Positions 1 through 63,058 of a stretch of 63,058 nt of DNA are shown here, piece by piece (positions within the stretch are counted from its first letter, which is position 1; each line of letters opens with the position of its first letter). The stretch is from Anaerolineae bacterium. Lineage in GTDB: Bacteria > Chloroflexota > Anaerolineae > Aggregatilineales > Phototrophicaceae. The stretch covers positions 1 through 63,058 of the forward strand of contig JALOOG010000009.1 of NCBI GenBank assembly GCA_025454525.1. Direction: 5' to 3'. Below the pieces are notes generated by a model, which was not told the DNA's origin, did not search any database, and saw only the letters and a program-made list of their open reading frames with translations. A program made the translations under genes and the position numbers.

Positions 1-852
1 ATCACCAACCCCGGCGTACATACCGGCCGCACGATGGGCGAATGGGAATTGTTAGGCGTGGTCGGACTCGGCGGCATGGGTGAGGTGTATAAAGGGTATC
101 ATCAAGGGGAAGTCGTGGCGGTCAAAACTTTACTTCCACAATTTCACCATGATCCGGTATTCGTGCGACGCTTTGAACAAGAGGCCGAAGTCACCGCTTT
201 ATTTGAACATCCGAATGTGGTCAGTTTTTGCGGCGCGGGATCTTCTGACGGTACGCGCTACCTCGCGTTGAAATATGTTGAAGGCATTGAACTGAAACAA
301 TTGATCTTACAACGTGGCCGGCTTTCGCTAGAGGACACTTATGAGATCCTGCACGAGATCGGCGCGGCCTTGCGTTATATCCATGATTTAGGGATCGTGC
401 ATCGCGATCTTAAACCGTCCAATGTGATGCTCACCTTGAAGCCAGATCAAGAGACTTATCATGTCACCCTGACCGATTTTGGGTTGGCTAAATGGCGCGA
501 TCGTCCCGAAGAATTAAGCGGGGAAGGGGCGGTCGGCACGATCGATTATATGTCCCCTGAACAGATCCAAGAGTCGAAAGACATCGATCATCGGGCCGAT
601 CTGTATGCTTTGGGGGTGATATGTTATGAGATGCTCACTGGACACCTGCCGTATTCAGGCAGCTTGAGTCAAGTGTTATTCGCACATCTGTATCAACCGA
701 TCCCGAATCCACGCGATCTATTGCCCACTTTGCCGGAAGAAGTGGCGAATACGATCATGCAAGCGATGTCAAAAGACGCGCAAGACCGCTTTAACAGCGT
801 GGATAGCATGATGAAAGGCTTATTTGCCCCTCTACAATCTGAGTGGGGATAG
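1..852 (+). CDS. Ser/Thr protein kinase, 5' end outside window
   Basis: Hanks-type Ser/Thr kinase that would phosphorylate protein targets in the cytoplasm. Counting from the ATG at 34, the P-loop GLGGMG is at residues 11-16, the ATP-binding Lys at 31 (VAVK), HRD at 123-125 with the metal-binding Asn at 130, DFG at 148-150 and the SPE triad at 174-176, so all catalytic residues are present. The frame is open to base 1 and reads a typical kinase lead-in before the ATG, so the true start probably lies upstream and the ATG at 34 is internal. The protein ends soon after the kinase domain, with no membrane helix or sensor. Its target cannot be seen. Confidence 0.9.
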   Translation: MTNPGVHTGRTMGEWELLGVVGLGGMGEVYKGYHQGEVVAVKTLLPQFHHDPVFVRRFEQEAEVTALFEHPNVVSFCGAGSSDGTRYLALKYVEGIELKQLILQRGRLSLEDTYEILHEIGAALRYIHDLGIVHRDLKPSNVMLTLKPDQETYHVTLTDFGLAKWRDRPEELSGEGAVGTIDYMSPEQIQESKDIDHRADLYALGVICYEMLTGHLPYSGSLSQVLFAHLYQPIPNPRDLLPTLPEEVANTIMQAMSKDAQDRFNSVDSMMKGLFAPLQSEWG

Positions 853-861
853 TGCTATAAT
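853..861 (+). promoter_or_regulatory. Extended -10 promoter for acyl-CoA dehydrogenase gene
   Basis: TGCTATAAT is a perfect extended -10 (TGn plus TATAAT), starting one base after the kinase stop and 37 bases before the ATG at 898. No good -35 is evident, as expected for an extended -10 promoter. The same nonamer precedes ftsK (11969) and the sirtuin gene (34532). Confidence 0.6.
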
Positions 862-897
862 CAAATCTAAATTTAGTTTCTGAAGAAGGTTTTTAAC

Positions 898-2130
898 ATG
901 GACTTTGCACTCACAGAAGAACAGCTCCAAGTACGCAAAACGGTGCGCGATTTTGCTCAGAAAGAGGTGATCCCGGTGATCGCTGACTGGGATCGCAAAC
1001 AGCAGATGAATCCGGCATTTTTGCCCCGTATGGCAGAATTAGGCATTTTGGGCATCAGCATTCCGGTGCGTTATGGCGGTCAAGGGTTTGATTATATTAC
1101 CTTAGGCTTGGTCTGCGAAGAATTAGAACGCGCTGATACCCATTTGCGCGTCGTGATGTCGGTGCATCACGGCTTAAATAGTATGGCGATCTTACAATGG
1201 GGGACAGAAGAACAAAAACAGAAATTCCTCACCCCACAAGCACGCGGCGAAAAATATGCGGCCTTTTGTCTCACTGAACCGAATGCCGGGAGCGACGTCG
1301 CAGCGATGCAATCGATTGCTAAACGCGCCGGGGATAAATACATCCTCAACGGCGAAAAAATGTGGATCAGCTTGGCCACGAAAGCGCATCATTTCTTGGT
1401 GGTTGCCAAAACCGATCCCGAGAAGGGTCATGCGGGCATGAGCGCGTTTATCGTCACTAGCGATATGCCGGGCGTGACAACGGGTGATATTCATGGCAAG
1501 TTGGGCGTGCGGGCTGGATCGACCGGTTGGGTCAAAATGGAAGATGTGGAAGTCCCCGCTGCCAATCGACTCGGCGAAGAAGGCGAAGGCTTTAAAATCG
1601 CGATGTCTTGCTTGGACAATGGACGCTACACCGTGGCCACCGGGGCGACGGGGTTGATCCGCGCCTGTTTAGAGGACAGCCTCAAATATGCCCATGAACG
1701 CGAGACCTTTGGCAAGCCGATCGGACATCACCAATTGATCAAGCAAAAATTGGCGCACATGCAACAGTGGTACGATAACGCCTTCTTGCTGTGTATGCGC
1801 GTCGGTTGGATGAAGAATCAAGGCTTACGCAACACCCGTGAAACCAGCATGGCCAAATGGTACGCCACGGATCACAGTGTACAAGCGGCGCTTGAAGCGG
1901 TGCAATTACATGGGTCTTATGGTTTTAGCGATGAATATCCGGTTGAGCGCTACTTACGCAATAGCAAGGGCGCGGTGATCTACGAAGGCACTAGCGAGAT
2001 CCATCAATTGATGCAAGCGGATTATGCGTTGGGGTATCGTGAAGATCGTCCGCTACGTTGCGAGATGCCCGCTTATGATGCGGAATCTTGGCAAGCAGAA
2101 GCAGAATCAGCGGTCGCCACAGGCGATTAA
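898..2130 (+). CDS. Acyl-CoA dehydrogenase
   Basis: FAD-dependent acyl-CoA dehydrogenase of 410 residues, catalysing alpha,beta-dehydrogenation of acyl-CoA in fatty-acid or amino-acid breakdown, with electrons passed to ETF. The FAD/substrate signature CLTEPNAGSD is at residues 124-133, and the C-terminal YEGTSEIH at 362-369 supplies the catalytic glutamate (363). Length and domain order (helical N-domain, beta middle, helical C-domain) match the family. A GAAGG Shine-Dalgarno precedes the ATG. It stands alone, with its own extended -10 and a hairpin terminator. Chain-length preference cannot be read; glutaryl-, short-chain and branched-chain types are all possible. A thiolase at 31818 could act in the same pathway. 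Confidence 0.93.
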   Translation: MDFALTEEQLQVRKTVRDFAQKEVIPVIADWDRKQQMNPAFLPRMAELGILGISIPVRYGGQGFDYITLGLVCEELERADTHLRVVMSVHHGLNSMAILQWGTEEQKQKFLTPQARGEKYAAFCLTEPNAGSDVAAMQSIAKRAGDKYILNGEKMWISLATKAHHFLVVAKTDPEKGHAGMSAFIVTSDMPGVTTGDIHGKLGVRAGSTGWVKMEDVEVPAANRLGEEGEGFKIAMSCLDNGRYTVATGATGLIRACLEDSLKYAHERETFGKPIGHHQLIKQKLAHMQQWYDNAFLLCMRVGWMKNQGLRNTRETSMAKWYATDHSVQAALEAVQLHGSYGFSDEYPVERYLRNSKGAVIYEGTSEIHQLMQADYALGYREDRPLRCEMPAYDAESWQAEAESAVATGD

Positions 2131-2142
2131 ATCTACCCAGCC

Positions 2143-2172
2143 AAAACTCCCAGCGGTAACACTGGGAGTTTT
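2143..2172. terminator. Bidirectional intrinsic terminator
   Basis: AAAACTCCCAG (2143-2153) pairs perfectly with CTGGGAGTTTT (2162-2172) around an 8-base loop. A T-run follows on the plus strand, and the flanking A-run acts in the same way on the minus strand. It sits between convergent stop codons at 2130 and 2185. Confidence 0.85.
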
Positions 2173-2184
2173 TGATTTTTTGCC

Positions 2185-4149
2185 TTAAATCAACGGGAGT
2201 TTAAAGCCGAAGGTACTGCCTGCGCCTTCCACACTGCTAAAGATCATCTCGCCGTCGTAGCGTTGGATGATATTTTTAACCAGATGCAAGCCGAGTCCCG
2301 TACCTTCAATGTCGATCGTTTTAGCGGTGGTAGCGCGATAAAACGGTTGGAACAAGCCCGCTTGCTGTTCTAAGGGGATGCCATAGCCGTTATCGCGGAC
2401 GCGGAAAATAGCGTTATCGTCATCAGCGCTTAACGACACCTCAATTTTTCCGCCCTCAGGGGTGTATTTGATCGCGTTGCTGATCAAGTTGTTCATCGCT
2501 TCACCGATCTGCGCGCTATCCGCTAAAACCTCTAACACACGCTCACCAATTTCAAGTTCGATCTGTTGATGTTTCTCTTGGGCTTGTGGGGCAAAGTCAT
2601 TATAGGCCTGTTGCACCAAGTCGTTGAGTTCAATCCGGTTGGCTTTTTCCAGATGTAGCTTTTCGATTCGCTCTAAGGAGAGGATGTCACTGGTGATCTT
2701 TTGCATCCGTTGAGCGGCCCGCATAATCGCGCTGATATGATCGCGTTGTTTTTTGGTGAGTGCGCCTTCTTCAAATGACCATTCTAATAACTCCACATAA
2801 CCCGTGACCACTCCCACCGGATTTCGCAAGTCATGTGCGGCAATGCGGATCATATCGGTTTTAAGTTTTTCTAATTCGCTGACTTGTTCATAAAGTTTGG
2901 TCAGTTTTGTGAGTTGCTCTTGGGCCAATTGATAGAGTTGCGCGTTTTCGATCGCGACCGCGACTCGTGAGGCGATCAACCGGATAAAATCAAAGGTCTC
3001 ATAGGTAAAACGTTCCGGTTTGTGGGTTTCTAACACCAAAACGCCTAACACCCGTTTGTACGAGTTCAACGGGATGATAAATTGTGAGCGGGTGTCCTCA
3101 ATCGTCGCGACATAATCGGGGGTTGTCGAGACATCTTCAATGAATCGCGCTTGTTGATCCTTAATCACTTGGTTGATTAAAGGCATGTCAGGTAAATAAT
3201 CCCCACGTCGCAAGTGTTGATAGCGCCCGATCAGATGACCAATGCGAATTTGATCGCCGTCTAAGGTGCCGATAAACCCCGCAGTGGCGATACTTAAGCG
3301 TGTAGTTGCATCGATCGCGATCGATAACACATGGTTCACATCCAACAATTGTGTTAGCTCATCATCGATCTGTTGCAGAATCGTCAGGCGTTCAATGTAA
3401 CGTTCTCGTTCGGCCTCGATCCGCTTGCGGTGGGTAATATCCCGCATCAAGATCTGTAAGCGTTGTCCGGTGATCTGTTTCGCACTGATCTCTACAAACC
3501 GTTCATCGCCATTATGGTGAATGACGTGTTCAAACAGGCGGGTTTCGTCTAACCCGAACGAGTTATAATTGATCTGTTCCGGTTGACGCAATTGCAAAAC
3601 CCCCGCGGCCATTTGATTGGTAAGCGACTCCAATGGACGATTCAGCAATTCACCCGCTTTAGCATTGGCGACCAAGATCAGCCCTTCGGGGTTCATCAAG
3701 ATGATGCCGTCCGACGCATCGGCCATCAGGGTACGGTAACTTTCTTCGCTGGCCCGTAACGCTTTCAGGTCTTGTTTTCGCTGTAACGAGTAACGGATGG
3801 TGCGTTTAAGGATGCTTGGCTTAAGATCGGTTTTATCAATGTAATCAGATGCGCCCGCCTCGATCACCTTTTGGTCAAAATTGTATTCCGTGTAGGCCGT
3901 CATCAAGATCAAAGGGGCATTGATATTCATCGCGATCATTTCGCGCACCAGATCAAGCCCGTTGCTGGCCCCCAAATTGTAATCAACGAGGTAAACGTCA
4001 TACTCGGTTTGTGCCGCCATTTCTTTGGCGACTTTGGCGCTGATCGCCCATTCCACATGATAACGGTTTACATCTGGCGATAACATTTTTTTGATTAACG
4101 GTACATAATCCTTGTCATCATCGACAAGTAGTACAGTGATCTGTGTCAA
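2185..4149 (-). CDS. REC-PAS-GAF sensor histidine kinase
   Basis: Cytoplasmic 654-residue kinase with a receiver domain first (residues 1-125, acidic DDD at 10-12, phospho-acceptor Asp56, TKP-like KTD near 107), then PAS (about 137-250), GAF (about 265-405), HisKA with His439 in AAHDLRNP, and HATPase with N-box NAIKYTP, DNGYGIP and GTGLGLH. There is no membrane segment. The receiver-first order implies that the kinase itself receives a phosphoryl signal and that the output is its kinase activity; the partner is not visible. The start is TTG at 4149, supported by GAGG eight bases upstream. It is monocistronic and ends at a shared terminator. Confidence 0.9.
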   Translation of the reverse strand: MTQITVLLVDDDKDYVPLIKKMLSPDVNRYHVEWAISAKVAKEMAAQTEYDVYLVDYNLGASNGLDLVREMIAMNINAPLILMTAYTEYNFDQKVIEAGASDYIDKTDLKPSILKRTIRYSLQRKQDLKALRASEESYRTLMADASDGIILMNPEGLILVANAKAGELLNRPLESLTNQMAAGVLQLRQPEQINYNSFGLDETRLFEHVIHHNGDERFVEISAKQITGQRLQILMRDITHRKRIEAERERYIERLTILQQIDDELTQLLDVNHVLSIAIDATTRLSIATAGFIGTLDGDQIRIGHLIGRYQHLRRGDYLPDMPLINQVIKDQQARFIEDVSTTPDYVATIEDTRSQFIIPLNSYKRVLGVLVLETHKPERFTYETFDFIRLIASRVAVAIENAQLYQLAQEQLTKLTKLYEQVSELEKLKTDMIRIAAHDLRNPVGVVTGYVELLEWSFEEGALTKKQRDHISAIMRAAQRMQKITSDILSLERIEKLHLEKANRIELNDLVQQAYNDFAPQAQEKHQQIELEIGERVLEVLADSAQIGEAMNNLISNAIKYTPEGGKIEVSLSADDDNAIFRVRDNGYGIPLEQQAGLFQPFYRATTAKTIDIEGTGLGLHLVKNIIQRYDGEMIFSSVEGAGSTFGFKLPLI

Positions 4150-4220
4150 AATGCAGTCCTCAAGGATGTGATCTCATTTGAGCGTTTATTTTACACGATT
4201 TTTGCAGGTAAATACAAAAA

Positions 4221-4242
4221 CAGGGGGGCCATGGCCCCCCTG
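4221..4242 (-). terminator. Intrinsic terminator, perfect 22-bp palindrome
   Basis: CAGGGGGGCC-AT-GGCCCCCCTG is self-complementary over 22 bases. In the minus direction it is followed by TTTTTG and lies 24 bases after the stop of the small gene 4267-4464. Confidence 0.8.
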
Positions 4243-4266
4243 TCTGGTGACGCAAGTGCGCCGCCC

Positions 4267-4464
4267 TTATTCTGTTGGGACGTTGAGACGATCCCATTCC
4301 GCCTTGCTGACAAACTTGGTCAGATTGCGGCCGTCTTCGGTTTTAGCGCGGAGTCCGTGACGCACCTGACCGTTTTTGGTGTTAAAGGTGGTTTTACGCA
4401 CTTGTGACTCATCGATCGCAACTTTTTGACGGGTTTTGACATCATAAAATTCAATGGTAGCCAT
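4267..4464 (-). CDS. Small conserved-type hypothetical protein, 65 aa
   Basis: Sixty-five-residue soluble, basic protein (starts MATIEFYDVKTRQKV, ends WDRLNVPTE). The frame is open further upstream, but the ATG at 4464 has AAGGAG seven bases before it, so this start is chosen over an upstream alternative at 4533. Strong Shine-Dalgarno, own GC-rich terminator and isolation between two unrelated genes suggest a well-expressed monocistronic gene. The alternation of short strands and Lys/Arg/Thr residues gives it the look of a small nucleic-acid-binding or ribosome-associated protein, but no family is recognised and no function is assigned. Confidence 0.75.
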   Translation of the reverse strand: MATIEFYDVKTRQKVAIDESQVRKTTFNTKNGQVRHGLRAKTEDGRNLTKFVSKAEWDRLNVPTE

Positions 4465-4618
4465 TTCAGCACTCCTTATCGAAAGGCCCAGATAGGTAAG
4501 TAAAAGACTCGCATAAAAGTCATCTTCGCGCAAGTCGTCTATTTGTTTCTCTGTTATTATATGGGATTTAGCGTGAGATGCAGCACTTTTTCTTTAAAAT
4601 CGTTTGAAGTGGGGTAAA

Positions 4619-5206
4619 ATGTCACGTCGGTTTATCTACTTAGTCAGACACGGGCAATATCAGCTTTATCATCGCGATGCCGGAATGCTCACGACCAAGG
4701 GCCTTCAACAAGCGCAATTGACCGGACAGACTCTTTATGGGCTGCCATTTAGCACGATTTATCATAGCCCTTTGGTTCGGGCGGCTCAAACCGCCGAAAT
4801 CATCGCCGAAAACCTCCCCGATATTACGGTGTGCGTTGATGAGTCTTTGCGCGAATGTATTCCTTCGATCCCCGAACGGTATACCGATTATTTCGCGGGC
4901 GTACATCCCGATCTCACCCCTGATAAGGTGACGGATTGCGCGGATAAGCTTCAAAGTGCCTTTCAATTGTATTTTCAGCAAAGTTATTATCCAGAAGCCG
5001 ATCAATACGACCTGTTAATCTGTCATGGCAACGTGATCCGTTACATGGTCGCCCGCACCTTAGGGCTTACGATTGACGGTTGGGCCAGTATGTTGATCCA
5101 CAATTGCGGGATCACCCGCATCATGATCGATAGCGATCAACAATTGTTTTTGATCTCTCATAACGACATCGGGCATCTGCCTGAAGATTTGCGAACCGAA
5201 AACTAA
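4619..5206 (+). CDS. Histidine phosphatase family protein
   Basis: Phosphoglycerate-mutase-like histidine phosphatase of 195 residues. The catalytic RHG lies in LVRHGQ at residues 9-14, followed by the family pattern TTKGLQQA and the SPLVRAAQTAE block. The second histidine is in LICHGNVIRY. It dephosphorylates small phosphoesters or phosphoproteins; the substrate is unknown. The ATG at 4619 with GTGGGG upstream is preferred to the TTG at 4604 because it places the RHG motif at the normal distance. A TAAAAT hexamer overlaps the start, so the message may be nearly leaderless. It is followed after 12 bases by a lipoprotein gene, probably in one operon. Confidence 0.85.
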   Translation: MSRRFIYLVRHGQYQLYHRDAGMLTTKGLQQAQLTGQTLYGLPFSTIYHSPLVRAAQTAEIIAENLPDITVCVDESLRECIPSIPERYTDYFAGVHPDLTPDKVTDCADKLQSAFQLYFQQSYYPEADQYDLLICHGNVIRYMVARTLGLTIDGWASMLIHNCGITRIMIDSDQQLFLISHNDIGHLPEDLRTEN

Positions 5207-5218
5207 GGGATGTGAGCG

Positions 5219-6391
5219 ATGCGCTTAGCTGTCTATGTGTTGTTGATCGTGCTGTTGGCGGCTTGTGATAGTGGGGCGGTGGTATTTGCACCGACTCCCT
5301 TGCCGCCGGATCTTTCGCCGATGCGTTACGATCACCCATCTGGGGCGTTTAGTGTGAATGTGCCGCGCCATTGGGCGATCTTCAGCCAAAATACCTCGGT
5401 ATTAGCGACGGCCACTTTTTCACCGCCGGACTCGGTTGAACCCGTGTTGACGTTGGCCGTCTTGAATTTCGGTCAAGCGGTCGAGCCGACTCGCTTAGGC
5501 GCGGTGTTAGATCAATATCAAAGCTTTCATCGTCCAGATCTTAACCGTTACGCCGAACAGGATCGGCAAGCGATGGGCGATGGCAGTTGGCGTGTGACCG
5601 GAGTCCGCCGTTTGACCGGAGGCACCCCCCAAGCGATCAACACCTTTTTAGAGCAATCCGGCACGATGTTAGGCCTCATCGATGTGGTGATCACCCGCGA
5701 TTCACGTTTGCAAGCGGAACTTCAGACCGCGATCAACACTTTTCAGATCAACCCAGATGCGCCCTTAGAAGCAACTGAATTAGCGACCTTCTCATTTGTG
5801 TATCGCGCCCCGTTGGAGGCGCAAAATGTGGCCACTTGGCAAAACGCGGCGGGGGTGTTCTTTGTCACGGGCGAAGTGGCGAATTATGGTGAGACGGCCC
5901 TCGCTCAAGTCCCGGTAGAAGTGACCTTATTGGCCCAAGACGGCACACCGATCACCCAACTTAGCGATCAGGTCATGGGGTATCGTTTGCCGCCGGGCGG
6001 ATTCGCACCGTTTAGCATTCGTTTCGGCGAAGGCCAACCCACCGATACGATCAGCTATCAGGTGGTCTTGGGGAGTGGCACAACGCCGCCAGCAGTCTAC
6101 GGGCGTGAGGTGTTCCAATGGACCGACGAATCGCGCTTTGACGCGGACGGCACCTTGGTGATCTCTGGTAGCGTGACGCATAACGGAACGGCGATCGCCT
6201 ATGATCCGATCGGGGTGGTGACAGTCTTTGACTCTCAACAGCAAGTGATCGGCGCATGGTTTACTCCGATCGGCGCAGCCGTATTTGACCCCGGCAGCGA
6301 ACGCGCTTTTGAGATCCGCGTGCCGGAGATCGGCGGCGATCCGGTCAATTACATCTTAGAGATTCAGGCCTTAAGTCAGCGTGAAGGGTAG
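5219..6391 (+). CDS. Lipoprotein with PsbP-like and FxLYD-like regions
   Basis: Exported lipoprotein of 390 residues. The signal peptide ends at a lipobox with Cys16 (VLLAAC). Residues about 35-185 have the pattern of a PsbP/Mog1-type fold (HPSGAFSVNVPRHW near the start). Residues about 200-390 contain two beta-rich FxLYD-like repeats, each of the form V-x-G-x-V-x-N/H followed by V-x-V-T-x-x-D. These domain names rest on sequence pattern only. It would sit on the outer face of the membrane, possibly in an envelope complex. It lies in a co-directional run with the upstream phosphatase (12-base gap) and the downstream small gene (9-base gap). Confidence 0.75.
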   Translation: MRLAVYVLLIVLLAACDSGAVVFAPTPLPPDLSPMRYDHPSGAFSVNVPRHWAIFSQNTSVLATATFSPPDSVEPVLTLAVLNFGQAVEPTRLGAVLDQYQSFHRPDLNRYAEQDRQAMGDGSWRVTGVRRLTGGTPQAINTFLEQSGTMLGLIDVVITRDSRLQAELQTAINTFQINPDAPLEATELATFSFVYRAPLEAQNVATWQNAAGVFFVTGEVANYGETALAQVPVEVTLLAQDGTPITQLSDQVMGYRLPPGGFAPFSIRFGEGQPTDTISYQVVLGSGTTPPAVYGREVFQWTDESRFDADGTLVISGSVTHNGTAIAYDPIGVVTVFDSQQQVIGAWFTPIGAAVFDPGSERAFEIRVPEIGGDPVNYILEIQALSQREG

Positions 6392-6400
6392 GAGGATCAC

Positions 6401-6628
6401 ATGGGATTACCGGCCAAGTGGCATGATCCGAAACATGGGTGGTGTTTACGGGTATGGGCGGCGATCGCGCATCTGGAAGAACGGGGTATGACCGATTGTA
6501 AACCGATTGGACACGCGATCCGCTATCGCACCCCCAACGGTGAAACGCGAGAAGTGCGGGCGGTGTATGTCCCGGCCGCCGATTGGGTCTATCCGCTTTC
6601 GGAGCTTGAGGCGGCCTGTCAACCGTGA
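6401..6628 (+). CDS. Hypothetical protein, 75 aa
   Basis: Small soluble protein with no recognised family. It is rich in Trp, Arg and Pro and has two Cys residues. A strong AGGAGG lies six bases before the ATG, and the gene overlaps the next one by four bases (GTGA), so the two are probably translationally coupled. The pattern of short strands (HAIRYRTPNGETREVRAVYVP) suggests a small beta sheet. Function unknown. Confidence 0.7.
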   Translation: MGLPAKWHDPKHGWCLRVWAAIAHLEERGMTDCKPIGHAIRYRTPNGETREVRAVYVPAADWVYPLSELEAACQP

Positions 6629-7302
6629 TCAGACAAGTTTGGTTAGCCTTGCGCGGAGTCTTGATCGATCGCGCCCGCTTAAACGCGCTTTATCCGATCG
6701 CCTTAGGCGCGATCATGTCCGAACGTTATGGCGGATCAGGCGATCAATGGCGCGCCGCTTATCAGCAGATCGTGACGGATTGGGATAGCTACTACGCGGA
6801 TCTGGATCTCGGTGGAGATGACGGGATCGCCGATCTCTGGGAAGGCTTATTTCGCACGACTCGCGCTTTATTTCGGCTTACAGCGACGCTTGAGCCTTCC
6901 CATAGCGATCTGATCGCTTTTTCGCGAGAATTGCCCGCTTTGGTGTATCGAGATTGTCCGTCTCATTATCCCGATGTTCCCCTGATTTTGAACGGGTTAT
7001 CGGAGCGTGGCATCACCGTGGGTATCTGCGCCGATCAACCCGAAGCGCACGCCCGTGCTTTAATCGGCCCGTTTGACGGGCCGATCATCGGAGTCGATAC
7101 CTTAGAGCGTGCGATCCAAGACTCGATCTACTTTCAGCGACTCGCTTTACACAGCGATCCGGCGGTGACGCTCATCATCCACGATCAAGCACGAGTCTTA
7201 GCGGCGGCCAAACGGGTCGGTTTTGCCGTTTTTCATTTTGTTGACCGCCCTTTAGAGGCGCTTTGGCAGCGGCTTAACGGAGATTCACCTGCCAATCGGT
7301 GA
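6625..7302 (+). CDS. Degenerate HAD-like protein
   Basis: A 225-residue protein with the overall plan of a HAD-superfamily hydrolase: an N-terminal strand leading to a helical cap, then a motif-II-like strand (GITVGICADQPE) and a C-terminal Rossmann half (VTLIIHDQARVLAAAKRVGF). The DxDGTL nucleophile motif is replaced by LALRGVL near residues 7-13, so the nucleophilic Asp is missing. The C-terminal acidic motif is reduced to a single HD. If the assignment is right it is probably not a phosphatase. GTG start overlapping the previous stop (GTGA). Its last 29 bases overlap the 3' end of the convergent giant kinase gene. Confidence 0.55.
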   Translation: MIRQVWLALRGVLIDRARLNALYPIALGAIMSERYGGSGDQWRAAYQQIVTDWDSYYADLDLGGDDGIADLWEGLFRTTRALFRLTATLEPSHSDLIAFSRELPALVYRDCPSHYPDVPLILNGLSERGITVGICADQPEAHARALIGPFDGPIIGVDTLERAIQDSIYFQRLALHSDPAVTLIIHDQARVLAAAKRVGFAVFHFVDRPLEALWQRLNGDSPANR

Positions 7303-10300
7303 CACTCACCACCACGCCGCCGTCCTGCACAAATAACATCGGTAACAGCGGCGCATCCCCTGTTCCCAACGGGATCGGATTGCCGATCGGGTTGCCATTG
7401 AGCGTTAAGGTGATATTGCCAGAGTTGAGATCGCGATCTAAGCGCAACCGTGCTGTGACAAAATTCACCGCTTGTTGTGAGACAAAGGTGAGTTCACCCT
7501 CGTCACCGATCCGTTGATAGACGTTGATCACGGTCAAACTTTGCACTTGGATGTATAACCCTACTTGTAGCGCCTCTTGATCGGCGTGCCGTAACCCTAA
7601 CCCAAAGTAGACTTCTTCGGCTGGCAAAGTCGGATTCGCCGTCAATAGACTCATCGTGGCTTGCGTCCAACGGAGTCGACTCGGCGCATTATTCCCATAG
7701 AAGCGATTGAACACCTCTGGACCGTAAAAAATTTGAATCTCACTGCCGGGCGTATCACCGCCTTCACCTAAACGCCAAAATTCCCCGCGCGTGCCTAGGC
7801 TAAATTGTTCCGGAGTCCAGGTGATCTCGTCCGTTTGCAGATTCGGGATCAATTCCAACAAATTTTGCGCCCCTTGTAACCCTTGCGTCGGAAGGGTGGC
7901 CGTTGGTGTGGGGGTGATCGTCGGTGTGATGCTAGGGGTAAACGTCTCGGTTGGAGTCAGCGTAGCGGTGGGTGGCTCTAGCGTGGCGGTCAAGGTCGGA
8001 GTCGCCGTAGAGGGATCCGGAGTCGCGGATAAAAAGCGAGTCGGTGTGATCAAGTCAATTTCGACTGGGGGAGTCGTCTCGGTTGGGGTGATCTCATCCG
8101 TCAGCACCGCCGCGATCGCATCTGTCGGAGTCGGTGTGAGCGCAATCCCATCTGTCGGAGTCGGTGTGGCGCTGATCGTGAGCGCGAGTCCGATCAACGG
8201 GTTATCGGTTGAGCGGTTATTGGTGACGATCAAGATCCCGATGATCGCGATCACCAACAACACGACCACACCGATTCCGATCACCAGACGTAACGAAATG
8301 CGTGCCGGAGGCGGCCCTTCGGGATCAAGGTATTTGCTACGTTCAAACGGTTTCGGCGACTCGATCTCCACTTCATTCACGCCTTCTTGTAAGCGTGGAG
8401 TCGGCTCATCGGTCGGTGGGGCGGGGTATTCTGGCGCTCGTTGGGTCAATTCAAACCAGTGACGATAGATCGGATAGGCGGGTTGACGATCGATGAACAT
8501 CGCCCGGAACAATTCGTTAAATCGTTCTAACCGTTGGGTACGTCGCAAGTTTTGATCGACATACACCGCTAAAAAGCGCTCATAGGTATCACGCCACTGC
8601 ATCAAATTAGCGGCGATCTCCGGCCCCACCAATTCAATCGACACTTGCGCGATCTTATGATGTGCGTCTCGAATCGTCGGATCGGGTTGATCGGGACGGC
8701 GTTCGATCGCTTGACGCAAGCTTCGGGCCGCCACAGTCAGTTCCGCCGCACCTTGCCCTAAGCGGGTCAACCATTCGCGATAATGCGAGAGCGGAATATC
8801 GGCGGTTTGTTCGGCCTCTTGCACGCCTTTGAGCGCGTTTTCGAGTTTGAGGCCCGCCGGACGAAATTCCCCTTCGGCCCAATCGCGGATCGCCAATTCA
8901 AACTCACGCACGCTCAAGATCGCACCGGAGACGGTTTTTGCTTGGGGATTTTCTTCTACCAGTCGCCGGATCTTCTCCAGTTGGGCTAACGATTGTGGCG
9001 AATGTAAGCTATTGAGCAGATCGCTAATCCGTTTGAGATCACGCCGCCGATCGGTGAAGTCATCGAGGGTACGCACGATCAAATGGCGCGCCCCGCCTTC
9101 ACCCAAAGTCCGTAAGGCTGCTTCCCTCCAAAACGCGGTATCTTCTAACAGATCCTCGTGGGCATCTAATGTGCCTAAAAGGACGTAATTGGCTGCTAAC
9201 AAACGCGGTGCGGCCGTGCTATGGCGTGAAAACACCTCGATCAAGCCCCGATTCACCGCTTTAAGATAGGTTTCTTTACTAGGCATTTGCGCGTTAAAGT
9301 GATCACGCGCTTTGATCTCATCCGGCCGATACAACGCTTCGATCGCTTTGAGTGTCTCTTTGGTGCGGCCGGCGTTGAGCGCGGCATTGCGTTCGACCCA
9401 ATCGCGGGTGAGGCGTGATAATTCGCGTAAGCGTTGCGCGGCGAATCGTTCCCCTTCACTACGAGCGATCTCATACGCATGTTGACCTAAACGCTCTGCA
9501 TCGGCTAAGCGACTCCGATCAAACGCTTCCCATCCATCCGCGAGGGCGCGGCCGAGTCCGCCGTATAAAGCGTGACGTTCGATATATTGCGTGGTTTCGA
9601 TGATCCCGCGTACCTGATTCAACCAACCGGATAGGGTAGGGCTAAGCGCGTTGATCCCATCAATCGCTTTCCCTAGAGCGATGAGCGCCCCGCCACGATC
9701 GCCTTGAAGGGTAGCGGCCGCATAGGTTTCCCACGCCACGCCGGCCGTTTTAACCCCGTCTACCATGCTAGAGATCAGATCATCAAACAAATTGCGCTGA
9801 AAACCTTGTAATTCGCCTTCAGTGCGCTTAAACCATAACTCCAGATCACTGCCATCCGCCGCCGGGACAAACGTCTGATACGATTGCAACACTTTGTACA
9901 AGCGATCTAACAGGTGAGAGATCTCATCCCAAAACCGACTCAACGGATCGATCTGACGGTTATTATCCAGCGCGGCGATCGCATCACGCGGACTTGTGGC
10001 CGCTTGTTTGCCGATGATATGGATGTTATCGGCGAGGGCCATCGCGGCGTTAAAAGCGCGTTCTAAGGCGCTTAGGGGTAACTTGCGCTCTGAAAGGGTA
10101 TGTTGTACCGAAACGGTCGATAACAAGGTGTTGAGCAGATTCAACCGATCAACTACGGTGCGATATTGATCGCGTAAAGCGGCTAAGGTCTCTTGTGGGT
10201 GATCCAAAAGCTGATTGACTTCACCGATCAAGGCGCGCCCTTCTTGCAAAGCGATCCCTTCTTGGGTCAACGCCGCGATCGCCAATTCGATCCGATACAA

Positions 10301-11608
10301 GTTAGGACGCAACAACAAAATTTCCGGCACATTGGCCGAGATCCGCTCCGCTAACAGCCATTGGAGTTTACGGATCGCGCCGTCCTGATGCGGATCGGTC
10401 AACAAGAGATAAGCGGCCTCGCTTAGTTCTCCGTCAAACAGCAAACCAATCGCCTCACCAATGGCGGGGGGGGTTTGGCCTTCAGGGAGCGCATCTAACA
10501 ACAATAAGCCGATCTCGGATAATAAATGGACTCGGGACGATGTTTGTGGGCCGGCTTGTTCCCGTAATTCCTCTAAAATATCGATCGCGTGCGCCCAATT
10601 GCCACTTTCAAGATAGATCCGCACCGCGTCTAGATTGGCGGCCACAGCGAGATCTTGTAAACGATCATGGATCTCTTTACGGATCTGTTTCGCGGGTGGA
10701 TAACCGGGATCGGGGAGGATCGCCTGTTCTAGGGCGGTGGTGAGGCTTTGTAAATCACTTTTGCTCAAATTGCGCCGGAGACGTTCCGCGATCCGCGTCA
10801 AGCTGGCATCCCGTTCGCGCTCCAATAAGCCGCGATATTCGCCTAAATCGCGCCGTATTTCGGTCACAAATTGATAGCGTAAGCGTTTGTTGGGATGTAA
10901 AGCGCGGCTGATGATCGTCTGTAAGCGGGCCGGGACTTGATCGCTATCCTCACCAAAATCCAACCGGAAATCGGCATCGGCATCGCGTGGCACATCGGGA
11001 CGTTTGCCGCCTGTCACCATAAAATAGAGCAGTTCACCCGCTTGAAAAATATCACTTTGCCGGCTGATCCCTTGTGGTGTGATCTCATCCCCTTCTAGGA
11101 ACACCGTATTCCCCCAATCGATCACCTTCAAACGATAGTGATCGCGATCCCAAAAGAGATGTTTTGCGTCCACATCGTTATAGACAATCTCGCGTAGATG
11201 CGCGGTATGCAGTAGATCCAACAAGCGATCCACGATCACCAACATCTCTAATTGCGGCAAGCGATCGCCTTGTGCTGCCAGTCGTAACACCTCATCGGCG
11301 ATGATCAAGCCTTCGGCGCGTTCCACCACAATATATTGATGAGTCATGCCGCCGATGCTAAATTGACCGCCGCCGAGTAATTCGGTCAGGACGGGATGAC
11401 CGGCCAAACGAGATAACGCCCGCCGTTCATTGAGGATGCTTACCTCTTGGCCGGCACGAATCGGCGGTGCATCATTCGGCGCGGGGCGTTTGATCACCAC
11501 CGGCCGATCGGCGGCTTGGGTATCCACTGCGCGTAACGTTTCGCCGGAACGCCCGCGCGGGTAAATGTAATCATAGCGATAACGGTTGTCGAACAAGCTG
11601 TCCGCCAT
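7274..11608 (-). CDS. Giant transmembrane kinase-like protein with extracellular LamG-like domain
   Basis: A 1444-residue protein. Residues 1-270 form a protein-kinase-like domain: the ATP Lys is probably 40 (VVIK), the HRD motif reads YND (143-145), the metal-binding Asn position is His150 and DFG reads DWG (164-166). Catalysis is therefore doubtful. A very long helical region follows, then a membrane helix near 1105-1130, a Thr/Pro-rich linker, and a C-terminal beta-rich domain of about 190 residues resembling concanavalin/LamG-type folds. The topology implies an intracellular kinase-like and helical part, with an outside sensor or ligand-binding domain. ATG start preceded by AGGAAAGAG. Monocistronic. 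Confidence 0.8.
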   Translation of the reverse strand: MADSLFDNRYRYDYIYPRGRSGETLRAVDTQAADRPVVIKRPAPNDAPPIRAGQEVSILNERRALSRLAGHPVLTELLGGGQFSIGGMTHQYIVVERAEGLIIADEVLRLAAQGDRLPQLEMLVIVDRLLDLLHTAHLREIVYNDVDAKHLFWDRDHYRLKVIDWGNTVFLEGDEITPQGISRQSDIFQAGELLYFMVTGGKRPDVPRDADADFRLDFGEDSDQVPARLQTIISRALHPNKRLRYQFVTEIRRDLGEYRGLLERERDASLTRIAERLRRNLSKSDLQSLTTALEQAILPDPGYPPAKQIRKEIHDRLQDLAVAANLDAVRIYLESGNWAHAIDILEELREQAGPQTSSRVHLLSEIGLLLLDALPEGQTPPAIGEAIGLLFDGELSEAAYLLLTDPHQDGAIRKLQWLLAERISANVPEILLLRPNLYRIELAIAALTQEGIALQEGRALIGEVNQLLDHPQETLAALRDQYRTVVDRLNLLNTLLSTVSVQHTLSERKLPLSALERAFNAAMALADNIHIIGKQAATSPRDAIAALDNNRQIDPLSRFWDEISHLLDRLYKVLQSYQTFVPAADGSDLELWFKRTEGELQGFQRNLFDDLISSMVDGVKTAGVAWETYAAATLQGDRGGALIALGKAIDGINALSPTLSGWLNQVRGIIETTQYIERHALYGGLGRALADGWEAFDRSRLADAERLGQHAYEIARSEGERFAAQRLRELSRLTRDWVERNAALNAGRTKETLKAIEALYRPDEIKARDHFNAQMPSKETYLKAVNRGLIEVFSRHSTAAPRLLAANYVLLGTLDAHEDLLEDTAFWREAALRTLGEGGARHLIVRTLDDFTDRRRDLKRISDLLNSLHSPQSLAQLEKIRRLVEENPQAKTVSGAILSVREFELAIRDWAEGEFRPAGLKLENALKGVQEAEQTADIPLSHYREWLTRLGQGAAELTVAARSLRQAIERRPDQPDPTIRDAHHKIAQVSIELVGPEIAANLMQWRDTYERFLAVYVDQNLRRTQRLERFNELFRAMFIDRQPAYPIYRHWFELTQRAPEYPAPPTDEPTPRLQEGVNEVEIESPKPFERSKYLDPEGPPPARISLRLVIGIGVVVLLVIAIIGILIVTNNRSTDNPLIGLALTISATPTPTDGIALTPTPTDAIAAVLTDEITPTETTPPVEIDLITPTRFLSATPDPSTATPTLTATLEPPTATLTPTETFTPSITPTITPTPTATLPTQGLQGAQNLLELIPNLQTDEITWTPEQFSLGTRGEFWRLGEGGDTPGSEIQIFYGPEVFNRFYGNNAPSRLRWTQATMSLLTANPTLPAEEVYFGLGLRHADQEALQVGLYIQVQSLTVINVYQRIGDEGELTFVSQQAVNFVTARLRLDRDLNSGNITLTLNGNPIGNPIPLGTGDAPLLPMLFVQDGGVVVSVTDWQVNLR

Positions 11609-11718
11609 GCGAGTCTCTTTCCTGAGCAGATCGGTGTGTCAATTGTACGCATGAGTCGCCGATCGGCAAAGTGACAAGCGGCGGCCTCACGGCGAATCAT
11701 TTTAAAAGACAATCGGTG

Positions 11719-11948
11719 AAAAGTCGTAACATTTGTTACGATTTTTCCGCTCATCTGTGCTATGCTTGATCAAGACGACTTGTGGCTTTTGTAAGGAGCA
11801 TCTGATGACCGATCGAGCGCGATTCCAATTGTTTTTTTCGTGTCCTCAATTTCGATCTGACAATCAAGCTTACGATGCCGCTATCGCCGAAATAATTTTT
11901 TTCCTGTCTGCCGCCGCACTTGTCGCCGTTGGATCGGGCGCGGGTTGA
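11719..11948 (+). repeat. Repeat unit A: palindrome, promoter, short ORF
   Basis: First of three related units. An inverted repeat with 12-base arms, AAAAGTCGTAAC (11719-11730) and GTTACGATTTTT (11735-11746, one mismatch), is followed by CGCTCATCTG and the extended -10 TGCTATGCT (11758-11766). The -35 would fall inside the right arm. AAGGAG and an ATG follow at 11805. The conserved 3' block (CAAGCTTAYGATGCCGCT, an A-run/T-run, CTGCCGCCGC) lies at about 11865-11925. The same order is found at 36470-36699 and, on the minus strand, 48784-49004. The unit lies 68 bases upstream of ftsK, in the same direction. Confidence 0.75.
11805..11948 (+). CDS. Small ORF inside repeat unit A, 47 aa
   Basis: Open frame of 47 residues from an ATG with AAGGAG upstream. 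It reads MTDRARFQLFF at the start, FRSDNQAYDAA in the middle and a hydrophobic Ala/Leu/Val-rich tail that could insert in a membrane. The corresponding frame is interrupted in unit B (two stops) and displaced by one base in unit C. Matching residues are still visible there: C reads FQAYHQAYDAAAKK, and B ends AVAEKIFSLSATA. This is either a real small protein with two decayed relatives or a chance frame within a conserved non-coding unit. Confidence 0.4.
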   Translation: MTDRARFQLFFSCPQFRSDNQAYDAAIAEIIFFLSAAALVAVGSGAG

Positions 11949-11968
11949 AACACGTTTTTGATCGCCTA

Positions 11969-11977
11969 TGCTATAAT
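11969..11977 (+). promoter_or_regulatory. Extended -10 promoter for ftsK
   Basis: TGCTATAAT, 40 bases before the GTG start of ftsK. TTGAAA at 11945-11950 is a possible -35, but 21 bases away is too far. This promoter would let ftsK be transcribed independently of repeat unit A just upstream. Confidence 0.6.
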
Positions 11978-12016
11978 GCCTATCAATTGAAGTAACTTGG
12001 TTTTGAGGGTGTTGTC

Positions 12017-14563
12017 GTGGCACAACCCAAAGATAAAAACAATCCGAAACCGCGTGACCCACGCGAAAAAATTGATAAATACAGCGTCAAACCCGAATTT
12101 TGGGACACTTTGTTAGATGCGTTACCCCCATGGGCTGATGAGATCGCCGCGATCGTGTTGATCATCTTTGGGATCGTGTCGTTTTTGTCGCTATTTAATG
12201 TGTCCTCCGATGCGTCCTTAGCGGCCGCATGGACGCGCACCCTCGTTTCGCTGTTCGGTTACGGGAGCTTTTTGGTGTGCGCGGGTATTTTCGCCTTAGG
12301 GGTGTTGATCCTATTGCCAAAAGTGGGCATCCAGATCGGATTACCCGCACATCGGATTTTTGCCTTAGAAGTGGGTTTTATCGCGATCTTAGCGCTCTTG
12401 CATCTTGGCATGGGCGATCTCGAATTTCGTGCGATCGCCCGTGACGGACAGGGCGGTGGCACGATCGGCGGCGCGATGAGCAGCCTGATCAGCGAATTTT
12501 TCGGCACAACCACAGCGATCGTGTTCTATAGTGCGGTGTTGATCATCAGCTTATCGATCGCCGCGGGGGTGCGTCGCTCTCAGATCACCAGTTGGTTACA
12601 GCGTACCAGTGAGCGTTTGATGCGCTATAGCGAAAAGATCGCACCACCCGACAAGCGTGATACGTCCAAGGTACAGAATGTGTCCGCACGTCGGACTCAA
12701 TCGCTGATGCGAATCCGCGCCGATCCCAGTCATCTTCCACCCTCCCAGCGATCCTTACCGCCTTTGGGAATTGAGGAAGAAGACCCCCCGGCCGCTCCAC
12801 CGCCCGCGGTGATCGAACCCCCGAAACGCACGCTCACTCCCCAAGAAGAAGCGTTGTTTTCGCGTCCAGAGAACTTTGTCGATCCGTTGACGGCGGGCAA
12901 GATCCTGAAGGGGCAAAAGAGCGAATACGGTTGGCAGGTGATCGAACGTCCAGACGGGCGCATCAAAAACTACTTTTCGGTTGCGAACATCCGTGAGCCA
13001 AAAAAGACCTCTAAGCGTGAAAAAGACCTCCCGCCACTGGAGATCTTGCAGGATCTGGACATCGTGTTACCGCATGAGGATGAGATCAACCGCAACGTGA
13101 TCTTGATCGAAAACACGTTGCTAGAGTTTGATATCGATGTTGACGTGGTGAACGTGCGAATCGGCCCGACGGTGACTCAATACGCCTTGCAACCGTTCCG
13201 AGAGAAAAAAGACGACGACGGGGGCATGAGTATGCAACGCACGCGCTTGAATAAGATCGCGTCGCTTGCCAACGATTTGGCCCTCTCGCTTTCGGCCAAA
13301 CGCTTACGCTTAGAAGTCCCGGTACCGGGGCATAGCTATATGGGGATCGAAGTCCCGAATCGACATCCTAGCGTGGTCGCCTTGCGATCGGTGTATGAGA
13401 GCAAAGGTTACTATGAACAACTGGCCAAGAAAAAATCGCCCCTGTTGATCCCATTAGGGCGCGATGTGGCGGGTGAAGCGGTTTCGATTGATCTGGCCGG
13501 ATGTCCACATTTGTTGATCGCTGGCACGACGGGATCGGGTAAATCGGTCTGTATCGCGGCGATCGCAAGTGCGTTGATCCTAGACAACATGCCGGATATG
13601 GTGAAATTGGTCATGTTAGACCCGAAAATGGTGGAATTGAGCCGCTTTAACGGACTCCCGCATTTAATCGGGCCGGTGGAAACCGAATTGGATCGCATGA
13701 TCGAAGTATTGCGGTGGTGTACCCGTGAAATGGATCGGCGCTACAAGTTGTTAGAAGAAAACGCCGCTCGGAACATCGAAGTCTACAATTCGCGCTTAGG
13801 TCAACGGCGCAAAAAAGAACAATTGCCCTATATCGTGATCATGATCGATGAAGTAGGCGATCTGATGATGAGTCGTCCGGTCGAAACGGAGCAAACGATC
13901 ACCCGCTTGGCCCAAATGGCGCGGGCGGTGGGGATGCACTTGGTTGTCGCGACTCAACGGCCTAGCGTGGATGTGATCACCGGCTTGATCAAGGCGAATT
14001 TCCCTTCGCGGATCTCGTTTGCAGTGGCCACCAGCGTCGATTCGCGGGTGATCTTAGATACGGTCGGGGCGGAGAATCTGTTGGGTAAAGGGGATATGCT
14101 CTACCTTGCGCCGGATGCAGCGGCGGCCCGCCGTCTGCAAGGCTGTTATGTGTCGGATGAGGAAGTGCGAAAAGTGGTCGCTCATTGGCGCGATTGGGCC
14201 GCGGAACAGATCGCAGCCGGAAAATGGGAAAAACCGTTCACGGCCCCTTGGGAACGTGGTTTAACCCGGCGCGAATTTCTCTCCGAAACCGATCCGATGT
14301 TAGAGGATGCGATCGAATTGGTCGTCAAGGAACGGGAGGCCTCCGCGTCGCTGATTCAGCGGCGTTTAGGGTTAGGTTATCCTCGTGCGGCCCGCATCAT
14401 GGATTTGTTAGAAGAATTAGGTGTGATCGGCGAACCGATCGCGGGGGGGCGGGCGCGCCGAGTCACCATTGAACCCGGCAAAGACCCGTTTAAGGTGATC
14501 ATGGAGAAGAAAAAGACTCCCTCTGCCCCCAAGAAACCGCGTCCGGTGGATGAAGATTTTTAA
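12017..14563 (+). CDS. ftsK: DNA translocase FtsK/SpoIIIE
   Basis: Membrane-anchored DNA pump that clears chromosome ends through the division septum. The 848-residue protein has four or so N-terminal membrane helices (residues 35-190), a short linker (about 190-290) rich in Pro and charged residues, an alpha domain, and the RecA-like motor with Walker A GTTGSGKS (about 502-509) and Walker B IVIMIDEVGD (about 606-615). A winged-helix gamma domain (about 765-830, SASLIQRRLGLGYPRAARI) would read polarity sequences. GTG start at 12017. The last four bases overlap the convergent gene at 14560. Confidence 0.95.
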   Translation: MAQPKDKNNPKPRDPREKIDKYSVKPEFWDTLLDALPPWADEIAAIVLIIFGIVSFLSLFNVSSDASLAAAWTRTLVSLFGYGSFLVCAGIFALGVLILLPKVGIQIGLPAHRIFALEVGFIAILALLHLGMGDLEFRAIARDGQGGGTIGGAMSSLISEFFGTTTAIVFYSAVLIISLSIAAGVRRSQITSWLQRTSERLMRYSEKIAPPDKRDTSKVQNVSARRTQSLMRIRADPSHLPPSQRSLPPLGIEEEDPPAAPPPAVIEPPKRTLTPQEEALFSRPENFVDPLTAGKILKGQKSEYGWQVIERPDGRIKNYFSVANIREPKKTSKREKDLPPLEILQDLDIVLPHEDEINRNVILIENTLLEFDIDVDVVNVRIGPTVTQYALQPFREKKDDDGGMSMQRTRLNKIASLANDLALSLSAKRLRLEVPVPGHSYMGIEVPNRHPSVVALRSVYESKGYYEQLAKKKSPLLIPLGRDVAGEAVSIDLAGCPHLLIAGTTGSGKSVCIAAIASALILDNMPDMVKLVMLDPKMVELSRFNGLPHLIGPVETELDRMIEVLRWCTREMDRRYKLLEENAARNIEVYNSRLGQRRKKEQLPYIVIMIDEVGDLMMSRPVETEQTITRLAQMARAVGMHLVVATQRPSVDVITGLIKANFPSRISFAVATSVDSRVILDTVGAENLLGKGDMLYLAPDAAAARRLQGCYVSDEEVRKVVAHWRDWAAEQIAAGKWEKPFTAPWERGLTRREFLSETDPMLEDAIELVVKEREASASLIQRRLGLGYPRAARIMDLLEELGVIGEPIAGGRARRVTIEPGKDPFKVIMEKKKTPSAPKKPRPVDEDF

Positions 14564-15321
14564 TCGGGATGCGACACGATCAGATCGTCAAAGTCTACGA
14601 TCACGTTTTCGTAGATCCCGAACTCGTTGGTGGTGTTAAACGAGAGCGCGATTAAGCCTAAACGCCCTTCGATCAAACGATCGTCGGTGATCGTTTCGGT
14701 TAAGCGCATCGTCTCTGGTTGACAGATTCCCGCGGGGGCGGTACTCACCGCGTTGGGATCGATCGGAACACACAGTAAGGCGGGTTGATCGTTGATCCAA
14801 AAGCGAAAATCCGCCCCTTGCCCGCTTACGCGCAGGCGATTTTCGGCATTAAGGCCAAGGTTGATGTATTCGGAGCGTTGCCAAGTGCTGATCTCGGTGG
14901 TTACGCCATTTTGAACGAGGGCTAACTGATAATAACCGTCACTACTCACGGCAAAGTAATAGAGGTTGCGACTGTCTTGTTGACGAAACACCACGCCGAA
15001 ACCGTTGTTATCACTGCCTTGAGTGGCAGTAGCGCGCACTGTGAGGTCAAAATCGCGCATGGACCAACGTAACGGCGTAAAGACACTGCTATCGGGTGCG
15101 CCGATCTCCAAGCGCATCACACTATCGATCATTTGCGCGGAGAGTCGTCCCGCGGCCGGCTCCCATTCATCGGCAAATTGATCGAAGGTGCTAGTATACA
15201 GCACGCCGGATCCCTGTGGGATCGTGTATTGCCAAGTGGCCGCGACTCGGCTCAATTGAAACGCTCCGAATAACAGGGCGATCAAAAAAATCAGCATTAG
15301 TAGGTTACGGATCACGATCAT
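14560..15321 (-). CDS. Membrane-anchored LamG-like domain protein
   Basis: A 253-residue protein with one N-terminal membrane helix (residues 5-25) followed by an exported beta-rich domain. The pattern FDQFADEWEP, DFDLTVRATAT, NNGFGVVFRQQDSRNLYYFAVSSDG and LGLIALSFNTTN is typical of concanavalin/LamG or family-16-glycosidase-like folds, without visible catalytic residues. It is the last gene of a four-gene minus-strand operon; its ATG overlaps the stop of the preceding membrane gene by four bases (ATGA). It may be the extracytoplasmic partner of the three membrane proteins. It resembles in plan the C-terminal domains of the proteins encoded at 7274 and 50840. Confidence 0.7.
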   Translation of the reverse strand: MIVIRNLLMLIFLIALLFGAFQLSRVAATWQYTIPQGSGVLYTSTFDQFADEWEPAAGRLSAQMIDSVMRLEIGAPDSSVFTPLRWSMRDFDLTVRATATQGSDNNGFGVVFRQQDSRNLYYFAVSSDGYYQLALVQNGVTTEISTWQRSEYINLGLNAENRLRVSGQGADFRFWINDQPALLCVPIDPNAVSTAPAGICQPETMRLTETITDDRLIEGRLGLIALSFNTTNEFGIYENVIVDFDDLIVSHPD

Positions 15322-16334
15322 AATTTCTCCATGTCGTTAAAAGCGCGATCTTGGGCGCGGCGTAAACTATGGTGATAGAGCAAGCGGTAATACAGAAAGA
15401 TCGTTGTGCCGATCAAAAAACATAAACAGGCAAATCCGATATTTAAAAGATCGGATTGTAGCCTCCAATTTTGACTAAACAACCCAGAAACGAGATTGCT
15501 CACTTGTCCGGCAACCGTAAAAATCAGACCCATGATCGCCGCTTGCGAGATCCAAACGCCCGCAATCGCTGCTAGACCGATCAAGATCGCATTAGCGGTA
15601 CTATGGCGTGCGGATAACCAAAGCAACAAGGCACTTAGGGCGCGGTGTCTCCAGATCACCTCAAAGAGGTAGACAAAAACGAAACAGACGGTCATCGCGG
15701 CCAAAAATGACATCGCGATCGGACGTTCGATAAAACTCCGATACAACGGGATGATCACTTCCTCAAAAAACGATGGGCCATAAGCGATGCTTGCGAATAG
15801 GATCAAGAGCAAACTTAAACCGACCGCGATCAAGCGCAAGCTCAAGACCGTCATCAAGCTTTGCCATGATCGTAAACGGGTGAGGGTATGCTTGGCCGCA
15901 ATCACAGTAGACGGGGATAAGGTGGTTAATCGCAACAGATCCCAACGGCCTTGTGCAACATCGGTATTAATGGCATTGAGACTTTGTGACAAGATCGTCA
16001 GATCAAGTATAAATGCGCTTCCAATACTGATCACAAAGATCAATTGCGCCCATCCCAAGATCCAACTAGCGATGAAGGACTCGATCGGAATAGTATAGGT
16101 GGTGATCGATTGTGCCGTGAGGGTGTTGTAATAAGCCTGCTGACTGCTCCAATTGAGGTAGCCAAAAAGGATCATCACAATAGTGATGATGATGCACACC
16201 CGTAAGAATATCCGGAATGACCAACGTTTTAAGGTGATCGGAGTCGCACCATATTTTAAGCGCCGTGCATCCAATTGATACACCGGATTGGTGAGGATAT
16301 GGGTGTTAAATGGGGTAATTTTTAGCATTCTCAT
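15318..16334 (-). CDS. ABC-2-like membrane protein, paralogue 3
   Basis: Polytopic membrane protein of 338 residues with about six helices. It shares with its two upstream neighbours an N-terminal NPVYQLDARRLKYGATP motif and the segment WDLLRLTTLSPSTVI...KHTLTRLRSW, which resembles the conserved cytoplasmic loop of ABC-2-type permeases (WxLLxxTPLSPxxI followed by K). No ATPase is encoded nearby, so transport is inferred, not shown. The ATG directly abuts the TAA of the previous gene, with GGAG inside that gene. It overlaps the next gene by four bases. Confidence 0.65.
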   Translation of the reverse strand: MRMLKITPFNTHILTNPVYQLDARRLKYGATPITLKRWSFRIFLRVCIIITIVMILFGYLNWSSQQAYYNTLTAQSITTYTIPIESFIASWILGWAQLIFVISIGSAFILDLTILSQSLNAINTDVAQGRWDLLRLTTLSPSTVIAAKHTLTRLRSWQSLMTVLSLRLIAVGLSLLLILFASIAYGPSFFEEVIIPLYRSFIERPIAMSFLAAMTVCFVFVYLFEVIWRHRALSALLLWLSARHSTANAILIGLAAIAGVWISQAAIMGLIFTVAGQVSNLVSGLFSQNWRLQSDLLNIGFACLCFLIGTTIFLYYRLLYHHSLRRAQDRAFNDMEKL

Positions 16335-17321
16335 TTACTCCGCTAAGGCCCGGCGTGTGATCATCCGCACCCCCCACTGATACAAAAAGCGATAGTAATG
16401 GAAAAAGAGCGCGATAATCAACGCTGAAACGGACAATATCGCAAAGAACGCTAATATAGCAATTCTCCACACCGTTGGAGATAACAACCAATTGATGACG
16501 CTGATCATCCAAAAGATGAAAAATAGCATGAACCCTTGTGCAATCCAGATCGCCATCACGCCCGCTAATCCGGTGAGGATCGCGTTGGTGGTATTGCGTC
16601 CGGTGGAGAGTCCTAACATCACCGCAGTAAGGGTGCGATGTCGATAAAACACTTCGCCTAAATAAATGGCTGCCCAACCTATCATCAATAAAAGTAACAG
16701 GATATTTTCGATCGGTTGCCTAAAAAAACCGCTAATGTAATCGCTCAAACCAGCCCAAAAACCATTACGATGAGCAAAAATGTTGACCAAAGTTGTCAAC
16801 ACCAACAGTACCAAGACCAAGACACGCATCGCAAAAATCGTGATCATCATGCGCCAACACCGTAAACGTGTTAATGTGTGTTTGGCGTTGACAATCTGCT
16901 CACCTTCTAAGGCCGTAATCCGAACCAGATCCCAACGACCGTTCCCCACATCTTGATTGATCACGCCCAAACTGGCATTGATCGCAGCCAAGTCTAAAAA
17001 GAAGTTTGAGGCGATGCTGATCAAGAAGATCACTCCGGCGGCCAGTGCTAAGACACTGACGATGAAGGGGAATGTTTCTTGTATGTAGTAAGGGCTATTA
17101 TAATTTTGTTGATAGAAAACCTGACGTTGATACTCGGAATGCCTTTGGATTCCAGCAAAGATCACGATCAAAATGCCAAAAATTAGAAAAACACGGATGA
17201 TCACGGTGCGTGACCAAACCATGAGCGATTCGGGCGTTGCACCACGTTTCAAGCGTCGGGCATCCAATTGATACAAGGGATTGTTTAAGATCGATTCATT
17301 AAAGGGATTTAACTTGATCAT
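16335..17321 (-). CDS. ABC-2-like membrane protein, paralogue 2
   Basis: Polytopic membrane protein of 328 residues, clearly homologous to the genes on both sides. It shares the NPLYQLDARRLKRGATPES opening, the GRWDLVRITALEGEQIV loop, the KHTLTRLRCW segment, and a late RHRTLTAVMLGLSTGRNTTNAIL helix matched in paralogue 3 by RHRALSALLLWLSARHSTANAIL. AAAGGAG precedes the ATG. Twelve bases separate it from paralogue 1. It may form a hetero-oligomeric membrane complex with the other two copies. Confidence 0.65.
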   Translation of the reverse strand: MIKLNPFNESILNNPLYQLDARRLKRGATPESLMVWSRTVIIRVFLIFGILIVIFAGIQRHSEYQRQVFYQQNYNSPYYIQETFPFIVSVLALAAGVIFLISIASNFFLDLAAINASLGVINQDVGNGRWDLVRITALEGEQIVNAKHTLTRLRCWRMMITIFAMRVLVLVLLVLTTLVNIFAHRNGFWAGLSDYISGFFRQPIENILLLLLMIGWAAIYLGEVFYRHRTLTAVMLGLSTGRNTTNAILTGLAGVMAIWIAQGFMLFFIFWMISVINWLLSPTVWRIAILAFFAILSVSALIIALFFHYYRFLYQWGVRMITRRALAE

Positions 17322-17333
17322 TACAGCACTCCT

Positions 17334-18230
17334 TTAGGATGATTCTGCTGTCAACAGACGCTTGCGAACGAAAGCCAATCCCAGACGATATAAGAGGTAA
17401 TAGGCGCAAAAAAAGATCAAGGCATATAGAGCCAGTACGAAGATCAGCGCTATCGGAAGTGCAAACCCATATCGCGTGGCTAAGGTATCGGATATGAGCC
17501 AAAAGAACACCCATAAGTAGATCAAGGTCATGCCTTGCGCGATCCACCCGCCGATGATCGCCAATAATCCTAACGGTGCGCTGTTCAGAATCGGGACGAA
17601 TGAGAAGGCCAAAGTTAACACGCTAAAGGCACGGTGTCGCCATGCCAGTTCCCACACAAAAAAGCCACTCATCAGCGCGATTGACCAAAGTGTCGCTTGA
17701 TTCTCTGGGGATCGTCCTGAAGCGAAAAGCGATAACACCAAAATCAATCCGACCACGATCAAGCGTGCTGTGGCATTCACGCTCAAAACTGACCATGAAC
17801 GCAAGCGAGTCAGGGTTATGTAAGCATCAAGGATCTGTTGAGGGGGTAATGGGGTGACACGTACCAGATCCCACTCATATTTGAACTGTCGATCTCGTTT
17901 TGCCTGTTGTCCAGCAGCGAACATCGCCAGATCAAGACCCAAGCCTAACAGTAAACTTAAACCGAAGATGTTCAGGGTAACAGGCACTAGGAGGCTATAG
18001 AGACGATCGATCGTCAAGGTGGTGAGTGTCAATTGTTGGGTATTCCACAACAACAACGTTTGTAAAATCATCCATGCGAACAGACACCCACTCGTCCATA
18101 GCATCGTCTCGCGTGTCCATTGGTAAAGGGATCGGGATGTGGTAAAACTCGCGTTATGGCGTACTTTGAGTCGATAAAGCGGATTCTCAAATGGCGGGTT
18201 AACCCAACCGATCAAGGTTTTTATCAGCAT
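17334..18230 (-). CDS. ABC-2-like membrane protein, paralogue 1
   Basis: Polytopic membrane protein of 298 residues and first gene of the four-gene operon. It shares the NPLYRLKVRHNAS opening, the WDLVRVTPLPPQQIL loop, TLTRLRSW and the RHRAFSVLTLAFS helix with the next two genes but is the most divergent. The ATG at 18230 is chosen because GAGGAG lies five bases upstream; the frame extends to 18263 without a better site. Related in pattern to ABC-2 permease subunits. The ATPase partner would have to be encoded elsewhere. Confidence 0.65.
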   Translation of the reverse strand: MLIKTLIGWVNPPFENPLYRLKVRHNASFTTSRSLYQWTRETMLWTSGCLFAWMILQTLLLWNTQQLTLTTLTIDRLYSLLVPVTLNIFGLSLLLGLGLDLAMFAAGQQAKRDRQFKYEWDLVRVTPLPPQQILDAYITLTRLRSWSVLSVNATARLIVVGLILVLSLFASGRSPENQATLWSIALMSGFFVWELAWRHRAFSVLTLAFSFVPILNSAPLGLLAIIGGWIAQGMTLIYLWVFFWLISDTLATRYGFALPIALIFVLALYALIFFCAYYLLYRLGLAFVRKRLLTAESS

Positions 18231-18252
18231 ATCTACTCCTCGAAACAACATC

Positions 18253-18279
18253 ATAGAGGACATAACGTATGTCCCCTAT
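18253..18279 (-). terminator. Hairpin after serS
   Basis: ATAGAGGACATA (18253-18264) and TATGTCCCCTAT (18268-18279) pair with one mismatch around a three-base loop. In the minus direction it follows the serS stop and is followed by TGATGTTGTTT. It separates serS from the membrane operon. It could also be an operator for that operon. Confidence 0.5.
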
Positions 18280-18317
18280 GACATTGTAGGAGTGTTCAAG
18301 CCAATTGACAACCGACG

Positions 18318-19730
18318 CTATTTCGATGGGATCACGTCTGCACCGCCTAAATACGGACGTAATGCAGTTGGGATCTCAATGCTTCCGTCCGCCTGTTGAT
18401 AATTTTCCATGATCGCGATGATCACACGCGGGGCGGCCAATCCACTCCCGTTGAGCGTGTGGACAAATTGCGACTTTTTGCTTCCATGAGGGCGATATTT
18501 GATGTTGGCCCTGCGCGCCTGAAAGCTTTCGGTATTGCTACATGAACTGACCTCTAACCACTCTTGGCAACCGGGGGCCCACACCTCTAGATCATACTTT
18601 TTCGTGGCGCTAAAACCGAGATCGCCCGTCACGATCTCTAAACGCCGGAAGGGGAGTTCCAACGCCCGGCACACATCACTGGCGGCCTCTACCAATGACT
18701 CCAATTCTTGATAGCTTGTTTCGGGTGTGGTGAACTTGTAGAGTTCCACCTTTTGGAATTGATGCACGCGCTTGATCCCACGCACATCGCGGCCCGCGCT
18801 AGTCTTTTCGCGCCGAAAACAGGGTGTATTAGCGACCATGTAGATCGGCAATTGTGCCTCATCAACGATCTCATCGCGATATAGGTTGGTGATCGCAACT
18901 TCAGCGGTTGGCAGCATATAAATATCCGCTTCAGGATCGGTATACACCACATCGCGAAACTTGGGGAATTGACCCGCGCCGTACATCATGTCCTCTTTCA
19001 CGAAAAACGGCACATACAATTCCTCAAAGCCATGATCGCGGGCCATGTCCAAGAACAAGTTGATCAACGCCCGTTGTAAACGTGCGCCCCAATTTTTCAA
19101 CACATAAGCGCGTGATCCGGCTAACTTCACCCCGCGCTCAAAATCAATGATGTCCAAGGCCACACCGAGATCCCAGTGTGGTTTCGGCTCAAAGGTAAAC
19201 GTGCGGATCGCGCCTTGATGCGGATGTGCGATATTCTGTTCATCGCTATCCCCATACGGCACACTGTCATGGGGTAAATTGGGAATCCAATACAGCTGCT
19301 CATCTAAGGCCGTATTGACTTCACGCACTTGATCATTCAGACCATTCACCCGATCGCCCATATCGCGCAAGGTGTCGGTAAGTTGATCGATGGCGGTGGT
19401 GGGATCACCGTCTACCGGATCACCTGCTTCGCCTTCCATGATTTTCGCGGCGCGTTCGTAATCGCCCGTTTGCAACGAATGGAGCGCTTGCAAAGCCAAT
19501 TGGCCGCGACTCGTGTCATCTAATTTTTTATTACCACGCAAAAAGCCGATCGCCCGGTTGAGCTTGTTACGACTCGCTTGGATGACTTCACTTTCGGTCA
19601 AGAGGGCGCGGCGTTGCCGATCTAGCTCTAAGATCTGATCGATGCGATCGATCGCCTCAAAATCTTGTAATTTTTGGATCTGTTGTTTCACCCAATCCGG
19701 TTGTTCACGGATCAATTGAATGTCTAACAT
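18318..19730 (-). CDS. serS: Seryl-tRNA synthetase
   Basis: Class II synthetase charging tRNA-Ser. The 470-residue protein has an N-terminal helical arm, motif 2 (FRREKTSAGRDVRGIKRVHQF) and motif 3 (LNGSGLAAPRVIIAIMENYQ). The catalytic core is normal, but the N-terminal arm is longer than usual: the PNLPHDSVPYG motif falls at residues 150-160, about 40 residues later than in typical bacterial enzymes, because of an insertion around residues 62-115. Six bases after a small membrane-protein gene, so probably co-transcribed with it. GGAG from that gene's end serves as a distant Shine-Dalgarno. Confidence 0.96.
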   Translation of the reverse strand: MLDIQLIREQPDWVKQQIQKLQDFEAIDRIDQILELDRQRRALLTESEVIQASRNKLNRAIGFLRGNKKLDDTSRGQLALQALHSLQTGDYERAAKIMEGEAGDPVDGDPTTAIDQLTDTLRDMGDRVNGLNDQVREVNTALDEQLYWIPNLPHDSVPYGDSDEQNIAHPHQGAIRTFTFEPKPHWDLGVALDIIDFERGVKLAGSRAYVLKNWGARLQRALINLFLDMARDHGFEELYVPFFVKEDMMYGAGQFPKFRDVVYTDPEADIYMLPTAEVAITNLYRDEIVDEAQLPIYMVANTPCFRREKTSAGRDVRGIKRVHQFQKVELYKFTTPETSYQELESLVEAASDVCRALELPFRRLEIVTGDLGFSATKKYDLEVWAPGCQEWLEVSSCSNTESFQARRANIKYRPHGSKKSQFVHTLNGSGLAAPRVIIAIMENYQQADGSIEIPTALRPYLGGADVIPSK

Positions 19731-19736
19731 AGTGGA

Positions 19737-19922
19737 TTAAGCTCCTTCAGTGTGGGTTGGATCGCTAGGGGCAGTGTTATCGGGTAAAGGACGGCGATAA
19801 CGTGGATCACCGGGAAGCGGGCGGATCATATCGCGATAAAAGCGCACGATCGCCAACGCTGACCCAATCATGATCACCAATAAGATCGCCGTATCGAAGA
19901 CTTCACGGGTTAAAAAATCCAT
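19737..19922 (-). CDS. Small single-helix membrane protein, 61 aa
   Basis: Sixty-one residues with one membrane helix (about 8-26, FDTAILLVIMIGSALAIV) and a Pro-rich cytoplasmic tail. The ATG at 19922, with TGGAGTG upstream, is preferred to an ATG 24 bases earlier that lacks a site and lies close to the terminator of the preceding gene. It is immediately upstream of serS. No family recognised. Confidence 0.6.
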   Translation of the reverse strand: MDFLTREVFDTAILLVIMIGSALAIVRFYRDMIRPLPGDPRYRRPLPDNTAPSDPTHTEGA

Positions 19923-19945
19923 CGGATTCACTCCAAATAAAAACA

Positions 19946-19966
19946 CCCCGCCCGAACCGGACGAGG
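19946..19966 (-). terminator. Intrinsic terminator of the PAS kinase gene
   Basis: In the minus-strand RNA, CCUCGUCCG pairs with CGGGCGGGG (two G-U pairs) around a three-base loop, followed by TGTTTTTATTT. It lies after the stop at 20003. Confidence 0.75.
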
Positions 19967-20002
19967 CGTATGATCAACGCTCAAGGGGGTGGGCGACAAA
20001 AC

Positions 20003-21151
20003 CTACGAAAGAATGCTATCAGAAGAAGAACTGGCCGCGGCGGTTTCATCCACCCAAACAGGCAAGGTCAAACTAAAGGTCGTACCGACCCCTTCTTCGC
20101 TATCAAACCACAACCGGCCGTTCATCGCTTCCACCTCATGTTTACACAGGTATAGGCTTAGCCCATACCCAAATTCCCCCATAATTTGCGGTTGACGGGC
20201 GCGGGCGAATGGCTCAAACACCCGTTCACGTTCTTTTTGACGCACCCCGTAACCTTCATCCACCAGATCGATCTGCACCATTTGATTTTTGGTTTGAATG
20301 TTGATCTTGATCGGTGATGCTTTCATACTATACATGATAGCATTCCGCAGCATGTCCCGCAATATACGGGTGAGGTATTGCGAGGATGCGTTGACGATCG
20401 TGTTTTTAGGGATCGTGGTGGTGATCCGCGCCCGATGATCGTTGGCATCGGTTTCGGGATCGACCAGCATGATCTCATCCAATTCTTCTAGAAAATCTTC
20501 AAAGTAATTGTTTAAATCCAGTTTGCGTTTACGTTGTTTGACCGTCTCGCGCAAGCGTCCGGTGCGGATGTCCTCTAAGCGTTCAAACATCTCCATAAAG
20601 CGCGCCACGCGGTGCATGTGGATCGAGATCAAGCGCGTGAATCCCCCTAAGCGCTTGCTTAGTGTCTCTACGGACTCGTTTTTCTTGATCACTTTCATCG
20701 ATTGATTGATCAGGTCAATGTGGCCTTGGGTCGCTTCGACCGCTTCACGCATTTCAGCGCGAAACCGATCGGTTTCACCCGTCATCGCTGACCAATCGGT
20801 AGTTTCTAAGGTGATCATGGTGAACACTTCGCCGGATTCGCCTTGTACTGCTGCCGCCCAACACGGCACATACGACCCGGAGCGGTAGATATGAAACCGG
20901 AGCGGGCGTTCAGATTGCATCGCACGGGCGCGGATCGCGTCAATTTGTTGATCAGGATCGGTTTGTTTCGTGTTAAACAACACGGTGGCGGCGGGCCATC
21001 CTTTTTCGCGTAAGACATTCAGATCTGTGCCTAAGATGGCACGCGCCGCTAAATTTTCTGTGATCAACTTGCCGTCACTGGTGAACAGCAATACCCCTTC
21101 GCCCAAACCGTCTAAGACTGCTTGTAAATCAAGTTTTCCGTCAATTGGCAT
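20003..21151 (-). CDS. PAS-containing histidine-kinase-like protein
   Basis: Soluble 382-residue protein. An N-terminal PAS domain (residues 8-120; DGLGEGVLLFTSDGKLITENLAA) is followed by a helical dimerisation region and a HATPase domain with N-box NAIMYSM, VDEGYGV and GYGLSLYLCKHEVEAMNG. The usual H-box (HE/DLRxP) is absent; the helix that should carry it contains only HMHRVARFMEMFERL, so autophosphorylation is uncertain. The ATP-binding site looks intact. GGAG precedes the ATG. Monocistronic with its own terminator. Function may be as an ATP-dependent switch or partner of another kinase. Confidence 0.8.
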   Translation of the reverse strand: MPIDGKLDLQAVLDGLGEGVLLFTSDGKLITENLAARAILGTDLNVLREKGWPAATVLFNTKQTDPDQQIDAIRARAMQSERPLRFHIYRSGSYVPCWAAAVQGESGEVFTMITLETTDWSAMTGETDRFRAEMREAVEATQGHIDLINQSMKVIKKNESVETLSKRLGGFTRLISIHMHRVARFMEMFERLEDIRTGRLRETVKQRKRKLDLNNYFEDFLEELDEIMLVDPETDANDHRARITTTIPKNTIVNASSQYLTRILRDMLRNAIMYSMKASPIKINIQTKNQMVQIDLVDEGYGVRQKERERVFEPFARARQPQIMGEFGYGLSLYLCKHEVEAMNGRLWFDSEEGVGTTFSLTLPVWVDETAAASSSSDSILS

Positions 21152-21239
21152 AGCATAACTCCGTCACCGGGGATAAATGGCATAAAGATCCGGCACTTTT
21201 ATTGTAACTGGTTTCGCGCTTTTTCGCTTGTCGATACGC

Positions 21240-21245
21240 TACAAT
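21240..21245 (+). promoter_or_regulatory. Probable -10 of the serine protease gene
   Basis: TACAAT, 38 bases before the ATG at 21284. No clear -35 could be placed at 17 bases. Confidence 0.4.
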
Positions 21246-21283
21246 GTGTTCAATGATTTTTTGCGTGGGGAGTGCTGTCTATC

Positions 21284-22414
21284 ATGACCGAAATTCAAAA
21301 TTTGCTACAGGCCCAAGCGGCGAATGAGGCCCAATTGTTGGCTAAACAAAATGTGATCGGAGTCGCGGTCGGATATAAAGAATCCGGTGGGGTGGTCACC
21401 GATGAGTTAGCTGTGATCGCCTTGGTTGAGGAGAAAAAACCCGTCGCGCAACTTGCGCCGGATGAGTTAGTGCCAAAACAGGTCAATGGGGTGCGGACTG
21501 ATGTCTATGAGGTGGGCAAGTTGCGTGCGCTACAAAATCTACCAAAAGACCGCTTTCGCCCAACGATCCCCGCGGGTGTAAGCGCCGGCCATCATCGCGT
21601 CACGGCTGGCACTTTAGGCGCGATCGTCAAAGACCGTGTGACCGGAGCGCTGTTATTGCTCTCAAATAACCATGTGTTCGCTAACAACAATGAAGCTCAA
21701 GTGAATGATCCGATCCTGCAACCTGCGCCCATGGATGGAGGACAAAACCCCTTAGACATCGTGGCTCGCTTAGAACGATTCGCCCCCTTACGTTTTATTG
21801 AAGACGCAGCCCAACAAGGCCCCGCGCCGATCCAACAGCCCACCGAACAACCGGCCGGTTGCAATATCGTGAGTATTTTTGTGATGATCACCAATTTGAT
21901 CGCGGGCCTCACTGGATCAAACGTGCGTGCTACGGTGACACCTTCAGCGGCAGCATCGGCGGCCGGTGCAACGATCATGCAAGCGATCCCTAAATCATTG
22001 GCCGCGCAAGCTTTCACACCCGATAATGCCCTAGATGCCGCCTTGGCCCGTCCCCAAAGCCCTAGCATGTTCACCAATGAGATCCTTGGCATCGGCCCGA
22101 TCTATAACACCGCCGCACCCACGCTCAATATGACCGTGCGAAAATCGGGCCGCACCACCGGAGTCACACAAGGCAAAGTGACCTTGCTCAATGCCACGAT
22201 CAATATCACCTATGACACTAGCCGCGGTGAACGCACCGCCCGGTTTACCGGCCAAGTCCTCACCGAGGCAATGAGTCAGGGCGGCGATTCGGGATCGTTG
22301 GTGGTGGATGAAACTGGACGTAACGCGGTCGGTTTATTATTTGCCGGATCGCCTGTAGCGAGTGTATTCACCCCGATCGATGTCGTCATGGCGGCGTTAG
22401 ATATTGTCTTTTAA
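21284..22414 (+). CDS. Trypsin-like serine protease without signal peptide
   Basis: A 376-residue protein with an apparent chymotrypsin-fold triad: His130 (LLSNNHVFA), Asp251 (DNALDAALA) and Ser336 in QGGDSGSLV. No signal peptide or lipobox is present, so it is predicted to be cytoplasmic unless exported another way. Residues 15-80 form a separate N-terminal module (NVIGVAVGYK... VPKQVNGVRTDVYEVG) that is repeated as a stand-alone protein by the next gene. The ATG at 21284 is chosen because GGGGAG is 11 bases upstream; the in-frame GTG at 21272 overlaps that site. Twenty bases separate it from the next gene. Confidence 0.8.
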   Translation: MTEIQNLLQAQAANEAQLLAKQNVIGVAVGYKESGGVVTDELAVIALVEEKKPVAQLAPDELVPKQVNGVRTDVYEVGKLRALQNLPKDRFRPTIPAGVSAGHHRVTAGTLGAIVKDRVTGALLLLSNNHVFANNNEAQVNDPILQPAPMDGGQNPLDIVARLERFAPLRFIEDAAQQGPAPIQQPTEQPAGCNIVSIFVMITNLIAGLTGSNVRATVTPSAAASAAGATIMQAIPKSLAAQAFTPDNALDAALARPQSPSMFTNEILGIGPIYNTAAPTLNMTVRKSGRTTGVTQGKVTLLNATINITYDTSRGERTARFTGQVLTEAMSQGGDSGSLVVDETGRNAVGLLFAGSPVASVFTPIDVVMAALDIVF

Positions 22415-22433
22415 GCAGTGAGGAAGGGCAGTT

Positions 22434-22691
22434 ATGGATGAGCAGTTGCAAGCACGGTTAACCGAGATTCAAACGCGCTATCTGGAGATGCTGATGAGCA
22501 AACCAAACGTGATCGGTGTGGGCATCGGCAAACGCAAGCGAAGCGGAGTCTATCTTGAAGAAGTCTGTATCGTGGTAATGGTGACGCAAAAAGTCCCCTT
22601 CGATCAACTTCACCCAGAGGATCGGATTCCCCAAATGATCGAAGGGATTCCGATCGATGTCCAAGAATTTGGGAGTTTTAGCGCGTTTTAA
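22434..22691 (+). CDS. Stand-alone copy of the protease N-terminal domain
   Basis: Eighty-five residues that align along almost their whole length with residues 10-85 of the upstream protease: NVIGVGIGKRK against NVIGVAVGYKE, then CIVVMVTQKVPFDQLHPEDRIPQ against LAVIALVEEKKPVAQLAPDELVPK, then IPIDVQEFG against VRTDVYEVG. Protease-less propeptide-like domains often act as inhibitors or chaperones, which is the likely role here (inference). GGAAGG precedes the ATG. Same operon, 20-base gap. Confidence 0.75.
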   Translation: MDEQLQARLTEIQTRYLEMLMSKPNVIGVGIGKRKRSGVYLEEVCIVVMVTQKVPFDQLHPEDRIPQMIEGIPIDVQEFGSFSAF

Positions 22692-22770
22692 TCACTGCTA
22701 GATTCACCCTCGCGCAGTCTCTCATCTTGCGCTAAATTGACGGGATAAACGCAGAGCAGGAGCAAGATTT

Positions 22771-24102
22771 ATGATTCAATTAACCCATCGCCTATTCCGG
22801 CGGGGACTCACAGGGGCGCTGTGTCTGTTGGCACTGATCACATTGATCGGTTGTTCGTTGCCTTCGCAAGGGACATCGGTCGCTGTGATCACCGGCCCAC
22901 CGACGATCACCCTTGCGTCACCGCTTCCCAATTCAACCTTTTTGGCCGATGTGCCGGTCAATATTTTAGCGGCGATCGCTAATGCCGGCCCCGACATCCA
23001 ACGGGTTGAAGTCCGGGTCGATAACACCACTTTGGCCGATCTCAACGCGCCGAATCCATCGGGCGCAACGGTGTTCACCGTTACACAAACATGGACAGCG
23101 ACAGGTGAAGGCCCTCATACGATCAGCGTACAGGCCTTTCGGGGCGACGGCACATCAAGTACGGCCGCCGTAGTTCAGATCAATGTGGTGAATGAGCCAC
23201 CGATCGTCGCAACCGAGACTCCGATACCGACTCCTGTGCCACCCACCGCGACTCCGACTCCGGTGACACCGACGGTAGCGGCCACCAGTGGCGGCGGCAC
23301 AACACCACAAGCGACGGACACAACTGGGAGTGGTGGCGGGAATGTGACGCAACCGACGGCCACCACGCAAGCGACCACCGCGCAAGGGGTGGTGGTGCGT
23401 GTGGTACCGGGGGGCATGAACGTTCGGCGTGGCCCCAGCACCAACTTTATCCCACCGTTGGGCGCATTGCCCGGTGAACAGGAAGTGCCGATCTTGGCTA
23501 CCAATCAAAACGGCACATGGTTTAAGATCCGGTTTAATGGTCAAGATGCGTGGATCTCATCCGATCCCAACTTGGTGACGGTGATCTCTGGGGATGTGAC
23601 CACTTTGCCGCGTGAAACTGGCCCCGCGATTCCCACCTTACCGCCGCCCACCGCACAACCGACGACTGTGCCTCAAACCGCCGCCCCCGGCACGACCCCA
23701 ACCACTGGTGCAACGGGTAATGGTGCGGATCTGGTGATCACGGGCTTTGAATTGCGTCAAGGAGCGCGTCCGGTGAATACGATCTTTATCAATGAGCCGG
23801 CTGTGGCCTTTGTGAAGATCAAAAATCAGGGTAATCAGCCCACGTCAACCGGATTCTTGGTTATTTTGCGGATTGTCAATACGGCCGACGGAGGCTTTAA
23901 GTTGGAAGAAGCAGCCGCTTACTCCGCGGTATTAGCTCCGGGCGAAGAAACGACTGTACAGATTCCATTTACCGATCGGGCCGGCGCGGGCCTCGATAAA
24001 TCTGCGGCCGCGGTGGTAGACGAAAACAATCAAGTGCCAGAAGCCAATGACGGCAATAACGGATCGCCTTTCGCGATCAACTACGTCTTAGGCGCGCAAT
24101 AA
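22771..24102 (+). CDS. Surface lipoprotein with Ig-like, SH3 and CARDB domains
   Basis: Lipoprotein of 443 residues with lipobox Cys28 (LIGC). An Ig-like domain (about 45-130; PPTITLASPLPNSTF, VPVNILAAIANAG) is followed by a Thr/Pro linker, a bacterial SH3 domain (about 208-272; GGMNVRRGPSTNF, GTWFKIRFNGQDAWIS), a second linker, and a CARDB-type domain (about 325-440; GADLVITGFELRQG, EANDGNNGS). Expected on the outer cell surface, binding wall polymers or other surface proteins. Possibly co-transcribed with the protease pair 80 bases upstream. A perfect hairpin follows. Confidence 0.85.
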   Translation: MIQLTHRLFRRGLTGALCLLALITLIGCSLPSQGTSVAVITGPPTITLASPLPNSTFLADVPVNILAAIANAGPDIQRVEVRVDNTTLADLNAPNPSGATVFTVTQTWTATGEGPHTISVQAFRGDGTSSTAAVVQINVVNEPPIVATETPIPTPVPPTATPTPVTPTVAATSGGGTTPQATDTTGSGGGNVTQPTATTQATTAQGVVVRVVPGGMNVRRGPSTNFIPPLGALPGEQEVPILATNQNGTWFKIRFNGQDAWISSDPNLVTVISGDVTTLPRETGPAIPTLPPPTAQPTTVPQTAAPGTTPTTGATGNGADLVITGFELRQGARPVNTIFINEPAVAFVKIKNQGNQPTSTGFLVILRIVNTADGGFKLEEAAAYSAVLAPGEETTVQIPFTDRAGAGLDKSAAAVVDENNQVPEANDGNNGSPFAINYVLGAQ

Positions 24103-24111
24103 ATCAACCCA

Positions 24112-24139
24112 TTGGGGCGCATCAATCGATGCGCCCCAA
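24112..24139. terminator. Hairpin between convergent genes
   Basis: TTGGGGCGCAT and ATGCGCCCCAA form perfect 11-base arms around a six-base loop. It stands between stops at 24102 (plus) and 24147 (minus) and can serve both strands. No long T-run follows. Confidence 0.7.
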
Positions 24140-24146
24140 GCGAAAC

Positions 24147-25451
24147 TTATGCGGCAACCATTTCGCGTTGACTGTCTAAGAGTTGTTGTGCTTCTTGCAA
24201 AGTGGGTGCGTAACTGATCAGATGTTCTTCGCCGATCGTCACAAAACAGAGCGTTTCGGCGGCACTTGTCCAGCAATCGCCGTCTTGATCGGCCTCTGGT
24301 AAGCGCATTTCAATGAATTTGAGATAACCTTCGGAAAATTCATCCGCTTCAAGAGCGCTATCCCATGCCAACCGCATTACCCAAGCGCGTTGATCGGTTT
24401 CCGCATTGTAATACAGGTGATAGCGATCCCCGCCCCAACCGGCCGCCATGTCCGCTGCATCGCGAGGCGCTAATTGGGTAGCGAGATATTCCCGTAAGAA
24501 AAACTCCCCTAATGTCCGATCAAACAACCGTTCCCAAGGTGCATCCAACGGCATTTGCTCATTGTTAAGCGTGATCGGGAGCGGATTTTCACCGGTGAGA
24601 TACTTTTCCGGATGTAAGATCTGTTCGGTGGAGAGCGGCAAGTCGGTATACGCTTGATTCACGCGCTCCCAACCCCCATCATCGCGTAAGGCGGTCACAA
24701 ATTCCATGCCATCTAAGTAAGGCGAAGTCAATTCGGTGATCAAGATCGGCGGGGTGTTTTCCGGAAATTCAGCACTTCCAGCGACCGTAAGCGATCCGAT
24801 CCCAGCCAAGACGCGCAAGGGTTGATCTTCAGCCAAGCGGGTGAGGTAATCAGTCATCACCAGAGTCGCATCACCTTCTACGAGGGATAACACCGCTTGA
24901 GCGCGATCCGGCTCGGCATTGACCAGATCATCGGTGAGCAGGCGCTCTAGATCAAAATGTTGATCTTGCAAGGCGTGGGTAAATTCATGCGAGTAGACGA
25001 TCTCCTCTAACAGCGGGAGGGCGCGTTGGGGCGTGATGTCGTTAAGCAGGACGATATTCATCTCATCCGTTTCCGTGTCATAAAACCCGCCGATCTGATC
25101 GCCCAACAATTCGATATAGGTCTGCATCAACATGGTATCGGACGGCATGAGATCAAACGCGATGTAAAATTGTTGCGCCTCAAAGAAATCGCGTTCCACG
25201 TCTTCACCAGAAATGCTCTCATTCAGATAAGCGCGCACATCGTCAGGACGAGGGAATATCCGCGTTACGGTGTCCAAGGGTTCTAATTCGCGGATTTCAC
25301 TGGTGATGCGCTCAATTTCATCCATATAGTCGTTTAATTCCGGGCTAGGGGTAAATGCGCCCGCATCATCCGGTTCTTGCGCTTGGGTGAACCCGATCGC
25401 ACAACTCAACAGCACGATCAACACAATTCCGATCATTTTTAGCTTCTTCAC
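24147..25451 (-). CDS. Secreted zinc-metallopeptidase-like protein
   Basis: Exported protein of 434 residues with a signal peptide cleaved near residue 25 (FTQAQ). The zinc motif is HEFTH (155-159) in IVYSHEFTHALQDQHFDL; EGDATLV at about 192-198 may supply a third ligand (Glu192), as in gluzincins. N-terminal residues 35-110 are helical and acidic; the C-terminal part is mixed. Substrate unknown; extracellular location inferred. ATG start after a long upstream gap; monocistronic. The HEXXH and downstream EGDA pattern are the only basis for calling it a peptidase. Confidence 0.75.
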   Translation of the reverse strand: MKKLKMIGIVLIVLLSCAIGFTQAQEPDDAGAFTPSPELNDYMDEIERITSEIRELEPLDTVTRIFPRPDDVRAYLNESISGEDVERDFFEAQQFYIAFDLMPSDTMLMQTYIELLGDQIGGFYDTETDEMNIVLLNDITPQRALPLLEEIVYSHEFTHALQDQHFDLERLLTDDLVNAEPDRAQAVLSLVEGDATLVMTDYLTRLAEDQPLRVLAGIGSLTVAGSAEFPENTPPILITELTSPYLDGMEFVTALRDDGGWERVNQAYTDLPLSTEQILHPEKYLTGENPLPITLNNEQMPLDAPWERLFDRTLGEFFLREYLATQLAPRDAADMAAGWGGDRYHLYYNAETDQRAWVMRLAWDSALEADEFSEGYLKFIEMRLPEADQDGDCWTSAAETLCFVTIGEEHLISYAPTLQEAQQLLDSQREMVAA

Positions 25452-25571
25452 GTAACCATCCCTTCAAATCGACTCGAAACACTTCTCTCAATTATACGTT
25501 TAAAGCGGGTGGATTGTCGCAAGTCAGCGGGGTATGATTAAGGGCGGAGTTTATAGCGAAAGGCAGCGCGA

Positions 25572-26126
25572 ATGCGGGCAATCGAACGTTTATTTGAGAT
25601 CATCCTGTGGAATAGCCGGATGGTGATCATAGTTCCGGTGATGATTAGTTTGTTGTTATGCTTTGGGGTGTTTGCCACCACGACGGTTGATGCGTTTATG
25701 TTGTTGGGACGCATGATCCAATATATCACGACCCCGGAAACTCGTAGCATGGTTTCCACCGAAAATATCGGCTTATTGGTGGCGATCATTGATGGTTATC
25801 TGTTAGCCGCGATCTTGTTCATTTTTGCGCTAGGCATGTATGAACTGTTTGTGAACAAGGTCGATATTGCCGAAGGATCGGAATTTGCCTCACGGGTGCT
25901 GTTGATCAAGAGCTTAGATGACCTCAAAGATCGCCTTGCCAACGTGATCTTATTGATCTTGATCGTCAAGTTCTTCCAACAAGCGTTGAAGATCAAATAC
26001 GAAAACACCACCGATCTGATCTTGTTGGCCTTAGCAGTGGTGATGATCGCCGGGGCATTGTATTTGAGTGGGCGCGCCCGTCCGGCCTATAAATACCTTG
26101 GCCCAGAGGCAAAAGATCAAGGGTAG
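25572..26126 (+). CDS. YqhA/UPF0114 family membrane protein
   Basis: A 184-residue inner-membrane protein with four helices (about 15-40, 72-95, 120-140, 145-165). The GMYELFVNKVDIAEGSE segment, the ILLILIVKFFQQALKI helix and overall length match the YqhA (UPF0114) family, whose function is not established. Convergent with the gene at 26129, only two bases between stops. Confidence 0.8.
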   Translation: MRAIERLFEIILWNSRMVIIVPVMISLLLCFGVFATTTVDAFMLLGRMIQYITTPETRSMVSTENIGLLVAIIDGYLLAAILFIFALGMYELFVNKVDIAEGSEFASRVLLIKSLDDLKDRLANVILLILIVKFFQQALKIKYENTTDLILLALAVVMIAGALYLSGRARPAYKYLGPEAKDQG

Positions 26127-26128
26127 CC

Positions 26129-26935
26129 TCAATACCCGATCCCCTGTACTTTGATATTAAAGCGGTGGGGTTGATGATTTTGGATCGTGATATTGGCCAC
26201 TTCTAAAAATCCGCCAAGGTTATCGATCTGACGGATGTTAAAGGTCTTAAACACCTTAAATTTTTGGCGATCGTTCAGCTTTTTGATCAGCAAACGATCG
26301 CCACGAATTTCGACATCAACTTGTTCCCACCGAATCTTGTTTCGTCCGATTTGGAGGCCGGCGCTGTGCATGATCAGACTCGGATGTAACTGCACCGCCT
26401 TGTTTTCGCGCAAAGCGCGGGCGATACGTTCTCCGATCACATCCGCGATATACGGACGCACATACGAAGTGATCAATCGTACATCCCCATGCACTGCGGT
26501 GATCCGAAAGGCGCGGTTGTCGCCCATCGTGAGGGTTTGCGCGCCTAGTGTGGCGATCACCCATGGACCGATCCGCAAGGGGCGCACCCCTTCACGAAAG
26601 CTTTTGACTTGTGTCCATTTATATTTGTGATCGATCCCGCGTTGTTGCCAGATAAACCCGCGATCAAAAAATTGGATCGACTCCTTGCGCCGCGTCAACC
26701 ACCGCCATAAGTTAAAGATCCCACGCACAAAAAACAACGCCACTACGCCTAAGGCCAGAATTTCACCCACTTGGATCAACAACGGATCCGCGATCCCACG
26801 ACCTCCGGCCTGATTCAGCGCTACCCATGCCCCAAACGCGGCGACGAGTGCGAGTAAATTCCAAAAAAAGCGTTTCAAGTACCGTTGACGCTCAACGGTG
26901 ATCGTGTAGATCAATTTGGGTTTGTCCAGAACCAT
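26129..26935 (-). CDS. Membrane protein with PH-like cytoplasmic domain
   Basis: A 268-residue protein with two N-terminal membrane helices (about 25-45 and 55-75) and a cytoplasmic domain in which FFDRGFIWQQRGIDHKYKWTQV and the later GLQIGRNKIRWEQVDVE recall two PH-like halves (DUF6585-like pattern). Function unknown; probably a membrane-associated scaffold. The ATG at 26935 follows the terminator of the upstream response-regulator gene by 32 bases, so it may have its own promoter. Confidence 0.6.
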   Translation of the reverse strand: MVLDKPKLIYTITVERQRYLKRFFWNLLALVAAFGAWVALNQAGGRGIADPLLIQVGEILALGVVALFFVRGIFNLWRWLTRRKESIQFFDRGFIWQQRGIDHKYKWTQVKSFREGVRPLRIGPWVIATLGAQTLTMGDNRAFRITAVHGDVRLITSYVRPYIADVIGERIARALRENKAVQLHPSLIMHSAGLQIGRNKIRWEQVDVEIRGDRLLIKKLNDRQKFKVFKTFNIRQIDNLGGFLEVANITIQNHQPHRFNIKVQGIGY

Positions 26936-26966
26936 CGCTTTGATCCTTTCGCTTAGCTGGAATCAA

Positions 26967-26990
26967 ACAGAGCGCTCAGGTGCGCTCTGT
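26967..26990 (-). terminator. Hairpin after response-regulator gene
   Basis: ACAGAGCGC (26967-26975) pairs perfectly with GCGCTCTGT (26982-26990) around a six-base loop, nine bases after the stop at 27000 on the minus strand. A short T-rich stretch (TTTGATTCC) follows. Confidence 0.7.
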
Positions 26991-26999
26991 ACAAGGGGC

Positions 27000-27824
27000 T
27001 TAGGGTTGGCTAACCAGACTCGACCGCTTGTTATATCGGAAATTCATCAGCGGGACGACGCGCTCATCCGGGGTACCGGCCTGTAGGATCACGCCGCCGC
27101 GTTCAACATCCATAAAGTTGTAAAAAGCGGGCGACTCGGTGTTAAATTTATCGCAAATTGACTTCGCGATCCCGTCTAAATCGGGACTATGAGTGAGTAG
27201 GACAAATTCATCATTTAACACACCGACAAAATCATGCGGCGTGCCTTTTTCGCTTACCACTTGCTGGATCACGCGGGCGGCATGTGACATCACTTGATTC
27301 GAGTTCACAAACCCATAGACATCGTTATAGGCGCTGAAGTTATCGATATTAAACGCCAACACTTGTTGATTTTGACGACGGGCGATCTCTTCTTCCACTA
27401 ACGGCCCCGTTGGCAGTCCGGTGCGGGTCTCGTGCAGATTTTCACGAGTGGCTCGGCGAATCGACCCTTGCACCCGTAAACGCAATTCGTCAATGTCAAA
27501 CGGTTTTGTAATATAATCATCTGCGCCCAACTCTAATCCCCGTACCTTACTCGCACGTTCATCGCGTTGGGTGAGGAACAGAATCGGGATATATTTGGTC
27601 ATGGACGTTTGACGCAACCGCAAACAAACATCATACCCGTCCATATAGGGCAACATCACATCTAACAAGATCAAATTAGGGAATTTCGCCCGCGCCATTT
27701 CGATTCCGGCCAGTCCGGTATCTGCGTGCAGCACTTCGTACTTATGGGACGTGAAATACATGATCAGCATTTCCGCCACATCGTGATCGTCTTCAATTAA
27801 CAGCAAACGATTGTTATTCATCAT
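27000..27824 (-). CDS. Response regulator with degenerate GGDEF domain
   Basis: Soluble 274-residue regulator. The receiver domain (residues 1-120) is intact: acidic pocket near D12/D13, phospho-acceptor Asp55, Thr85 and Lys107 (TKPFD). The C-terminal part (about 135-265) resembles a GGDEF domain (AFNIDNFSAYNDVYGF, then VLNDEFVLLTHS), but the active-site loop reads LNDEF (203-207) and the domain is short, so diguanylate cyclase activity is unlikely. It may bind nucleotide or another kinase. GAGGAG precedes tandem ATGs. Forty-five bases downstream of gatC, possibly co-transcribed. Confidence 0.85.
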   Translation of the reverse strand: MMNNNRLLLIEDDHDVAEMLIMYFTSHKYEVLHADTGLAGIEMARAKFPNLILLDVMLPYMDGYDVCLRLRQTSMTKYIPILFLTQRDERASKVRGLELGADDYITKPFDIDELRLRVQGSIRRATRENLHETRTGLPTGPLVEEEIARRQNQQVLAFNIDNFSAYNDVYGFVNSNQVMSHAARVIQQVVSEKGTPHDFVGVLNDEFVLLTHSPDLDGIAKSICDKFNTESPAFYNFMDVERGGVILQAGTPDERVVPLMNFRYNKRSSLVSQP

Positions 27825-27869
27825 GTCATCTCCTCAACCAACAGCCAGATTAGGCCGCTGTGCTGTTTT

Positions 27870-28160
27870 TTATTCGTCTAATACGGCGCTGACCCGGAAT
27901 TGATGATCCTGAGCGTCAGGGGCGTTGGCAATGGCTTGTTCGGGGCTAAGCATCTCCAGCACACGGTCGGCCCGTAGCACATTGCTTAACGGCAAGACCG
28001 AGGCCGTCGGGGCAATCTGGGAGGTGTCTAAGCTTTGCAAGCGCTCAAAGTATTGCAGGATCTTAGAAAGTTGTCCTGCGTACAACGCCACTTCTTCATC
28101 GCTCAACTGAAGTTTAGCCAGTTCCGCGATCGCCCGCACGGTTTCATGTGATAATTCCAT
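27870..28160 (-). CDS. gatC: Glutamyl/aspartyl-tRNA amidotransferase subunit C
   Basis: Small GatC subunit (96 residues) that bridges GatA and GatB in the complex forming Gln-tRNA(Gln) or Asn-tRNA(Asn). Typical opening helix LSHETVRAIAELAKLQLSDEE, then LSKILQYFERLQSLDTSQIAPTA and LRADRV. gatA and gatB are not in this window. Divergent from the TrpC-like gene, with a possible -10 (TACAAT on the minus strand near 28205). Confidence 0.92.
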   Translation of the reverse strand: MELSHETVRAIAELAKLQLSDEEVALYAGQLSKILQYFERLQSLDTSQIAPTASVLPLSNVLRADRVLEMLSPEQAIANAPDAQDHQFRVSAVLDE

Positions 28161-28343
28161 AAGTTTGATCCTATATTCGCTCTCAATTTGCGTGACTGAC
28201 TTTATTGTATAACACGACGCGAGAAAGGCGCTATTATATTACTTGAAACAGCAAACAAAAAACAAACCTTCTTTGCAAGTTTTTACACCCATTTGACCAG
28301 TTTGTCGTTACAATCACTCCCACAGACGGGCCTGAGGTAACAC

Positions 28344-29129
28344 ATGACGGTAGAACGGTTCACCGTGGATACAACAACGATCATCGCGACCAAACGCGAA
28401 AAATTACGCGAACGACAAGCCAAAACACCTACAGCAGCGGTGATCGCCCTGGCTGAGATGCAGATGCGTCCTCGTCCTGTCCTCAACATCGTCACCGGCG
28501 GCGAAACGATCGCGGTGATCGGCGTTGTGGACTATTCCGAAATTTATGATCCGGTCGGCACCGCCCTCCGCTATACCCGTTTAGGGGTGGATGCGGTCGC
28601 TTTTTTCACCGACTCCAGCATTTACGAAAACGGCCTTGAAGACCTGCTCTTGGTCTCTCGCGGGATCAAATCCCCCGTGATCAGCCAAGATTATATCTTA
28701 GATGGTTATCATGTGGCAGAGGCGCGGGCCTCTGGTGCATCCGCCTTGACCCTATATGCCTCCGTGTTGGATCACACCACGTTACGCCGTGTGGTCTCGT
28801 TAACCCAACGTTGGCGTATGACTGCATTGGTACAGGTAGAAAATGAGGCACAAGTTAACTTTGTGCGCTCCCTCAGCCCGCATGTGATCGCGGTGGGCAG
28901 CATCACCGATCACAGCTTTGAGGCGAATTTAGCGTTATTTGAGCGCTTGCGCCCAACGATCCCCTACAACATGAAATGTATGCTTCATTGTACCTTAACC
29001 ACCTTAGATCAAGTGGCCGCAATCTTAAAATTTGGCGTGGATGCGTTGCTGATCCATGAACAGATTTTGACCAACTCAACGCTCACGGATGACCTCTATC
29101 GGATGATCGATCAACACCGTCCGCGTTAA
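28344..29129 (+). CDS. TrpC-like TIM-barrel protein lacking catalytic residues
   Basis: A 261-residue protein with the length, strand/helix order and many structural motifs of indole-3-glycerol-phosphate synthase: SPVISQDYILDGYHVAEARASGASALTL and ALVQVENEAQV. The active site, however, is gone. The IAEVK-type strand reads IAVIGV (56-61), the catalytic Lys in the KDF motif is Gln115 (SQDY), the LVEVH glutamate is Gln164 (LVQVE), the NNR motif reads SITDHS (186-191) and the SES glutamate region reads MLHCTL. It is therefore unlikely to make indole-glycerol phosphate. No other trp gene is nearby. ATG with GAGG upstream; -10 TACAAT at 28309-28314. Confidence 0.8.
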   Translation: MTVERFTVDTTTIIATKREKLRERQAKTPTAAVIALAEMQMRPRPVLNIVTGGETIAVIGVVDYSEIYDPVGTALRYTRLGVDAVAFFTDSSIYENGLEDLLLVSRGIKSPVISQDYILDGYHVAEARASGASALTLYASVLDHTTLRRVVSLTQRWRMTALVQVENEAQVNFVRSLSPHVIAVGSITDHSFEANLALFERLRPTIPYNMKCMLHCTLTTLDQVAAILKFGVDALLIHEQILTNSTLTDDLYRMIDQHRPR

Positions 29130-29213
29130 ATCCGGTTTAAATTTGGTGACTTTCGTCTGGTGATTCGTTACTATTTTTGTGTGTTCGGTGTACCTGTCTT
29201 GGGGATGAAACAC

Positions 29214-31685
29214 ATGAAAAAATCTTTATTGCCAATACTCTTGTTACTTTGTCTGTTTCCGGCGGTGGTTTGGATGCAATCCAACACCCCCACACCACGT
29301 CTTGAAATTACCGGGGTGAATCCCACCGATTTACCAACCGCGATCATTACCGCCAATGTCTTTGATCCGTTAGGACAACCGCTACAGGGACTCACCCTCG
29401 CTGATTTTCGTCTTTCCGGGGCCCTCTCGGAAGTCGGTGAGATCGTCCGCGTCGAAAATGTATCAGACGATAACCTCTCGTTTGCCGTCGTTTTGGTGAT
29501 CGATACCAGTAGTAGCATGGCTGGACTCCCGATTGAACGGGCTAAAGCGGCCGCAACTGCCTTTGTCAACAGCATCGGTGAAAATGACCCCGTAGCGATC
29601 ATCACTTTTGACACCGAGACGCGCCTTGTCCAAGATTACACCACGGACAAACAAATCCTTTTAGACACGATCGCCAATTTACGTTTTGGTGGACAAACCG
29701 ATCTGTATAATGCCGCCGTAGAAGGTATCCTCAAGGCGGCCGAAGCTCCCACCCCCCGCCGTGCGATGATCCTGTTGAGTGACGGCGCACAATTTGGAGA
29801 CGGGGAAACCTTGCGCGAAGCGGCCGGCGCTGAAGCAGCGGTGCGCGGTGTTCCGATCTACACGATCGGGTTAGGTTATGGCACGGATCGCACCTATCTA
29901 CAAGAGCTTTCGGCTGCGACCAATGCCCGCAATTACGAATCCCCCACCCCCGATCAACTCACCGACATTTACAGCCAATTAGCCTCCTTATTCCGTAGCC
30001 AATACGTGCTAACCCTCAATGTCCCTGTCCCGTTAGACGGCACTGTCTATGAATTTGGCTTGCAAGCGGTGACTCCCTTTGGGGATACCGCGATCATGAC
30101 ATCCACCTTACGCGCTCCGATCCCCGTGCCGTTGATCACCTTTGAGAATCCTCCCACAACGCCGATCGGTGATCTCACCACGATCACTGCCACGATCCGC
30201 GCCGATGATGAAACCACCTTGACCGCGGCCCGGTTAGGTGATGCCCCGTTGGAAGGCCCATTTGAAGTGATCGAGTCCGATCAAATGGGCTTAACGTATC
30301 GTTGGCAAGCGTCGATCGATCCGTTTGTGTCACCGCCGGGTGAGACGACGCTTCGTTTGACGGTCACGGATGCGACAGGTGACACCGTAAGCGTCGATCA
30401 ACCGATCACGATTGCCGCCTTGCCGGCCCGTGCCACGATCGCGCCGGATCTTGCGAGTCTGGGTGAGATCGATACACCTGTCATCGTGACTGTCACGGTA
30501 GAAGAACAGACTCCAACCGATAGTGTGACGTTTGCGGTAGACGGTGAAACGATGTTCACCACTGACTCCGCGCCATTTGAATTTATGATCGTACCAGAGG
30601 ACTATAGCGCGGGTGAACATCAATTAACGATCACCCTGACCAGTGAGAGCGGCGCAACCGTTGATCTTGATCAAACCTTCACGATCGCGGTATTGCCAAG
30701 CGCGACTCCCACGCCCACAGATACTTTTACACCGACGGCCACCCTGACACCGACTCCGACAGCGACTCCCACGGCTACCATTGACTTTGCCGCTACGGAT
30801 CGCGCTGCCACTTTGAGCGCCCAAGTCACCTTAGACGCGCAAGCAACCGTTGACACACAAACCGCGTTAGATCAACAAGCGACGATCGACGCTCAAATCG
30901 TGTTAGAACAACAAGCAACCGTTGACGCGCAAGCAACCCTAGATCAACAAGCGACAATCGATGCTCAAGCGATTTTAGATCAACAAGCAACCGTTGACGC
31001 GCAAGCGACCCTAGATCAACAAGCGACGATCGATGCTCAAGCGATGTTAGATCAACAAGCGACGATTGACGCACAAGCGACCCTAGATCAACAAGCAACT
31101 GTTGACGCACAAGCGACAATTAAGGCAGAAGCGACCAACAGTATACGCATACGGCAAACGTCCACCGCCTTAAGCATGACGCTCCAAGGGGTACCTCAAG
31201 CGACCGTGATCCCCCCAACCTTCACACCCACTCGGACGCGGACTCCATTGCCAACTGCTACACTGACTCAAACCCCGTTACCGACAAACACCAATACCGC
31301 AACCTTAACTAGGACTCCCCGTCCAACCGCCACACAAACCGCGACTCCTGAACCGAGTCCCACGTCAACGAATACGGCGACTCCCGAACCGAGTCCGACG
31401 ATCACCGAGACCCTAACGCCTGAACCGACTCCAACGGTAACAGAAACCGCCATACCGACGTTGACCTTTACCCCAACGATCGATCAGACTTTAGTTGCCC
31501 AAGCCGCCCAAACACAAACTGCAACCTTTGATCCCACCTCAACACCCGTCACGATCCTTGAAGTGGGTAGCCCTGAACCTGACTCCACCAACACCTTGTT
31601 ACCGATCATCGTGGCCCTTTGTGTTGGGGTGCCATTGCTGTTCTTGTTGCTATTTTTGTTCCGACGGCGCAATCGTCAACCCTAA
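29214..31685 (+). CDS. vWA-domain surface protein with hexapeptide stalk
   Basis: An 823-residue membrane protein: signal peptide (1-25), von Willebrand A domain (about 90-270) with the MIDAS Asp97 in DTSSSM and LLSDGAQ later, two Ig-like regions, 17 consecutive hexapeptides of the form T-[LIV]-D-x-Q-A (residues 539-640), a Thr/Pro/Glu-rich linker, and a C-terminal membrane helix ending RRRNRQP. The topology places the vWA domain outside, on a long stalk. The ATG at 29214 has GGGG nine bases upstream and begins a clean signal peptide; earlier in-frame starts add an unlikely extension. Probably an adhesion or ligand-binding protein. Own hairpin terminator. Confidence 0.85.
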   Translation: MKKSLLPILLLLCLFPAVVWMQSNTPTPRLEITGVNPTDLPTAIITANVFDPLGQPLQGLTLADFRLSGALSEVGEIVRVENVSDDNLSFAVVLVIDTSSSMAGLPIERAKAAATAFVNSIGENDPVAIITFDTETRLVQDYTTDKQILLDTIANLRFGGQTDLYNAAVEGILKAAEAPTPRRAMILLSDGAQFGDGETLREAAGAEAAVRGVPIYTIGLGYGTDRTYLQELSAATNARNYESPTPDQLTDIYSQLASLFRSQYVLTLNVPVPLDGTVYEFGLQAVTPFGDTAIMTSTLRAPIPVPLITFENPPTTPIGDLTTITATIRADDETTLTAARLGDAPLEGPFEVIESDQMGLTYRWQASIDPFVSPPGETTLRLTVTDATGDTVSVDQPITIAALPARATIAPDLASLGEIDTPVIVTVTVEEQTPTDSVTFAVDGETMFTTDSAPFEFMIVPEDYSAGEHQLTITLTSESGATVDLDQTFTIAVLPSATPTPTDTFTPTATLTPTPTATPTATIDFAATDRAATLSAQVTLDAQATVDTQTALDQQATIDAQIVLEQQATVDAQATLDQQATIDAQAILDQQATVDAQATLDQQATIDAQAMLDQQATIDAQATLDQQATVDAQATIKAEATNSIRIRQTSTALSMTLQGVPQATVIPPTFTPTRTRTPLPTATLTQTPLPTNTNTATLTRTPRPTATQTATPEPSPTSTNTATPEPSPTITETLTPEPTPTVTETAIPTLTFTPTIDQTLVAQAAQTQTATFDPTSTPVTILEVGSPEPDSTNTLLPIIVALCVGVPLLFLLLFLFRRRNRQP
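30828..31133 (+). repeat. Tandem hexapeptide-coding repeat in vWA protein
   Basis: Seventeen six-codon units encoding T-[LIV]-D-x-Q-A variants, most in alternating pairs LDQQAT and IDAQAT (36-base double units). Codons are largely identical between units, a sign of recent expansion or conversion; the number of units may differ between strains. Confidence 0.85.
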
Positions 31686-31694
31686 GCGATCCGA

Positions 31695-31731
31695 ATCTAC
31701 GGGCATGACCCTAGCGTGATGCCCCGTAGAT
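31695..31731 (+). terminator. Terminator of vWA gene
   Basis: ATCTACGGGCAT (31695-31706) pairs with ATGCCCCGTAGAT (31719-31731) with one bulged base, 10 bases after the stop at 31685. GAATCTTTG follows. Confidence 0.65.
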
Positions 31732-31747
31732 GAATCTTTGCTGATAA

Positions 31748-31778
31748 TTGCCGGGCCGGTACGGGTTGGCATTATAAT
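31748..31778 (+). promoter_or_regulatory. Promoter of the thiolase gene
   Basis: TTGCCG (31748-31753), 19-base spacer, perfect TATAAT (31773-31778), 40 bases before the ATG at 31818. Confidence 0.6.
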
Positions 31779-31817
31779 CAAATCATCAGTAGATTAAATT
31801 TTTTGGAGCTTTTAACC

Positions 31818-32972
31818 ATGGCGGAAGTAGTGATTATTGATGCAGTACGGACAGCCCTTGGCCGGCGCGGCGGGTGGCTGCGTGAGGTGCATCCGGTTCG
31901 TTTAGGATCGTATGTGTTATGTGAAGTGCTATCCCGTGCCAATTTAAATCCGGATTTGATCGATCATGTGGTGATGGGATGTGTCAGCCAAGTGGCCGAT
32001 CAAACCTTCAACCTTGCGCGCAATGTGGTTTTAGACGCGCAACTCCCGATCCAGATCCCAGCGACCACGATCGATTTTCAATGTGGGTCAAGTCAAACGG
32101 CGGTGCATTTTGGTGCGGCGATGATCGCGTCTGGTCAAGCCGATGTGGTGATCGCGGGCGGGGTAGAGAGTATGACCCGCGTTCCGATGGGCGCAAGCCT
32201 CGCACAGGGTCAACCTTTCACCGATCGCATGATGCAAGATTATAACCTCATCCCACAAGGCATCGCCGCCGATGAGATCGCCGAAAAATGGGGGATCACC
32301 CGTGAGGAAGTTGATCAAATCGGTTATCAAAGTCACTTGAAAGCGGCTAAGGCTGCTCAAAATGGCACATTCGCCCGTGAGATTTTGCCCATTGAAGGCC
32401 ATGATGAGCAGGGTAATCCGATGTTAATCACCCATGATCAAGGCATTCGCCCGAATGTTGATCCGGCGAAAATGGCCACACTTCAAGCCGCGTTTACCGC
32501 TAACGGTGTGACCACGGCCGGAAATAGCAGTCAGATCAGCGATGGGGCGGCCGCACTCTTATTGATGACTGCCGAAAAGGCCCAAGCACTTGGCTTAAAA
32601 CCCCGCGCCCGCATCGTAGCAACCACCACTATCGGGAGCGATCCGCATCTGATGTTAACCGGGCCGATTGCCGCGACTCAAAAAGTCCTTAGCCGTGCCG
32701 GACTCCGCTTGGAGGACATCGATCTATTTGAGGTAAATGAGGCTTTTGCCGCTGTGATCGGCATGTGGCAACGTGAGATCCAACCGGATATGAATAAGGT
32801 CAATGTGCATGGCGGCGCGATCGCCTTAGGGCATCCCTTAGGGGCATCTGGGGCGCGTTTGATGACCACTTTGTTGAATGCGCTAGAGACCCACGATAAA
32901 CGCTATGGCTTGCAAACGATGTGCTGTGGCGGTGGTATGGGTACCGGCACGATCATCGAACGCCTCTCCTAA
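31818..32972 (+). CDS. Acetyl-CoA acetyltransferase (thiolase)
   Basis: Thiolase of 384 residues catalysing acyl-CoA thiolysis or acetoacetyl-CoA formation. Catalytic residues are present: the nucleophilic Cys in DFQCGSSQTA (about residue 89), the His in VHGGAIALGHPLGASGAR and the second Cys in MCCGGGMGTG near the C-terminus. The ATG at 31818, with TTGGAG eight bases upstream, gives the usual MAEVVIIDAVRTALG start; an upstream TTG at 31803 is inside the ribosome site. May act with the acyl-CoA dehydrogenase at 898. Its end overlaps the convergent anti-sigma gene by four bases. Confidence 0.93.
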   Translation: MAEVVIIDAVRTALGRRGGWLREVHPVRLGSYVLCEVLSRANLNPDLIDHVVMGCVSQVADQTFNLARNVVLDAQLPIQIPATTIDFQCGSSQTAVHFGAAMIASGQADVVIAGGVESMTRVPMGASLAQGQPFTDRMMQDYNLIPQGIAADEIAEKWGITREEVDQIGYQSHLKAAKAAQNGTFAREILPIEGHDEQGNPMLITHDQGIRPNVDPAKMATLQAAFTANGVTTAGNSSQISDGAAALLLMTAEKAQALGLKPRARIVATTTIGSDPHLMLTGPIAATQKVLSRAGLRLEDIDLFEVNEAFAAVIGMWQREIQPDMNKVNVHGGAIALGHPLGASGARLMTTLLNALETHDKRYGLQTMCCGGGMGTGTIIERLS

Positions 32973-33700
32973 CGTCTGGGGTAAATGGGGGGCGGCTGAT
33001 ACAGCGCTCCCCGCGCCAACGCATGATCTTGATCGGCGATCGTGGCATAGCGATAATTTCGCATCAATTCCGGGGCTTGGAACACCAATAAACCATCCCC
33101 TTCGCCGTCCACCAAGATCACCCCGGCGTTCACGCGCTCTTCTTCACGCCATAACCACAATTGATAGCGCCCGTGTCCTATCGGAAAATCCTCTAGATAC
33201 ACCATGCCAATCGTCGCATCCGGATCACAGATCAACACGGCTTGATACGTCGTATCGGTGTCCAAAGGCCGCAGCGGAAAACTAACGGTGCGTTCTTGCG
33301 CGATTGCCCGAAGCAAGGTGACCGGGGTAGAGGCGCTCTGTTCCATCATCAATAACACCATGCGGAGGCTGATCAGCAAGACGATGATCGCGGCCGCGGC
33401 AATTCCGATCGTGATCCAATCGCGATTCGATGAAGAGGTGGCTATGGTCGGTTGATCGGCGGTGCGTTGGAGCAAGCGTTCGCGCATGTGAGGCGGGAGG
33501 GGCATTTGCGGCACACTATACAATAGCGCCTCGCCAATTTCGCGATAGGCTTTGAGATCTGCGCTGGCATCGGGACACAGCGGTAACAATTCCTGCACGA
33601 TCGCGGATTCTTCAGGGGTGGTGAGCCTTAGTGCATAAGCAGGCAACAGATCGCTCAACTGTTCACAATCGTTTGGTTTCACTCCGTTGTTGGCGTTCAT
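32969..33700 (-). CDS. RskA-type anti-sigma factor
   Basis: A 243-residue single-pass membrane protein. The N-terminal cytoplasmic part (DCEQLSDLLPAYALRLTTPEESAIVQELL) matches the zinc-less anti-sigma domain of RskA-type proteins; a membrane helix lies at about 95-117, and the exported part (about 120-240) has the RskA beta fold (YQAVLICDPDATIGMVYLEDFP). It should sequester the ECF factor encoded 17 bases upstream until regulated proteolysis. Same operon, downstream of sigma as usual for this pair. Confidence 0.85.
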   Translation of the reverse strand: MNANNGVKPNDCEQLSDLLPAYALRLTTPEESAIVQELLPLCPDASADLKAYREIGEALLYSVPQMPLPPHMRERLLQRTADQPTIATSSSNRDWITIGIAAAAIIVLLISLRMVLLMMEQSASTPVTLLRAIAQERTVSFPLRPLDTDTTYQAVLICDPDATIGMVYLEDFPIGHGRYQLWLWREEERVNAGVILVDGEGDGLLVFQAPELMRNYRYATIADQDHALARGALYQPPPIYPRR

Positions 33701-33717
33701 AACACCTTCTTATCTGG

Positions 33718-34254
33718 TCAATCGGTGAGTTGACGATGTGCATTTTGCCATTGCGTTTTGAGCTTTTGCAGGCCCATACGAATCCGCGCTTTGACCGTCC
33801 CCAAGGGTAAGTTGAGCTGCTGTGCGAGTTGGCTATGCGTGAACCCCTCAAAAAAGGCCATCTCAATACATTCTGCTTGTTCCGGTGGTAATCGTCGCAT
33901 CAACTCCCGTAAGAGTTGACCATCGCGAAACGGCAGCTCATCTTCGGCGATCTGCTCATCGTGTAACTCCCCGTGTGCGATCCATTGTTTTCGCTCATGT
34001 CGTAAACGATCGATCGCGGTGTAGCGCGCTACCGTCAATAACCAACTTAAAAACTCACCTTTGCGCGCATCCCATCGCGCCGCTTGTCGCCACACCTTTA
34101 AGAAGGTGTCTTGGGTGGCTTCTTCTGCTAACACTGTGTTTTGAAGCACCCGATAGGTGAGACTATACACAGGTTTAGCATAGCGATCGTAGAGTTGCGC
34201 TAGGGCTTGTTGATCTTGTTGTTCGATCCGCCGTAGTAGTTCAATATCGGACAT
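33718..34254 (-). CDS. ECF RNA polymerase sigma factor
   Basis: Extracytoplasmic-function sigma factor of 178 residues. Region 2 is at about 20-85 (LYDRYAKPVYSLTYRVL, EEATQDTFLKVWRQA, GEFLSWLLTVARYTAIDRLR) and region 4 at about 115-165 (LPPEQAECIEMAFFEGFTHSQLA, LPLGTVKARIRMGLQKLK). The pairing with a RskA anti-sigma points to the SigK-like ECF type. It probably controls its own promoter, which would lie in the 311-base region upstream. Confidence 0.92.
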   Translation of the reverse strand: MSDIELLRRIEQQDQQALAQLYDRYAKPVYSLTYRVLQNTVLAEEATQDTFLKVWRQAARWDARKGEFLSWLLTVARYTAIDRLRHERKQWIAHGELHDEQIAEDELPFRDGQLLRELMRRLPPEQAECIEMAFFEGFTHSQLAQQLNLPLGTVKARIRMGLQKLKTQWQNAHRQLTD

Positions 34255-34379
34255 CTTTAAGCGTCTCTGGACTCATAGATAACAACGATGATAACACGAT
34301 CTGGATGTGTTGAAAACTTCGTATAGTTGTTTCACAATCGAAACGTTTAATCGAAAGTTTGTCCAGAAAAAGCCGATTT

Positions 34380-34408
34380 TATCCCAACTTTATCCCAAAC
34401 TTGGGATA
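34380..34408. promoter_or_regulatory. TATCCCAA direct and inverted repeats, possible operator
   Basis: TATCCCAAC at 34380-34388 is followed by the perfect palindrome TATCCCAA-AC-TTGGGATA at 34391-34408. Three copies of one half-site within 29 bases suggest cooperative binding of a dimeric regulator between the divergent sigma and sirtuin genes. The regulator is unknown. Confidence 0.45.
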
Positions 34409-34531
34409 TATCTGCACCAATACCCTTATCCCTTTAAATTTTGAGATTCACGAAGTTTAAATCACCATGCTTTATCCACTACATTCAGCCTTCCCAAGCG
34501 GTAATTATTCTCAATGATGGACGTTGGCTTA

Positions 34532-34540
34532 TGCTATAAT
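34532..34540 (+). promoter_or_regulatory. Extended -10 promoter for the sirtuin gene
   Basis: TGCTATAAT, 26 bases before the ATG at 34566. Identical to the nonamers upstream of ftsK and the acyl-CoA dehydrogenase gene. Confidence 0.6.
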
Positions 34541-34565
34541 CGCTGCTAGGGGAGTGAGGCAATCT

Positions 34566-35330
34566 ATGATGATTCAGATTAAACAAACCGCTCAACTCTT
34601 GCGAAACTGTCGTAGATTGGTGGTCTTGACAGGCGCGGGGGTGAGCAAAGAGTCGGGAGTCCCAACTTTTCGCGATGCCATGGATGGCTTGTGGGCCCAA
34701 TTCGACCCCGCGCAATTGGCAACGCCGCAAGCATTCCAAGCGCATCCTAAGCGTGTCTGGGATTGGTACGAATATCGACGAGATTTGGTTCGACAAGCAC
34801 ACCCGAATCCGGGTCATTTTGCCTTAGCAGAATTAGAGCGGCGCGTCCCTCAATTTATCCTCGTGACACAAAATGTCGATGATCTACATGAACAGGCCGG
34901 AAGTCAACGTATTCTGCATTTACATGGCAAAATCGCCCAAAACAAATGTTTTTTTAACTGTCAGGGTGATCCGACACTGATCGATCTTGATCGATCCCAA
35001 TCTGCATGGATCGACGGCGTTCCCGCTTGCCCTCATTGTGGGCGTTGGGTGCGGCCGGATGTCGTCTGGTTCGGAGAGGTGTTACCGTTAGACATTTTAC
35101 ATGAGGCGGCCGAGGCCTCTCGCGATTGTGATCTGATGTTGGTAATTGGTACGGCCGGACTCGTTGACCCCGCCGGAAGTTTGCCAAGGGTAGCTAAACA
35201 AGCGGGCGCACAAGTGATCGAGATCAACCCAGATCATTCGGCGATCACCCGTTATGCGGACATCAAAATTGATGGGCCGTCTGGTGAGGTTATGCCCGCT
35301 GTGATCAAGGCGATGGATCATGCGAGGTAA
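34566..35330 (+). CDS. NAD-dependent protein deacylase (sirtuin)
   Basis: Sir2-family enzyme of 254 residues, removing acyl groups from lysines with NAD. GAGVSKESGVPTFR (23-36) and TQNVDDLH (101-108) bind NAD; His120 in LHG is the catalytic base. The zinc site is four Cys at 128, 132, 155 and 158 (CFFNC ... CPHC). The ATG at 34566 has GAGG six bases upstream and omits an unlikely 14-residue extension. It overlaps the next gene by 11 bases, so the two are probably coupled. Could reverse acetylation of metabolic enzymes such as acetyl-CoA-linked ones. Confidence 0.93.
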   Translation: MMIQIKQTAQLLRNCRRLVVLTGAGVSKESGVPTFRDAMDGLWAQFDPAQLATPQAFQAHPKRVWDWYEYRRDLVRQAHPNPGHFALAELERRVPQFILVTQNVDDLHEQAGSQRILHLHGKIAQNKCFFNCQGDPTLIDLDRSQSAWIDGVPACPHCGRWVRPDVVWFGEVLPLDILHEAAEASRDCDLMLVIGTAGLVDPAGSLPRVAKQAGAQVIEINPDHSAITRYADIKIDGPSGEVMPAVIKAMDHAR

Positions 35331-36420
35331 ATCCCTTTTGGCCTTGTGCCTCATTTTAGGGTGGTGTTTTAGTTTGAACGCCCAAGATGATGTGCGAAAT
35401 CACCCGTTTTATGTATTTTTACAGCGTGATCCGTCGGGATTGCGTGAACTCTTGTTTATGGATGCACTCACCGGCGATCTCACCATGGTCGAGACATTCG
35501 GTGAACGTTTTACCATTTTCGGGCGTTCCGTTTTGTATTATGAGCCGTCGACCGCGCGTGTGATGTTAGCAACCCCCGAAGGGGAGACTCGTCCACATCC
35601 CTTTGTCCAATTAAGCGCAGACGCAACTCGCATTGATTGGAGCGTGGCCTCCGATGGAAAATTACTCGCATGGACAGAGACTCGCGGCAATCTAGCCGCC
35701 GGTTTAACCACGATCACCCGCGTTGCGAATGCGGATGGATCGGATCAACGCGAGATCTTCACCGAAACCCGTACCGATGGGATTCGGGCGCTCCCTGTGG
35801 CCTTTGATTACTCACAAACCGCCTTATTCATGGATTATCAACCGGATGGGGTGGATGCTTTGACCGCCTTTCCACAATATGCGGGCTTGTTCTCGTTAAG
35901 CCTCAACGGGGGAGAACCTAACTTTTTACCCGGTGAACCCGGTGATTTTACCGGGGCCGGTTTCGGCGGTGAATTGTTCTTACGCCTTGAATTAACCGAT
36001 GATCTCACCGGGTTTGATTTGCATGTGTATAACTTAGAGACCGGGTTTGATCGGGTGATTCCGGCATTACGTTTACGGGGTGCATTTTCCCAAGCGGGCG
36101 ATATTTTGATCTCACCTGATCAACGTTTTGCGGTATATGCTTTAGCACAAATTCGCGGCTTTGGCACTTCCGATCAATCGGTGCGGACGGTATTTGTCTT
36201 GGTGGATCTAGAGCGCATGACCCAACGCTCTTTGGCCGAAATTACCACCTTTGTTCGTCCAGTTGCGTGGACAGAGGATGATAGCGCGATCATCTTTACC
36301 AGCCCTCAACGTGATGGCACATGGAAAATTAATCTGCAAGACGGACGCTTAGAGCAGATCGCTGAACCGACCTATCTTGGTTTATTACAACCTGCCGGCC
36401 TTGCGACTTCCGACGAATAG
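35320..36420 (+). CDS. Secreted beta-propeller-like protein
   Basis: A 366-residue exported protein with signal peptide (1-21, CLILGWCFSLNAQ). The rest is a series of short beta strands with repeats such as MDALTGDLTMVE, ASDGKLLAWTE, VYNLETGFDRVI, SPDQRFAVYA and TEDDSAIIFTSPQRDGTWKINLQDG, typical of a TolB/WD40-type propeller. Ligand unknown. Starts inside the sirtuin gene (11-base overlap), an unusual pairing of a cytoplasmic enzyme with an exported protein. Confidence 0.7.
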   Translation: MRGKSLLALCLILGWCFSLNAQDDVRNHPFYVFLQRDPSGLRELLFMDALTGDLTMVETFGERFTIFGRSVLYYEPSTARVMLATPEGETRPHPFVQLSADATRIDWSVASDGKLLAWTETRGNLAAGLTTITRVANADGSDQREIFTETRTDGIRALPVAFDYSQTALFMDYQPDGVDALTAFPQYAGLFSLSLNGGEPNFLPGEPGDFTGAGFGGELFLRLELTDDLTGFDLHVYNLETGFDRVIPALRLRGAFSQAGDILISPDQRFAVYALAQIRGFGTSDQSVRTVFVLVDLERMTQRSLAEITTFVRPVAWTEDDSAIIFTSPQRDGTWKINLQDGRLEQIAEPTYLGLLQPAGLATSDE

Positions 36421-36469
36421 AATACGATAAAATAAAGGGATCGCAGTGGGCGACTGTTTTAGGCGTTTG

Positions 36470-36699
36470 AAAAAAAGAGACATTTGTTACGACTTTTGCG
36501 CTCATTTGTGCTACGATCAAACGTAGATGACCAAGATTGTTTTGAGGAGCATCCGATGAGTGAGCGTGAAAAGCGTTTTCAGAGTTTTTAAGGCAGAGTA
36601 GGGGATAAGTTTACGAAAAAGCTTAAGTTGCCGCTGTCGCCGAAAAAATTTTTTCTCTCTCTGCCACTGCTGTCGCCGCTGAGATGCTCAAGTAGGTGA
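36470..36699 (+). repeat. Repeat unit B: palindrome half, promoter, interrupted short ORF
   Basis: Occupies most of the 319-base gap 36421-36739. The right palindrome arm GTTACGACTTTT (36486-36497) is perfect, while the left arm has decayed to an A-rich AGAC. CGCTCATTTG and the extended -10 TGCTACGAT (36509-36517) follow, then GAGGAG and ATG at 36556, which opens only 11 codons before TAA. Read in the frame matching unit A, two TAA stops interrupt it, but a tail AVAEKIFSLSATAVAAE is still recognisable. The 3' block reads GCTTAAGTTGCCGCTGTCGC plus an A/T run. It lies 40 bases upstream of the nth-like gene, same direction; TAAAAT at 36727-36732 is a separate possible -10. Confidence 0.75.
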
Positions 36700-36739
36700 T
36701 GTTTTGGCTTTATGTCTTTAACCATGTAAAATCACACAT

Positions 36740-37450
36740 ATGAAAGACACCATGATTCCAGACTTTGAACGACGCAAGTCCAAGTATTCGCCGATCGCGA
36801 CGATCTTACGTGAGGTCTATGGCGATCTGAAATGGGAGCCTACTCAAGATGCGATGGATGAGTTAATCAGTTGCATCTTGAGCCAGAACACCAATGATAA
36901 CAATCGGGATCGCGGCTTTTATGCCTTAAAAGCCCGTTATCCCACTTGGCAGGCCGTGATGGAGGCCCCAGAATCAGAATTGATTGAAACCATCCGGCCT
37001 GCTGGATTGGCTAATCAAAAAGGGCCGCGCATTCAAAACGCTTTACGCCATATTTGGTCAGAACGTGGCGCGTTTGACCTCAATTTCTTGGGTGAGCTGT
37101 CTTTAGACGCGGCCCGCCAATGGTTAACCGCCTTAGACGGGATCGGCCCCAAAACTGCGGCGATTGTAATGTGCTTTTCGTTTAATCGTCCAGCGTTTCC
37201 AGTGGATACGCATGTGCATCGCGTAGGGATGCGAATCGGCTTTCTACCCGATAAGATCAGCGCGGACAAAGCGCATGAAGTGATGGAGCGCTTAGTCCCA
37301 CCCCAAGATCATTATGCGTTTCATATTCAATTGATTCGACATGGGCGCACGATCTGTAAAGCACGGAATCCGCTCTGCGATCGTTGCCCGATTAACCAGT
37401 ATTGCGATTACTTTACTAGTCTTAGAAAGCCGGGTGAAGCGTCCTTATGA
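36740..37450 (+). CDS. nth: Endonuclease III-like DNA glycosylase
   Basis: Base-excision-repair glycosylase/AP lyase of 236 residues. The helix-hairpin-helix (LTALDGIGPKTAA, 129-141) carries the catalytic Lys138, and Asp156 in VDTHVHR is the second catalytic residue. Four Cys (206, 213, 216, 222; spacing 6-2-5) bind the 4Fe-4S cluster. All elements of bacterial Nth are present, although the N-terminal half is divergent, so it may be a paralogue with altered specificity. First gene of a four-gene operon; the next gene overlaps by four bases (ATGA). Confidence 0.88.
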   Translation: MKDTMIPDFERRKSKYSPIATILREVYGDLKWEPTQDAMDELISCILSQNTNDNNRDRGFYALKARYPTWQAVMEAPESELIETIRPAGLANQKGPRIQNALRHIWSERGAFDLNFLGELSLDAARQWLTALDGIGPKTAAIVMCFSFNRPAFPVDTHVHRVGMRIGFLPDKISADKAHEVMERLVPPQDHYAFHIQLIRHGRTICKARNPLCDRCPINQYCDYFTSLRKPGEASL

Positions 37451-39297
37451 TGCCCAAAAACACAAATTCTAATGCGGTTTCGGATATGGAGATTGCCAAC
37501 ATGCGGCAAAACCTCAACTTGATCACCAGTCAGTTGAAGGTGGGGCGGGTGGATAACGAGTTCCTCACGCGGCAAGTGGAGAAACTCTCTAATCTGTTGG
37601 AACGCATGGAAAGCGAACGTCAACAAAATCGGAAAATCGGACGCTTTGAGGCGCTCTATAACGTGAGTCGTGCGCTTGGTGCTTCGTTGGAATTGCAGAC
37701 CGTGTTAGATCAGGTGATGGACGCGATCATCCAATTAACCGGGGCAGAACGCGCCTTTTTGATGTTACAAGATGACGACGGCGGCTTGACGATCAAAGCC
37801 GCCCGCAATTTCGATCAACAAACCTTAGATAGCGACAATTCCCGTTACAGCCGCACCGTCGCCAACCAAGTCTTAGATAGTGGCAACCCGATCTTGACCA
37901 CTAATGCGGCCGAAGATCCGCGCTTTGCGGGGCAAGCCAGTATCGTCGCACAATCGCTCCGTAGCATCATGGCCACACCTTTACGGGCGCGGGGCAATGT
38001 GATCGGCGTGGTTTACGTCGATAGTCGTGCTTTAGCGGGCTTATTCCGTCCAGAAGATCTAGAGGCATTAGACGCGCTTTCGGCCCAAGCAGCGATCGCG
38101 ATCGATAACGCGCTTTTGTTTAATGCGACGGATAAAGAGCTAACCTTGCGCGTTGAACAATTGCGGCAATTGCGGCGGATCGATCTGCTCTTAAACGAGA
38201 CCTTAGACGTAAACAAGGCCTTGGCCTATACCCTTGAATGGGCCTGTAAATTGTCCGGGGCGAACAGCGGTCATCTCGGTTTGGTAGAAGGCAAACAGAT
38301 CCTTGCGATGCAACACTACAACGCTGAACATCATGCCGAATTGCCACAACGTCTTGATACCCTCTACCCTGAAGCCTGGGATGTGGTGCGCTTTAACAAG
38401 ATCATTAGCCCACATATGCGGGATGACATCGCCCAAAGTGCGCTGATTGTGCCGATCTTGCGCGAAAATGAAACGATCGGCGTGGTGATCTTGGAACGCA
38501 ATACCGATGATCCCTTTACCAGTGATCAACAAGACTTGGTAGAGCGGATCGTGGCCCGTTCCGCCATCGCGATCGAAAATGGGCGCTTGTATGCAGCGGT
38601 GCAAGCGGCCGATCGGGCTAAAAGCGAGTTTGTCGGTATCGTGGCCCATGACCTCAAAGCACCGATGAACGGGATCGGCGGTTACTCCGAATTGATGTTG
38701 ATGCAAGGGCAATTGACCGATAAACAGCGCGATTACTTGCGAAAAATTAAAGACACCGTGCGCCGTATGGAAATGTTGGTATCCGATCTAGCGGACATCA
38801 GTCGCATCGAAAGCGGTCACTTCTTCATGGAAGAGTCACGGGTGTTGGTTGAAGATGTAGTACAAGCACTCAAAGACAACACTATGCCTCAAGTGGCCGA
38901 ACGGGATCATCAATTTGTAGAGGAGATCGATCCGAATCTTCCGGTGATGCAAGTCGATTACTATCGGCTGTTACAGGTGTTGACCAATCTGGTCAGCAAT
39001 GCCTACAAGTACACCCCTAACGGTGGCACGATTACCTTGCGAGTCTTAAGCAAGGGCAAGCGTATTCGGTTTGAGGTGATCGATACGGGGATCGGTTTAA
39101 GCGAAGAAAACATCGCGATGTTAGGGACAAAATTTTGGCGCGCCGAAGATCGTTACACCCGTTCACAACCGGGGACGGGGTTAGGTTTTGCGATCACGAA
39201 GAATTTAGTGGAACAGATGGGCAGCCGCATTCAGATCTCTAGTGAATTAGGCAAAGGTAGTGTGTTCGCGTTTGATGTGCCGATTGTGGAAGAGTAG
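37447..39297 (+). CDS. Double-GAF sensor histidine kinase
   Basis: Cytoplasmic kinase of 616 residues: N-terminal coiled coil (about 12-62), GAF domain 1 (about 75-215), GAF domain 2 (about 240-380), HisKA with His401 in VAHDLKAPMNG, and HATPase (N-box NAYKYTPNGG, IDTGIGLS, GTGLGFAITKNL). No membrane helix, so it senses a cytoplasmic ligand or redox state. It overlaps the endonuclease gene by four bases and is followed after five bases by a PIG-L gene. No response regulator is in the operon. Confidence 0.92.
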   Translation: MMPKNTNSNAVSDMEIANMRQNLNLITSQLKVGRVDNEFLTRQVEKLSNLLERMESERQQNRKIGRFEALYNVSRALGASLELQTVLDQVMDAIIQLTGAERAFLMLQDDDGGLTIKAARNFDQQTLDSDNSRYSRTVANQVLDSGNPILTTNAAEDPRFAGQASIVAQSLRSIMATPLRARGNVIGVVYVDSRALAGLFRPEDLEALDALSAQAAIAIDNALLFNATDKELTLRVEQLRQLRRIDLLLNETLDVNKALAYTLEWACKLSGANSGHLGLVEGKQILAMQHYNAEHHAELPQRLDTLYPEAWDVVRFNKIISPHMRDDIAQSALIVPILRENETIGVVILERNTDDPFTSDQQDLVERIVARSAIAIENGRLYAAVQAADRAKSEFVGIVAHDLKAPMNGIGGYSELMLMQGQLTDKQRDYLRKIKDTVRRMEMLVSDLADISRIESGHFFMEESRVLVEDVVQALKDNTMPQVAERDHQFVEEIDPNLPVMQVDYYRLLQVLTNLVSNAYKYTPNGGTITLRVLSKGKRIRFEVIDTGIGLSEENIAMLGTKFWRAEDRYTRSQPGTGLGFAITKNLVEQMGSRIQISSELGKGSVFAFDVPIVEE

Positions 39298-39302
39298 ATC
39301 TC

Positions 39303-40106
39303 GTGCGCTTATTTTTATCCCCACATCCGGATGATGTGCCGTTGAGTTGTGGCGCAACCGTCTACCATTTGCGCGAGTCGCAAGGGGAAGCTTGTGTGAT
39401 CCTCACACTAATGTCGGGAGATCCACCCGACCCCTTGCCAGACACGCCGATTGTACGAGAACTTCATGCGCGTTGGGCGATTGGAGATCATCCGGCCGCG
39501 CTTCGACGCGAAGAAGATGAACAGGCTGCTTTGGTGTTAAGCGCAAAAACGATCATCCATACGCGAGTGACCGATTGCATTTATCGGACCAGCGCAAAGG
39601 GTGAACCGTTGTATCCAGATGGTGCGAGTATTTTTGGCACGATTCACCCAGATGATCCGCTCCCGTTGGCGTTAATCGCGACTCCGTTGCCTTATCTGGA
39701 TCAATTGACGCATCTTTATGCGCCCTTGGGGGTCGGAAACCATGTCGATCATCAGATTGTGCGTGATTGGGCGCTCCAGTTGGCACGCCAACATCCGACA
39801 CTTGAGGTCTGGTTTTACGAAGATTATCCTTATAGCGAACAAGAGTCAGCGGTAGAGACGGCCCATAAGTTTTATCGGACATCGTTAACACCCATGCTCC
39901 AACCGTTACGAGAGATGGATGTTTTGATCAAATTGACCGCATTACAACACTATCGCTCACAGATCAGCTCATTTTGGTCAAGTATTGAAGAAATGGATCA
40001 AAAAATTCAAGCGTATATGCGCCGAGTCGGTGGACAACAGCAATTGATGGAGCGCTTTTGGCGCGTCCAATTTGACAACAGCAAGGATAGGGAAGGGGAA
40101 TCATGA
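39303..40106 (+). CDS. PIG-L/LmbE family deacetylase
   Basis: Zinc-dependent N-acetyl-hexosamine deacetylase family protein of 267 residues. HPDD (8-11) in LSPHPDDVPLSCGATVYHL and the later GNHVDHQ give the metal-binding His/Asp/His set. Members act on GlcNAc conjugates such as thiol precursors, lipids or antibiotics; the substrate here is unknown. The GTG at 39303 is used because HPDD must lie close to the N-terminus. It overlaps the next kinase gene by four bases. Confidence 0.88.
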   Translation: MRLFLSPHPDDVPLSCGATVYHLRESQGEACVILTLMSGDPPDPLPDTPIVRELHARWAIGDHPAALRREEDEQAALVLSAKTIIHTRVTDCIYRTSAKGEPLYPDGASIFGTIHPDDPLPLALIATPLPYLDQLTHLYAPLGVGNHVDHQIVRDWALQLARQHPTLEVWFYEDYPYSEQESAVETAHKFYRTSLTPMLQPLREMDVLIKLTALQHYRSQISSFWSSIEEMDQKIQAYMRRVGGQQQLMERFWRVQFDNSKDREGES

Positions 40107-40978
40107 GCGCATTAGAACAAGCAAAAACTGAGCTAACCCAACTTATTGAAGCGGCGAAAACCGGTGCGATCATCCCGATCCGCTTACCGGGGCAATTAGA
40201 GGCGATTCAAGAATTGTTACAGAAGGCCGCAGATGAACAAGCTTCGGTGAAACCGGCCTTGTTGGGGGATGCGGGGACAGTGCGCCATGAAAACGCGGAG
40301 TTTTTTAAGACCGCGATTCATGAATTGCGAACCCCGATGACCAGCATCCGCGGTTATGCGGATATGTTGAGTAATCCGGGCATGGCCGGCGCGATGAACG
40401 AGATGCAAACGCAATTATTACAGGTGATCCGCACCAATTCTAAGCGTATGGAAAGCTTGTTAACCGATATGAGCTTTGTCAACAAGATCCGCGCCGAGAT
40501 CTTAAACGTCAACCTGAAAATGGATATGTTTAAGAATATCGCGATGATGGTACAGAAGAAGGTCGAACCGTTGGCAGAAGAACTTAAGCGCCAAGTGGAA
40601 TTTGATATTCCGTCAGGGTTGCCGATCCTCAATACCGATGGGGATCTCTTGTCCCATGCGTTGATCAAGCTGATCGAAAATGGCTTACGTTATTCGGCGG
40701 AAGGGGAAGGCAAGGTCACAATCCGCGCAGAGGGCAAAGATAATTATCTGATGGTGACGATCGAAGACAACGGGATCGGTATGACTCCTGAAGAAATGGC
40801 AAAATTGGGGACATTGTTCTTCCGGTCGGATCACGATGCAGTACGGGCATTTAAAGGCAGTGGGTTAGGCGTGCCGATCGCGTATGGCATTATTGCCGGG
40901 TTAGGCGGGACGATCGAAGTCAGCAGTGAGGTAGGCAAGGGGACAAAGTTTATCCTTTCGTTAAAGGGGATGTCATAA
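40103..40978 (+). CDS. Minimal soluble histidine kinase
   Basis: A 291-residue kinase with no recognisable sensor domain: a short helical N-terminus (1-60), HisKA with His73 in IHELRTPMTSIRGYADML, and HATPase (ENGLRYSAEG, DNGIGM, GSGLGVPIAYGI). Last gene of the operon with nth, a double-GAF kinase and the PIG-L gene; coupled by ATGA overlap. It could depend on protein contacts, perhaps with the other kinase, for input. A strong terminator follows. Confidence 0.9.
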   Translation: MSALEQAKTELTQLIEAAKTGAIIPIRLPGQLEAIQELLQKAADEQASVKPALLGDAGTVRHENAEFFKTAIHELRTPMTSIRGYADMLSNPGMAGAMNEMQTQLLQVIRTNSKRMESLLTDMSFVNKIRAEILNVNLKMDMFKNIAMMVQKKVEPLAEELKRQVEFDIPSGLPILNTDGDLLSHALIKLIENGLRYSAEGEGKVTIRAEGKDNYLMVTIEDNGIGMTPEEMAKLGTLFFRSDHDAVRAFKGSGLGVPIAYGIIAGLGGTIEVSSEVGKGTKFILSLKGMS

Positions 40979-41055
40979 TTTAAGGAGATTTTTACTTTAC
41001 AGGGCTGGGGTTTCATGATACCCTGTTAACGCTCATCAATCGGGATGTGAAACTG

Positions 41056-41081
41056 GACACAGCGATGCGACTCGCTGTGTC
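41056..41081 (+). terminator. Intrinsic terminator of the nth-kinase operon
   Basis: GACACAGCGA and TCGCTGTGTC, perfect 10-base arms with a six-base loop, followed by TTTTGT. Confidence 0.85.
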
Positions 41082-41130
41082 TTTTGTAGTTTAAGGTGGT
41101 CGTTTTTGGCGACTTTAAGGAGTAATGAAC

Positions 41131-41607
41131 ATGGTTGACCAGCCGCAATATTTGACACCCGAAGGGTTACAAAACCTCGAAAAACGCCTCAAACATCTCA
41201 AAGAAACCCGCCGTGCTGAAGTCGCGGAACGGCTGCGTCAAGCGATGGAAGAGGGGGGCGATTTGAGCGAAAACGCTGAATATGAGGACGCAAAAAACGA
41301 ACAGGCCTTTGTGGAAGGCGAGATTGCCCGTTTAGAGGATATTATCAGCAAAGCGCGGATCATTGAAGACACCGACGGCGTAAAAGATATGGTGATCGTC
41401 GGAGCGCGGGTCACTTTAGTTGAAAAAGGCACGAAAGAACAAGAAATCTATCATTTGGTTGGATCGGCCGAAGCCAATCCCAGTGATGGTAAAATCTCCA
41501 CGGAAAGCCCGCTGGGTAAAGCGCTGATGGGTGCAAAGGTGGGCCAAAAAGTCACCGTGAAAGCGCCGGATGGGGATCTGGTGTTCACGGTGAAAGCAAT
41601 CGAATAA
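41131..41607 (+). CDS. greA: Transcription elongation factor GreA
   Basis: A 158-residue GreA that rescues backtracked RNA polymerase by stimulating RNA cleavage. The N-terminal coiled coil carries the acidic tip (GGDLSENAEYEDAKNEQAF), and the C-terminal FKBP-like domain holds the VGSAEANPSDGKISTESPLGKAL signature. The ATG at 41131 is chosen over one six bases earlier because AAGGAG is then eight rather than two bases away; this also gives the usual family length. Confidence 0.96.
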   Translation: MVDQPQYLTPEGLQNLEKRLKHLKETRRAEVAERLRQAMEEGGDLSENAEYEDAKNEQAFVEGEIARLEDIISKARIIEDTDGVKDMVIVGARVTLVEKGTKEQEIYHLVGSAEANPSDGKISTESPLGKALMGAKVGQKVTVKAPDGDLVFTVKAIE

Positions 41608-41638
41608 GCGTGGTTTGACCTTTTCTTGAGGATACTCT

Positions 41639-41665
41639 ATAGAGGCGGCTCAAGGTCGCCTCTAT
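41639..41665 (+). terminator. Terminator of greA
   Basis: ATAGAGGCG and CGCCTCTAT pair perfectly around a nine-base loop; TGTTATAA follows. The lysS ATG is 26 bases downstream. Confidence 0.7.
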
Positions 41666-41690
41666 TGTTATAAGATGAAACAGAGGATTT

Positions 41691-43211
41691 ATGACGTGGC
41701 AGCCCAATAAGCTAGAACAAGAACGCCTTGAAAAAGCGCAACAATTGAGCGCGCAACAAGTAGAATTATACCCTGCGCGTGTAGCGCGTACCCATAGCGC
41801 TAACGCAGCGATCCAAGCTTTTGAAGCCCAAGAAGCCACCGGAGATACGGTGTCGGTGATTGTGTGTGGACGCATCCGGCGGATCAACCTAAAAGGCAAG
41901 ATCTCGTTTATGCACATTGAGGACGAGAGCGGACGTGTCCAATTGATGTTACGGGCGAATGATCTGGACGAAAAAGTCTATGATCTGGTCAAAGATAAAT
42001 TGATCGACATGGATGATTTTGTCGAAGCACACGGCACGATGATGCGAACTAAAGCGGGTGAAGTGAGCGTGCAGACCTCCGCACTCCGATTATTGAGCAA
42101 GTCGTTAAGCCCCTTACCCGTGATCAAACAGCAGGTAAATGACGACGGCACGATCACCGAGTACGGTGAATTTACGGATAAAGAGACTCGCTATCGTCAA
42201 CGGTATGCGGATTTGGCTGTGAATCATGAGGTGCGCCAGGTGTTTGTGAAGCGTGCGAAAGTGATCAGCGCCATGCGGCGTTTTTTGGATAATGAGGGCT
42301 TTTTAGAGGTTGAAACGCCGATCTTACAACCGATCTATGGTGGAGCGGCTGCCCGTCCGTTTACAACGTTTCATAACCAATTGGAACAAGAGTTATATTT
42401 GCGGATCAGCTTTGAACTGTATCTCAAACGGTTGTTAGTCGGTGGTTATGATGCTGTGTACGAGATCGGGCGCGATTTTCGGAATGAAGGGGTGAGTTTT
42501 AAGCATAACCCGGAATTTACCCAGATGGAATTTTATAAGGCGTATACCGATTATCGTGGTGTGATGGATTTAGTGGAGCGCATGGTCGAATCGATCGCCT
42601 TAGCGGTCAATGGCACAACACAAGCGCAATTTAAAGGGCAAGCGATCGATTTTACCGCACCTTGGAAACGGATCACCTTACGAGATGCGATCCGCGAAAA
42701 CAGCGGGATCGATTACATGGAATATCGCGATGCAGAGTCGCTTACCCAAGCGTTGCATCAGATCGGAGATCAAGTTGAACGTGGGCAAACGTGGGGAAAA
42801 TTGGTCGATCATCTGTTGAGTAAGTATGTCGAGCCAAAATTGATCCAACCGACCTTTTTACTCGATTATCCGCGTGATATTTCGCCGTTTGCCAAGCGTG
42901 TCACTTACGATGATTTTCATGTCGAACGCTTTGAGATCTTTTGTGCTGGAATGGAAATGGGCAATGCTTTCACGGAATTAAACGATCCCATTGACCAAGA
43001 ACAGCGCTTTATGGATATGAAGCGTCTTTATGAGGATGAAGATGATGAGGCCGCGCCACTGGATGAAGATTACTTGCGGGCAATGCGCTTTGGAATGCCT
43101 CCCTGTGGTGGTTTTGGGATGGGAGTCGACCGGTTGACGATGCTACTGACCAATCAACCGTCGATCCGTGATGTGTTGTTGTATCCGCATTTACGCGATG
43201 AGCAACAATAG
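41691..43211 (+). CDS. lysS: Lysyl-tRNA synthetase, class II
   Basis: Class II enzyme of 506 residues charging tRNA-Lys. An N-terminal OB-fold anticodon-binding domain (about 55-150; VCGRIRRINLKGKISFMHIED) precedes the catalytic core with motif 2 (YEIGRDFRNEGVSFKHNPEFTQMEFY) and motif 3 (GFGMGVDRLTMLL). GAGG precedes the ATG. Its stop is immediately next to the stop of the convergent gene at 43212, with no terminator between them. Confidence 0.96.
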   Translation: MTWQPNKLEQERLEKAQQLSAQQVELYPARVARTHSANAAIQAFEAQEATGDTVSVIVCGRIRRINLKGKISFMHIEDESGRVQLMLRANDLDEKVYDLVKDKLIDMDDFVEAHGTMMRTKAGEVSVQTSALRLLSKSLSPLPVIKQQVNDDGTITEYGEFTDKETRYRQRYADLAVNHEVRQVFVKRAKVISAMRRFLDNEGFLEVETPILQPIYGGAAARPFTTFHNQLEQELYLRISFELYLKRLLVGGYDAVYEIGRDFRNEGVSFKHNPEFTQMEFYKAYTDYRGVMDLVERMVESIALAVNGTTQAQFKGQAIDFTAPWKRITLRDAIRENSGIDYMEYRDAESLTQALHQIGDQVERGQTWGKLVDHLLSKYVEPKLIQPTFLLDYPRDISPFAKRVTYDDFHVERFEIFCAGMEMGNAFTELNDPIDQEQRFMDMKRLYEDEDDEAAPLDEDYLRAMRFGMPPCGGFGMGVDRLTMLLTNQPSIRDVLLYPHLRDEQQ

Positions 43212-44120
43212 CTAAGGGTGATCGGAGTCGATCTCGATTCCGGCAAGGTGTTCTAAGGCCTTGATCAAGGCGTGATTACCGTCCCCACCGAGTCCTTGTG
43301 CTTGCAGGGTGCGATAGAGGTTGAAGATCAAACTTGTGCCTAATAACGGGACTCCTAATTGATCGGCGGCCTTCAGGGCAAGACGTAAATCTTTTTGTTG
43401 AAGGTCAATGGTGAAGCCGGGAGTCCAATCCCGTTTGAGAATTTGTGGGGCGCGGTTGCTTAACATCCAACTGCCCCCCGCACCTCCACCCACCGCTTTA
43501 AGGGTTTTTTCTAGATCAAGGCCGCCTGCTTGCGCGAATAGCAGTGCTTCGCTCATAGCCAATGCGTTACCCACAACAAGGATCTGATTCACCAATTTTA
43601 CCGTTTGTCCCGCGCCTTGATCGCCAACATGGGTGATTGTCTTGCCCATGGCCTGAAAATAGGGGAGCGCACGTTCAAACTGGGCTGCATCTCCACCGAC
43701 CATAATGCTTAATGTGCCTTTTTGCGCGCCTTCGCTCCCTCCGCTAACAGGTGCATCTAGGAGATGCGCGCCTTTTTGATTGAGCTTAGTTGCGATCTCA
43801 CGAGTCGCTTGAGGACTGATCGTACTCATGTCGATAATCAAGGCGTTGGAACGCACTTGATCGATCACACCATTTTCACCCAAGATCACCGCTTCGACAT
43901 CCGGTGTATCGCTCACGCAAGTGATGATTACGTCGCATTGAGCCGCTAAATCGGCGGGATATTGGGCTGCCCGCGCTCCCAACTCAAGTAACGGTTGCAT
44001 TTTAGCGGGGGTGCGATTCCAAACGATCAAAGGGAAACCCGCTTGAAGCAAATTATGGGCCATGCCGCGCCCCATGATGCCTAAACCAATAAAGCCGATC
44101 GGTGCAGGGGTTGAAGACAT
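43212..44120 (-). CDS. NAD(P)-dependent beta-hydroxyacid dehydrogenase
   Basis: A 302-residue member of the 3-hydroxyisobutyrate/tartronate-semialdehyde reductase family. The Rossmann motif [17 protein letters not shown] is at about 9-25, the substrate loop [11 protein letters not shown] near 122-132, and the catalytic Lys lies in [10 protein letters not shown] (about 177). Substrate could be 3-hydroxyisobutyrate, tartronate semialdehyde or succinic semialdehyde. It is three bases downstream of serA and in the same direction, so it is co-transcribed, which suggests a link to hydroxypyruvate/serine metabolism. Confidence 0.9.
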
Positions 44121-44123
44121 CGT

Positions 44124-45719
44124 TTATAACTCCACTTGATGGGCGTGACGGATAAAATCTTGGGTCAATAAGGCCTGCATCACCGCATCGGGTAGGGTTT
44201 GATCAAGGGTTAGTACGGTGAGGGTATTCCCGCCACGCTCACTCCGTCCGGTGTGCCAACTGGCGATGTTGATGTTGTTGGTGGCCATGAGCGTACCGAC
44301 TTTGCCGATCACGCCGGGTTGATCGAAACTGCCCATGATCAGGAGATTCCCCTCTGGGACAAAGTTCATTCGGTATTCGTTGAGTTGGACAATGTGAGGT
44401 TCTTTGCGATCTAACAGGGTGCCGGCCATGATGATCTCTTCACCGTCTTCCAAGGTCACTTGGCAGGAGACCAGATTGATGTATTCTCCAGTTTTGAGGC
44501 CTTTGGCCTGTGTCAGTTGGATTCCGCGCTCACTGGCTAAGATAGGGGCGTTGATATAACTCACACTTTCACCTAACGAGGGAGTCAACAGGCCTTTGAG
44601 CAAAGCTACCGTGAGCGGTTTAACCAGACCGGCTAACTCATCTCCGCGATACTCCACCGCAACACGCCGCACGGGATGACGTGCTAAGACGTGTAAGATC
44701 ATGCCCATGCGTTCAGCCAAGACCAGATAAGGCCGGATCGTCTCAAAGTCGATGCCGGGCATAAACGGCAAATTGACCACATTGCGATAATCTGCGCCGC
44801 GTAACGCATCTAACACCTGTTGCACGATCTGTAACGAGAGATCTTGCGTTGCTTCACGGGTGTTTTCGCCGATATGTGGGGTATGGATCACGTTTTCCAT
44901 CCCTAAAAGTGGACTACTGTAGGGTGGTTCTTGGGCATAGACATCTAAGGCAACTCCGGCCAAGTGACCGTCTTTGAGTGCTTCGGCCACAGCATTTTCA
45001 TCCATGACTCCACCAAAAGCGGTGTTAATCAGGCGCGCTCCGGGTTTCATCAAACGCACAAGGGACTCGTTGAACATGCCGCGGGTTTCGGGTGTGGCTG
45101 CGACATGAATGCTGACAAAATCGCTCCGTTGCAACAATTCACGCAAGCCGACTAAAGTGATCCGATCATCATCTACTTGATCTTCAGCTAGATAGGGGTC
45201 ATAGGCGAGGATGTGCATCCCAAAAGCGAGACACCGTTGGGCCACAACATGCCCAACCCGCCCTAGACCGATAATGCCAAGGGTTTTGTTAAACAATTGT
45301 GTGCCGATCTGCCGTTTGCGATCCAATAACCACCAACCATCTTTAATGCTGTTATGGGTGGTCACTAAGCGACGACTCAAGGCCAACATCAGGGCCAAGG
45401 TATGTTCTCCGGCGGAGATCGCACTAGTGCCGGGGGTGTTCATGACGATAATCCCGCGTTTGGTTGCGCTTTCGATGTCGATACCACCTAATCCGGCGCT
45501 GACTCGTCCGATCAGCTTCAATTGAGGTGCGTTATCTAGCAAATCGGTATCGATTAGTACATCATCGCGGGCAATTAACGCTTGAGTGGCTGCTAAATGT
45601 GGACGGATCGTTTTAGATTGCGGTGGAACAATCTGAAGATCCACATCGGGTGCGGTTTTTAACAGGTGTAAGCTTTCATCGGTGAGGTCGGTTGCCACCA
45701 AGATCGAATATTTGCTCAA
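44124..45719 (-). CDS. serA: D-3-phosphoglycerate dehydrogenase
   Basis: First enzyme of serine synthesis, oxidising 3-phosphoglycerate with NAD. The long form (531 residues): catalytic/NAD-binding part with GIIGLGRVGHVV and the catalytic HTPHIGENT, an intervening domain (about 320-450), and a C-terminal ACT domain (GSFDQPGVIGKVGTLM) that usually binds serine for feedback inhibition. TTG start at 45719, supported by AAGGGA seven bases upstream. A decayed copy of the window's repeat unit lies 100-155 bases upstream in the same direction, and TAAAAT on the minus strand near 45764 is a possible -10. Confidence 0.95.
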   Translation of the reverse strand: MSKYSILVATDLTDESLHLLKTAPDVDLQIVPPQSKTIRPHLAATQALIARDDVLIDTDLLDNAPQLKLIGRVSAGLGGIDIESATKRGIIVMNTPGTSAISAGEHTLALMLALSRRLVTTHNSIKDGWWLLDRKRQIGTQLFNKTLGIIGLGRVGHVVAQRCLAFGMHILAYDPYLAEDQVDDDRITLVGLRELLQRSDFVSIHVAATPETRGMFNESLVRLMKPGARLINTAFGGVMDENAVAEALKDGHLAGVALDVYAQEPPYSSPLLGMENVIHTPHIGENTREATQDLSLQIVQQVLDALRGADYRNVVNLPFMPGIDFETIRPYLVLAERMGMILHVLARHPVRRVAVEYRGDELAGLVKPLTVALLKGLLTPSLGESVSYINAPILASERGIQLTQAKGLKTGEYINLVSCQVTLEDGEEIIMAGTLLDRKEPHIVQLNEYRMNFVPEGNLLIMGSFDQPGVIGKVGTLMATNNINIASWHTGRSERGGNTLTVLTLDQTLPDAVMQALLTQDFIRHAHQVEL

Positions 45720-45820
45720 ACGAAAATCCCTTGATTACAAATGAAGATGAGATGACCGCATTTTAGCGCAAGGCAAGCAAATAATCATCAGTGTGTCGTG
45801 AGCGATCGACGATAAAATTG

Positions 45821-45875
45821 AAGCCACAAGTTACACAAAAACCTTGATCATCACATGATCGAAAAAGTCGTAAAA
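45821..45875 (-). repeat. Decayed fourth repeat unit upstream of serA
   Basis: On the minus strand, TTTTACGACTTTTTCG is followed by ATCATGTG, TGATCAAG and ACTTGTGGCTT. These match in order the right palindrome arm, the CGCTCATCTG stretch and two blocks of the leader of unit A (TGATCAAG, then ACTTGTGGCTT). The left arm, the -10 and the 3' block are not recognisable. Orientation is toward serA. Confidence 0.5.
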
Positions 45876-45911
45876 GGATGATGTTTCTCGTGCAATACCT
45901 AAAATCGGCTC

Positions 45912-45940
45912 TTGTCAATAGACTTCATTTGCGCTATGAT
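45912..45940 (+). promoter_or_regulatory. Promoter of tRNA-Val
   Basis: TTGTCA (45912-45917), a 17-base spacer and TATGAT (45935-45940), ending 12 bases before the tRNA 5' end. Confidence 0.75.
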
Positions 45941-45952
45941 AATGGGGAATGA

Positions 45953-46025
45953 GGGCAATTAGCTCAATTGGCAGAGCGTCTCGTTGACGTCGAGAAGGTC
46001 ATAGGTTCGAGTCCTATATTGCCCA
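45953..46025 (+). tRNA. tRNA-Val (anticodon GAC)
   Basis: A 73-base cloverleaf. Acceptor GGGCAAT pairs with ATTGCCC (46018-46024) followed by discriminator A. D-stem GCTC/GAGC. Anticodon stem TCTCG/CGAGA with loop TTGACGT, anticodon GAC at 45986-45988, reading GUC/GUU. T-arm contains GGTTCGAGTCC. CCA is not encoded. Single tRNA with own promoter and terminator. Confidence 0.95.
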
Positions 46026-46030
46026 TCCCT

Positions 46031-46059
46031 AAAAAAGACGGTTTTTAATCGTCTTTTTT
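46031..46059. terminator. Terminator between tRNA-Val and SWIM gene
   Basis: AAAAAAGACG (46031-46040) and CGTCTTTTTT (46050-46059) pair perfectly around a nine-base loop; it works in both directions, for the tRNA (plus) and the SWIM gene (minus). Confidence 0.85.
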
Positions 46060-46062
46060 GTT

Positions 46063-47787
46063 CTATAAACGCACCTTGTCTAATTCATCCTGCAATGCAG
46101 TCATACGTTTGTACTTTTGGCGTAGCTCTACGATAAATTCTTTCCACTCCGCAGCATGACCTAATTGGTAACACATCTGTTTAGCTTCTTTTAAGAGCAT
46201 GGCAGCCTGAGCATAATAATGACGGGTACGCATTTCGATATACTGTTCAGCACGATTGAGGTAAACCGGACAAGCGCGTTTCGGCATGGCTTTACGGGAA
46301 GCTTGTGCAACTTCAAATTCTAGATCTGAGACCATGGAATTTGAAGTTGATGCTTTGGGAAGGGTGTCCCATGCCAACTGCCATTGTTCTTGATCAAGGT
46401 AAATTTGAGTCAGCGTCGCATATTGGCCGAGTTCTTTGATCATTTGAATCGTTTCTAGGCGTAGCTCATCCCATTGATGAAGCTTTTGTGCGGCTTGTTT
46501 ATAGCGAAGATAGTGAGCGAAATACGGTTCACGCTCTAATTTCTTCCGTAACCAGTGAAGTTGTTTTTGGAGATCAACAGCTTGGTAGTAATCAATCAAC
46601 CAATCGTTGATTGCAGAATTGTAAGCAGAATTGATAGCTTCTTCAGCACATTGAACGGCTAAATGCTTATGTTCATGCTTTACAAACAATTTAAGGAACG
46701 TTAACAGGTGTTTGGTGCGCTGGAGGTTCTCGCGCACCAAATCTAATGCCTCTTCGATCCGCCCGTATTCTAGTAATTTGTCTAATAACACCGTGTCGAA
46801 ACCGTTTTCACACAAACTGTGTAGGATGCCTTCTGGATCATCTTGAGACAAAATATCTAGGATCGTTAAAAAATCACCACAAATTTGCAAAGAGTTATCT
46901 TCACATAGGGTTTCAAGTTGCTTGCGAATGAATGGAATCTCGGCGGTTTGAAGGTGTTTTAAGAGAATGTCTGGAATATCGTCCCCAACACTCAAATCCA
47001 AGCTATCGATCTCCCAAAAATAGGTTCCAAGCATCGCTTGAAAGATCCTCTTGCGAGTTTTTAGATCGTGCCGGAGGATTGGCTGTAAAAGTGCATCATC
47101 TAAACGTGAAAGGCTTTGTTGGATTATGCTAAATAAATCTTCAATTTCCTCAAAGTAAGATAAAGGTTCCCATTTGGAAAATGCTTCTAAAATAAGGCCA
47201 TAAATTTGGGTCGCTTGCAGCCATTGATCTTGTTCGATCCATTTTTCAGCGGAGTGGATCAAATTACGAAGCTGATTGTAATTGACTTTCTCATCGTAAG
47301 AATGCGACAAGAGTTGATCAAAAGCACTTTTAATTTTTTGACGAATGAGCCTTTCAGTAGACGATGTGTCAGCGGTTTTCAACGCGGTAAATTCGTCAAT
47401 AACCTTATGAAGATGCGGTTCTTGCTCCACAAGGTATTCAATTAATCTCTTCAAATCGTTTGGCGTGAACGATGCCAAGGTTTGCGAAAGGGTAGGGCGT
47501 TGAACAAACCGGGATGGATCGTCTAGATAGGTTAAAAGTAAGGCGACGATATGCTTACAATCCCCACTACCGCTATATTCACAAGTGCAACTGGTTTTCA
47601 CAATGCCAGAAGAATTTAAATACGCGCTAACCTCATATTCCATACTCCCCTGACAACGCGCTCCAATTTGATCGCCACGTTGTACGGTGTCACTGATCGC
47701 TTCGTTATGATAGTAGCTTTCTCCGCGTGAAAAGCTATTAGGAGTAGCGCGGGCCTTGATGTGTTGAAGCGTAAAGGATGGTTTCAT
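46063..47787 (-). CDS. SWIM zinc-finger protein with helical repeats
   Basis: A 574-residue cytoplasmic protein. The SWIM motif CxC-x7-CxH is at Cys67, Cys69, Cys77, His79 (SCTCEYSGSGDCKH), preceded by the FSRGESYYHNEAI lead-in usual for these proteins. The rest is almost entirely helical, with TPR-like pairs. Related proteins are often coupled to SWI/SNF helicases, but none is present here. The ATG at 47787 is chosen because GAGGGTG lies upstream and it begins at the family's normal position; the longer frame would overlap the FHA gene's terminator. More AT-rich than neighbours. May bind DNA or protein. Confidence 0.82.
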   Translation of the reverse strand: MKPSFTLQHIKARATPNSFSRGESYYHNEAISDTVQRGDQIGARCQGSMEYEVSAYLNSSGIVKTSCTCEYSGSGDCKHIVALLLTYLDDPSRFVQRPTLSQTLASFTPNDLKRLIEYLVEQEPHLHKVIDEFTALKTADTSSTERLIRQKIKSAFDQLLSHSYDEKVNYNQLRNLIHSAEKWIEQDQWLQATQIYGLILEAFSKWEPLSYFEEIEDLFSIIQQSLSRLDDALLQPILRHDLKTRKRIFQAMLGTYFWEIDSLDLSVGDDIPDILLKHLQTAEIPFIRKQLETLCEDNSLQICGDFLTILDILSQDDPEGILHSLCENGFDTVLLDKLLEYGRIEEALDLVRENLQRTKHLLTFLKLFVKHEHKHLAVQCAEEAINSAYNSAINDWLIDYYQAVDLQKQLHWLRKKLEREPYFAHYLRYKQAAQKLHQWDELRLETIQMIKELGQYATLTQIYLDQEQWQLAWDTLPKASTSNSMVSDLEFEVAQASRKAMPKRACPVYLNRAEQYIEMRTRHYYAQAAMLLKEAKQMCYQLGHAAEWKEFIVELRQKYKRMTALQDELDKVRL

Positions 47788-47823
47788 CGTTGATGTCACC
47801 CTCTTAAATAGTAAGTTTGATAA

Positions 47824-47850
47824 TTGAGGGGCCAGGATAACACCCCTCAA
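47824..47850 (-). terminator. Terminator of FHA gene
   Basis: TTGAGGGG (47824-47831) and CCCCTCAA (47843-47850) pair perfectly around an 11-base loop, 12 bases after the FHA stop on the minus strand. TTATCAAACTT follows. Confidence 0.65.
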
Positions 47851-47862
47851 AGATGTTCGTGT

Positions 47863-48651
47863 TTAGAAACCTAAATTGCGGGCTAGTTCGGCCAACACAG
47901 GCGCGATACTGCTGATGATCGGTAGGTCATCCCACAAGTTAAGTGTGTCGATCAAAACCAAACTCACAGCCGAAATACAGCAACAAAAGACCGCTAAGCC
48001 TAAACAGCCGAATAAGATCCAACGCATTGCGTTATTCGGTTCTTCATCGCGCACCGCATAGGGATCGTAATCGTAACCGCTTGGTGCTTGTGGGGCATTA
48101 TAAGCACCGTATTGGGCTTGTTGCGGATCTCCATAAGGCGCATTATAGCCGGGCGCTTGCGCGGGTGTTGGCGGTTGAGACGGTGGATAGTAGGGTTGTT
48201 GAGGCGCATAACCGCTTGGGTTTTGGCTTTGGGGCTGCGCTGGTGGATTATAAACACCCTGTTGAGGTGGGGCATAAGTGCCTACCGGTGGGTTATTCGG
48301 CGCAGTGGCCGCCGGAACATCCCCGTAACCCATACCAGGCTGACGGACACGCTCATAACCGAGGGTGACGGTTTCACCTAAACCCACCATATCGCCGTTG
48401 TTTAGTGGACGACTTCCCGAAAGACGTTGCCCATTGATAAAAGTGCCATTGGTCGAACCAAGATCTTCTAAAGTGCAGCCTTCCGGTGTACGGGTGATGC
48501 GTAAATGATGGCGGCTGACTTCGGGATCATTGATCACGATGTCGTTAGTGATGTCGCGTCCCAGCGTCGTGATGTCTTTAGTAATGTCATACGTCTGGTT
48601 GGGCTGCGGACCTCGGCGCACGACTAAACGATAAATGTCGCTGCCTTGCAT
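47863..48651 (-). CDS. FHA-domain membrane protein
   Basis: A 262-residue protein with an N-terminal FHA phosphothreonine-binding domain (about 8-105): GRDITNDIVINDPEVSRHHLRI and DLGSTNGTFINGQRL carry the Arg, Ser, His and Asn residues that bind phosphopeptide. A Pro/Gln/Tyr/Gly-rich linker (about 108-205) leads to one membrane helix (about 213-236, with three adjacent Cys). It may read substrates of the Hanks-type kinases in this genome. Lies 133 bases downstream of repeat unit C, same direction. Confidence 0.88.
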   Translation of the reverse strand: MQGSDIYRLVVRRGPQPNQTYDITKDITTLGRDITNDIVINDPEVSRHHLRITRTPEGCTLEDLGSTNGTFINGQRLSGSRPLNNGDMVGLGETVTLGYERVRQPGMGYGDVPAATAPNNPPVGTYAPPQQGVYNPPAQPQSQNPSGYAPQQPYYPPSQPPTPAQAPGYNAPYGDPQQAQYGAYNAPQAPSGYDYDPYAVRDEEPNNAMRWILFGCLGLAVFCCCISAVSLVLIDTLNLWDDLPIISSIAPVLAELARNLGF

Positions 48652-48783
48652 ACTTGGTTGCCCTCCTCAAAGCGGTGTGATAAGTCCCTGAAGTTAACGT
48701 TTGCAGTGTACATTTTACTGTCTCAACTGTCAACTTGATCCACGATTTAACCAGAGCAATCGTATCAAAATGAAAAACCGTTT

Positions 48784-49004
48784 TTACCTAAGGGCGTTAG
48801 AAGCTGATCGAGCGGCGGCAGAAAGAAAAATTTTTCTTGGCAGCGGCATCATAAGCTTGATGGTAAGCTTGAAATTGAGAATGCCAAAAATCAGAGACAA
48901 ACGTATTTGATTGGTCATCCGACACCCCTTAAAAGTATACAAATCCTGTTAGGTCAAACATAGCACAGATGAGCGAAAAAGTCGTAACATTTGTTACGAC
49001 TTTT
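48784..49004 (-). repeat. Repeat unit C: perfect palindrome, promoter, short ORF
   Basis: Fills most of the 387-base gap 48652-49038. It has the only perfect palindrome: AAAAGTCGTAAC and GTTACGACTTTT (48977-48988, 48993-49004 on plus). Minus-strand order is then TCGCTCATCTG, extended -10 TGCTATGTT (48957-48965), AAGGGG, ATG at 48918, and a 44-codon ORF to 48784. Relative to unit A the coding part has one base fewer before CAATTTCAAGC, so the A-like peptide (FQAYHQAYDAAAKK) falls in another frame, open from a GTG but with no proper ribosome site. Upstream of the FHA gene, same direction. Confidence 0.78.
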
Positions 49005-49038
49005 AGGTGAAGTTTTTTTGAAGGGATTACCTTGTAAT

Positions 49039-49905
49039 TTATCGCTGATTGCCCAACGCTTGTTGAATTTGATCGCCTAATTGGGTGGAGTTAACCCCAT
49101 AGCGTTGAAATAGATCGGCATTTTCTGTGAGCAACGTTAAGATGAAATGTTCCGTGCCGGTGTAATGGCTGCTGTGTTGCTCCGCAAGATCAAGGGCTTG
49201 ATTGATCGTTTCTTCAATCCCTATCATCAAAGGTGTGTATTGCTGTTGTACATCTACATTCAATTGATCGATCAAAAAACCACTTTCACGAAAAACCTTA
49301 GTGGCCATCCCCCGACGCTCCGCGATCAAGGCCTGTAAAAGATGACCTAAACCGACCGTGGGATGCTCTAAATTATGCGCGATCTGTTCAGCGGCGTTGA
49401 TCACACGGCGGGCCAACTCACTGAAACGGGCATTGCGTTTGAGATATTCTAAGTCAAACTCGCTTACGCCGTCGACCAAAGCACGACTAAGATGACGGCG
49501 GACTTTTTCCGGCCACACATTCAATTGATATAACAACTGATGCGCTTGACCAACATTATCACGGGTAATGCCTAACAACAGATGCTCTGTGCCAATGTAG
49601 TGATGTCCTAACCAATCACATTCATCTGCGGCCAGATGTAAGGCATTGTTGAGCATCGGATGATTGGAGATCGCTTCGGTCGGTTGTTCAGATGATGGAA
49701 GCAAGGCACATAAATGCGATTCCGCACGATCGGCGGTCAACTCTAATTCGGCTAAGATCTTACATCCGATGCTGCCAAATGTGTACATCACCCCGACTAA
49801 CACATGCTCTGTGTTGACATAAGGATGACGGCAACGAAGCGCCAATACCCCGGCATGGGTTAGAGCGCGGCGCGCATAATGGCTGTAACGATGGTAGCTC
49901 GTCAT
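49039..49905 (-). CDS. Orphan tandem Clp-N domain protein
   Basis: A 288-residue protein made only of two Clp-N domains, each with two repeats. The signature recurs four times: VNTEHVLVG (30-38), IGTEHLLLG (104-112), VGLGHLLQAL (184-193) and TGTEHFILTL (249-258). Clp-N is normally the adaptor/substrate-binding N-domain of ClpC or ClpB; no AAA+ module is present. It could act as an adaptor or competitor for a ClpC elsewhere. ATG start at 49905; a promoter (TTGCAG, 18 bases, TATAAT) lies upstream. Confidence 0.85.
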   Translation of the reverse strand: MTSYHRYSHYARRALTHAGVLALRCRHPYVNTEHVLVGVMYTFGSIGCKILAELELTADRAESHLCALLPSSEQPTEAISNHPMLNNALHLAADECDWLGHHYIGTEHLLLGITRDNVGQAHQLLYQLNVWPEKVRRHLSRALVDGVSEFDLEYLKRNARFSELARRVINAAEQIAHNLEHPTVGLGHLLQALIAERRGMATKVFRESGFLIDQLNVDVQQQYTPLMIGIEETINQALDLAEQHSSHYTGTEHFILTLLTENADLFQRYGVNSTQLGDQIQQALGNQR

Positions 49906-49942
49906 GAGTCACATTCACCCGAACAAACAGTTAACGATTCAA

Positions 49943-49972
49943 ATTATAATGCTTAACCTTCTGCTCCTGCAA
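49943..49972 (-). promoter_or_regulatory. Promoter of the Clp-N gene
   Basis: On the minus strand TTGCAG (49972-49967), an 18-base spacer, then TATAAT (49948-49943), 37 bases before the start codon. Confidence 0.65.
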
Positions 49973-50124
49973 ACGAGGGTCAACAGCATTAAGACCATTG
50001 CTTGAAAATATCGAGTTGATTTAGCCCGTGTTTTTGTTCTACACCCTACTAAATCCCCGATTTAGCGCTTAGATTACGAAAAGTTGCATTTTGGCCAGAT
50101 TTTTAGCAAAATATCCCTAGCGTT

Positions 50125-50145
50125 ATAATCCGTAATGTGTTACGA
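50125..50145 (+). promoter_or_regulatory. -10 plus CGTAA/TTACG inverted repeat
   Basis: TATAAT (50125-50130) is followed at once by CGTAA-TGTG-TTACG (50132-50145), which would overlap the transcription start of the gene at 50192. The half-site CGTAA is shared with the palindrome of the repeat units, but the spacing is two bases shorter. Confidence 0.45.
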
Positions 50146-50191
50146 TGAAACCGTTCCTCATTATTAGGTTGAGTGTTGTCACAGGATTTTT

Positions 50192-50836
50192 ATGGACACC
50201 GAAACTTTATTATCCTTACATCAAAGCCTTTATAGCTGTTTTCGTAAGTACAATATCACCCTGCAAGCGGTGACTAGCGATGAGTCGATTACCATAAGTG
50301 GGCGAAATCGCGTGAAAATGGTGGGCTATTTACGCCCTTCAACCGAAGCGCAAGCGGTTGAAATGATGATGGGGCGGAATAAGCCGAAACTAGAATTGCG
50401 GCATCACCCGGTGATCGAATTGCGTAAACAGCAAGAGGGCGTAGTGTTAGAACTGGTGTTACCGCCGCAAGCTTGGTGGGATCAACAAAATTTGTTAGGC
50501 AAGATCAGCCTTGAGCGCCATTATCACGAATTTTATCAGTTGATCGGGCAGTTACCGCCTCATTTTAAAATCGGTTTTTGGGAAGGGACGCATCTTGATG
50601 AAGCGCATCTCACCGCCGGCCAATTGTTACACCCCCAACTTTTTAAGCAATGGTTAGCCACTTTCAATTGCGGGCAAGATTGGTTACGGATCGGCGTTTG
50701 GTACGATCACCACCACCAGATCACCGAAGAATTGGCCCGACACGCGCAACAATTAGAGCGCATCTATCATTTTATCGCGTGGAAAAGCGCCAACGATTTT
50801 CGCACATTTTATAACCGCGCCTTGCGCTATGCTTAA
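50192..50836 (+). CDS. Hypothetical protein, 214 aa
   Basis: Soluble protein of 214 residues with no recognised family. It is rich in His, Trp and Tyr (WYDHHHQITEELARHAQQLERIYHFIAWKS near the C-terminus) and has helical ends with a mixed centre (VVLELVLPPQAWWDQQNLLGKISLERHYHEFYQL). No signal peptide or membrane helix. A perfect -10 and an inverted repeat lie upstream. Monocistronic; stops three bases from the convergent gene. Confidence 0.7.
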   Translation: MDTETLLSLHQSLYSCFRKYNITLQAVTSDESITISGRNRVKMVGYLRPSTEAQAVEMMMGRNKPKLELRHHPVIELRKQQEGVVLELVLPPQAWWDQQNLLGKISLERHYHEFYQLIGQLPPHFKIGFWEGTHLDEAHLTAGQLLHPQLFKQWLATFNCGQDWLRIGVWYDHHHQITEELARHAQQLERIYHFIAWKSANDFRTFYNRALRYA

Positions 50837-50839
50837 ACA

Positions 50840-51880
50840 TCACGGTAACGCGATCGCCCGTAAATGGGTGAGTTGCGTTCCGTCTGGCACTTGTACACCC
50901 ACCGCTCCCACTACGGGGGCGGTCGGTAAAGCGGCATTTAAGACAATCCGATCGGAGAGCGACACACTGACCACTTTGCCACCCATATCCAAAGTGAGCG
51001 CAAGTCGTTCTGTGTTTAATGGATCGGATGTTTCGATTAAAACGGTGCTGGTAATTGCGCCGCCTACGTTTAAAATCACTTCATGCAATTCGATACTGAT
51101 CAACCGGCGCTCTGTAAATTGTAGGCGGAGTCCATAAGCGCGTCCACTTTGCACCCCGAATAACACCCAGTGATCCGTGTCTTTTAAAGGGATCAGATGG
51201 ACTTGCACACGATAATTCATGCCGAAGTCGGTTTGAGCGGTCAATAAGATCGCCGGATTCAGTTGAGCGACCAAGGCACCACTACTAGAATAGGCCCACG
51301 CTTGCGAAATGGGTTGTTGGCGTGCCAACTCTAGCGCGTTGATAAAATCACCGTTTAAGATCATCACATTGACCGGAGTCTGATTGGCTTGAATCGTCGC
51401 CCCTTGATCAAATAAATCGGTTTGTGTGGCTTGAAAATCTAATTGCACTTGCGTTCCGGTTGCTTGGAGCGCGCTCTGGGTGGCGGCAAAGTTGGCGGCG
51501 GCTTGGGTGGCCTGTTGGGCATTGGCTAGGGCGACTCCGGTACTGGTCGCATTTTGATTAAAACGTTGTTGGGTCTCGGTCTGATTTAACGCCACGCTAA
51601 ATTGTCCTAATGCAAGGGCCGTTGCTTGAAGATCTAGATCGGATTGAAGTTGCGCTTGTTGCGTGGAGTCCATTAACAGAAGTGTCGCTTGCACAGCGGT
51701 ATGAGTCTGATTTAGATCGATGATTCGAATCAACCCAATTTGTTCGGGATGGCGGTTGATCAAGGTCATGAGGACTCCGATCGTGATCAAGAGTAGAACG
51801 ATCAAGAGCCATAGCGCTAAACGCCCAGCACGCCGTGGGGTGGGCATCGGGGTATCATCGGTCAAGAGTGGTTTAGGCAT
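50840..51880 (-). CDS. Membrane-anchored stalk protein with LamG-like C-terminus
   Basis: A 346-residue single-pass protein: short Pro-rich N-terminus, membrane helix (about 20-42), a helical stalk (about 55-170) with recurring QAT/AQ spacing (VQATLLLM, LQATALAL, QQATQAAANFAATQSALQATG), and a beta-rich C-terminal domain (about 175-346) similar in plan to those encoded at 7274 and 14560. The final domain should be outside the cell. Function unknown; carbohydrate or protein binding is possible. Confidence 0.7.
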   Translation of the reverse strand: MPKPLLTDDTPMPTPRRAGRLALWLLIVLLLITIGVLMTLINRHPEQIGLIRIIDLNQTHTAVQATLLLMDSTQQAQLQSDLDLQATALALGQFSVALNQTETQQRFNQNATSTGVALANAQQATQAAANFAATQSALQATGTQVQLDFQATQTDLFDQGATIQANQTPVNVMILNGDFINALELARQQPISQAWAYSSSGALVAQLNPAILLTAQTDFGMNYRVQVHLIPLKDTDHWVLFGVQSGRAYGLRLQFTERRLISIELHEVILNVGGAITSTVLIETSDPLNTERLALTLDMGGKVVSVSLSDRIVLNAALPTAPVVGAVGVQVPDGTQLTHLRAIALP

Positions 51881-51948
51881 ATTTGATTGGCCTGCTGATT
51901 TGTATTATCATGTGTAGGTAAGGTAAGGACACACGAGGAGATCTCCCC

Positions 51949-52389
51949 ATGAGTTTAGAACAAAGGACACAACGCCTGCGTGAAGCGGGCTATAAACTCA
52001 CCCATGCGCGCCTAACCGTTTTGCAGGTGTTAGAACAACAACATGAACACCTGACTTCAACCCAAGTGATCGATGCCGTGGCCGCAATTGATCCGAGTAT
52101 CGGACGGGCGAGTGTGTTTCGTACTTTGGATCTATTGACCGAGTTAACTTTGATCCGCCCAACCTATATCGATGGGAGCGCTACCCCGGTGTATGTTTTG
52201 CTACCGAACGGACATCATCATCATATTGTTTGTACGGGTTGTAACCGCGTGATTGAATTTGATGACTGTGGGTTAGCTGAATTGGAACAGCGCTTAGAGA
52301 CGCAGTATCAGGTTAAACTCACAGGTCATCTGTTAGAATTTTATGGCCGTTGCTCATTATGCGTGCTTAAAGCGGAAAATACAGCCTAA
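51949..52389 (+). CDS. Fur-family metalloregulator
   Basis: A 146-residue Fur/Zur/PerR-type repressor. The winged helix is at residues 1-80 (LTHARLTVLQVL, GRASVFRTLDLL), and the dimerisation domain has the metal motif NGHHHHIVCTGCNRVIEF and a second CxxC (CSLC) near the end that would hold structural zinc. Which metal it senses cannot be decided. GAGGAG precedes the ATG. Its last 23 bases overlap the convergent kinase gene. Confidence 0.92.
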   Translation: MSLEQRTQRLREAGYKLTHARLTVLQVLEQQHEHLTSTQVIDAVAAIDPSIGRASVFRTLDLLTELTLIRPTYIDGSATPVYVLLPNGHHHHIVCTGCNRVIEFDDCGLAELEQRLETQYQVKLTGHLLEFYGRCSLCVLKAENTA

Positions 52390-53476
52390 AGCAGCTTCCT
52401 TTACCCACTTCGCTTTCGACTTCGATCCGACCTTGATGTAGTTCCATTAAGGCACGTACTAACGCTAAACCCGAACCAGAGCCTTGATTTTCGTAAATAT
52501 CGCGATCCACTTGGTAGAAAAATTCCCAGATCCTAGGGATTTCATGGGGTGGGATGCCACGCCCTTCATCACAGACGGAGATACAGATCGAATCATCGTG
52601 GGCTGTTGCACCCGCACGCACGATCTTGTCTTTGGGTGAAAATTTTAGCGCATTATCTAATAATTCCCGTATTGCCACACCGATTAACTCTTGATCTCCG
52701 ATGAAACTAGGGAGATTCGGCGCGATCTCAAACACCACATGCCGATTTTGACTCGATTCTTGGGGGACTTGATACAAAGCGGCCCGTAAGGCGGTATCGA
52801 GATCGTTGATCTCTTGTTTGCGCCAATCAAAAGTGCGTTGCATGTCTCCGGTTTCAAGTTCTACCAACAAGATAAAGTTTTCGATCAAGCGGCGTAACCG
52901 CTCGGCCCCGGCGTTGATCCCGCGTAAAAATTCTAAAAGGTCTTGGCCGTTCAAAGTGGCTTGATCAAAATCTTTGAGCATATCGGCATACGCGATCACC
53001 AAAGTGAGCGGAGTCCGTAACTCATGGTTTAAGATGGTCAAAATATTCCGTTTGAGTTCGGTGATCGCATCGGCCTGCACCTCATTGATCTTCTTGTGTC
53101 GCTGTAACTTGGCATCGATCGCGATCAACAGATCGTCTGCGTCAAACGGTTTGGTCAGATAGTCGTCTACCCCTAACACCTTACCCTGTTGGATGTCGGT
53201 TTTTTCGCCTTTGGCTGTTAGGAAGATAAACGGGATTTTGATCCAATGGTTCTGTAAACGCACGGCGCGTAAAAATTCCATGCCGTCCATGTGGGGCATC
53301 ATGATGTCTGAAACGATCAAATCTGGTGGGCGATCCCCTAGGGTCTTAAGAACTTCTAATCCTTGTCGTCCATTTTCGGCGGTCAGCACTTCGTAATTAT
53401 CAAGTTCAAGGATGTCCCGTAACCCGCCTAACAGGTTGGGATCGTCTTCCACGATTAACAATTTGGCTTTGTGCAT
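52367..53476 (-). CDS. Receiver-histidine kinase hybrid
   Basis: Cytoplasmic 369-residue protein with a receiver domain first (1-125; acidic pocket E10-D12, Asp57, Lys109 in TKPFD), then HisKA with His151 in LNHELRTPLTLV, and HATPase (DNALKFSPKD, CDEGRGIP, GSGSGLALVRALM). Like the kinase at 2185 it places the receiver before the kinase, so it may be controlled by phosphorylation from another kinase. ATG start. Convergent with the Fur-family gene. Confidence 0.9.
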   Translation of the reverse strand: MHKAKLLIVEDDPNLLGGLRDILELDNYEVLTAENGRQGLEVLKTLGDRPPDLIVSDIMMPHMDGMEFLRAVRLQNHWIKIPFIFLTAKGEKTDIQQGKVLGVDDYLTKPFDADDLLIAIDAKLQRHKKINEVQADAITELKRNILTILNHELRTPLTLVIAYADMLKDFDQATLNGQDLLEFLRGINAGAERLRRLIENFILLVELETGDMQRTFDWRKQEINDLDTALRAALYQVPQESSQNRHVVFEIAPNLPSFIGDQELIGVAIRELLDNALKFSPKDKIVRAGATAHDDSICISVCDEGRGIPPHEIPRIWEFFYQVDRDIYENQGSGSGLALVRALMELHQGRIEVESEVGKGSCFRLYFPL

Positions 53477-53546
53477 AGCGAACTCACTATTTTGACGGAT
53501 CTATACTTCTTATTTTAGGATCATTTCGCATTTCACGATAGCAATT

Positions 53547-54557
53547 TTAGAGAATGCTCATGTGTCGATGAATCGCGAACAGATCCGATAAGATCGCAAA
53601 ACCAGTTTGTGAACGGCCCGCGCCCGCTCCGATGAGTGTGACATCCCCCAGTAAATCGGTTGTATATTGGATCGCGTTGATTGCGTCGGGGACATTCGCC
53701 AACGGATGATCTAAAGGTAAACGCATCGGTTGCACGCTACCGCCTTCAGGAGTCCCTTCAGCGATCAATTTCCAACGTTCACCCGCTTCACGCGCCGCTT
53801 GAATATCGGCTTGCGTGAGTTGTGAGATCCCTTGTACATGCATCTGATCAAAGGTCAAAGAATGCCCGAATAACGCGGCCGTCAAAATGATCACCTTGCC
53901 AGCCGCATCCCACCCTTCGACATCGGCGGTCGGATCCGTCTCGGCATACCCTAATTCTTGGGCGCGGCGGAGGGCATCGGCGTATTCCATGCCGTTTTCC
54001 ATTTGGGTCAGGATGTAATTGGTCGTGCCGTTGAGAATCCCGCGGAAACGCTTGATCTCACACCCTTGTAATGCTTCTTGAGCCAAGCGGATCGAAGGCG
54101 TGCCGGCCATGACTGTTCCTTCAAAGTAGAGTTTACGGCCCACTTCTTCGGCGCGGTGTTTTAGCCCATGATAATCCAAAGCGATCGGCCCTTTGTTCAC
54201 CAAGACGGCGTGTAGACCGCTATTTAAGGCTGCATAAACGTAATCTAAAGCTGGTTGGGCGGTCATAAAATCAGAGGGACTCGCTTCGATCAAGACATCG
54301 GCATTACAAGTGGTGATCAAGGTGAGTGGATCAAGATCGCGTTGTAGGGTTGGAGTGGTGGGATATAAACGCAAGTTTTGACGGAATTGATAGACCAATT
54401 CGAGATCAAGCCCATTCGGATCCCATAATGTGCCACGCGAACGGGTGATGACGGCCACCAATTGCGGTTGTAAAACGGCCAATTCGCTTGATTTATCGCG
54501 CAAAATTTGTAAGAAACCTTGACCCACATTGCCTAAGCCGATAAGTGCTAATTTCAT
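53547..54557 (-). CDS. hom: Homoserine dehydrogenase
   Basis: Reduces aspartate semialdehyde to homoserine on the way to threonine and methionine. A 336-residue protein with Rossmann motif GLGNVGQGFL near the N-terminus and the family signature GILNGTTNYIL, then GYAETDPTADVEGWDAAGK, with the catalytic Lys in the latter. No C-terminal ACT domain, so it is probably not directly threonine-inhibited. The ATG at 54557 has AAAGGATC upstream, preferred to the frame start at 54593. Confidence 0.93.
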   Translation of the reverse strand: MKLALIGLGNVGQGFLQILRDKSSELAVLQPQLVAVITRSRGTLWDPNGLDLELVYQFRQNLRLYPTTPTLQRDLDPLTLITTCNADVLIEASPSDFMTAQPALDYVYAALNSGLHAVLVNKGPIALDYHGLKHRAEEVGRKLYFEGTVMAGTPSIRLAQEALQGCEIKRFRGILNGTTNYILTQMENGMEYADALRRAQELGYAETDPTADVEGWDAAGKVIILTAALFGHSLTFDQMHVQGISQLTQADIQAAREAGERWKLIAEGTPEGGSVQPMRLPLDHPLANVPDAINAIQYTTDLLGDVTLIGAGAGRSQTGFAILSDLFAIHRHMSIL

Positions 54558-54629
54558 AATCCGATCCTTTATGCCATTCGGTAAAATTGCCACATTGCGA
54601 ACGTGTGAAAAATTTGTTAAATTAAAAGA

Positions 54630-54724
54630 GGTAAACCTTACCCTTGCCTTAAAAAATTTCCCAAAATTTTAATGATGATGTTTGTCTATTCAGAACATAA
54701 CTTTTTAAGGGTAAATGTTACAAA
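54630..54724. promoter_or_regulatory. GGTAA/TTACC inverted repeats in divergent region
   Basis: The AT-rich spacer between hom (minus) and the TPR genes (plus) contains GGTAA-ACC-TTACC (54630-54642) and TTACCCTT (54638-54645) inverted as AAGGGTAA (54717-54724). They could be operator sites for the divergent promoters. No clear -10/-35 could be assigned. Confidence 0.3.
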
Positions 54725-54754
54725 GTAATGCGATAAGGGTCAAGAGGTGTCTCC

Positions 54755-55705
54755 ATGGTAGATCACATTTCTGATGAGCAAGAGCCTACCGCCGAATTTG
54801 ATCAGGTGTGTTCAGACATCCGACGGCGTTGGGAAATTGGAGAATTGCCTTTTAATGATGCTTATCAAGCCTTGCAGGTCAAACATCAAGAAGCTGTTTC
54901 GGCGGGCCATTTGGCAAATCAAGCCCGCGCTTATAACTTGATGGGTTACTTACAGCACTATCGGGGTGATCTGAATGCAAGTATCCGCCATTATGAAGAA
55001 GCGCGGGCATTGTTTGAGCGGATCGGTAATTTGGGGCGGATCGCACATATGGATCTGAACAATGGCGAAAATTACCGTCTCAAAGGGGATTTTACACGCG
55101 CACGGCGGTTATACCGTTTTGCGTATGAGATCGCGGCTCAACAAGGGGATCGCCGGACGCAAGCATTCGCTAGTCTGAATGAAGGGTTGGTTTTAGTCAC
55201 CGTCGGGCAGTTTAAAAGCGCGTTGCGCGCCTTGCAAGAAGCTTTGGATCTGATGATGAGTTTGCCCCAAGATACTCAACGCCTTGATGCGGTGTTGAGT
55301 GAGATCCGGCACGCGATCGCCACGATCTACTTAGCCGAAGGAAACTATCTGCAAGCGTGGCAAGAGGCAAAATTAGCGCTTAAACATGCAGAAATTGAAC
55401 AAGAGCGTACCGCGATCGCTTTGGCCTATCGATTGATGGGGGAGATCATTACGCAAATTCAACCAGAGGACGCATCGTTTAGCGATCCTGATGACTATTT
55501 CCGGTTGTCATTAGAAACATTTCGCGGGGTGAATGCAGAGGCAGAAATGGCGCGCACGATGTTCGCACAAGCCCAAAGCCTTGCTCATCGCGGTAAAAAG
55601 ACGATCGCGGCGCGAAAATTGCAACAGGTGATGATTATGTTTACGCAATTGGGCATGGTGGATGATGCAGCTAAAGCGGCCGAAGCCCAACTTTCTGTCC
55701 TATAA
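54755..55705 (+). CDS. TPR-repeat protein, first of tandem pair
   Basis: A 316-residue all-helical protein with about five TPR units: YNLMGYLQHYRGDLNASIRHYEEA, LNNGENYRLKGDFTRARRLYRFAYE, LNEGLVLVTVGQFKSALRALQEAL and IATIYLAEGNYLQAWQEAKLAL. The C-terminal QSLAHRGKKTIAARKLQQVMIMF block is shared almost word for word with the next gene. GAGGTG precedes the ATG. Probably a protein-interaction scaffold in the cytoplasm; there is no effector domain. Confidence 0.85.
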   Translation: MVDHISDEQEPTAEFDQVCSDIRRRWEIGELPFNDAYQALQVKHQEAVSAGHLANQARAYNLMGYLQHYRGDLNASIRHYEEARALFERIGNLGRIAHMDLNNGENYRLKGDFTRARRLYRFAYEIAAQQGDRRTQAFASLNEGLVLVTVGQFKSALRALQEALDLMMSLPQDTQRLDAVLSEIRHAIATIYLAEGNYLQAWQEAKLALKHAEIEQERTAIALAYRLMGEIITQIQPEDASFSDPDDYFRLSLETFRGVNAEAEMARTMFAQAQSLAHRGKKTIAARKLQQVMIMFTQLGMVDDAAKAAEAQLSVL

Positions 55706-55729
55706 ATAATATGAAATGGATCTCATGAA

Positions 55730-56701
55730 ATGACGACGACAGAAGTTCCAATTTCACAAATTGACCCGCAATTGCGGCAGACGACCTCTGAACTCTTGCA
55801 TCGCTGGGAAAAAGGCACGCTCTCTTATCAAGAGATCCTTGAGCAGATGACCTTATTAAAACGGCAAGCGATCGCCGATAAACGGCCGTCAGATGAGGGA
55901 CACATCGAAAGCCGTTTAGGGGTGATGCAAGGGTATCGCGGCAATTATGACGCAAGTATTGAACACTTTGAACGCGCCCGGGAATTGTATTTGCAGGCCG
56001 GCAACCGCTTAGAAGTCGTCGGGACGATTCTGAATATCGGCGAAAATTATCGCTTAAAGGGCAATTATGCCCGCGCTCGGCAATGTTTTCAGGCCAGTTA
56101 TGAGGCTGGTGTGGCGATCGCCGATGTGTCGAGTCAGATCATTTCACGCTCCAATGAGGCGCAAGTGTTGATCAGTTTGGAGCGATATGAACAGGCCGAA
56201 ACGATGCTCCTAGAATGTTTGGCACGATCGGATGAACCGTGGCGGAATGAGCCGATCGATCATGGACGTGGACGCAAGGCGCATCTGTGTGAGATGTTAC
56301 ATGGCCTCGCGCAAATTTATTTAGCGCTTAAACAACCCGGCCTTGCGTGGGAACATGCGAAACGCGCTTTAGCGGTCGCCCATGAATTGAACATCCAATT
56401 ACGTCTCGGTTACGCGAATCGGATCATCGGCATGGTGTTAACCCAGTTGGGGAATCGCGATGAGGAAGGCTTTGATAAAGAACCAGATGTTTACTTCCAA
56501 GCGGCGATTCAGGCTTTCCGGTCAATTAAAGCGGATGGTGAGATCGCTAAAACCCTGTATGAACAGGGCCTTAGCTTAGGAAAACGGGGTAAAAAACAGC
56601 TTGGGGCGCGCAAATTGCAACAAGCGATGTTGATCTTTAGCAAATTGGGCAATGTTTCGGATGCTGCGAAAGCTGCGAAAGAACAATTGGCACTACTCTA
56701 G
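55730..56701 (+). CDS. TPR-repeat protein, second of tandem pair
   Basis: A 323-residue paralogue of the preceding protein, aligning end to end (LLHRWEKGTLSYQEILEQM with IRRRWEIGELPFNDAYQAL; LGKRGKKQLGARKLQQAMLIF with the matching block). About five TPR units. Both genes share a transcript with a 24-base gap and end at the terminator at 56741. The two copies may form a heterodimer or serve different partners. Confidence 0.85.
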   Translation: MTTTEVPISQIDPQLRQTTSELLHRWEKGTLSYQEILEQMTLLKRQAIADKRPSDEGHIESRLGVMQGYRGNYDASIEHFERARELYLQAGNRLEVVGTILNIGENYRLKGNYARARQCFQASYEAGVAIADVSSQIISRSNEAQVLISLERYEQAETMLLECLARSDEPWRNEPIDHGRGRKAHLCEMLHGLAQIYLALKQPGLAWEHAKRALAVAHELNIQLRLGYANRIIGMVLTQLGNRDEEGFDKEPDVYFQAAIQAFRSIKADGEIAKTLYEQGLSLGKRGKKQLGARKLQQAMLIFSKLGNVSDAAKAAKEQLALL

Positions 56702-56728
56702 ACACAATTGAGACTTGGTGTGTACAAT
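56699..56728 (+). promoter_or_regulatory. Promoter of the sugar-dehydrogenase-like gene
   Basis: TAGACA (56699-56704, overlapping the TPR stop), an 18-base spacer and TACAAT (56723-56728). Transcription would begin just before the hairpin at 56741. Confidence 0.5.
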
Positions 56729-56740
56729 GCGGCATCGTCG

Positions 56741-56766
56741 GGGCGAGGGATAAAAACCCCTTGCCC
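56741..56766 (+). terminator. Terminator of TPR operon, possible attenuator
   Basis: GGGCGAGGG (56741-56749) and CCCTTGCCC (56758-56766) pair with one G-U around an eight-base loop, followed by six T. It ends the TPR transcript, but also lies just after a candidate promoter and 22 bases before the next ATG, so it could attenuate that gene. Confidence 0.8.
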
Positions 56767-56793
56767 TTTTTTCATGTCTAGTGGTAAACATTT

Positions 56794-58284
56794 ATGACTT
56801 CAAAATTTCTGCTAGGGTTGTTGATCGGGGTGTTTGGAATGGTCGGGTGTGGTGGGCCTGCGCCCACCGCGCAAGCGCTCCAAGTCACTTTACCGCCGAT
56901 CGATCAAAATGCGCCGATCTATACCGATACACCAACTGTTACTCCGACGTTCACCCTCACGCCAACTTCAACTTTGACCGCCACAGCGACCGCGACTCCC
57001 ACTGTCACCGCCACTTTTACAGTGACCCGCACGCCGAGTCCACGCCCTACTCAAGGCCTGTGGACGCTAACGCCTCCCTCCGCGCAAGGCGCACCTCAAG
57101 ATGGTACGCCACTACCCGCGCCTTTAAGCGCTACCGAAGGGTGGAGTTGTATTGAATTTCCGTGCGAAGATGACATTAGAGGCTTTTTGGCTCGGATTCG
57201 TGTACCAGAAGGCTATGAAGTCAGCCATATAGGACAATTTCCCGCGCAACCGCTTCAGATCGCCTACGGGCCGGATGGGCGCTTGTATGCAACGGCGTGG
57301 ATCGATGGAACTCAATTGGGCGCGATCTTTGTGATGGATGATCAGGGGCGCGTCGAACGTTATCATGAAAAAACCTTCTATTCGCCGGTTGGCTTGGCCT
57401 TTCAGCCCGGTACGGATGTGCTGTATGTCAGTGGTCGTGTCACACCAGAAGCCGGCGGCGGGGTGTGGCGGATCACCTCAGAGGGTCGGGTCGAAAGCGT
57501 GATCGATGATTTACCCTGTTGCCTAGATGTGATCGGAAATCAACCCAATGGCCTGATCTTCGGACAAGACGGTTATCTGTATCTTGGGGTAGGGGCGTTG
57601 ACCGATCGCGCTGAACCCGCTGATCCACGACGACAACAATTCGCCGAATTGCTACCAAATGAGGCGGCGATCTTACGGATTCAACCCCATACAGGGGCGG
57701 TAGAAGTGTTTGCCAACGGGATTCGTAATCCGTATGATCTGGCGATAGATGCGACTGGAAGATTATACGTCACGGATAATGGGATCTTGGAAGGGCCGGG
57801 CGATCGGATCTTACAAGTGCGATCGGGCGGGCATTATGGTTTTCCCTATTGGCGCAATCGGGGTTGTGTCACTTGTCCGTTGACCAATTTCAGCATCGAT
57901 ATTCAATCGGATTGGTTGACCTTGCCGAATTACACTTTACCCCGTGGGATCGTGGTGTATACCGGACAACAATTCCCGTCAAGCGTGTTTAATCAAGTAT
58001 TTGTCGCATTTTGGAATGGCACACCCAACAGCCAACGAATCGTGCGGATTGATCCGCAAACCTTGCCCACAGATCCGGAAGCATTAGCGGTGTATATCCC
58101 TGAACCGTTCATGACCGGGTTGATCAGACCCACTGATTTAACTATCGCGCCGGATGGATCATTGGTGGTCGCTGATTTTATCTATGGGCATGTGTGGCAA
58201 GTGCGTTATATAGCGGGTGATGATAGGATCGCACCCACTCCGAACAACTCATTAGGGTTTGCGACGGCCACACCCCGTCCGTAA
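56794..58284 (+). CDS. Lipoprotein with sugar/sorbosone dehydrogenase-like propeller
   Basis: Exported lipoprotein of 496 residues with lipobox Cys19 (GMVGC), a Thr/Pro linker (about 45-100) and a six-bladed propeller (about 130-480) with the pattern of PQQ-type glucose/sorbosone dehydrogenases: IAYGPDGRLYATA, PVGLAFQPGTDVLYVSG, NGLIFGQDGYLYLGVG, GIRNPYDLAIDATGRLYVTDNG and DLTIAPDGSLVVADF. Whether PQQ is bound cannot be decided. Surface location likely. Has its own promoter and a hairpin terminator. Confidence 0.82.
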   Translation: MTSKFLLGLLIGVFGMVGCGGPAPTAQALQVTLPPIDQNAPIYTDTPTVTPTFTLTPTSTLTATATATPTVTATFTVTRTPSPRPTQGLWTLTPPSAQGAPQDGTPLPAPLSATEGWSCIEFPCEDDIRGFLARIRVPEGYEVSHIGQFPAQPLQIAYGPDGRLYATAWIDGTQLGAIFVMDDQGRVERYHEKTFYSPVGLAFQPGTDVLYVSGRVTPEAGGGVWRITSEGRVESVIDDLPCCLDVIGNQPNGLIFGQDGYLYLGVGALTDRAEPADPRRQQFAELLPNEAAILRIQPHTGAVEVFANGIRNPYDLAIDATGRLYVTDNGILEGPGDRILQVRSGGHYGFPYWRNRGCVTCPLTNFSIDIQSDWLTLPNYTLPRGIVVYTGQQFPSSVFNQVFVAFWNGTPNSQRIVRIDPQTLPTDPEALAVYIPEPFMTGLIRPTDLTIAPDGSLVVADFIYGHVWQVRYIAGDDRIAPTPNNSLGFATATPRP

Positions 58285-58295
58285 GGCGATCTAAA

Positions 58296-58318
58296 TGGGC
58301 GGAGAATGCCTCCGCCCA
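58296..58318. terminator. Hairpin between convergent genes
   Basis: TGGGCGGAG and CTCCGCCCA pair perfectly around a five-base loop, between stops at 58284 (plus) and 58327 (minus). Confidence 0.7.
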
Positions 58319-58326
58319 AGAATCAT

Positions 58327-59469
58327 CTACCAACCTTCAAAACTGAATAGACCTGCGATCACTTTTTCTTGATCTGCTTCCGTCAAATCATTGTAGAAGG
58401 GCAAACGCAACAGACGATCGCTAACATCCTCTGTGACTGGACAATCCCCCGTTTGACCGCCGTATTTGCGCCCCATATCCGACAGATGTAAGGGAAGATA
58501 GTGGAAAACGGTCAAAATGCCAAAGGATTTGAGATGTGCGATCAATTCTTGACGCACCTCTAACGACGGCAAAAGCATATAGTACATATGATAACTCTGC
58601 TCACAATCGGCGGGAATGGTGGGCAGTGTAACATTATGGGTTTGCGCCCATTCTGGGAGATGCGCTTGATAATAGTCCCAGATCCGTTGACGGCGCGCTT
58701 GAATGTCATCAATTGCTTCTAATTGCGCGTAAAGATAAGCCGCCAAAAGATCCGACGGGAGATAGCTTGAGCCAATATCCACCCAAGTATATTTATCCAC
58801 TTGACCGCGGAAAAAACGGCTACGATTTGTCCCTTTTTCCCGAATGATCTCAGCACGTTCGATGAAGGCCGAGTCATTGATCAATAGCGCGCCGCCTTCG
58901 CCACAAGTGACGTTTTTGGTCTCATGAAAGCTTTGAGTCGCCATGTGGCCGATCGTGCCAAGATAACGCCCCTTGTACTTGGAAAACAACCCGTGGGCGT
59001 TGTCTTCGATCACGACAATCCCGTGACGTTGCGCGATCGCGGTGATCGCATCCATGTCACAAGCGACTCCGGCATAATGAACTGGGACGATCGCCTTAGT
59101 GCGATCGGTGATCAACGCCTCAAGTTTGGTTTCATCTAGGTTGAGGGTATCTGGCCGGATGTCGCAAAAGACGGGTTTTGCGCCGCGCAAGACAAACGCA
59201 TTGATTGAGGTGACAAAAGTAAACGACGGGACGATCACCTCATCACCAGGTTGAATATCGGCTAAAATAGCGGACATTTCTAAGGCGTGGGTGCATGAGG
59301 TGGTCAATAGCGCTTTTTTGACCGCTAAAGCGGTTTCAAAAAACGTATGGCATTTTTTGGTAAATGCACCGTCACCGGAGATATGACCATTGGCAATCGC
59401 TTGCTGCATGTAACCGAGTTCTTGCCCCGTTGCATAGGGTTTATTGAAGGGAATCGAGAATTTAGTCAT
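58327..59469 (-). CDS. wecE: dTDP-4-amino-4,6-dideoxygalactose transaminase
   Basis: PLP enzyme of 380 residues that aminates dTDP-4-keto-6-deoxyglucose. It follows the WecE/RffA pattern closely: IPFNKPYATGQELGYMQ opening, SFHETKNVTCGEGGA with the PLP-binding Lys, GTNRSRFFRGQVDKYTWVD and LPSDLLAAYLYAQLEA. The ATG at 59469 overlaps the stop of the acetyltransferase gene by eight bases and gives the family's normal start; an upstream TTG-type start is unlikely. Works with the next two genes to make and transfer an acetamido-fucose-type sugar. Confidence 0.92.
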   Translation of the reverse strand: MTKFSIPFNKPYATGQELGYMQQAIANGHISGDGAFTKKCHTFFETALAVKKALLTTSCTHALEMSAILADIQPGDEVIVPSFTFVTSINAFVLRGAKPVFCDIRPDTLNLDETKLEALITDRTKAIVPVHYAGVACDMDAITAIAQRHGIVVIEDNAHGLFSKYKGRYLGTIGHMATQSFHETKNVTCGEGGALLINDSAFIERAEIIREKGTNRSRFFRGQVDKYTWVDIGSSYLPSDLLAAYLYAQLEAIDDIQARRQRIWDYYQAHLPEWAQTHNVTLPTIPADCEQSYHMYYMLLPSLEVRQELIAHLKSFGILTVFHYLPLHLSDMGRKYGGQTGDCPVTEDVSDRLLRLPFYNDLTEADQEKVIAGLFSFEGW

Positions 59470-60193
59470 AGCAATTTTTAAACCACCGATGATACCAGAA
59501 TGCGATTTCATGGATAAAAAAGCCGTTGCGTTGATAGAACTTCAACGCACCGAGATTTCGCCCTTGTGTCACGATGTTCACATGGGTTAATCCCTCATCG
59601 GAGAACCATTTCAAGGCGGTCTGTAATAGTGCTGACCCGATCGAATGTCCTCGCGCCGCCTCTGATACGCCGACGATGCCAATAGATCCCATTGTATTCC
59701 GTTTCGATCCGGTGATATAGCCCACAGGGAGTCCATTCAATTCATAGACGAACACAAAATCAGCGAAACCGCTACCGTCTACGCTCCGCTCTAACCAAGT
59801 TTGATAGAGTGCGTCACAGCGTTCACGGGCAAAACAGCGATCAAAATAAAAGCGCGAATCGCTGTAACTGGTACGGGCGATCGGGCGTAAATGGGCTAAA
59901 TCAGCCGGTTGAAAAAGCCGGACATTTTCAGCAGCTGTAAAGCTTTGATCGGTGATAGCGCGATGCACAGTGGTACGGGTATCGGTCAAACGGAAGTGAT
60001 GCGTTTCTGCCAGACGAACGGTGATCGGGTCAAAGGGATCGGCCAAAAAATAGAGACAATCGATCGCGTTCGCATGACACCAAGTTTCGACCTCTGCTAA
60101 CAACTCTGGTGTAAGTCGGGTGATGGTAGGAGGGATGCGGGCGATGCGGAGTCCAAAAAAATCCGAGTCCCAAGAGAGCAGTTCACTGATCAT
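59462..60193 (-). CDS. wecD: WecD-like sugar-nucleotide N-acetyltransferase
   Basis: GNAT-family enzyme of 243 residues. The opening LLSWDSDFFGLRIARI is the usual WecD-type lead, and the acetyl-CoA site is in VGVSEAARGHSIGSALLQTAL (about 173-193). Predicted to N-acetylate the amino sugar made by the adjacent transaminase, giving dTDP-Fuc4NAc or a related sugar. The eight-base overlap with wecE and four-base gap to the glycosyltransferase indicate one operon. Substrate is inferred from context. Confidence 0.78.
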   Translation of the reverse strand: MISELLSWDSDFFGLRIARIPPTITRLTPELLAEVETWCHANAIDCLYFLADPFDPITVRLAETHHFRLTDTRTTVHRAITDQSFTAAENVRLFQPADLAHLRPIARTSYSDSRFYFDRCFARERCDALYQTWLERSVDGSGFADFVFVYELNGLPVGYITGSKRNTMGSIGIVGVSEAARGHSIGSALLQTALKWFSDEGLTHVNIVTQGRNLGALKFYQRNGFFIHEIAFWYHRWFKNCYD

Positions 60194-60197
60194 AAAA

Positions 60198-61154
60198 TTA
60201 GACCTTGATTTCGGTTGTTTCGGGCTGATTCAATTCGCTACGGACGACATAAGCGGGTTTGTCCATCGTGCGGAAGTGCATCCGGGCGAGATATTCGCCG
60301 ATGATACCGATGATAAACAATTGTGTGCCGGAGAAGATCGCGATAATTGAGGCCAAAAATGGAAACCCGGCCACGCTACCGCCTTCGATCAGGTAACGTC
60401 CTAAGACGTAAATCAGCACGATGAGTCCGAATAAGGTCATCGCAAAGCCCAACATGCTGGCGATCTGAAGGGGAAGGGTGCTAAAGCCCGTGATCATGTT
60501 AAACGAATGTGTGATCAATTTCATTAAGGTGTAATTGGATGCGCCGAATTTGCGGACATCATGACGCACCGGGATCGCGGTAAAACGGGTTGTCCCCCAA
60601 GTAAGCAGCACATCAATGTTGACATACGGGCTATGATAAGCGCTAAACGCCTCACGTAAATGCGTGCGAAAGACTCGAAAGGCGCTAATGCTACGGGCGG
60701 TGTCTGCACCCATGGCGTTTTGTAAAACCAGCTTGGTCACTTGTGAGGCAAGGTTACGGAACAGGTTATGTTGCTCTTGGTATGGTCTGCCGTAGACCAC
60801 ATCGTAACCTTGATCTAAGGTCTCTAATAGCTTATGGATTTCCGAAGGCGGATGTTGTAAATCATCATCCATTGTGATGATCACCTCATATTGAGCGGCG
60901 CGAATCCCACACAAGAGCGCGCTGTGTTGCCCATAGTTTCGCATCATTTTAAAGGCATGAACCGTTTCGCGGTAATCAGCGGCAATACCTTCGATCACTT
61001 GCCAACTGTGATCACGGCCATCATCTTCAACAATGATGATCTCAAACTGATCGGCAAGGGTGGGGAGCGTATGATGCAGTTCTTCGACGAGCAACCGAAT
61101 GCTTTGCGCGCCATTGTAAACGGGAATTACGATCGAAAGAGCGTGCAAGGTCAA
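60198..61154 (-). CDS. Family 2 glycosyltransferase, polyprenyl-phosphate type
   Basis: A 318-residue membrane glycosyltransferase. GT-A domain (about 1-220): LSIVIPVYNGAQSI, IIIVEDDGRDHSW, and DDDLQHPP carrying the metal-binding DxD. Two membrane helices (about 235-258 and 270-292) form the C-terminus, as in ArnC/DPM1-like enzymes that move a sugar to polyprenyl phosphate. TTG start: 61154 is reported, but a second TTG at 61148 is better spaced from AAAGG. Upstream gene of the wecD-wecE operon. Confidence 0.88.
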   Translation of the reverse strand: MTLHALSIVIPVYNGAQSIRLLVEELHHTLPTLADQFEIIIVEDDGRDHSWQVIEGIAADYRETVHAFKMMRNYGQHSALLCGIRAAQYEVIITMDDDLQHPPSEIHKLLETLDQGYDVVYGRPYQEQHNLFRNLASQVTKLVLQNAMGADTARSISAFRVFRTHLREAFSAYHSPYVNIDVLLTWGTTRFTAIPVRHDVRKFGASNYTLMKLITHSFNMITGFSTLPLQIASMLGFAMTLFGLIVLIYVLGRYLIEGGSVAGFPFLASIIAIFSGTQLFIIGIIGEYLARMHFRTMDKPAYVVRSELNQPETTEIKV

Positions 61155-61170
61155 CCTTTAAGACTCATTT

Positions 61171-61204
61171 ATCAGGGATGACAACCTAGGTTGTCATCCC
61201 TGAT
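61171..61204 (-). terminator. Perfect 34-bp palindrome after GCS2-like gene
   Basis: Seventeen-base arms, ATCAGGGATGACAACCT and its exact complement, with no loop. It lies 15 bases after the stop at 61220 (minus) and 17 bases before the glycosyltransferase start. No T-run on the minus side. Terminator is most likely; an operator is possible. Confidence 0.55.
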
Positions 61205-61219
61205 TATACCAAAACGTGC

Positions 61220-63022
61220 TTAGGATTGAAGATAGCGTTGGCGTAAAGCACGATGAAGGCGATTGGTCACCTTTAACACCGCTTGCGGATTGGACGTGCC
61301 GGGCGTTCCGCCTTCTTCAATAAAGCTATTTACTAAAATTTGCCCCCAGTTTCCGGTGCTACGCAATTTGGGGTCATAGATGTACTGTTCCACCGTTTGC
61401 GCGGTGTGTCCACTGGGTGGAACAAGCATCCGGTGAATACTGCTGTAAACATCATCAATGTCACGCGGACGAATTTGTGCTACGTCTACCAGATGTTTGT
61501 GCATATAATCGCGTTTCATCTGGTAAAAATCTGCCAAGGACATTTCCTCACCCGCGGCCGTTTTGACGATGTGATCGCTACAAACCCGATCAGAGATGTC
61601 TTGCTGGCGTTGAAATTCTTCACTGGTCAGGGGACCCATAATCGCCCACATAGTCCGATCATTATACATCGCCTCAAGGTCACACCCATGTTCACGGAAG
61701 TAATTTTCAAGCAAGGCATGGGTAAATTCAAAGTCCGTGAGGACAGCTGCTTGACGCGATGCGCTGGCGTTTACCGGCATTCCAGTGCTTTCTAAGGTGC
61801 AGATCCGTTTGGTGCTACCTAAATCGGGGCGAATGCGTCCAATTGGGTTGTGCATGGCGGAGATCCATTCGCCTAAGGAGTTATCCCCCAAGAGCGCACG
61901 GGCCATCGCATTCACCTTTTCAGAGCGAAGCAATTCAGCATAGTCATTTAAGCCAGTTTCGGTTAAATGAGGTGTGATCGGGATCTGCATATAGTGGCCG
62001 GTGATTGTGGCACTACGGAGATATTCGCGGGTGCAGAGCAGTTCAGGATCGCAAGTGCCATTGACGAACGGCGATCCTTTGAGCAAGGCGCTATTGGCGA
62101 TGGCTGTAGCGCTACGCAAAACGGTATAAAACCCAAGCAGACTCATCGCTTCTGATCGGCCGGCTACGTCTAGGTGGATATGGCAGCCTTGTAAACGGAA
62201 AATTTCGACCACATTGGCATTCAGATCCATGCCATAACGTTGTTTTAACTCCGCTTGACGTTGAAGATAGTGGGGAAAATTACGATTTAAAGAAGTCATG
62301 ACTTCTACGGCGGTGTTGACTTTGGGGTCTTTGGTAAGGGCAAAGTCACTTTCGATCGGATAAGCGGCAAGGATGGCCGTATAAAGCCCCGTGCCTTCAC
62401 TCGCCGCCATTAAGGCCATCATAATCCCGTCTAAAGAGGCACGGGTACGCTGATAACCGACTCCCGGTGCGACATGCGCTTCAACTTGATATTGACACGC
62501 TTCGCGGTCAATTTGCGGGGTGATCCCTAAGCGACGGGCATTGTCCTGATACAGATGGATATAGGCCTGCATCTGCTCCTCCGTGGGAGGCGCGCCGTCG
62601 GGGTGGAGTAACCCTAATTCCACTTCTGCGCCTAAAGCACACATCCGCGTCACTGGACTATCCGTTTCATGCAGATTGGTATGATTGACACTCGGATTTA
62701 GGTTATAGGGGGTGAAGGCTTGTGCGAGGGTTTTACCACTGCGATAGCGATTGCTAACCGCGCTTCCCAAGACATATTGATGTCCGTTGCATTCGGCTAA
62801 AAATACGTTGGCCGCACTGCTGGGGGAGGCGGGATAGTAGGTGCTGATGGTTGCCCCAGTGACTTCAGAAAGGTGATCTAAGGGTAGTTCACCTTCATGA
62901 CCAGAGCTTGCCAATTTTTTAACCGCTTCGTTAAATAAAATTTTTTGTTCTTCGATTGACTGCCAAGGAATTTGAGAGCTAAATTCGACTAACTTTTGAT
63001 TGGAAGGTAAAGGCGTTTGCAT
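61220..63022 (-). CDS. Carboxylate-amine/glutamate-cysteine ligase-like protein
   Basis: A 600-residue soluble protein. The GAEVELGLL motif (about 130-138), CQYQVEAHVAPG and GCHIHLDVAGRSEAM (about 283-297) resemble metal- and ATP-binding elements of the glutamate-cysteine ligase/GCS2 fold, with the segment RTRASLDGIMMALMAASEGTG. The protein is longer than typical YbdK-type members (about 370 residues), so it may be a distinct subfamily. Substrate unknown. The ATG at 63022 is 36 bases from the window edge, so its promoter is not fully visible. Confidence 0.55.
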   Translation of the reverse strand: MQTPLPSNQKLVEFSSQIPWQSIEEQKILFNEAVKKLASSGHEGELPLDHLSEVTGATISTYYPASPSSAANVFLAECNGHQYVLGSAVSNRYRSGKTLAQAFTPYNLNPSVNHTNLHETDSPVTRMCALGAEVELGLLHPDGAPPTEEQMQAYIHLYQDNARRLGITPQIDREACQYQVEAHVAPGVGYQRTRASLDGIMMALMAASEGTGLYTAILAAYPIESDFALTKDPKVNTAVEVMTSLNRNFPHYLQRQAELKQRYGMDLNANVVEIFRLQGCHIHLDVAGRSEAMSLLGFYTVLRSATAIANSALLKGSPFVNGTCDPELLCTREYLRSATITGHYMQIPITPHLTETGLNDYAELLRSEKVNAMARALLGDNSLGEWISAMHNPIGRIRPDLGSTKRICTLESTGMPVNASASRQAAVLTDFEFTHALLENYFREHGCDLEAMYNDRTMWAIMGPLTSEEFQRQQDISDRVCSDHIVKTAAGEEMSLADFYQMKRDYMHKHLVDVAQIRPRDIDDVYSSIHRMLVPPSGHTAQTVEQYIYDPKLRSTGNWGQILVNSFIEEGGTPGTSNPQAVLKVTNRLHRALRQRYLQS

Positions 63023-63058
63023 AGCGCAACCTATGTCGAGACATGTAGTAGTTATCTT

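Follow-up and report, generated by a model that had tools for sequence, protein, structure and literature searches.

The window analysed here, a stretch of 63,058 nucleotides from an Anaerolineae bacterium (contig JALOOG010000009.1, assembly GCA_025454525.1), carries an open reading frame for a 261-residue homologue of indole-glycerol-phosphate synthase (IGPS, the product of trpC). The frame opens with ATG, has a single stop at its terminus and is preceded at 6 nt by GAGG, in agreement with an earlier reading of the DNA made from its letters alone (the sequence-only reading), which had described the gene as intact and equipped with a ribosome site. A promoter scan of positions 27600-29700 found 5 sites where chance predicts 2.5 +/- 1.6; it was set aside. 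Table 1 lists the gene, the codons at its former active site and its neighbours; f1 denotes the family to which the window's genome belongs, and f4, f5, f6 and f8 are other families of the same order.

Table 1. Features of the locus, with positions in the window
Feature	Position	Strand	Remarks
Pseudo-TrpC, IGPS-like (βα)8 barrel without catalytic residues, 261 aa	28344..29129	+	Open reading frame, Pfam, residue alignment, structure prediction
GAGG, ribosome-binding-site-like	28334..28337	+	6 nt ahead of ATG
Codons of V61-V62-D63	28524..28532	+	β1; V61 at the E51 position, D63 at the K53 position
Codon of Q115	28686..28688	+	β3; position of catalytic K110
Codon of R156	28809..28811	+	End of the helix after β4; Arg in 58/58 order copies
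Codon of Q164	28833..28835	+	β5; E159 position
Codons of G185-S186-I187	28896..28904	+	After β6; N180, N181 and R182 positions
Codons of H215-C216-T217	28986..28994	+	β7; E210, S211 and G212 positions
gatC (GatC, 78 bits)	27870..28160	-	Divergent neighbour; likewise in 34/43 f1 members and 1 f4 member
Response regulator	27000..27824	-	Beyond gatC; likewise in 29/43 f1 members and 1 f4 member
Protein of 268 aa	26129..26935	-	
vWA-domain protein	29160..31685	+	Next gene; GTG at 29160, signal-peptide-like start at ATG 29214

The window protein matches the Pfam IGPS family (PF00218) at 83.8 bits (E 1.4e-23, cut-off 27), a score that places IGPS homology far from chance, and stays below the cut-off of all 14 NCBIfam TrpC models listed, the best reaching 102.2 against 260. 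AlphaFold2, run with an alignment of 23 relatives for this protein alone among the members of its clade, predicts a barrel in which β and α elements alternate, plus two helices at the N-terminus (mean pLDDT 90.7, pTM 0.88). When the model was compared with solved structures, the top matches were IGPS enzymes or designs on IGPS-like barrels, the IGPS matches lying at Z of about 29 (4fb7: Z 29.6, rmsd 2.5 Å over 251 aligned residues). Profile, prediction and structural matches thus agree with the first description of the protein as a TrpC homologue with the IGPS fold.

Residues of the window protein were read by alignment with the canonical TrpC encoded in the same genome and are discussed under SsIGPS numbers assigned to them by motif. 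All eight catalytic or substrate positions examined (E51, K53, K110, E159, N180, R182, E210 and S211) are changed: E51 and K53 have become V61 and D63, K110 and E159 are both Gln, N180 and R182 are G185 and I187, and E210 and S211 are H215 and C216. At S211, G212 and G233, which presumably bind phosphate in IGPS, the window protein has C216, T217 and H238, and the S56-P57 pair is deleted. In 70 canonical rows of the alignment, defined as canonical by having K110, the residues E51, K53 and E159 are present in 70/70, N180 in 69 and E210 in 68. The claim that every catalytic residue is replaced is therefore borne out at all positions examined, and the assignment of Gln115 to the catalytic Lys, of Gln164 to the Glu of LVEVH and of LHC to SES is recovered by the alignment. 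Two further assignments were right as to replacement and wrong as to register, with IAEVK aligning to I59-G60-V61-V62-D63 instead of to ‘IAVIG’, and NNR to G185-S186-I187 instead of to ‘ITD’. Structure prediction, which had been suggested as a check, gives a confident IGPS barrel, and the alignment shows replaced residues at its catalytic positions.

Published mutagenesis indicates what such changes cost the enzyme. In a study of M. tuberculosis IGPS (PMC10591298), alanine at any of E57, K59, K119, E168 or E219 makes activity undetectable, and relative kcat is 0.5% for E57Q (E51Q in the numbering used here), 0.04% for K119R (K110R) and 0.01% for E168Q (E159Q). The KM of E168Q is given there as 2.4 µM against 6.9 µM for the wild type, so that a Glu-to-Gln replacement can retain binding and nearly abolish turnover. 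By the same account E219Q (E210Q) raises kcat about tenfold and E219N keeps 47%, and a change at E210 by itself thus proves nothing. K53, K110, E159 and N180 are called essential in a second paper (PMC7681013); in the window protein these four and E51 are changed together. It is scarcely credible that the protein is still an IGPS drawing its catalytic groups from other positions, as its fold and overall profile match might be taken to suggest: the acid/base and phosphate residues examined are all changed, the S56-P57 loop is deleted, its genome has a canonical TrpC, and single substitutions at the equivalents of E51, K110 and E159 already cost about 200- to >9000-fold (PMC10591298).

A search with a profile of the paralogue found a copy in at least 58 of the 154 genomes of the window's order, comprising at least 43/98 in f1 and at least 15/56 outside it (f4, f5, f6 and f8). 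Copies were counted when they scored above the canonical TrpCs of their genome, one for each of 58 distinct genomes, and the totals are lower bounds since copies under about 140 bits may be missed. K110 is absent from 58/58 of these copies, which had been defined by score beforehand. The count includes a copy in G059 that is cut by the contig end, and leaves out G060, whose copy (L203) is very divergent, and G047 and G079, where the paralogue (L205/L043 and L206 respectively) lies in two reading frames, through either decay underway or an assembly error. Named carriers are labelled Anaerolineae, Anaerolineaceae or Chloroflexi, and Aggregatilineales for L063, L068 and L070; Aggregatilineales is thus probably the order to which the window belongs.

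In a survey of 396 genomes of the class, 20 were followed up, 5 in the order and 15 outside it; the latter consisting of 10 of the 15 outside genomes that had two or more matches among those listed, and of 5 with one high match. A K110-less copy is present in 8 of these 15. One of them, L189 in G494 (76% complete), is the only IGPS found in its assembly and has Gln at K110 with nearly all other IGPS residues kept; it is probably an f42 paralogue whose canonical gene is absent from the assembly. The phylum survey covered 151 genomes, 132 of them outside the class, and was judged by score rather than residue by residue. Two long IGPS matches were seen only in the window's genome and in G641, the second match scoring 225 bits in G641 and 82.8 in the window's genome, and by score no degenerate second copy comparable to the window's was seen in the 132 genomes outside the class.

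Two trees were built with the catalytic columns excluded. The first, a quick tree, kept 137 of 142 domains after removal of 5 shorter than 200 aa, and the second, made with more care, used 73 hand-picked rows, from which the long branches L203 and L196 (f56) were omitted. In the second tree the 31 representative copies of the order stand on one side of a branch with support of 100/99, recovered in 200/200 bootstrap trees of an analysis that had not fully settled. In the same tree, seven K110-less copies from outside the order (L189, L197, L198 and L199 of f42; L200 and L202 of f18; L204 of f22) group with canonical TrpCs, L204 pairing as sister with L177, the canonical TrpC from the same genome (100/99). 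The well-supported branches of this tree force at least two changes at K110, most simply read as two independent losses, and the quick tree needs 5; losses within the class likely number more than two, perhaps four or more.

Selection was estimated with our own NG86 code on 13 close pairs of order copies picked by hand among relatives of the window copy, whose own nearest relative is about 50% identical. In 12 of the 13 pairs dN/dS is 0.06-0.19, a rough estimate in the 7 of 12 where dS exceeds 1, and one pair is undefined through saturated dS; of five canonical TrpC pairs, four give 0.06-0.24 and one is undefined. Judged by these pairs, the pseudo-TrpC clade seems to be maintained about as strictly as TrpC itself, which upholds the earlier description of the gene as maintained. 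Decay into a pseudogene is very unlikely. It would fit the split copies in G047 and G079 and an apparently common loss, given a copy in at least 43/98 family genomes; it is opposed by the absence of internal stops from all 58 order copies, by dN/dS values like those of the canonical gene, and by the conserved synteny and newly conserved residues described below.

Conservation in orthologues, which the sequence-only reading had asked about, differs from one position to another: the loss of K110 is shared by all order copies and is to Gln in 37/43 of f1, and the other replacements vary. Gln also stands at E51 in 37/43 f1 members, from which the window deviates with Val, and E159 is Gln in 22/43 and still Glu in 14/43. 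The N180, R182, E210, S211, G212 and G233 positions, near invariant in the 70 canonical rows, show above-median variability in f1 (percentile 0.56-0.87). The 15 order copies outside f1 have changed K110 in all cases (Asn in 6, Gln in 3, others), E159 in 14 (Gln in 9, with Glu kept in one), S211 to Gly (15), and E210 to Met (12) or Val (3), and have retained G212 in 14, G233 in 13 and K53 in 10.

Other positions have become newly conserved in f1. Around the N-terminal helices these are R24 (42/43), A32 (43), L36 (42), M39 (41), Q40 (41) and R42 (39), the last three forming part of a conserved MQxRP motif, and in the helix after strand 4 they are R148 (38), S152 (38), Q155 (33) and R156 (43), the last of which is not conserved in canonical TrpC. 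The strongest of them, R24, R156 and Q40, lie on helices or loops distant from the classical catalytic positions.

Re-use of TIM barrels is common, and the barrel might now be a different enzyme, its site rebuilt around Q61/Q115, T89-D90 and Y117, perhaps for a phosphate-free ligand. The E51Q and K110Q replacements are conserved in f1, T89 is kept in 41/43 and D90 in 43/43, and selection is seen on relatives. We nevertheless regard this as a doubtful possibility, given that T89 and D90 are common to canonical TrpC, that the window protein does not have Q61, that six positions of the old site are more variable than the f1 median, and that the strongest new residues lie away from the classical catalytic positions.

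A second, canonical trpC, whose presence in the genome had been put forward as a check, is found at G000:C202 (151665-152396, 296 bits) with all catalytic residues present, in a trpE-D-C-F-B-A region where Pfam matches TrpE, TrpD, TrpC, TrpF, a PLP enzyme at the place of TrpB, and TrpA. Around the window gene, no trp genes were found among the five neighbours tested by Pfam. A second, canonical-like IGPS match is also present in 22 of 25 family genomes with a copy, the residues having been checked in part of them.

Genes of tryptophan synthesis were searched for in 12 copy-holding genomes, chosen since most of them showed no canonical TrpC. In five of these drafts, G039 (98% complete), G046 (96%), G052 (91%), G040 (89%) and G041 (89%), canonical IGPS, TrpA and the TrpE N-terminal domain were not found, nor was PRAI in the last three. 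A sixth, G043 (97% complete), has a TrpE-like match, and canonical IGPS, TrpA and PRAI were not found in it. The copy occurs together with canonical IGPS, TrpE and TrpA in G007, G049 and G057. In G086, G020 and G100 TrpE and TrpA are matched, canonical IGPS was not found and the K110-less copy is the sole IGPS-like gene; the canonical gene is likely missing because these assemblies are fragmented (940-1260 contigs, 85-95% complete), yet the three cases count against a clean story. They offer the reading as a still-active IGPS what support it has beyond fold and profile, and in these genomes the paralogue may be a working IGPS rather than the mark of an assembly gap.

All these absences are read from draft genomes; even so, the joint absence of trpE, trpC and trpA across three families, at completeness up to 98%, is hard to put down to assembly gaps. 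With five of 12 relatives keeping the copy and having no TrpE, canonical TrpC or TrpA match, its role would seem not to depend on tryptophan synthesis, which supports the new role proposed for it in the sequence-only reading, a role whose nature we infer. A regulator or stabiliser of tryptophan biosynthesis, working for instance as an inactive partner to canonical TrpC or by sensing CdRP/IGP, is accordingly improbable. The TrpC homology and the frequent company of a canonical-like IGPS would suit it; the five relatives just named, the similar G043, the position of the window gene outside the trp region and the loss of its phosphate site do not. Separately, one PRAI (TrpF family) match each was seen at G039:C47 and G046:C55 (78 and 85 bits), and this PRAI could be another re-used tryptophan enzyme.

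The gene had been described as standing alone, which holds for trp genes and fails otherwise, since its setting of gatC, response regulator and vWA gene is conserved and all three lie in the window. The counts for f1 neighbours are lower bounds, as several loci have short flanks. The single f4 member with both gatC and the response regulator suggests a possibly old arrangement. Downstream of the copy, 18/43 f1 members have a vWA gene, and one is present in the window. Its product looks exported, with a signal-like start and a C-terminal hydrophobic segment, which speaks against it as a cytosolic partner; ahead of that segment, flanked by Thr/Pro-rich stretches, the window's vWA protein carries an extended series of short QATxDAQATLDQ-type repeats. 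A HEAT-repeat match starts -3 to 29 bp past the copy in 18/43 f1 members; no HEAT gene stands beside the window's copy. The gatC and HEAT totals exclude one match each outside the stated place (raw 35 and 19; L023 and L151). An orthologue of the L055 HEAT protein was sought in the window's own genome, and none of 13 matches was clear (best 48.8 bits, 38% identity).

The second domain of the window's response regulator gives a weak GGDEF match (29.4 bits, cut-off 23.8), that of its L054 relative falls below the cut-off at 22.8 bits, and the domain is possibly a degenerate diguanylate cyclase domain. The 268-aa protein listed in Table 1 reaches no Pfam cut-off (DUF6585, 15.7 bits) and occurs close to the pseudo-TrpC gene in 15 of 67 scanned loci, all in f1.

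Other families have other neighbours. In f42 an M16C/PreP-like peptidase gene precedes the K110-less copy, in the same orientation, in 4/4 loci (L210, L211, L212 and L213), the peptidase having been Pfam-tested in L213 and recognised elsewhere by similar N-termini; in L210 two small ORFs, which we take to be toxin-antitoxin-like, lie between the two genes. In f8 (L118 and L160) the copy overlaps by a few bases the next ORF, which is lipoprotein-like, of 304 or 316 aa and without a Pfam match, and upstream in L118 is a penicillin-binding protein gene with transglycosylase and transpeptidase domains by Pfam. Gene context was considered as a key to function and set aside, because neighbours that differ between f1, f42 and f8 give no single function.

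We consider it reasonably probable that the gene descends from a TrpC paralogue of one origin whose IGPS chemistry disappeared early and which purifying selection has preserved as a non-catalytic TIM-barrel protein; in the window's genome it coexists with canonical TrpC. The paralogue would have arisen once in the ancestry of the order's copies. In a first step the chemistry would have been lost with the G212/G233 phosphate loops retained, as outside f1, leaving an early barrel perhaps still able to bind, though not to turn over, a phosphate ligand. In a second, within f1, the phosphate half would have been released, the Gln pair E51Q/K110Q fixed and new strongly conserved positions gained, which from the alignments could form a binding or adaptor surface. 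The HEAT-repeat protein encoded just downstream would be the best candidate partner; as its gene is missing beside the window's copy, it cannot be the sole one. The window protein itself is probably a maintained, non-catalytic binding or scaffold barrel. Counting against this account, among other points given above, the newly conserved residues could be structural, the window protein itself departs from the Gln pair at E51, and Glu remains at E159 in 14/43 f1 copies and 1/15 of the others, where a wholly dead site would not need it.

Compared with TrpC (PF00218, EC 4.1.1.48), the copy has the same fold, length and N-terminal helices and shares the conserved residues D69, T89, D90, P111, Y122, R128 and A132. 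It differs in that the window copy has lost the catalytic Lys, Glu, Asn and Arg and the phosphate loops and lies outside the trp operon, and in that relatives keep it where trpE, trpC and trpA were not found. Pseudoenzymes are paralogues that have lost catalysis and persist for binding or regulation, and the copy resembles them in its intact fold, lost catalytic residues, selection and active parent alongside. The suggestion that it is a maintained pseudoenzyme with a new role is thus supported by structure, by the canonical trpC, by conservation in orthologues and by selection, the role, perhaps that of an adaptor surface, a ligand sensor or a new enzyme, being the part that we infer. Engineered IGPS scaffolds (Kemp eliminases such as 9hvh, and the RA95 retro-aldolases) are likewise IGPS-like barrels with their native chemistry replaced; those were designed in the laboratory, whereas here the replacement is natural and a new catalytic residue is not apparent.

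We know of no described IGPS pseudoenzyme, and a literature search of open-licence PMC papers found no prior report of one. What appears new is an order-wide family forming one clade with graded intermediates and apparently independent of the tryptophan pathway, together with the Gln pair that most of f1 has fixed and the newly conserved positions. On a broader proposal we are evenly poised: that this is an order-wide Chloroflexota pseudo-TrpC family decoupled from tryptophan, which lost proton chemistry first and the ligand loop afterwards and gained a new conserved surface, with the separate Lys losses marking a repeated route of re-use. To our knowledge, intermediates seldom accompany pseudoenzymes derived from core biosynthetic enzymes; here partly kept members (f5, f8) and remodelled ones (f1) occur beside the active parent within one taxonomic order, which makes the order of enzyme death and re-use directly testable. 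For annotation, every copy tested scores above the Pfam IGPS threshold, and genomes seemingly without a tryptophan pathway would look TrpC-positive.
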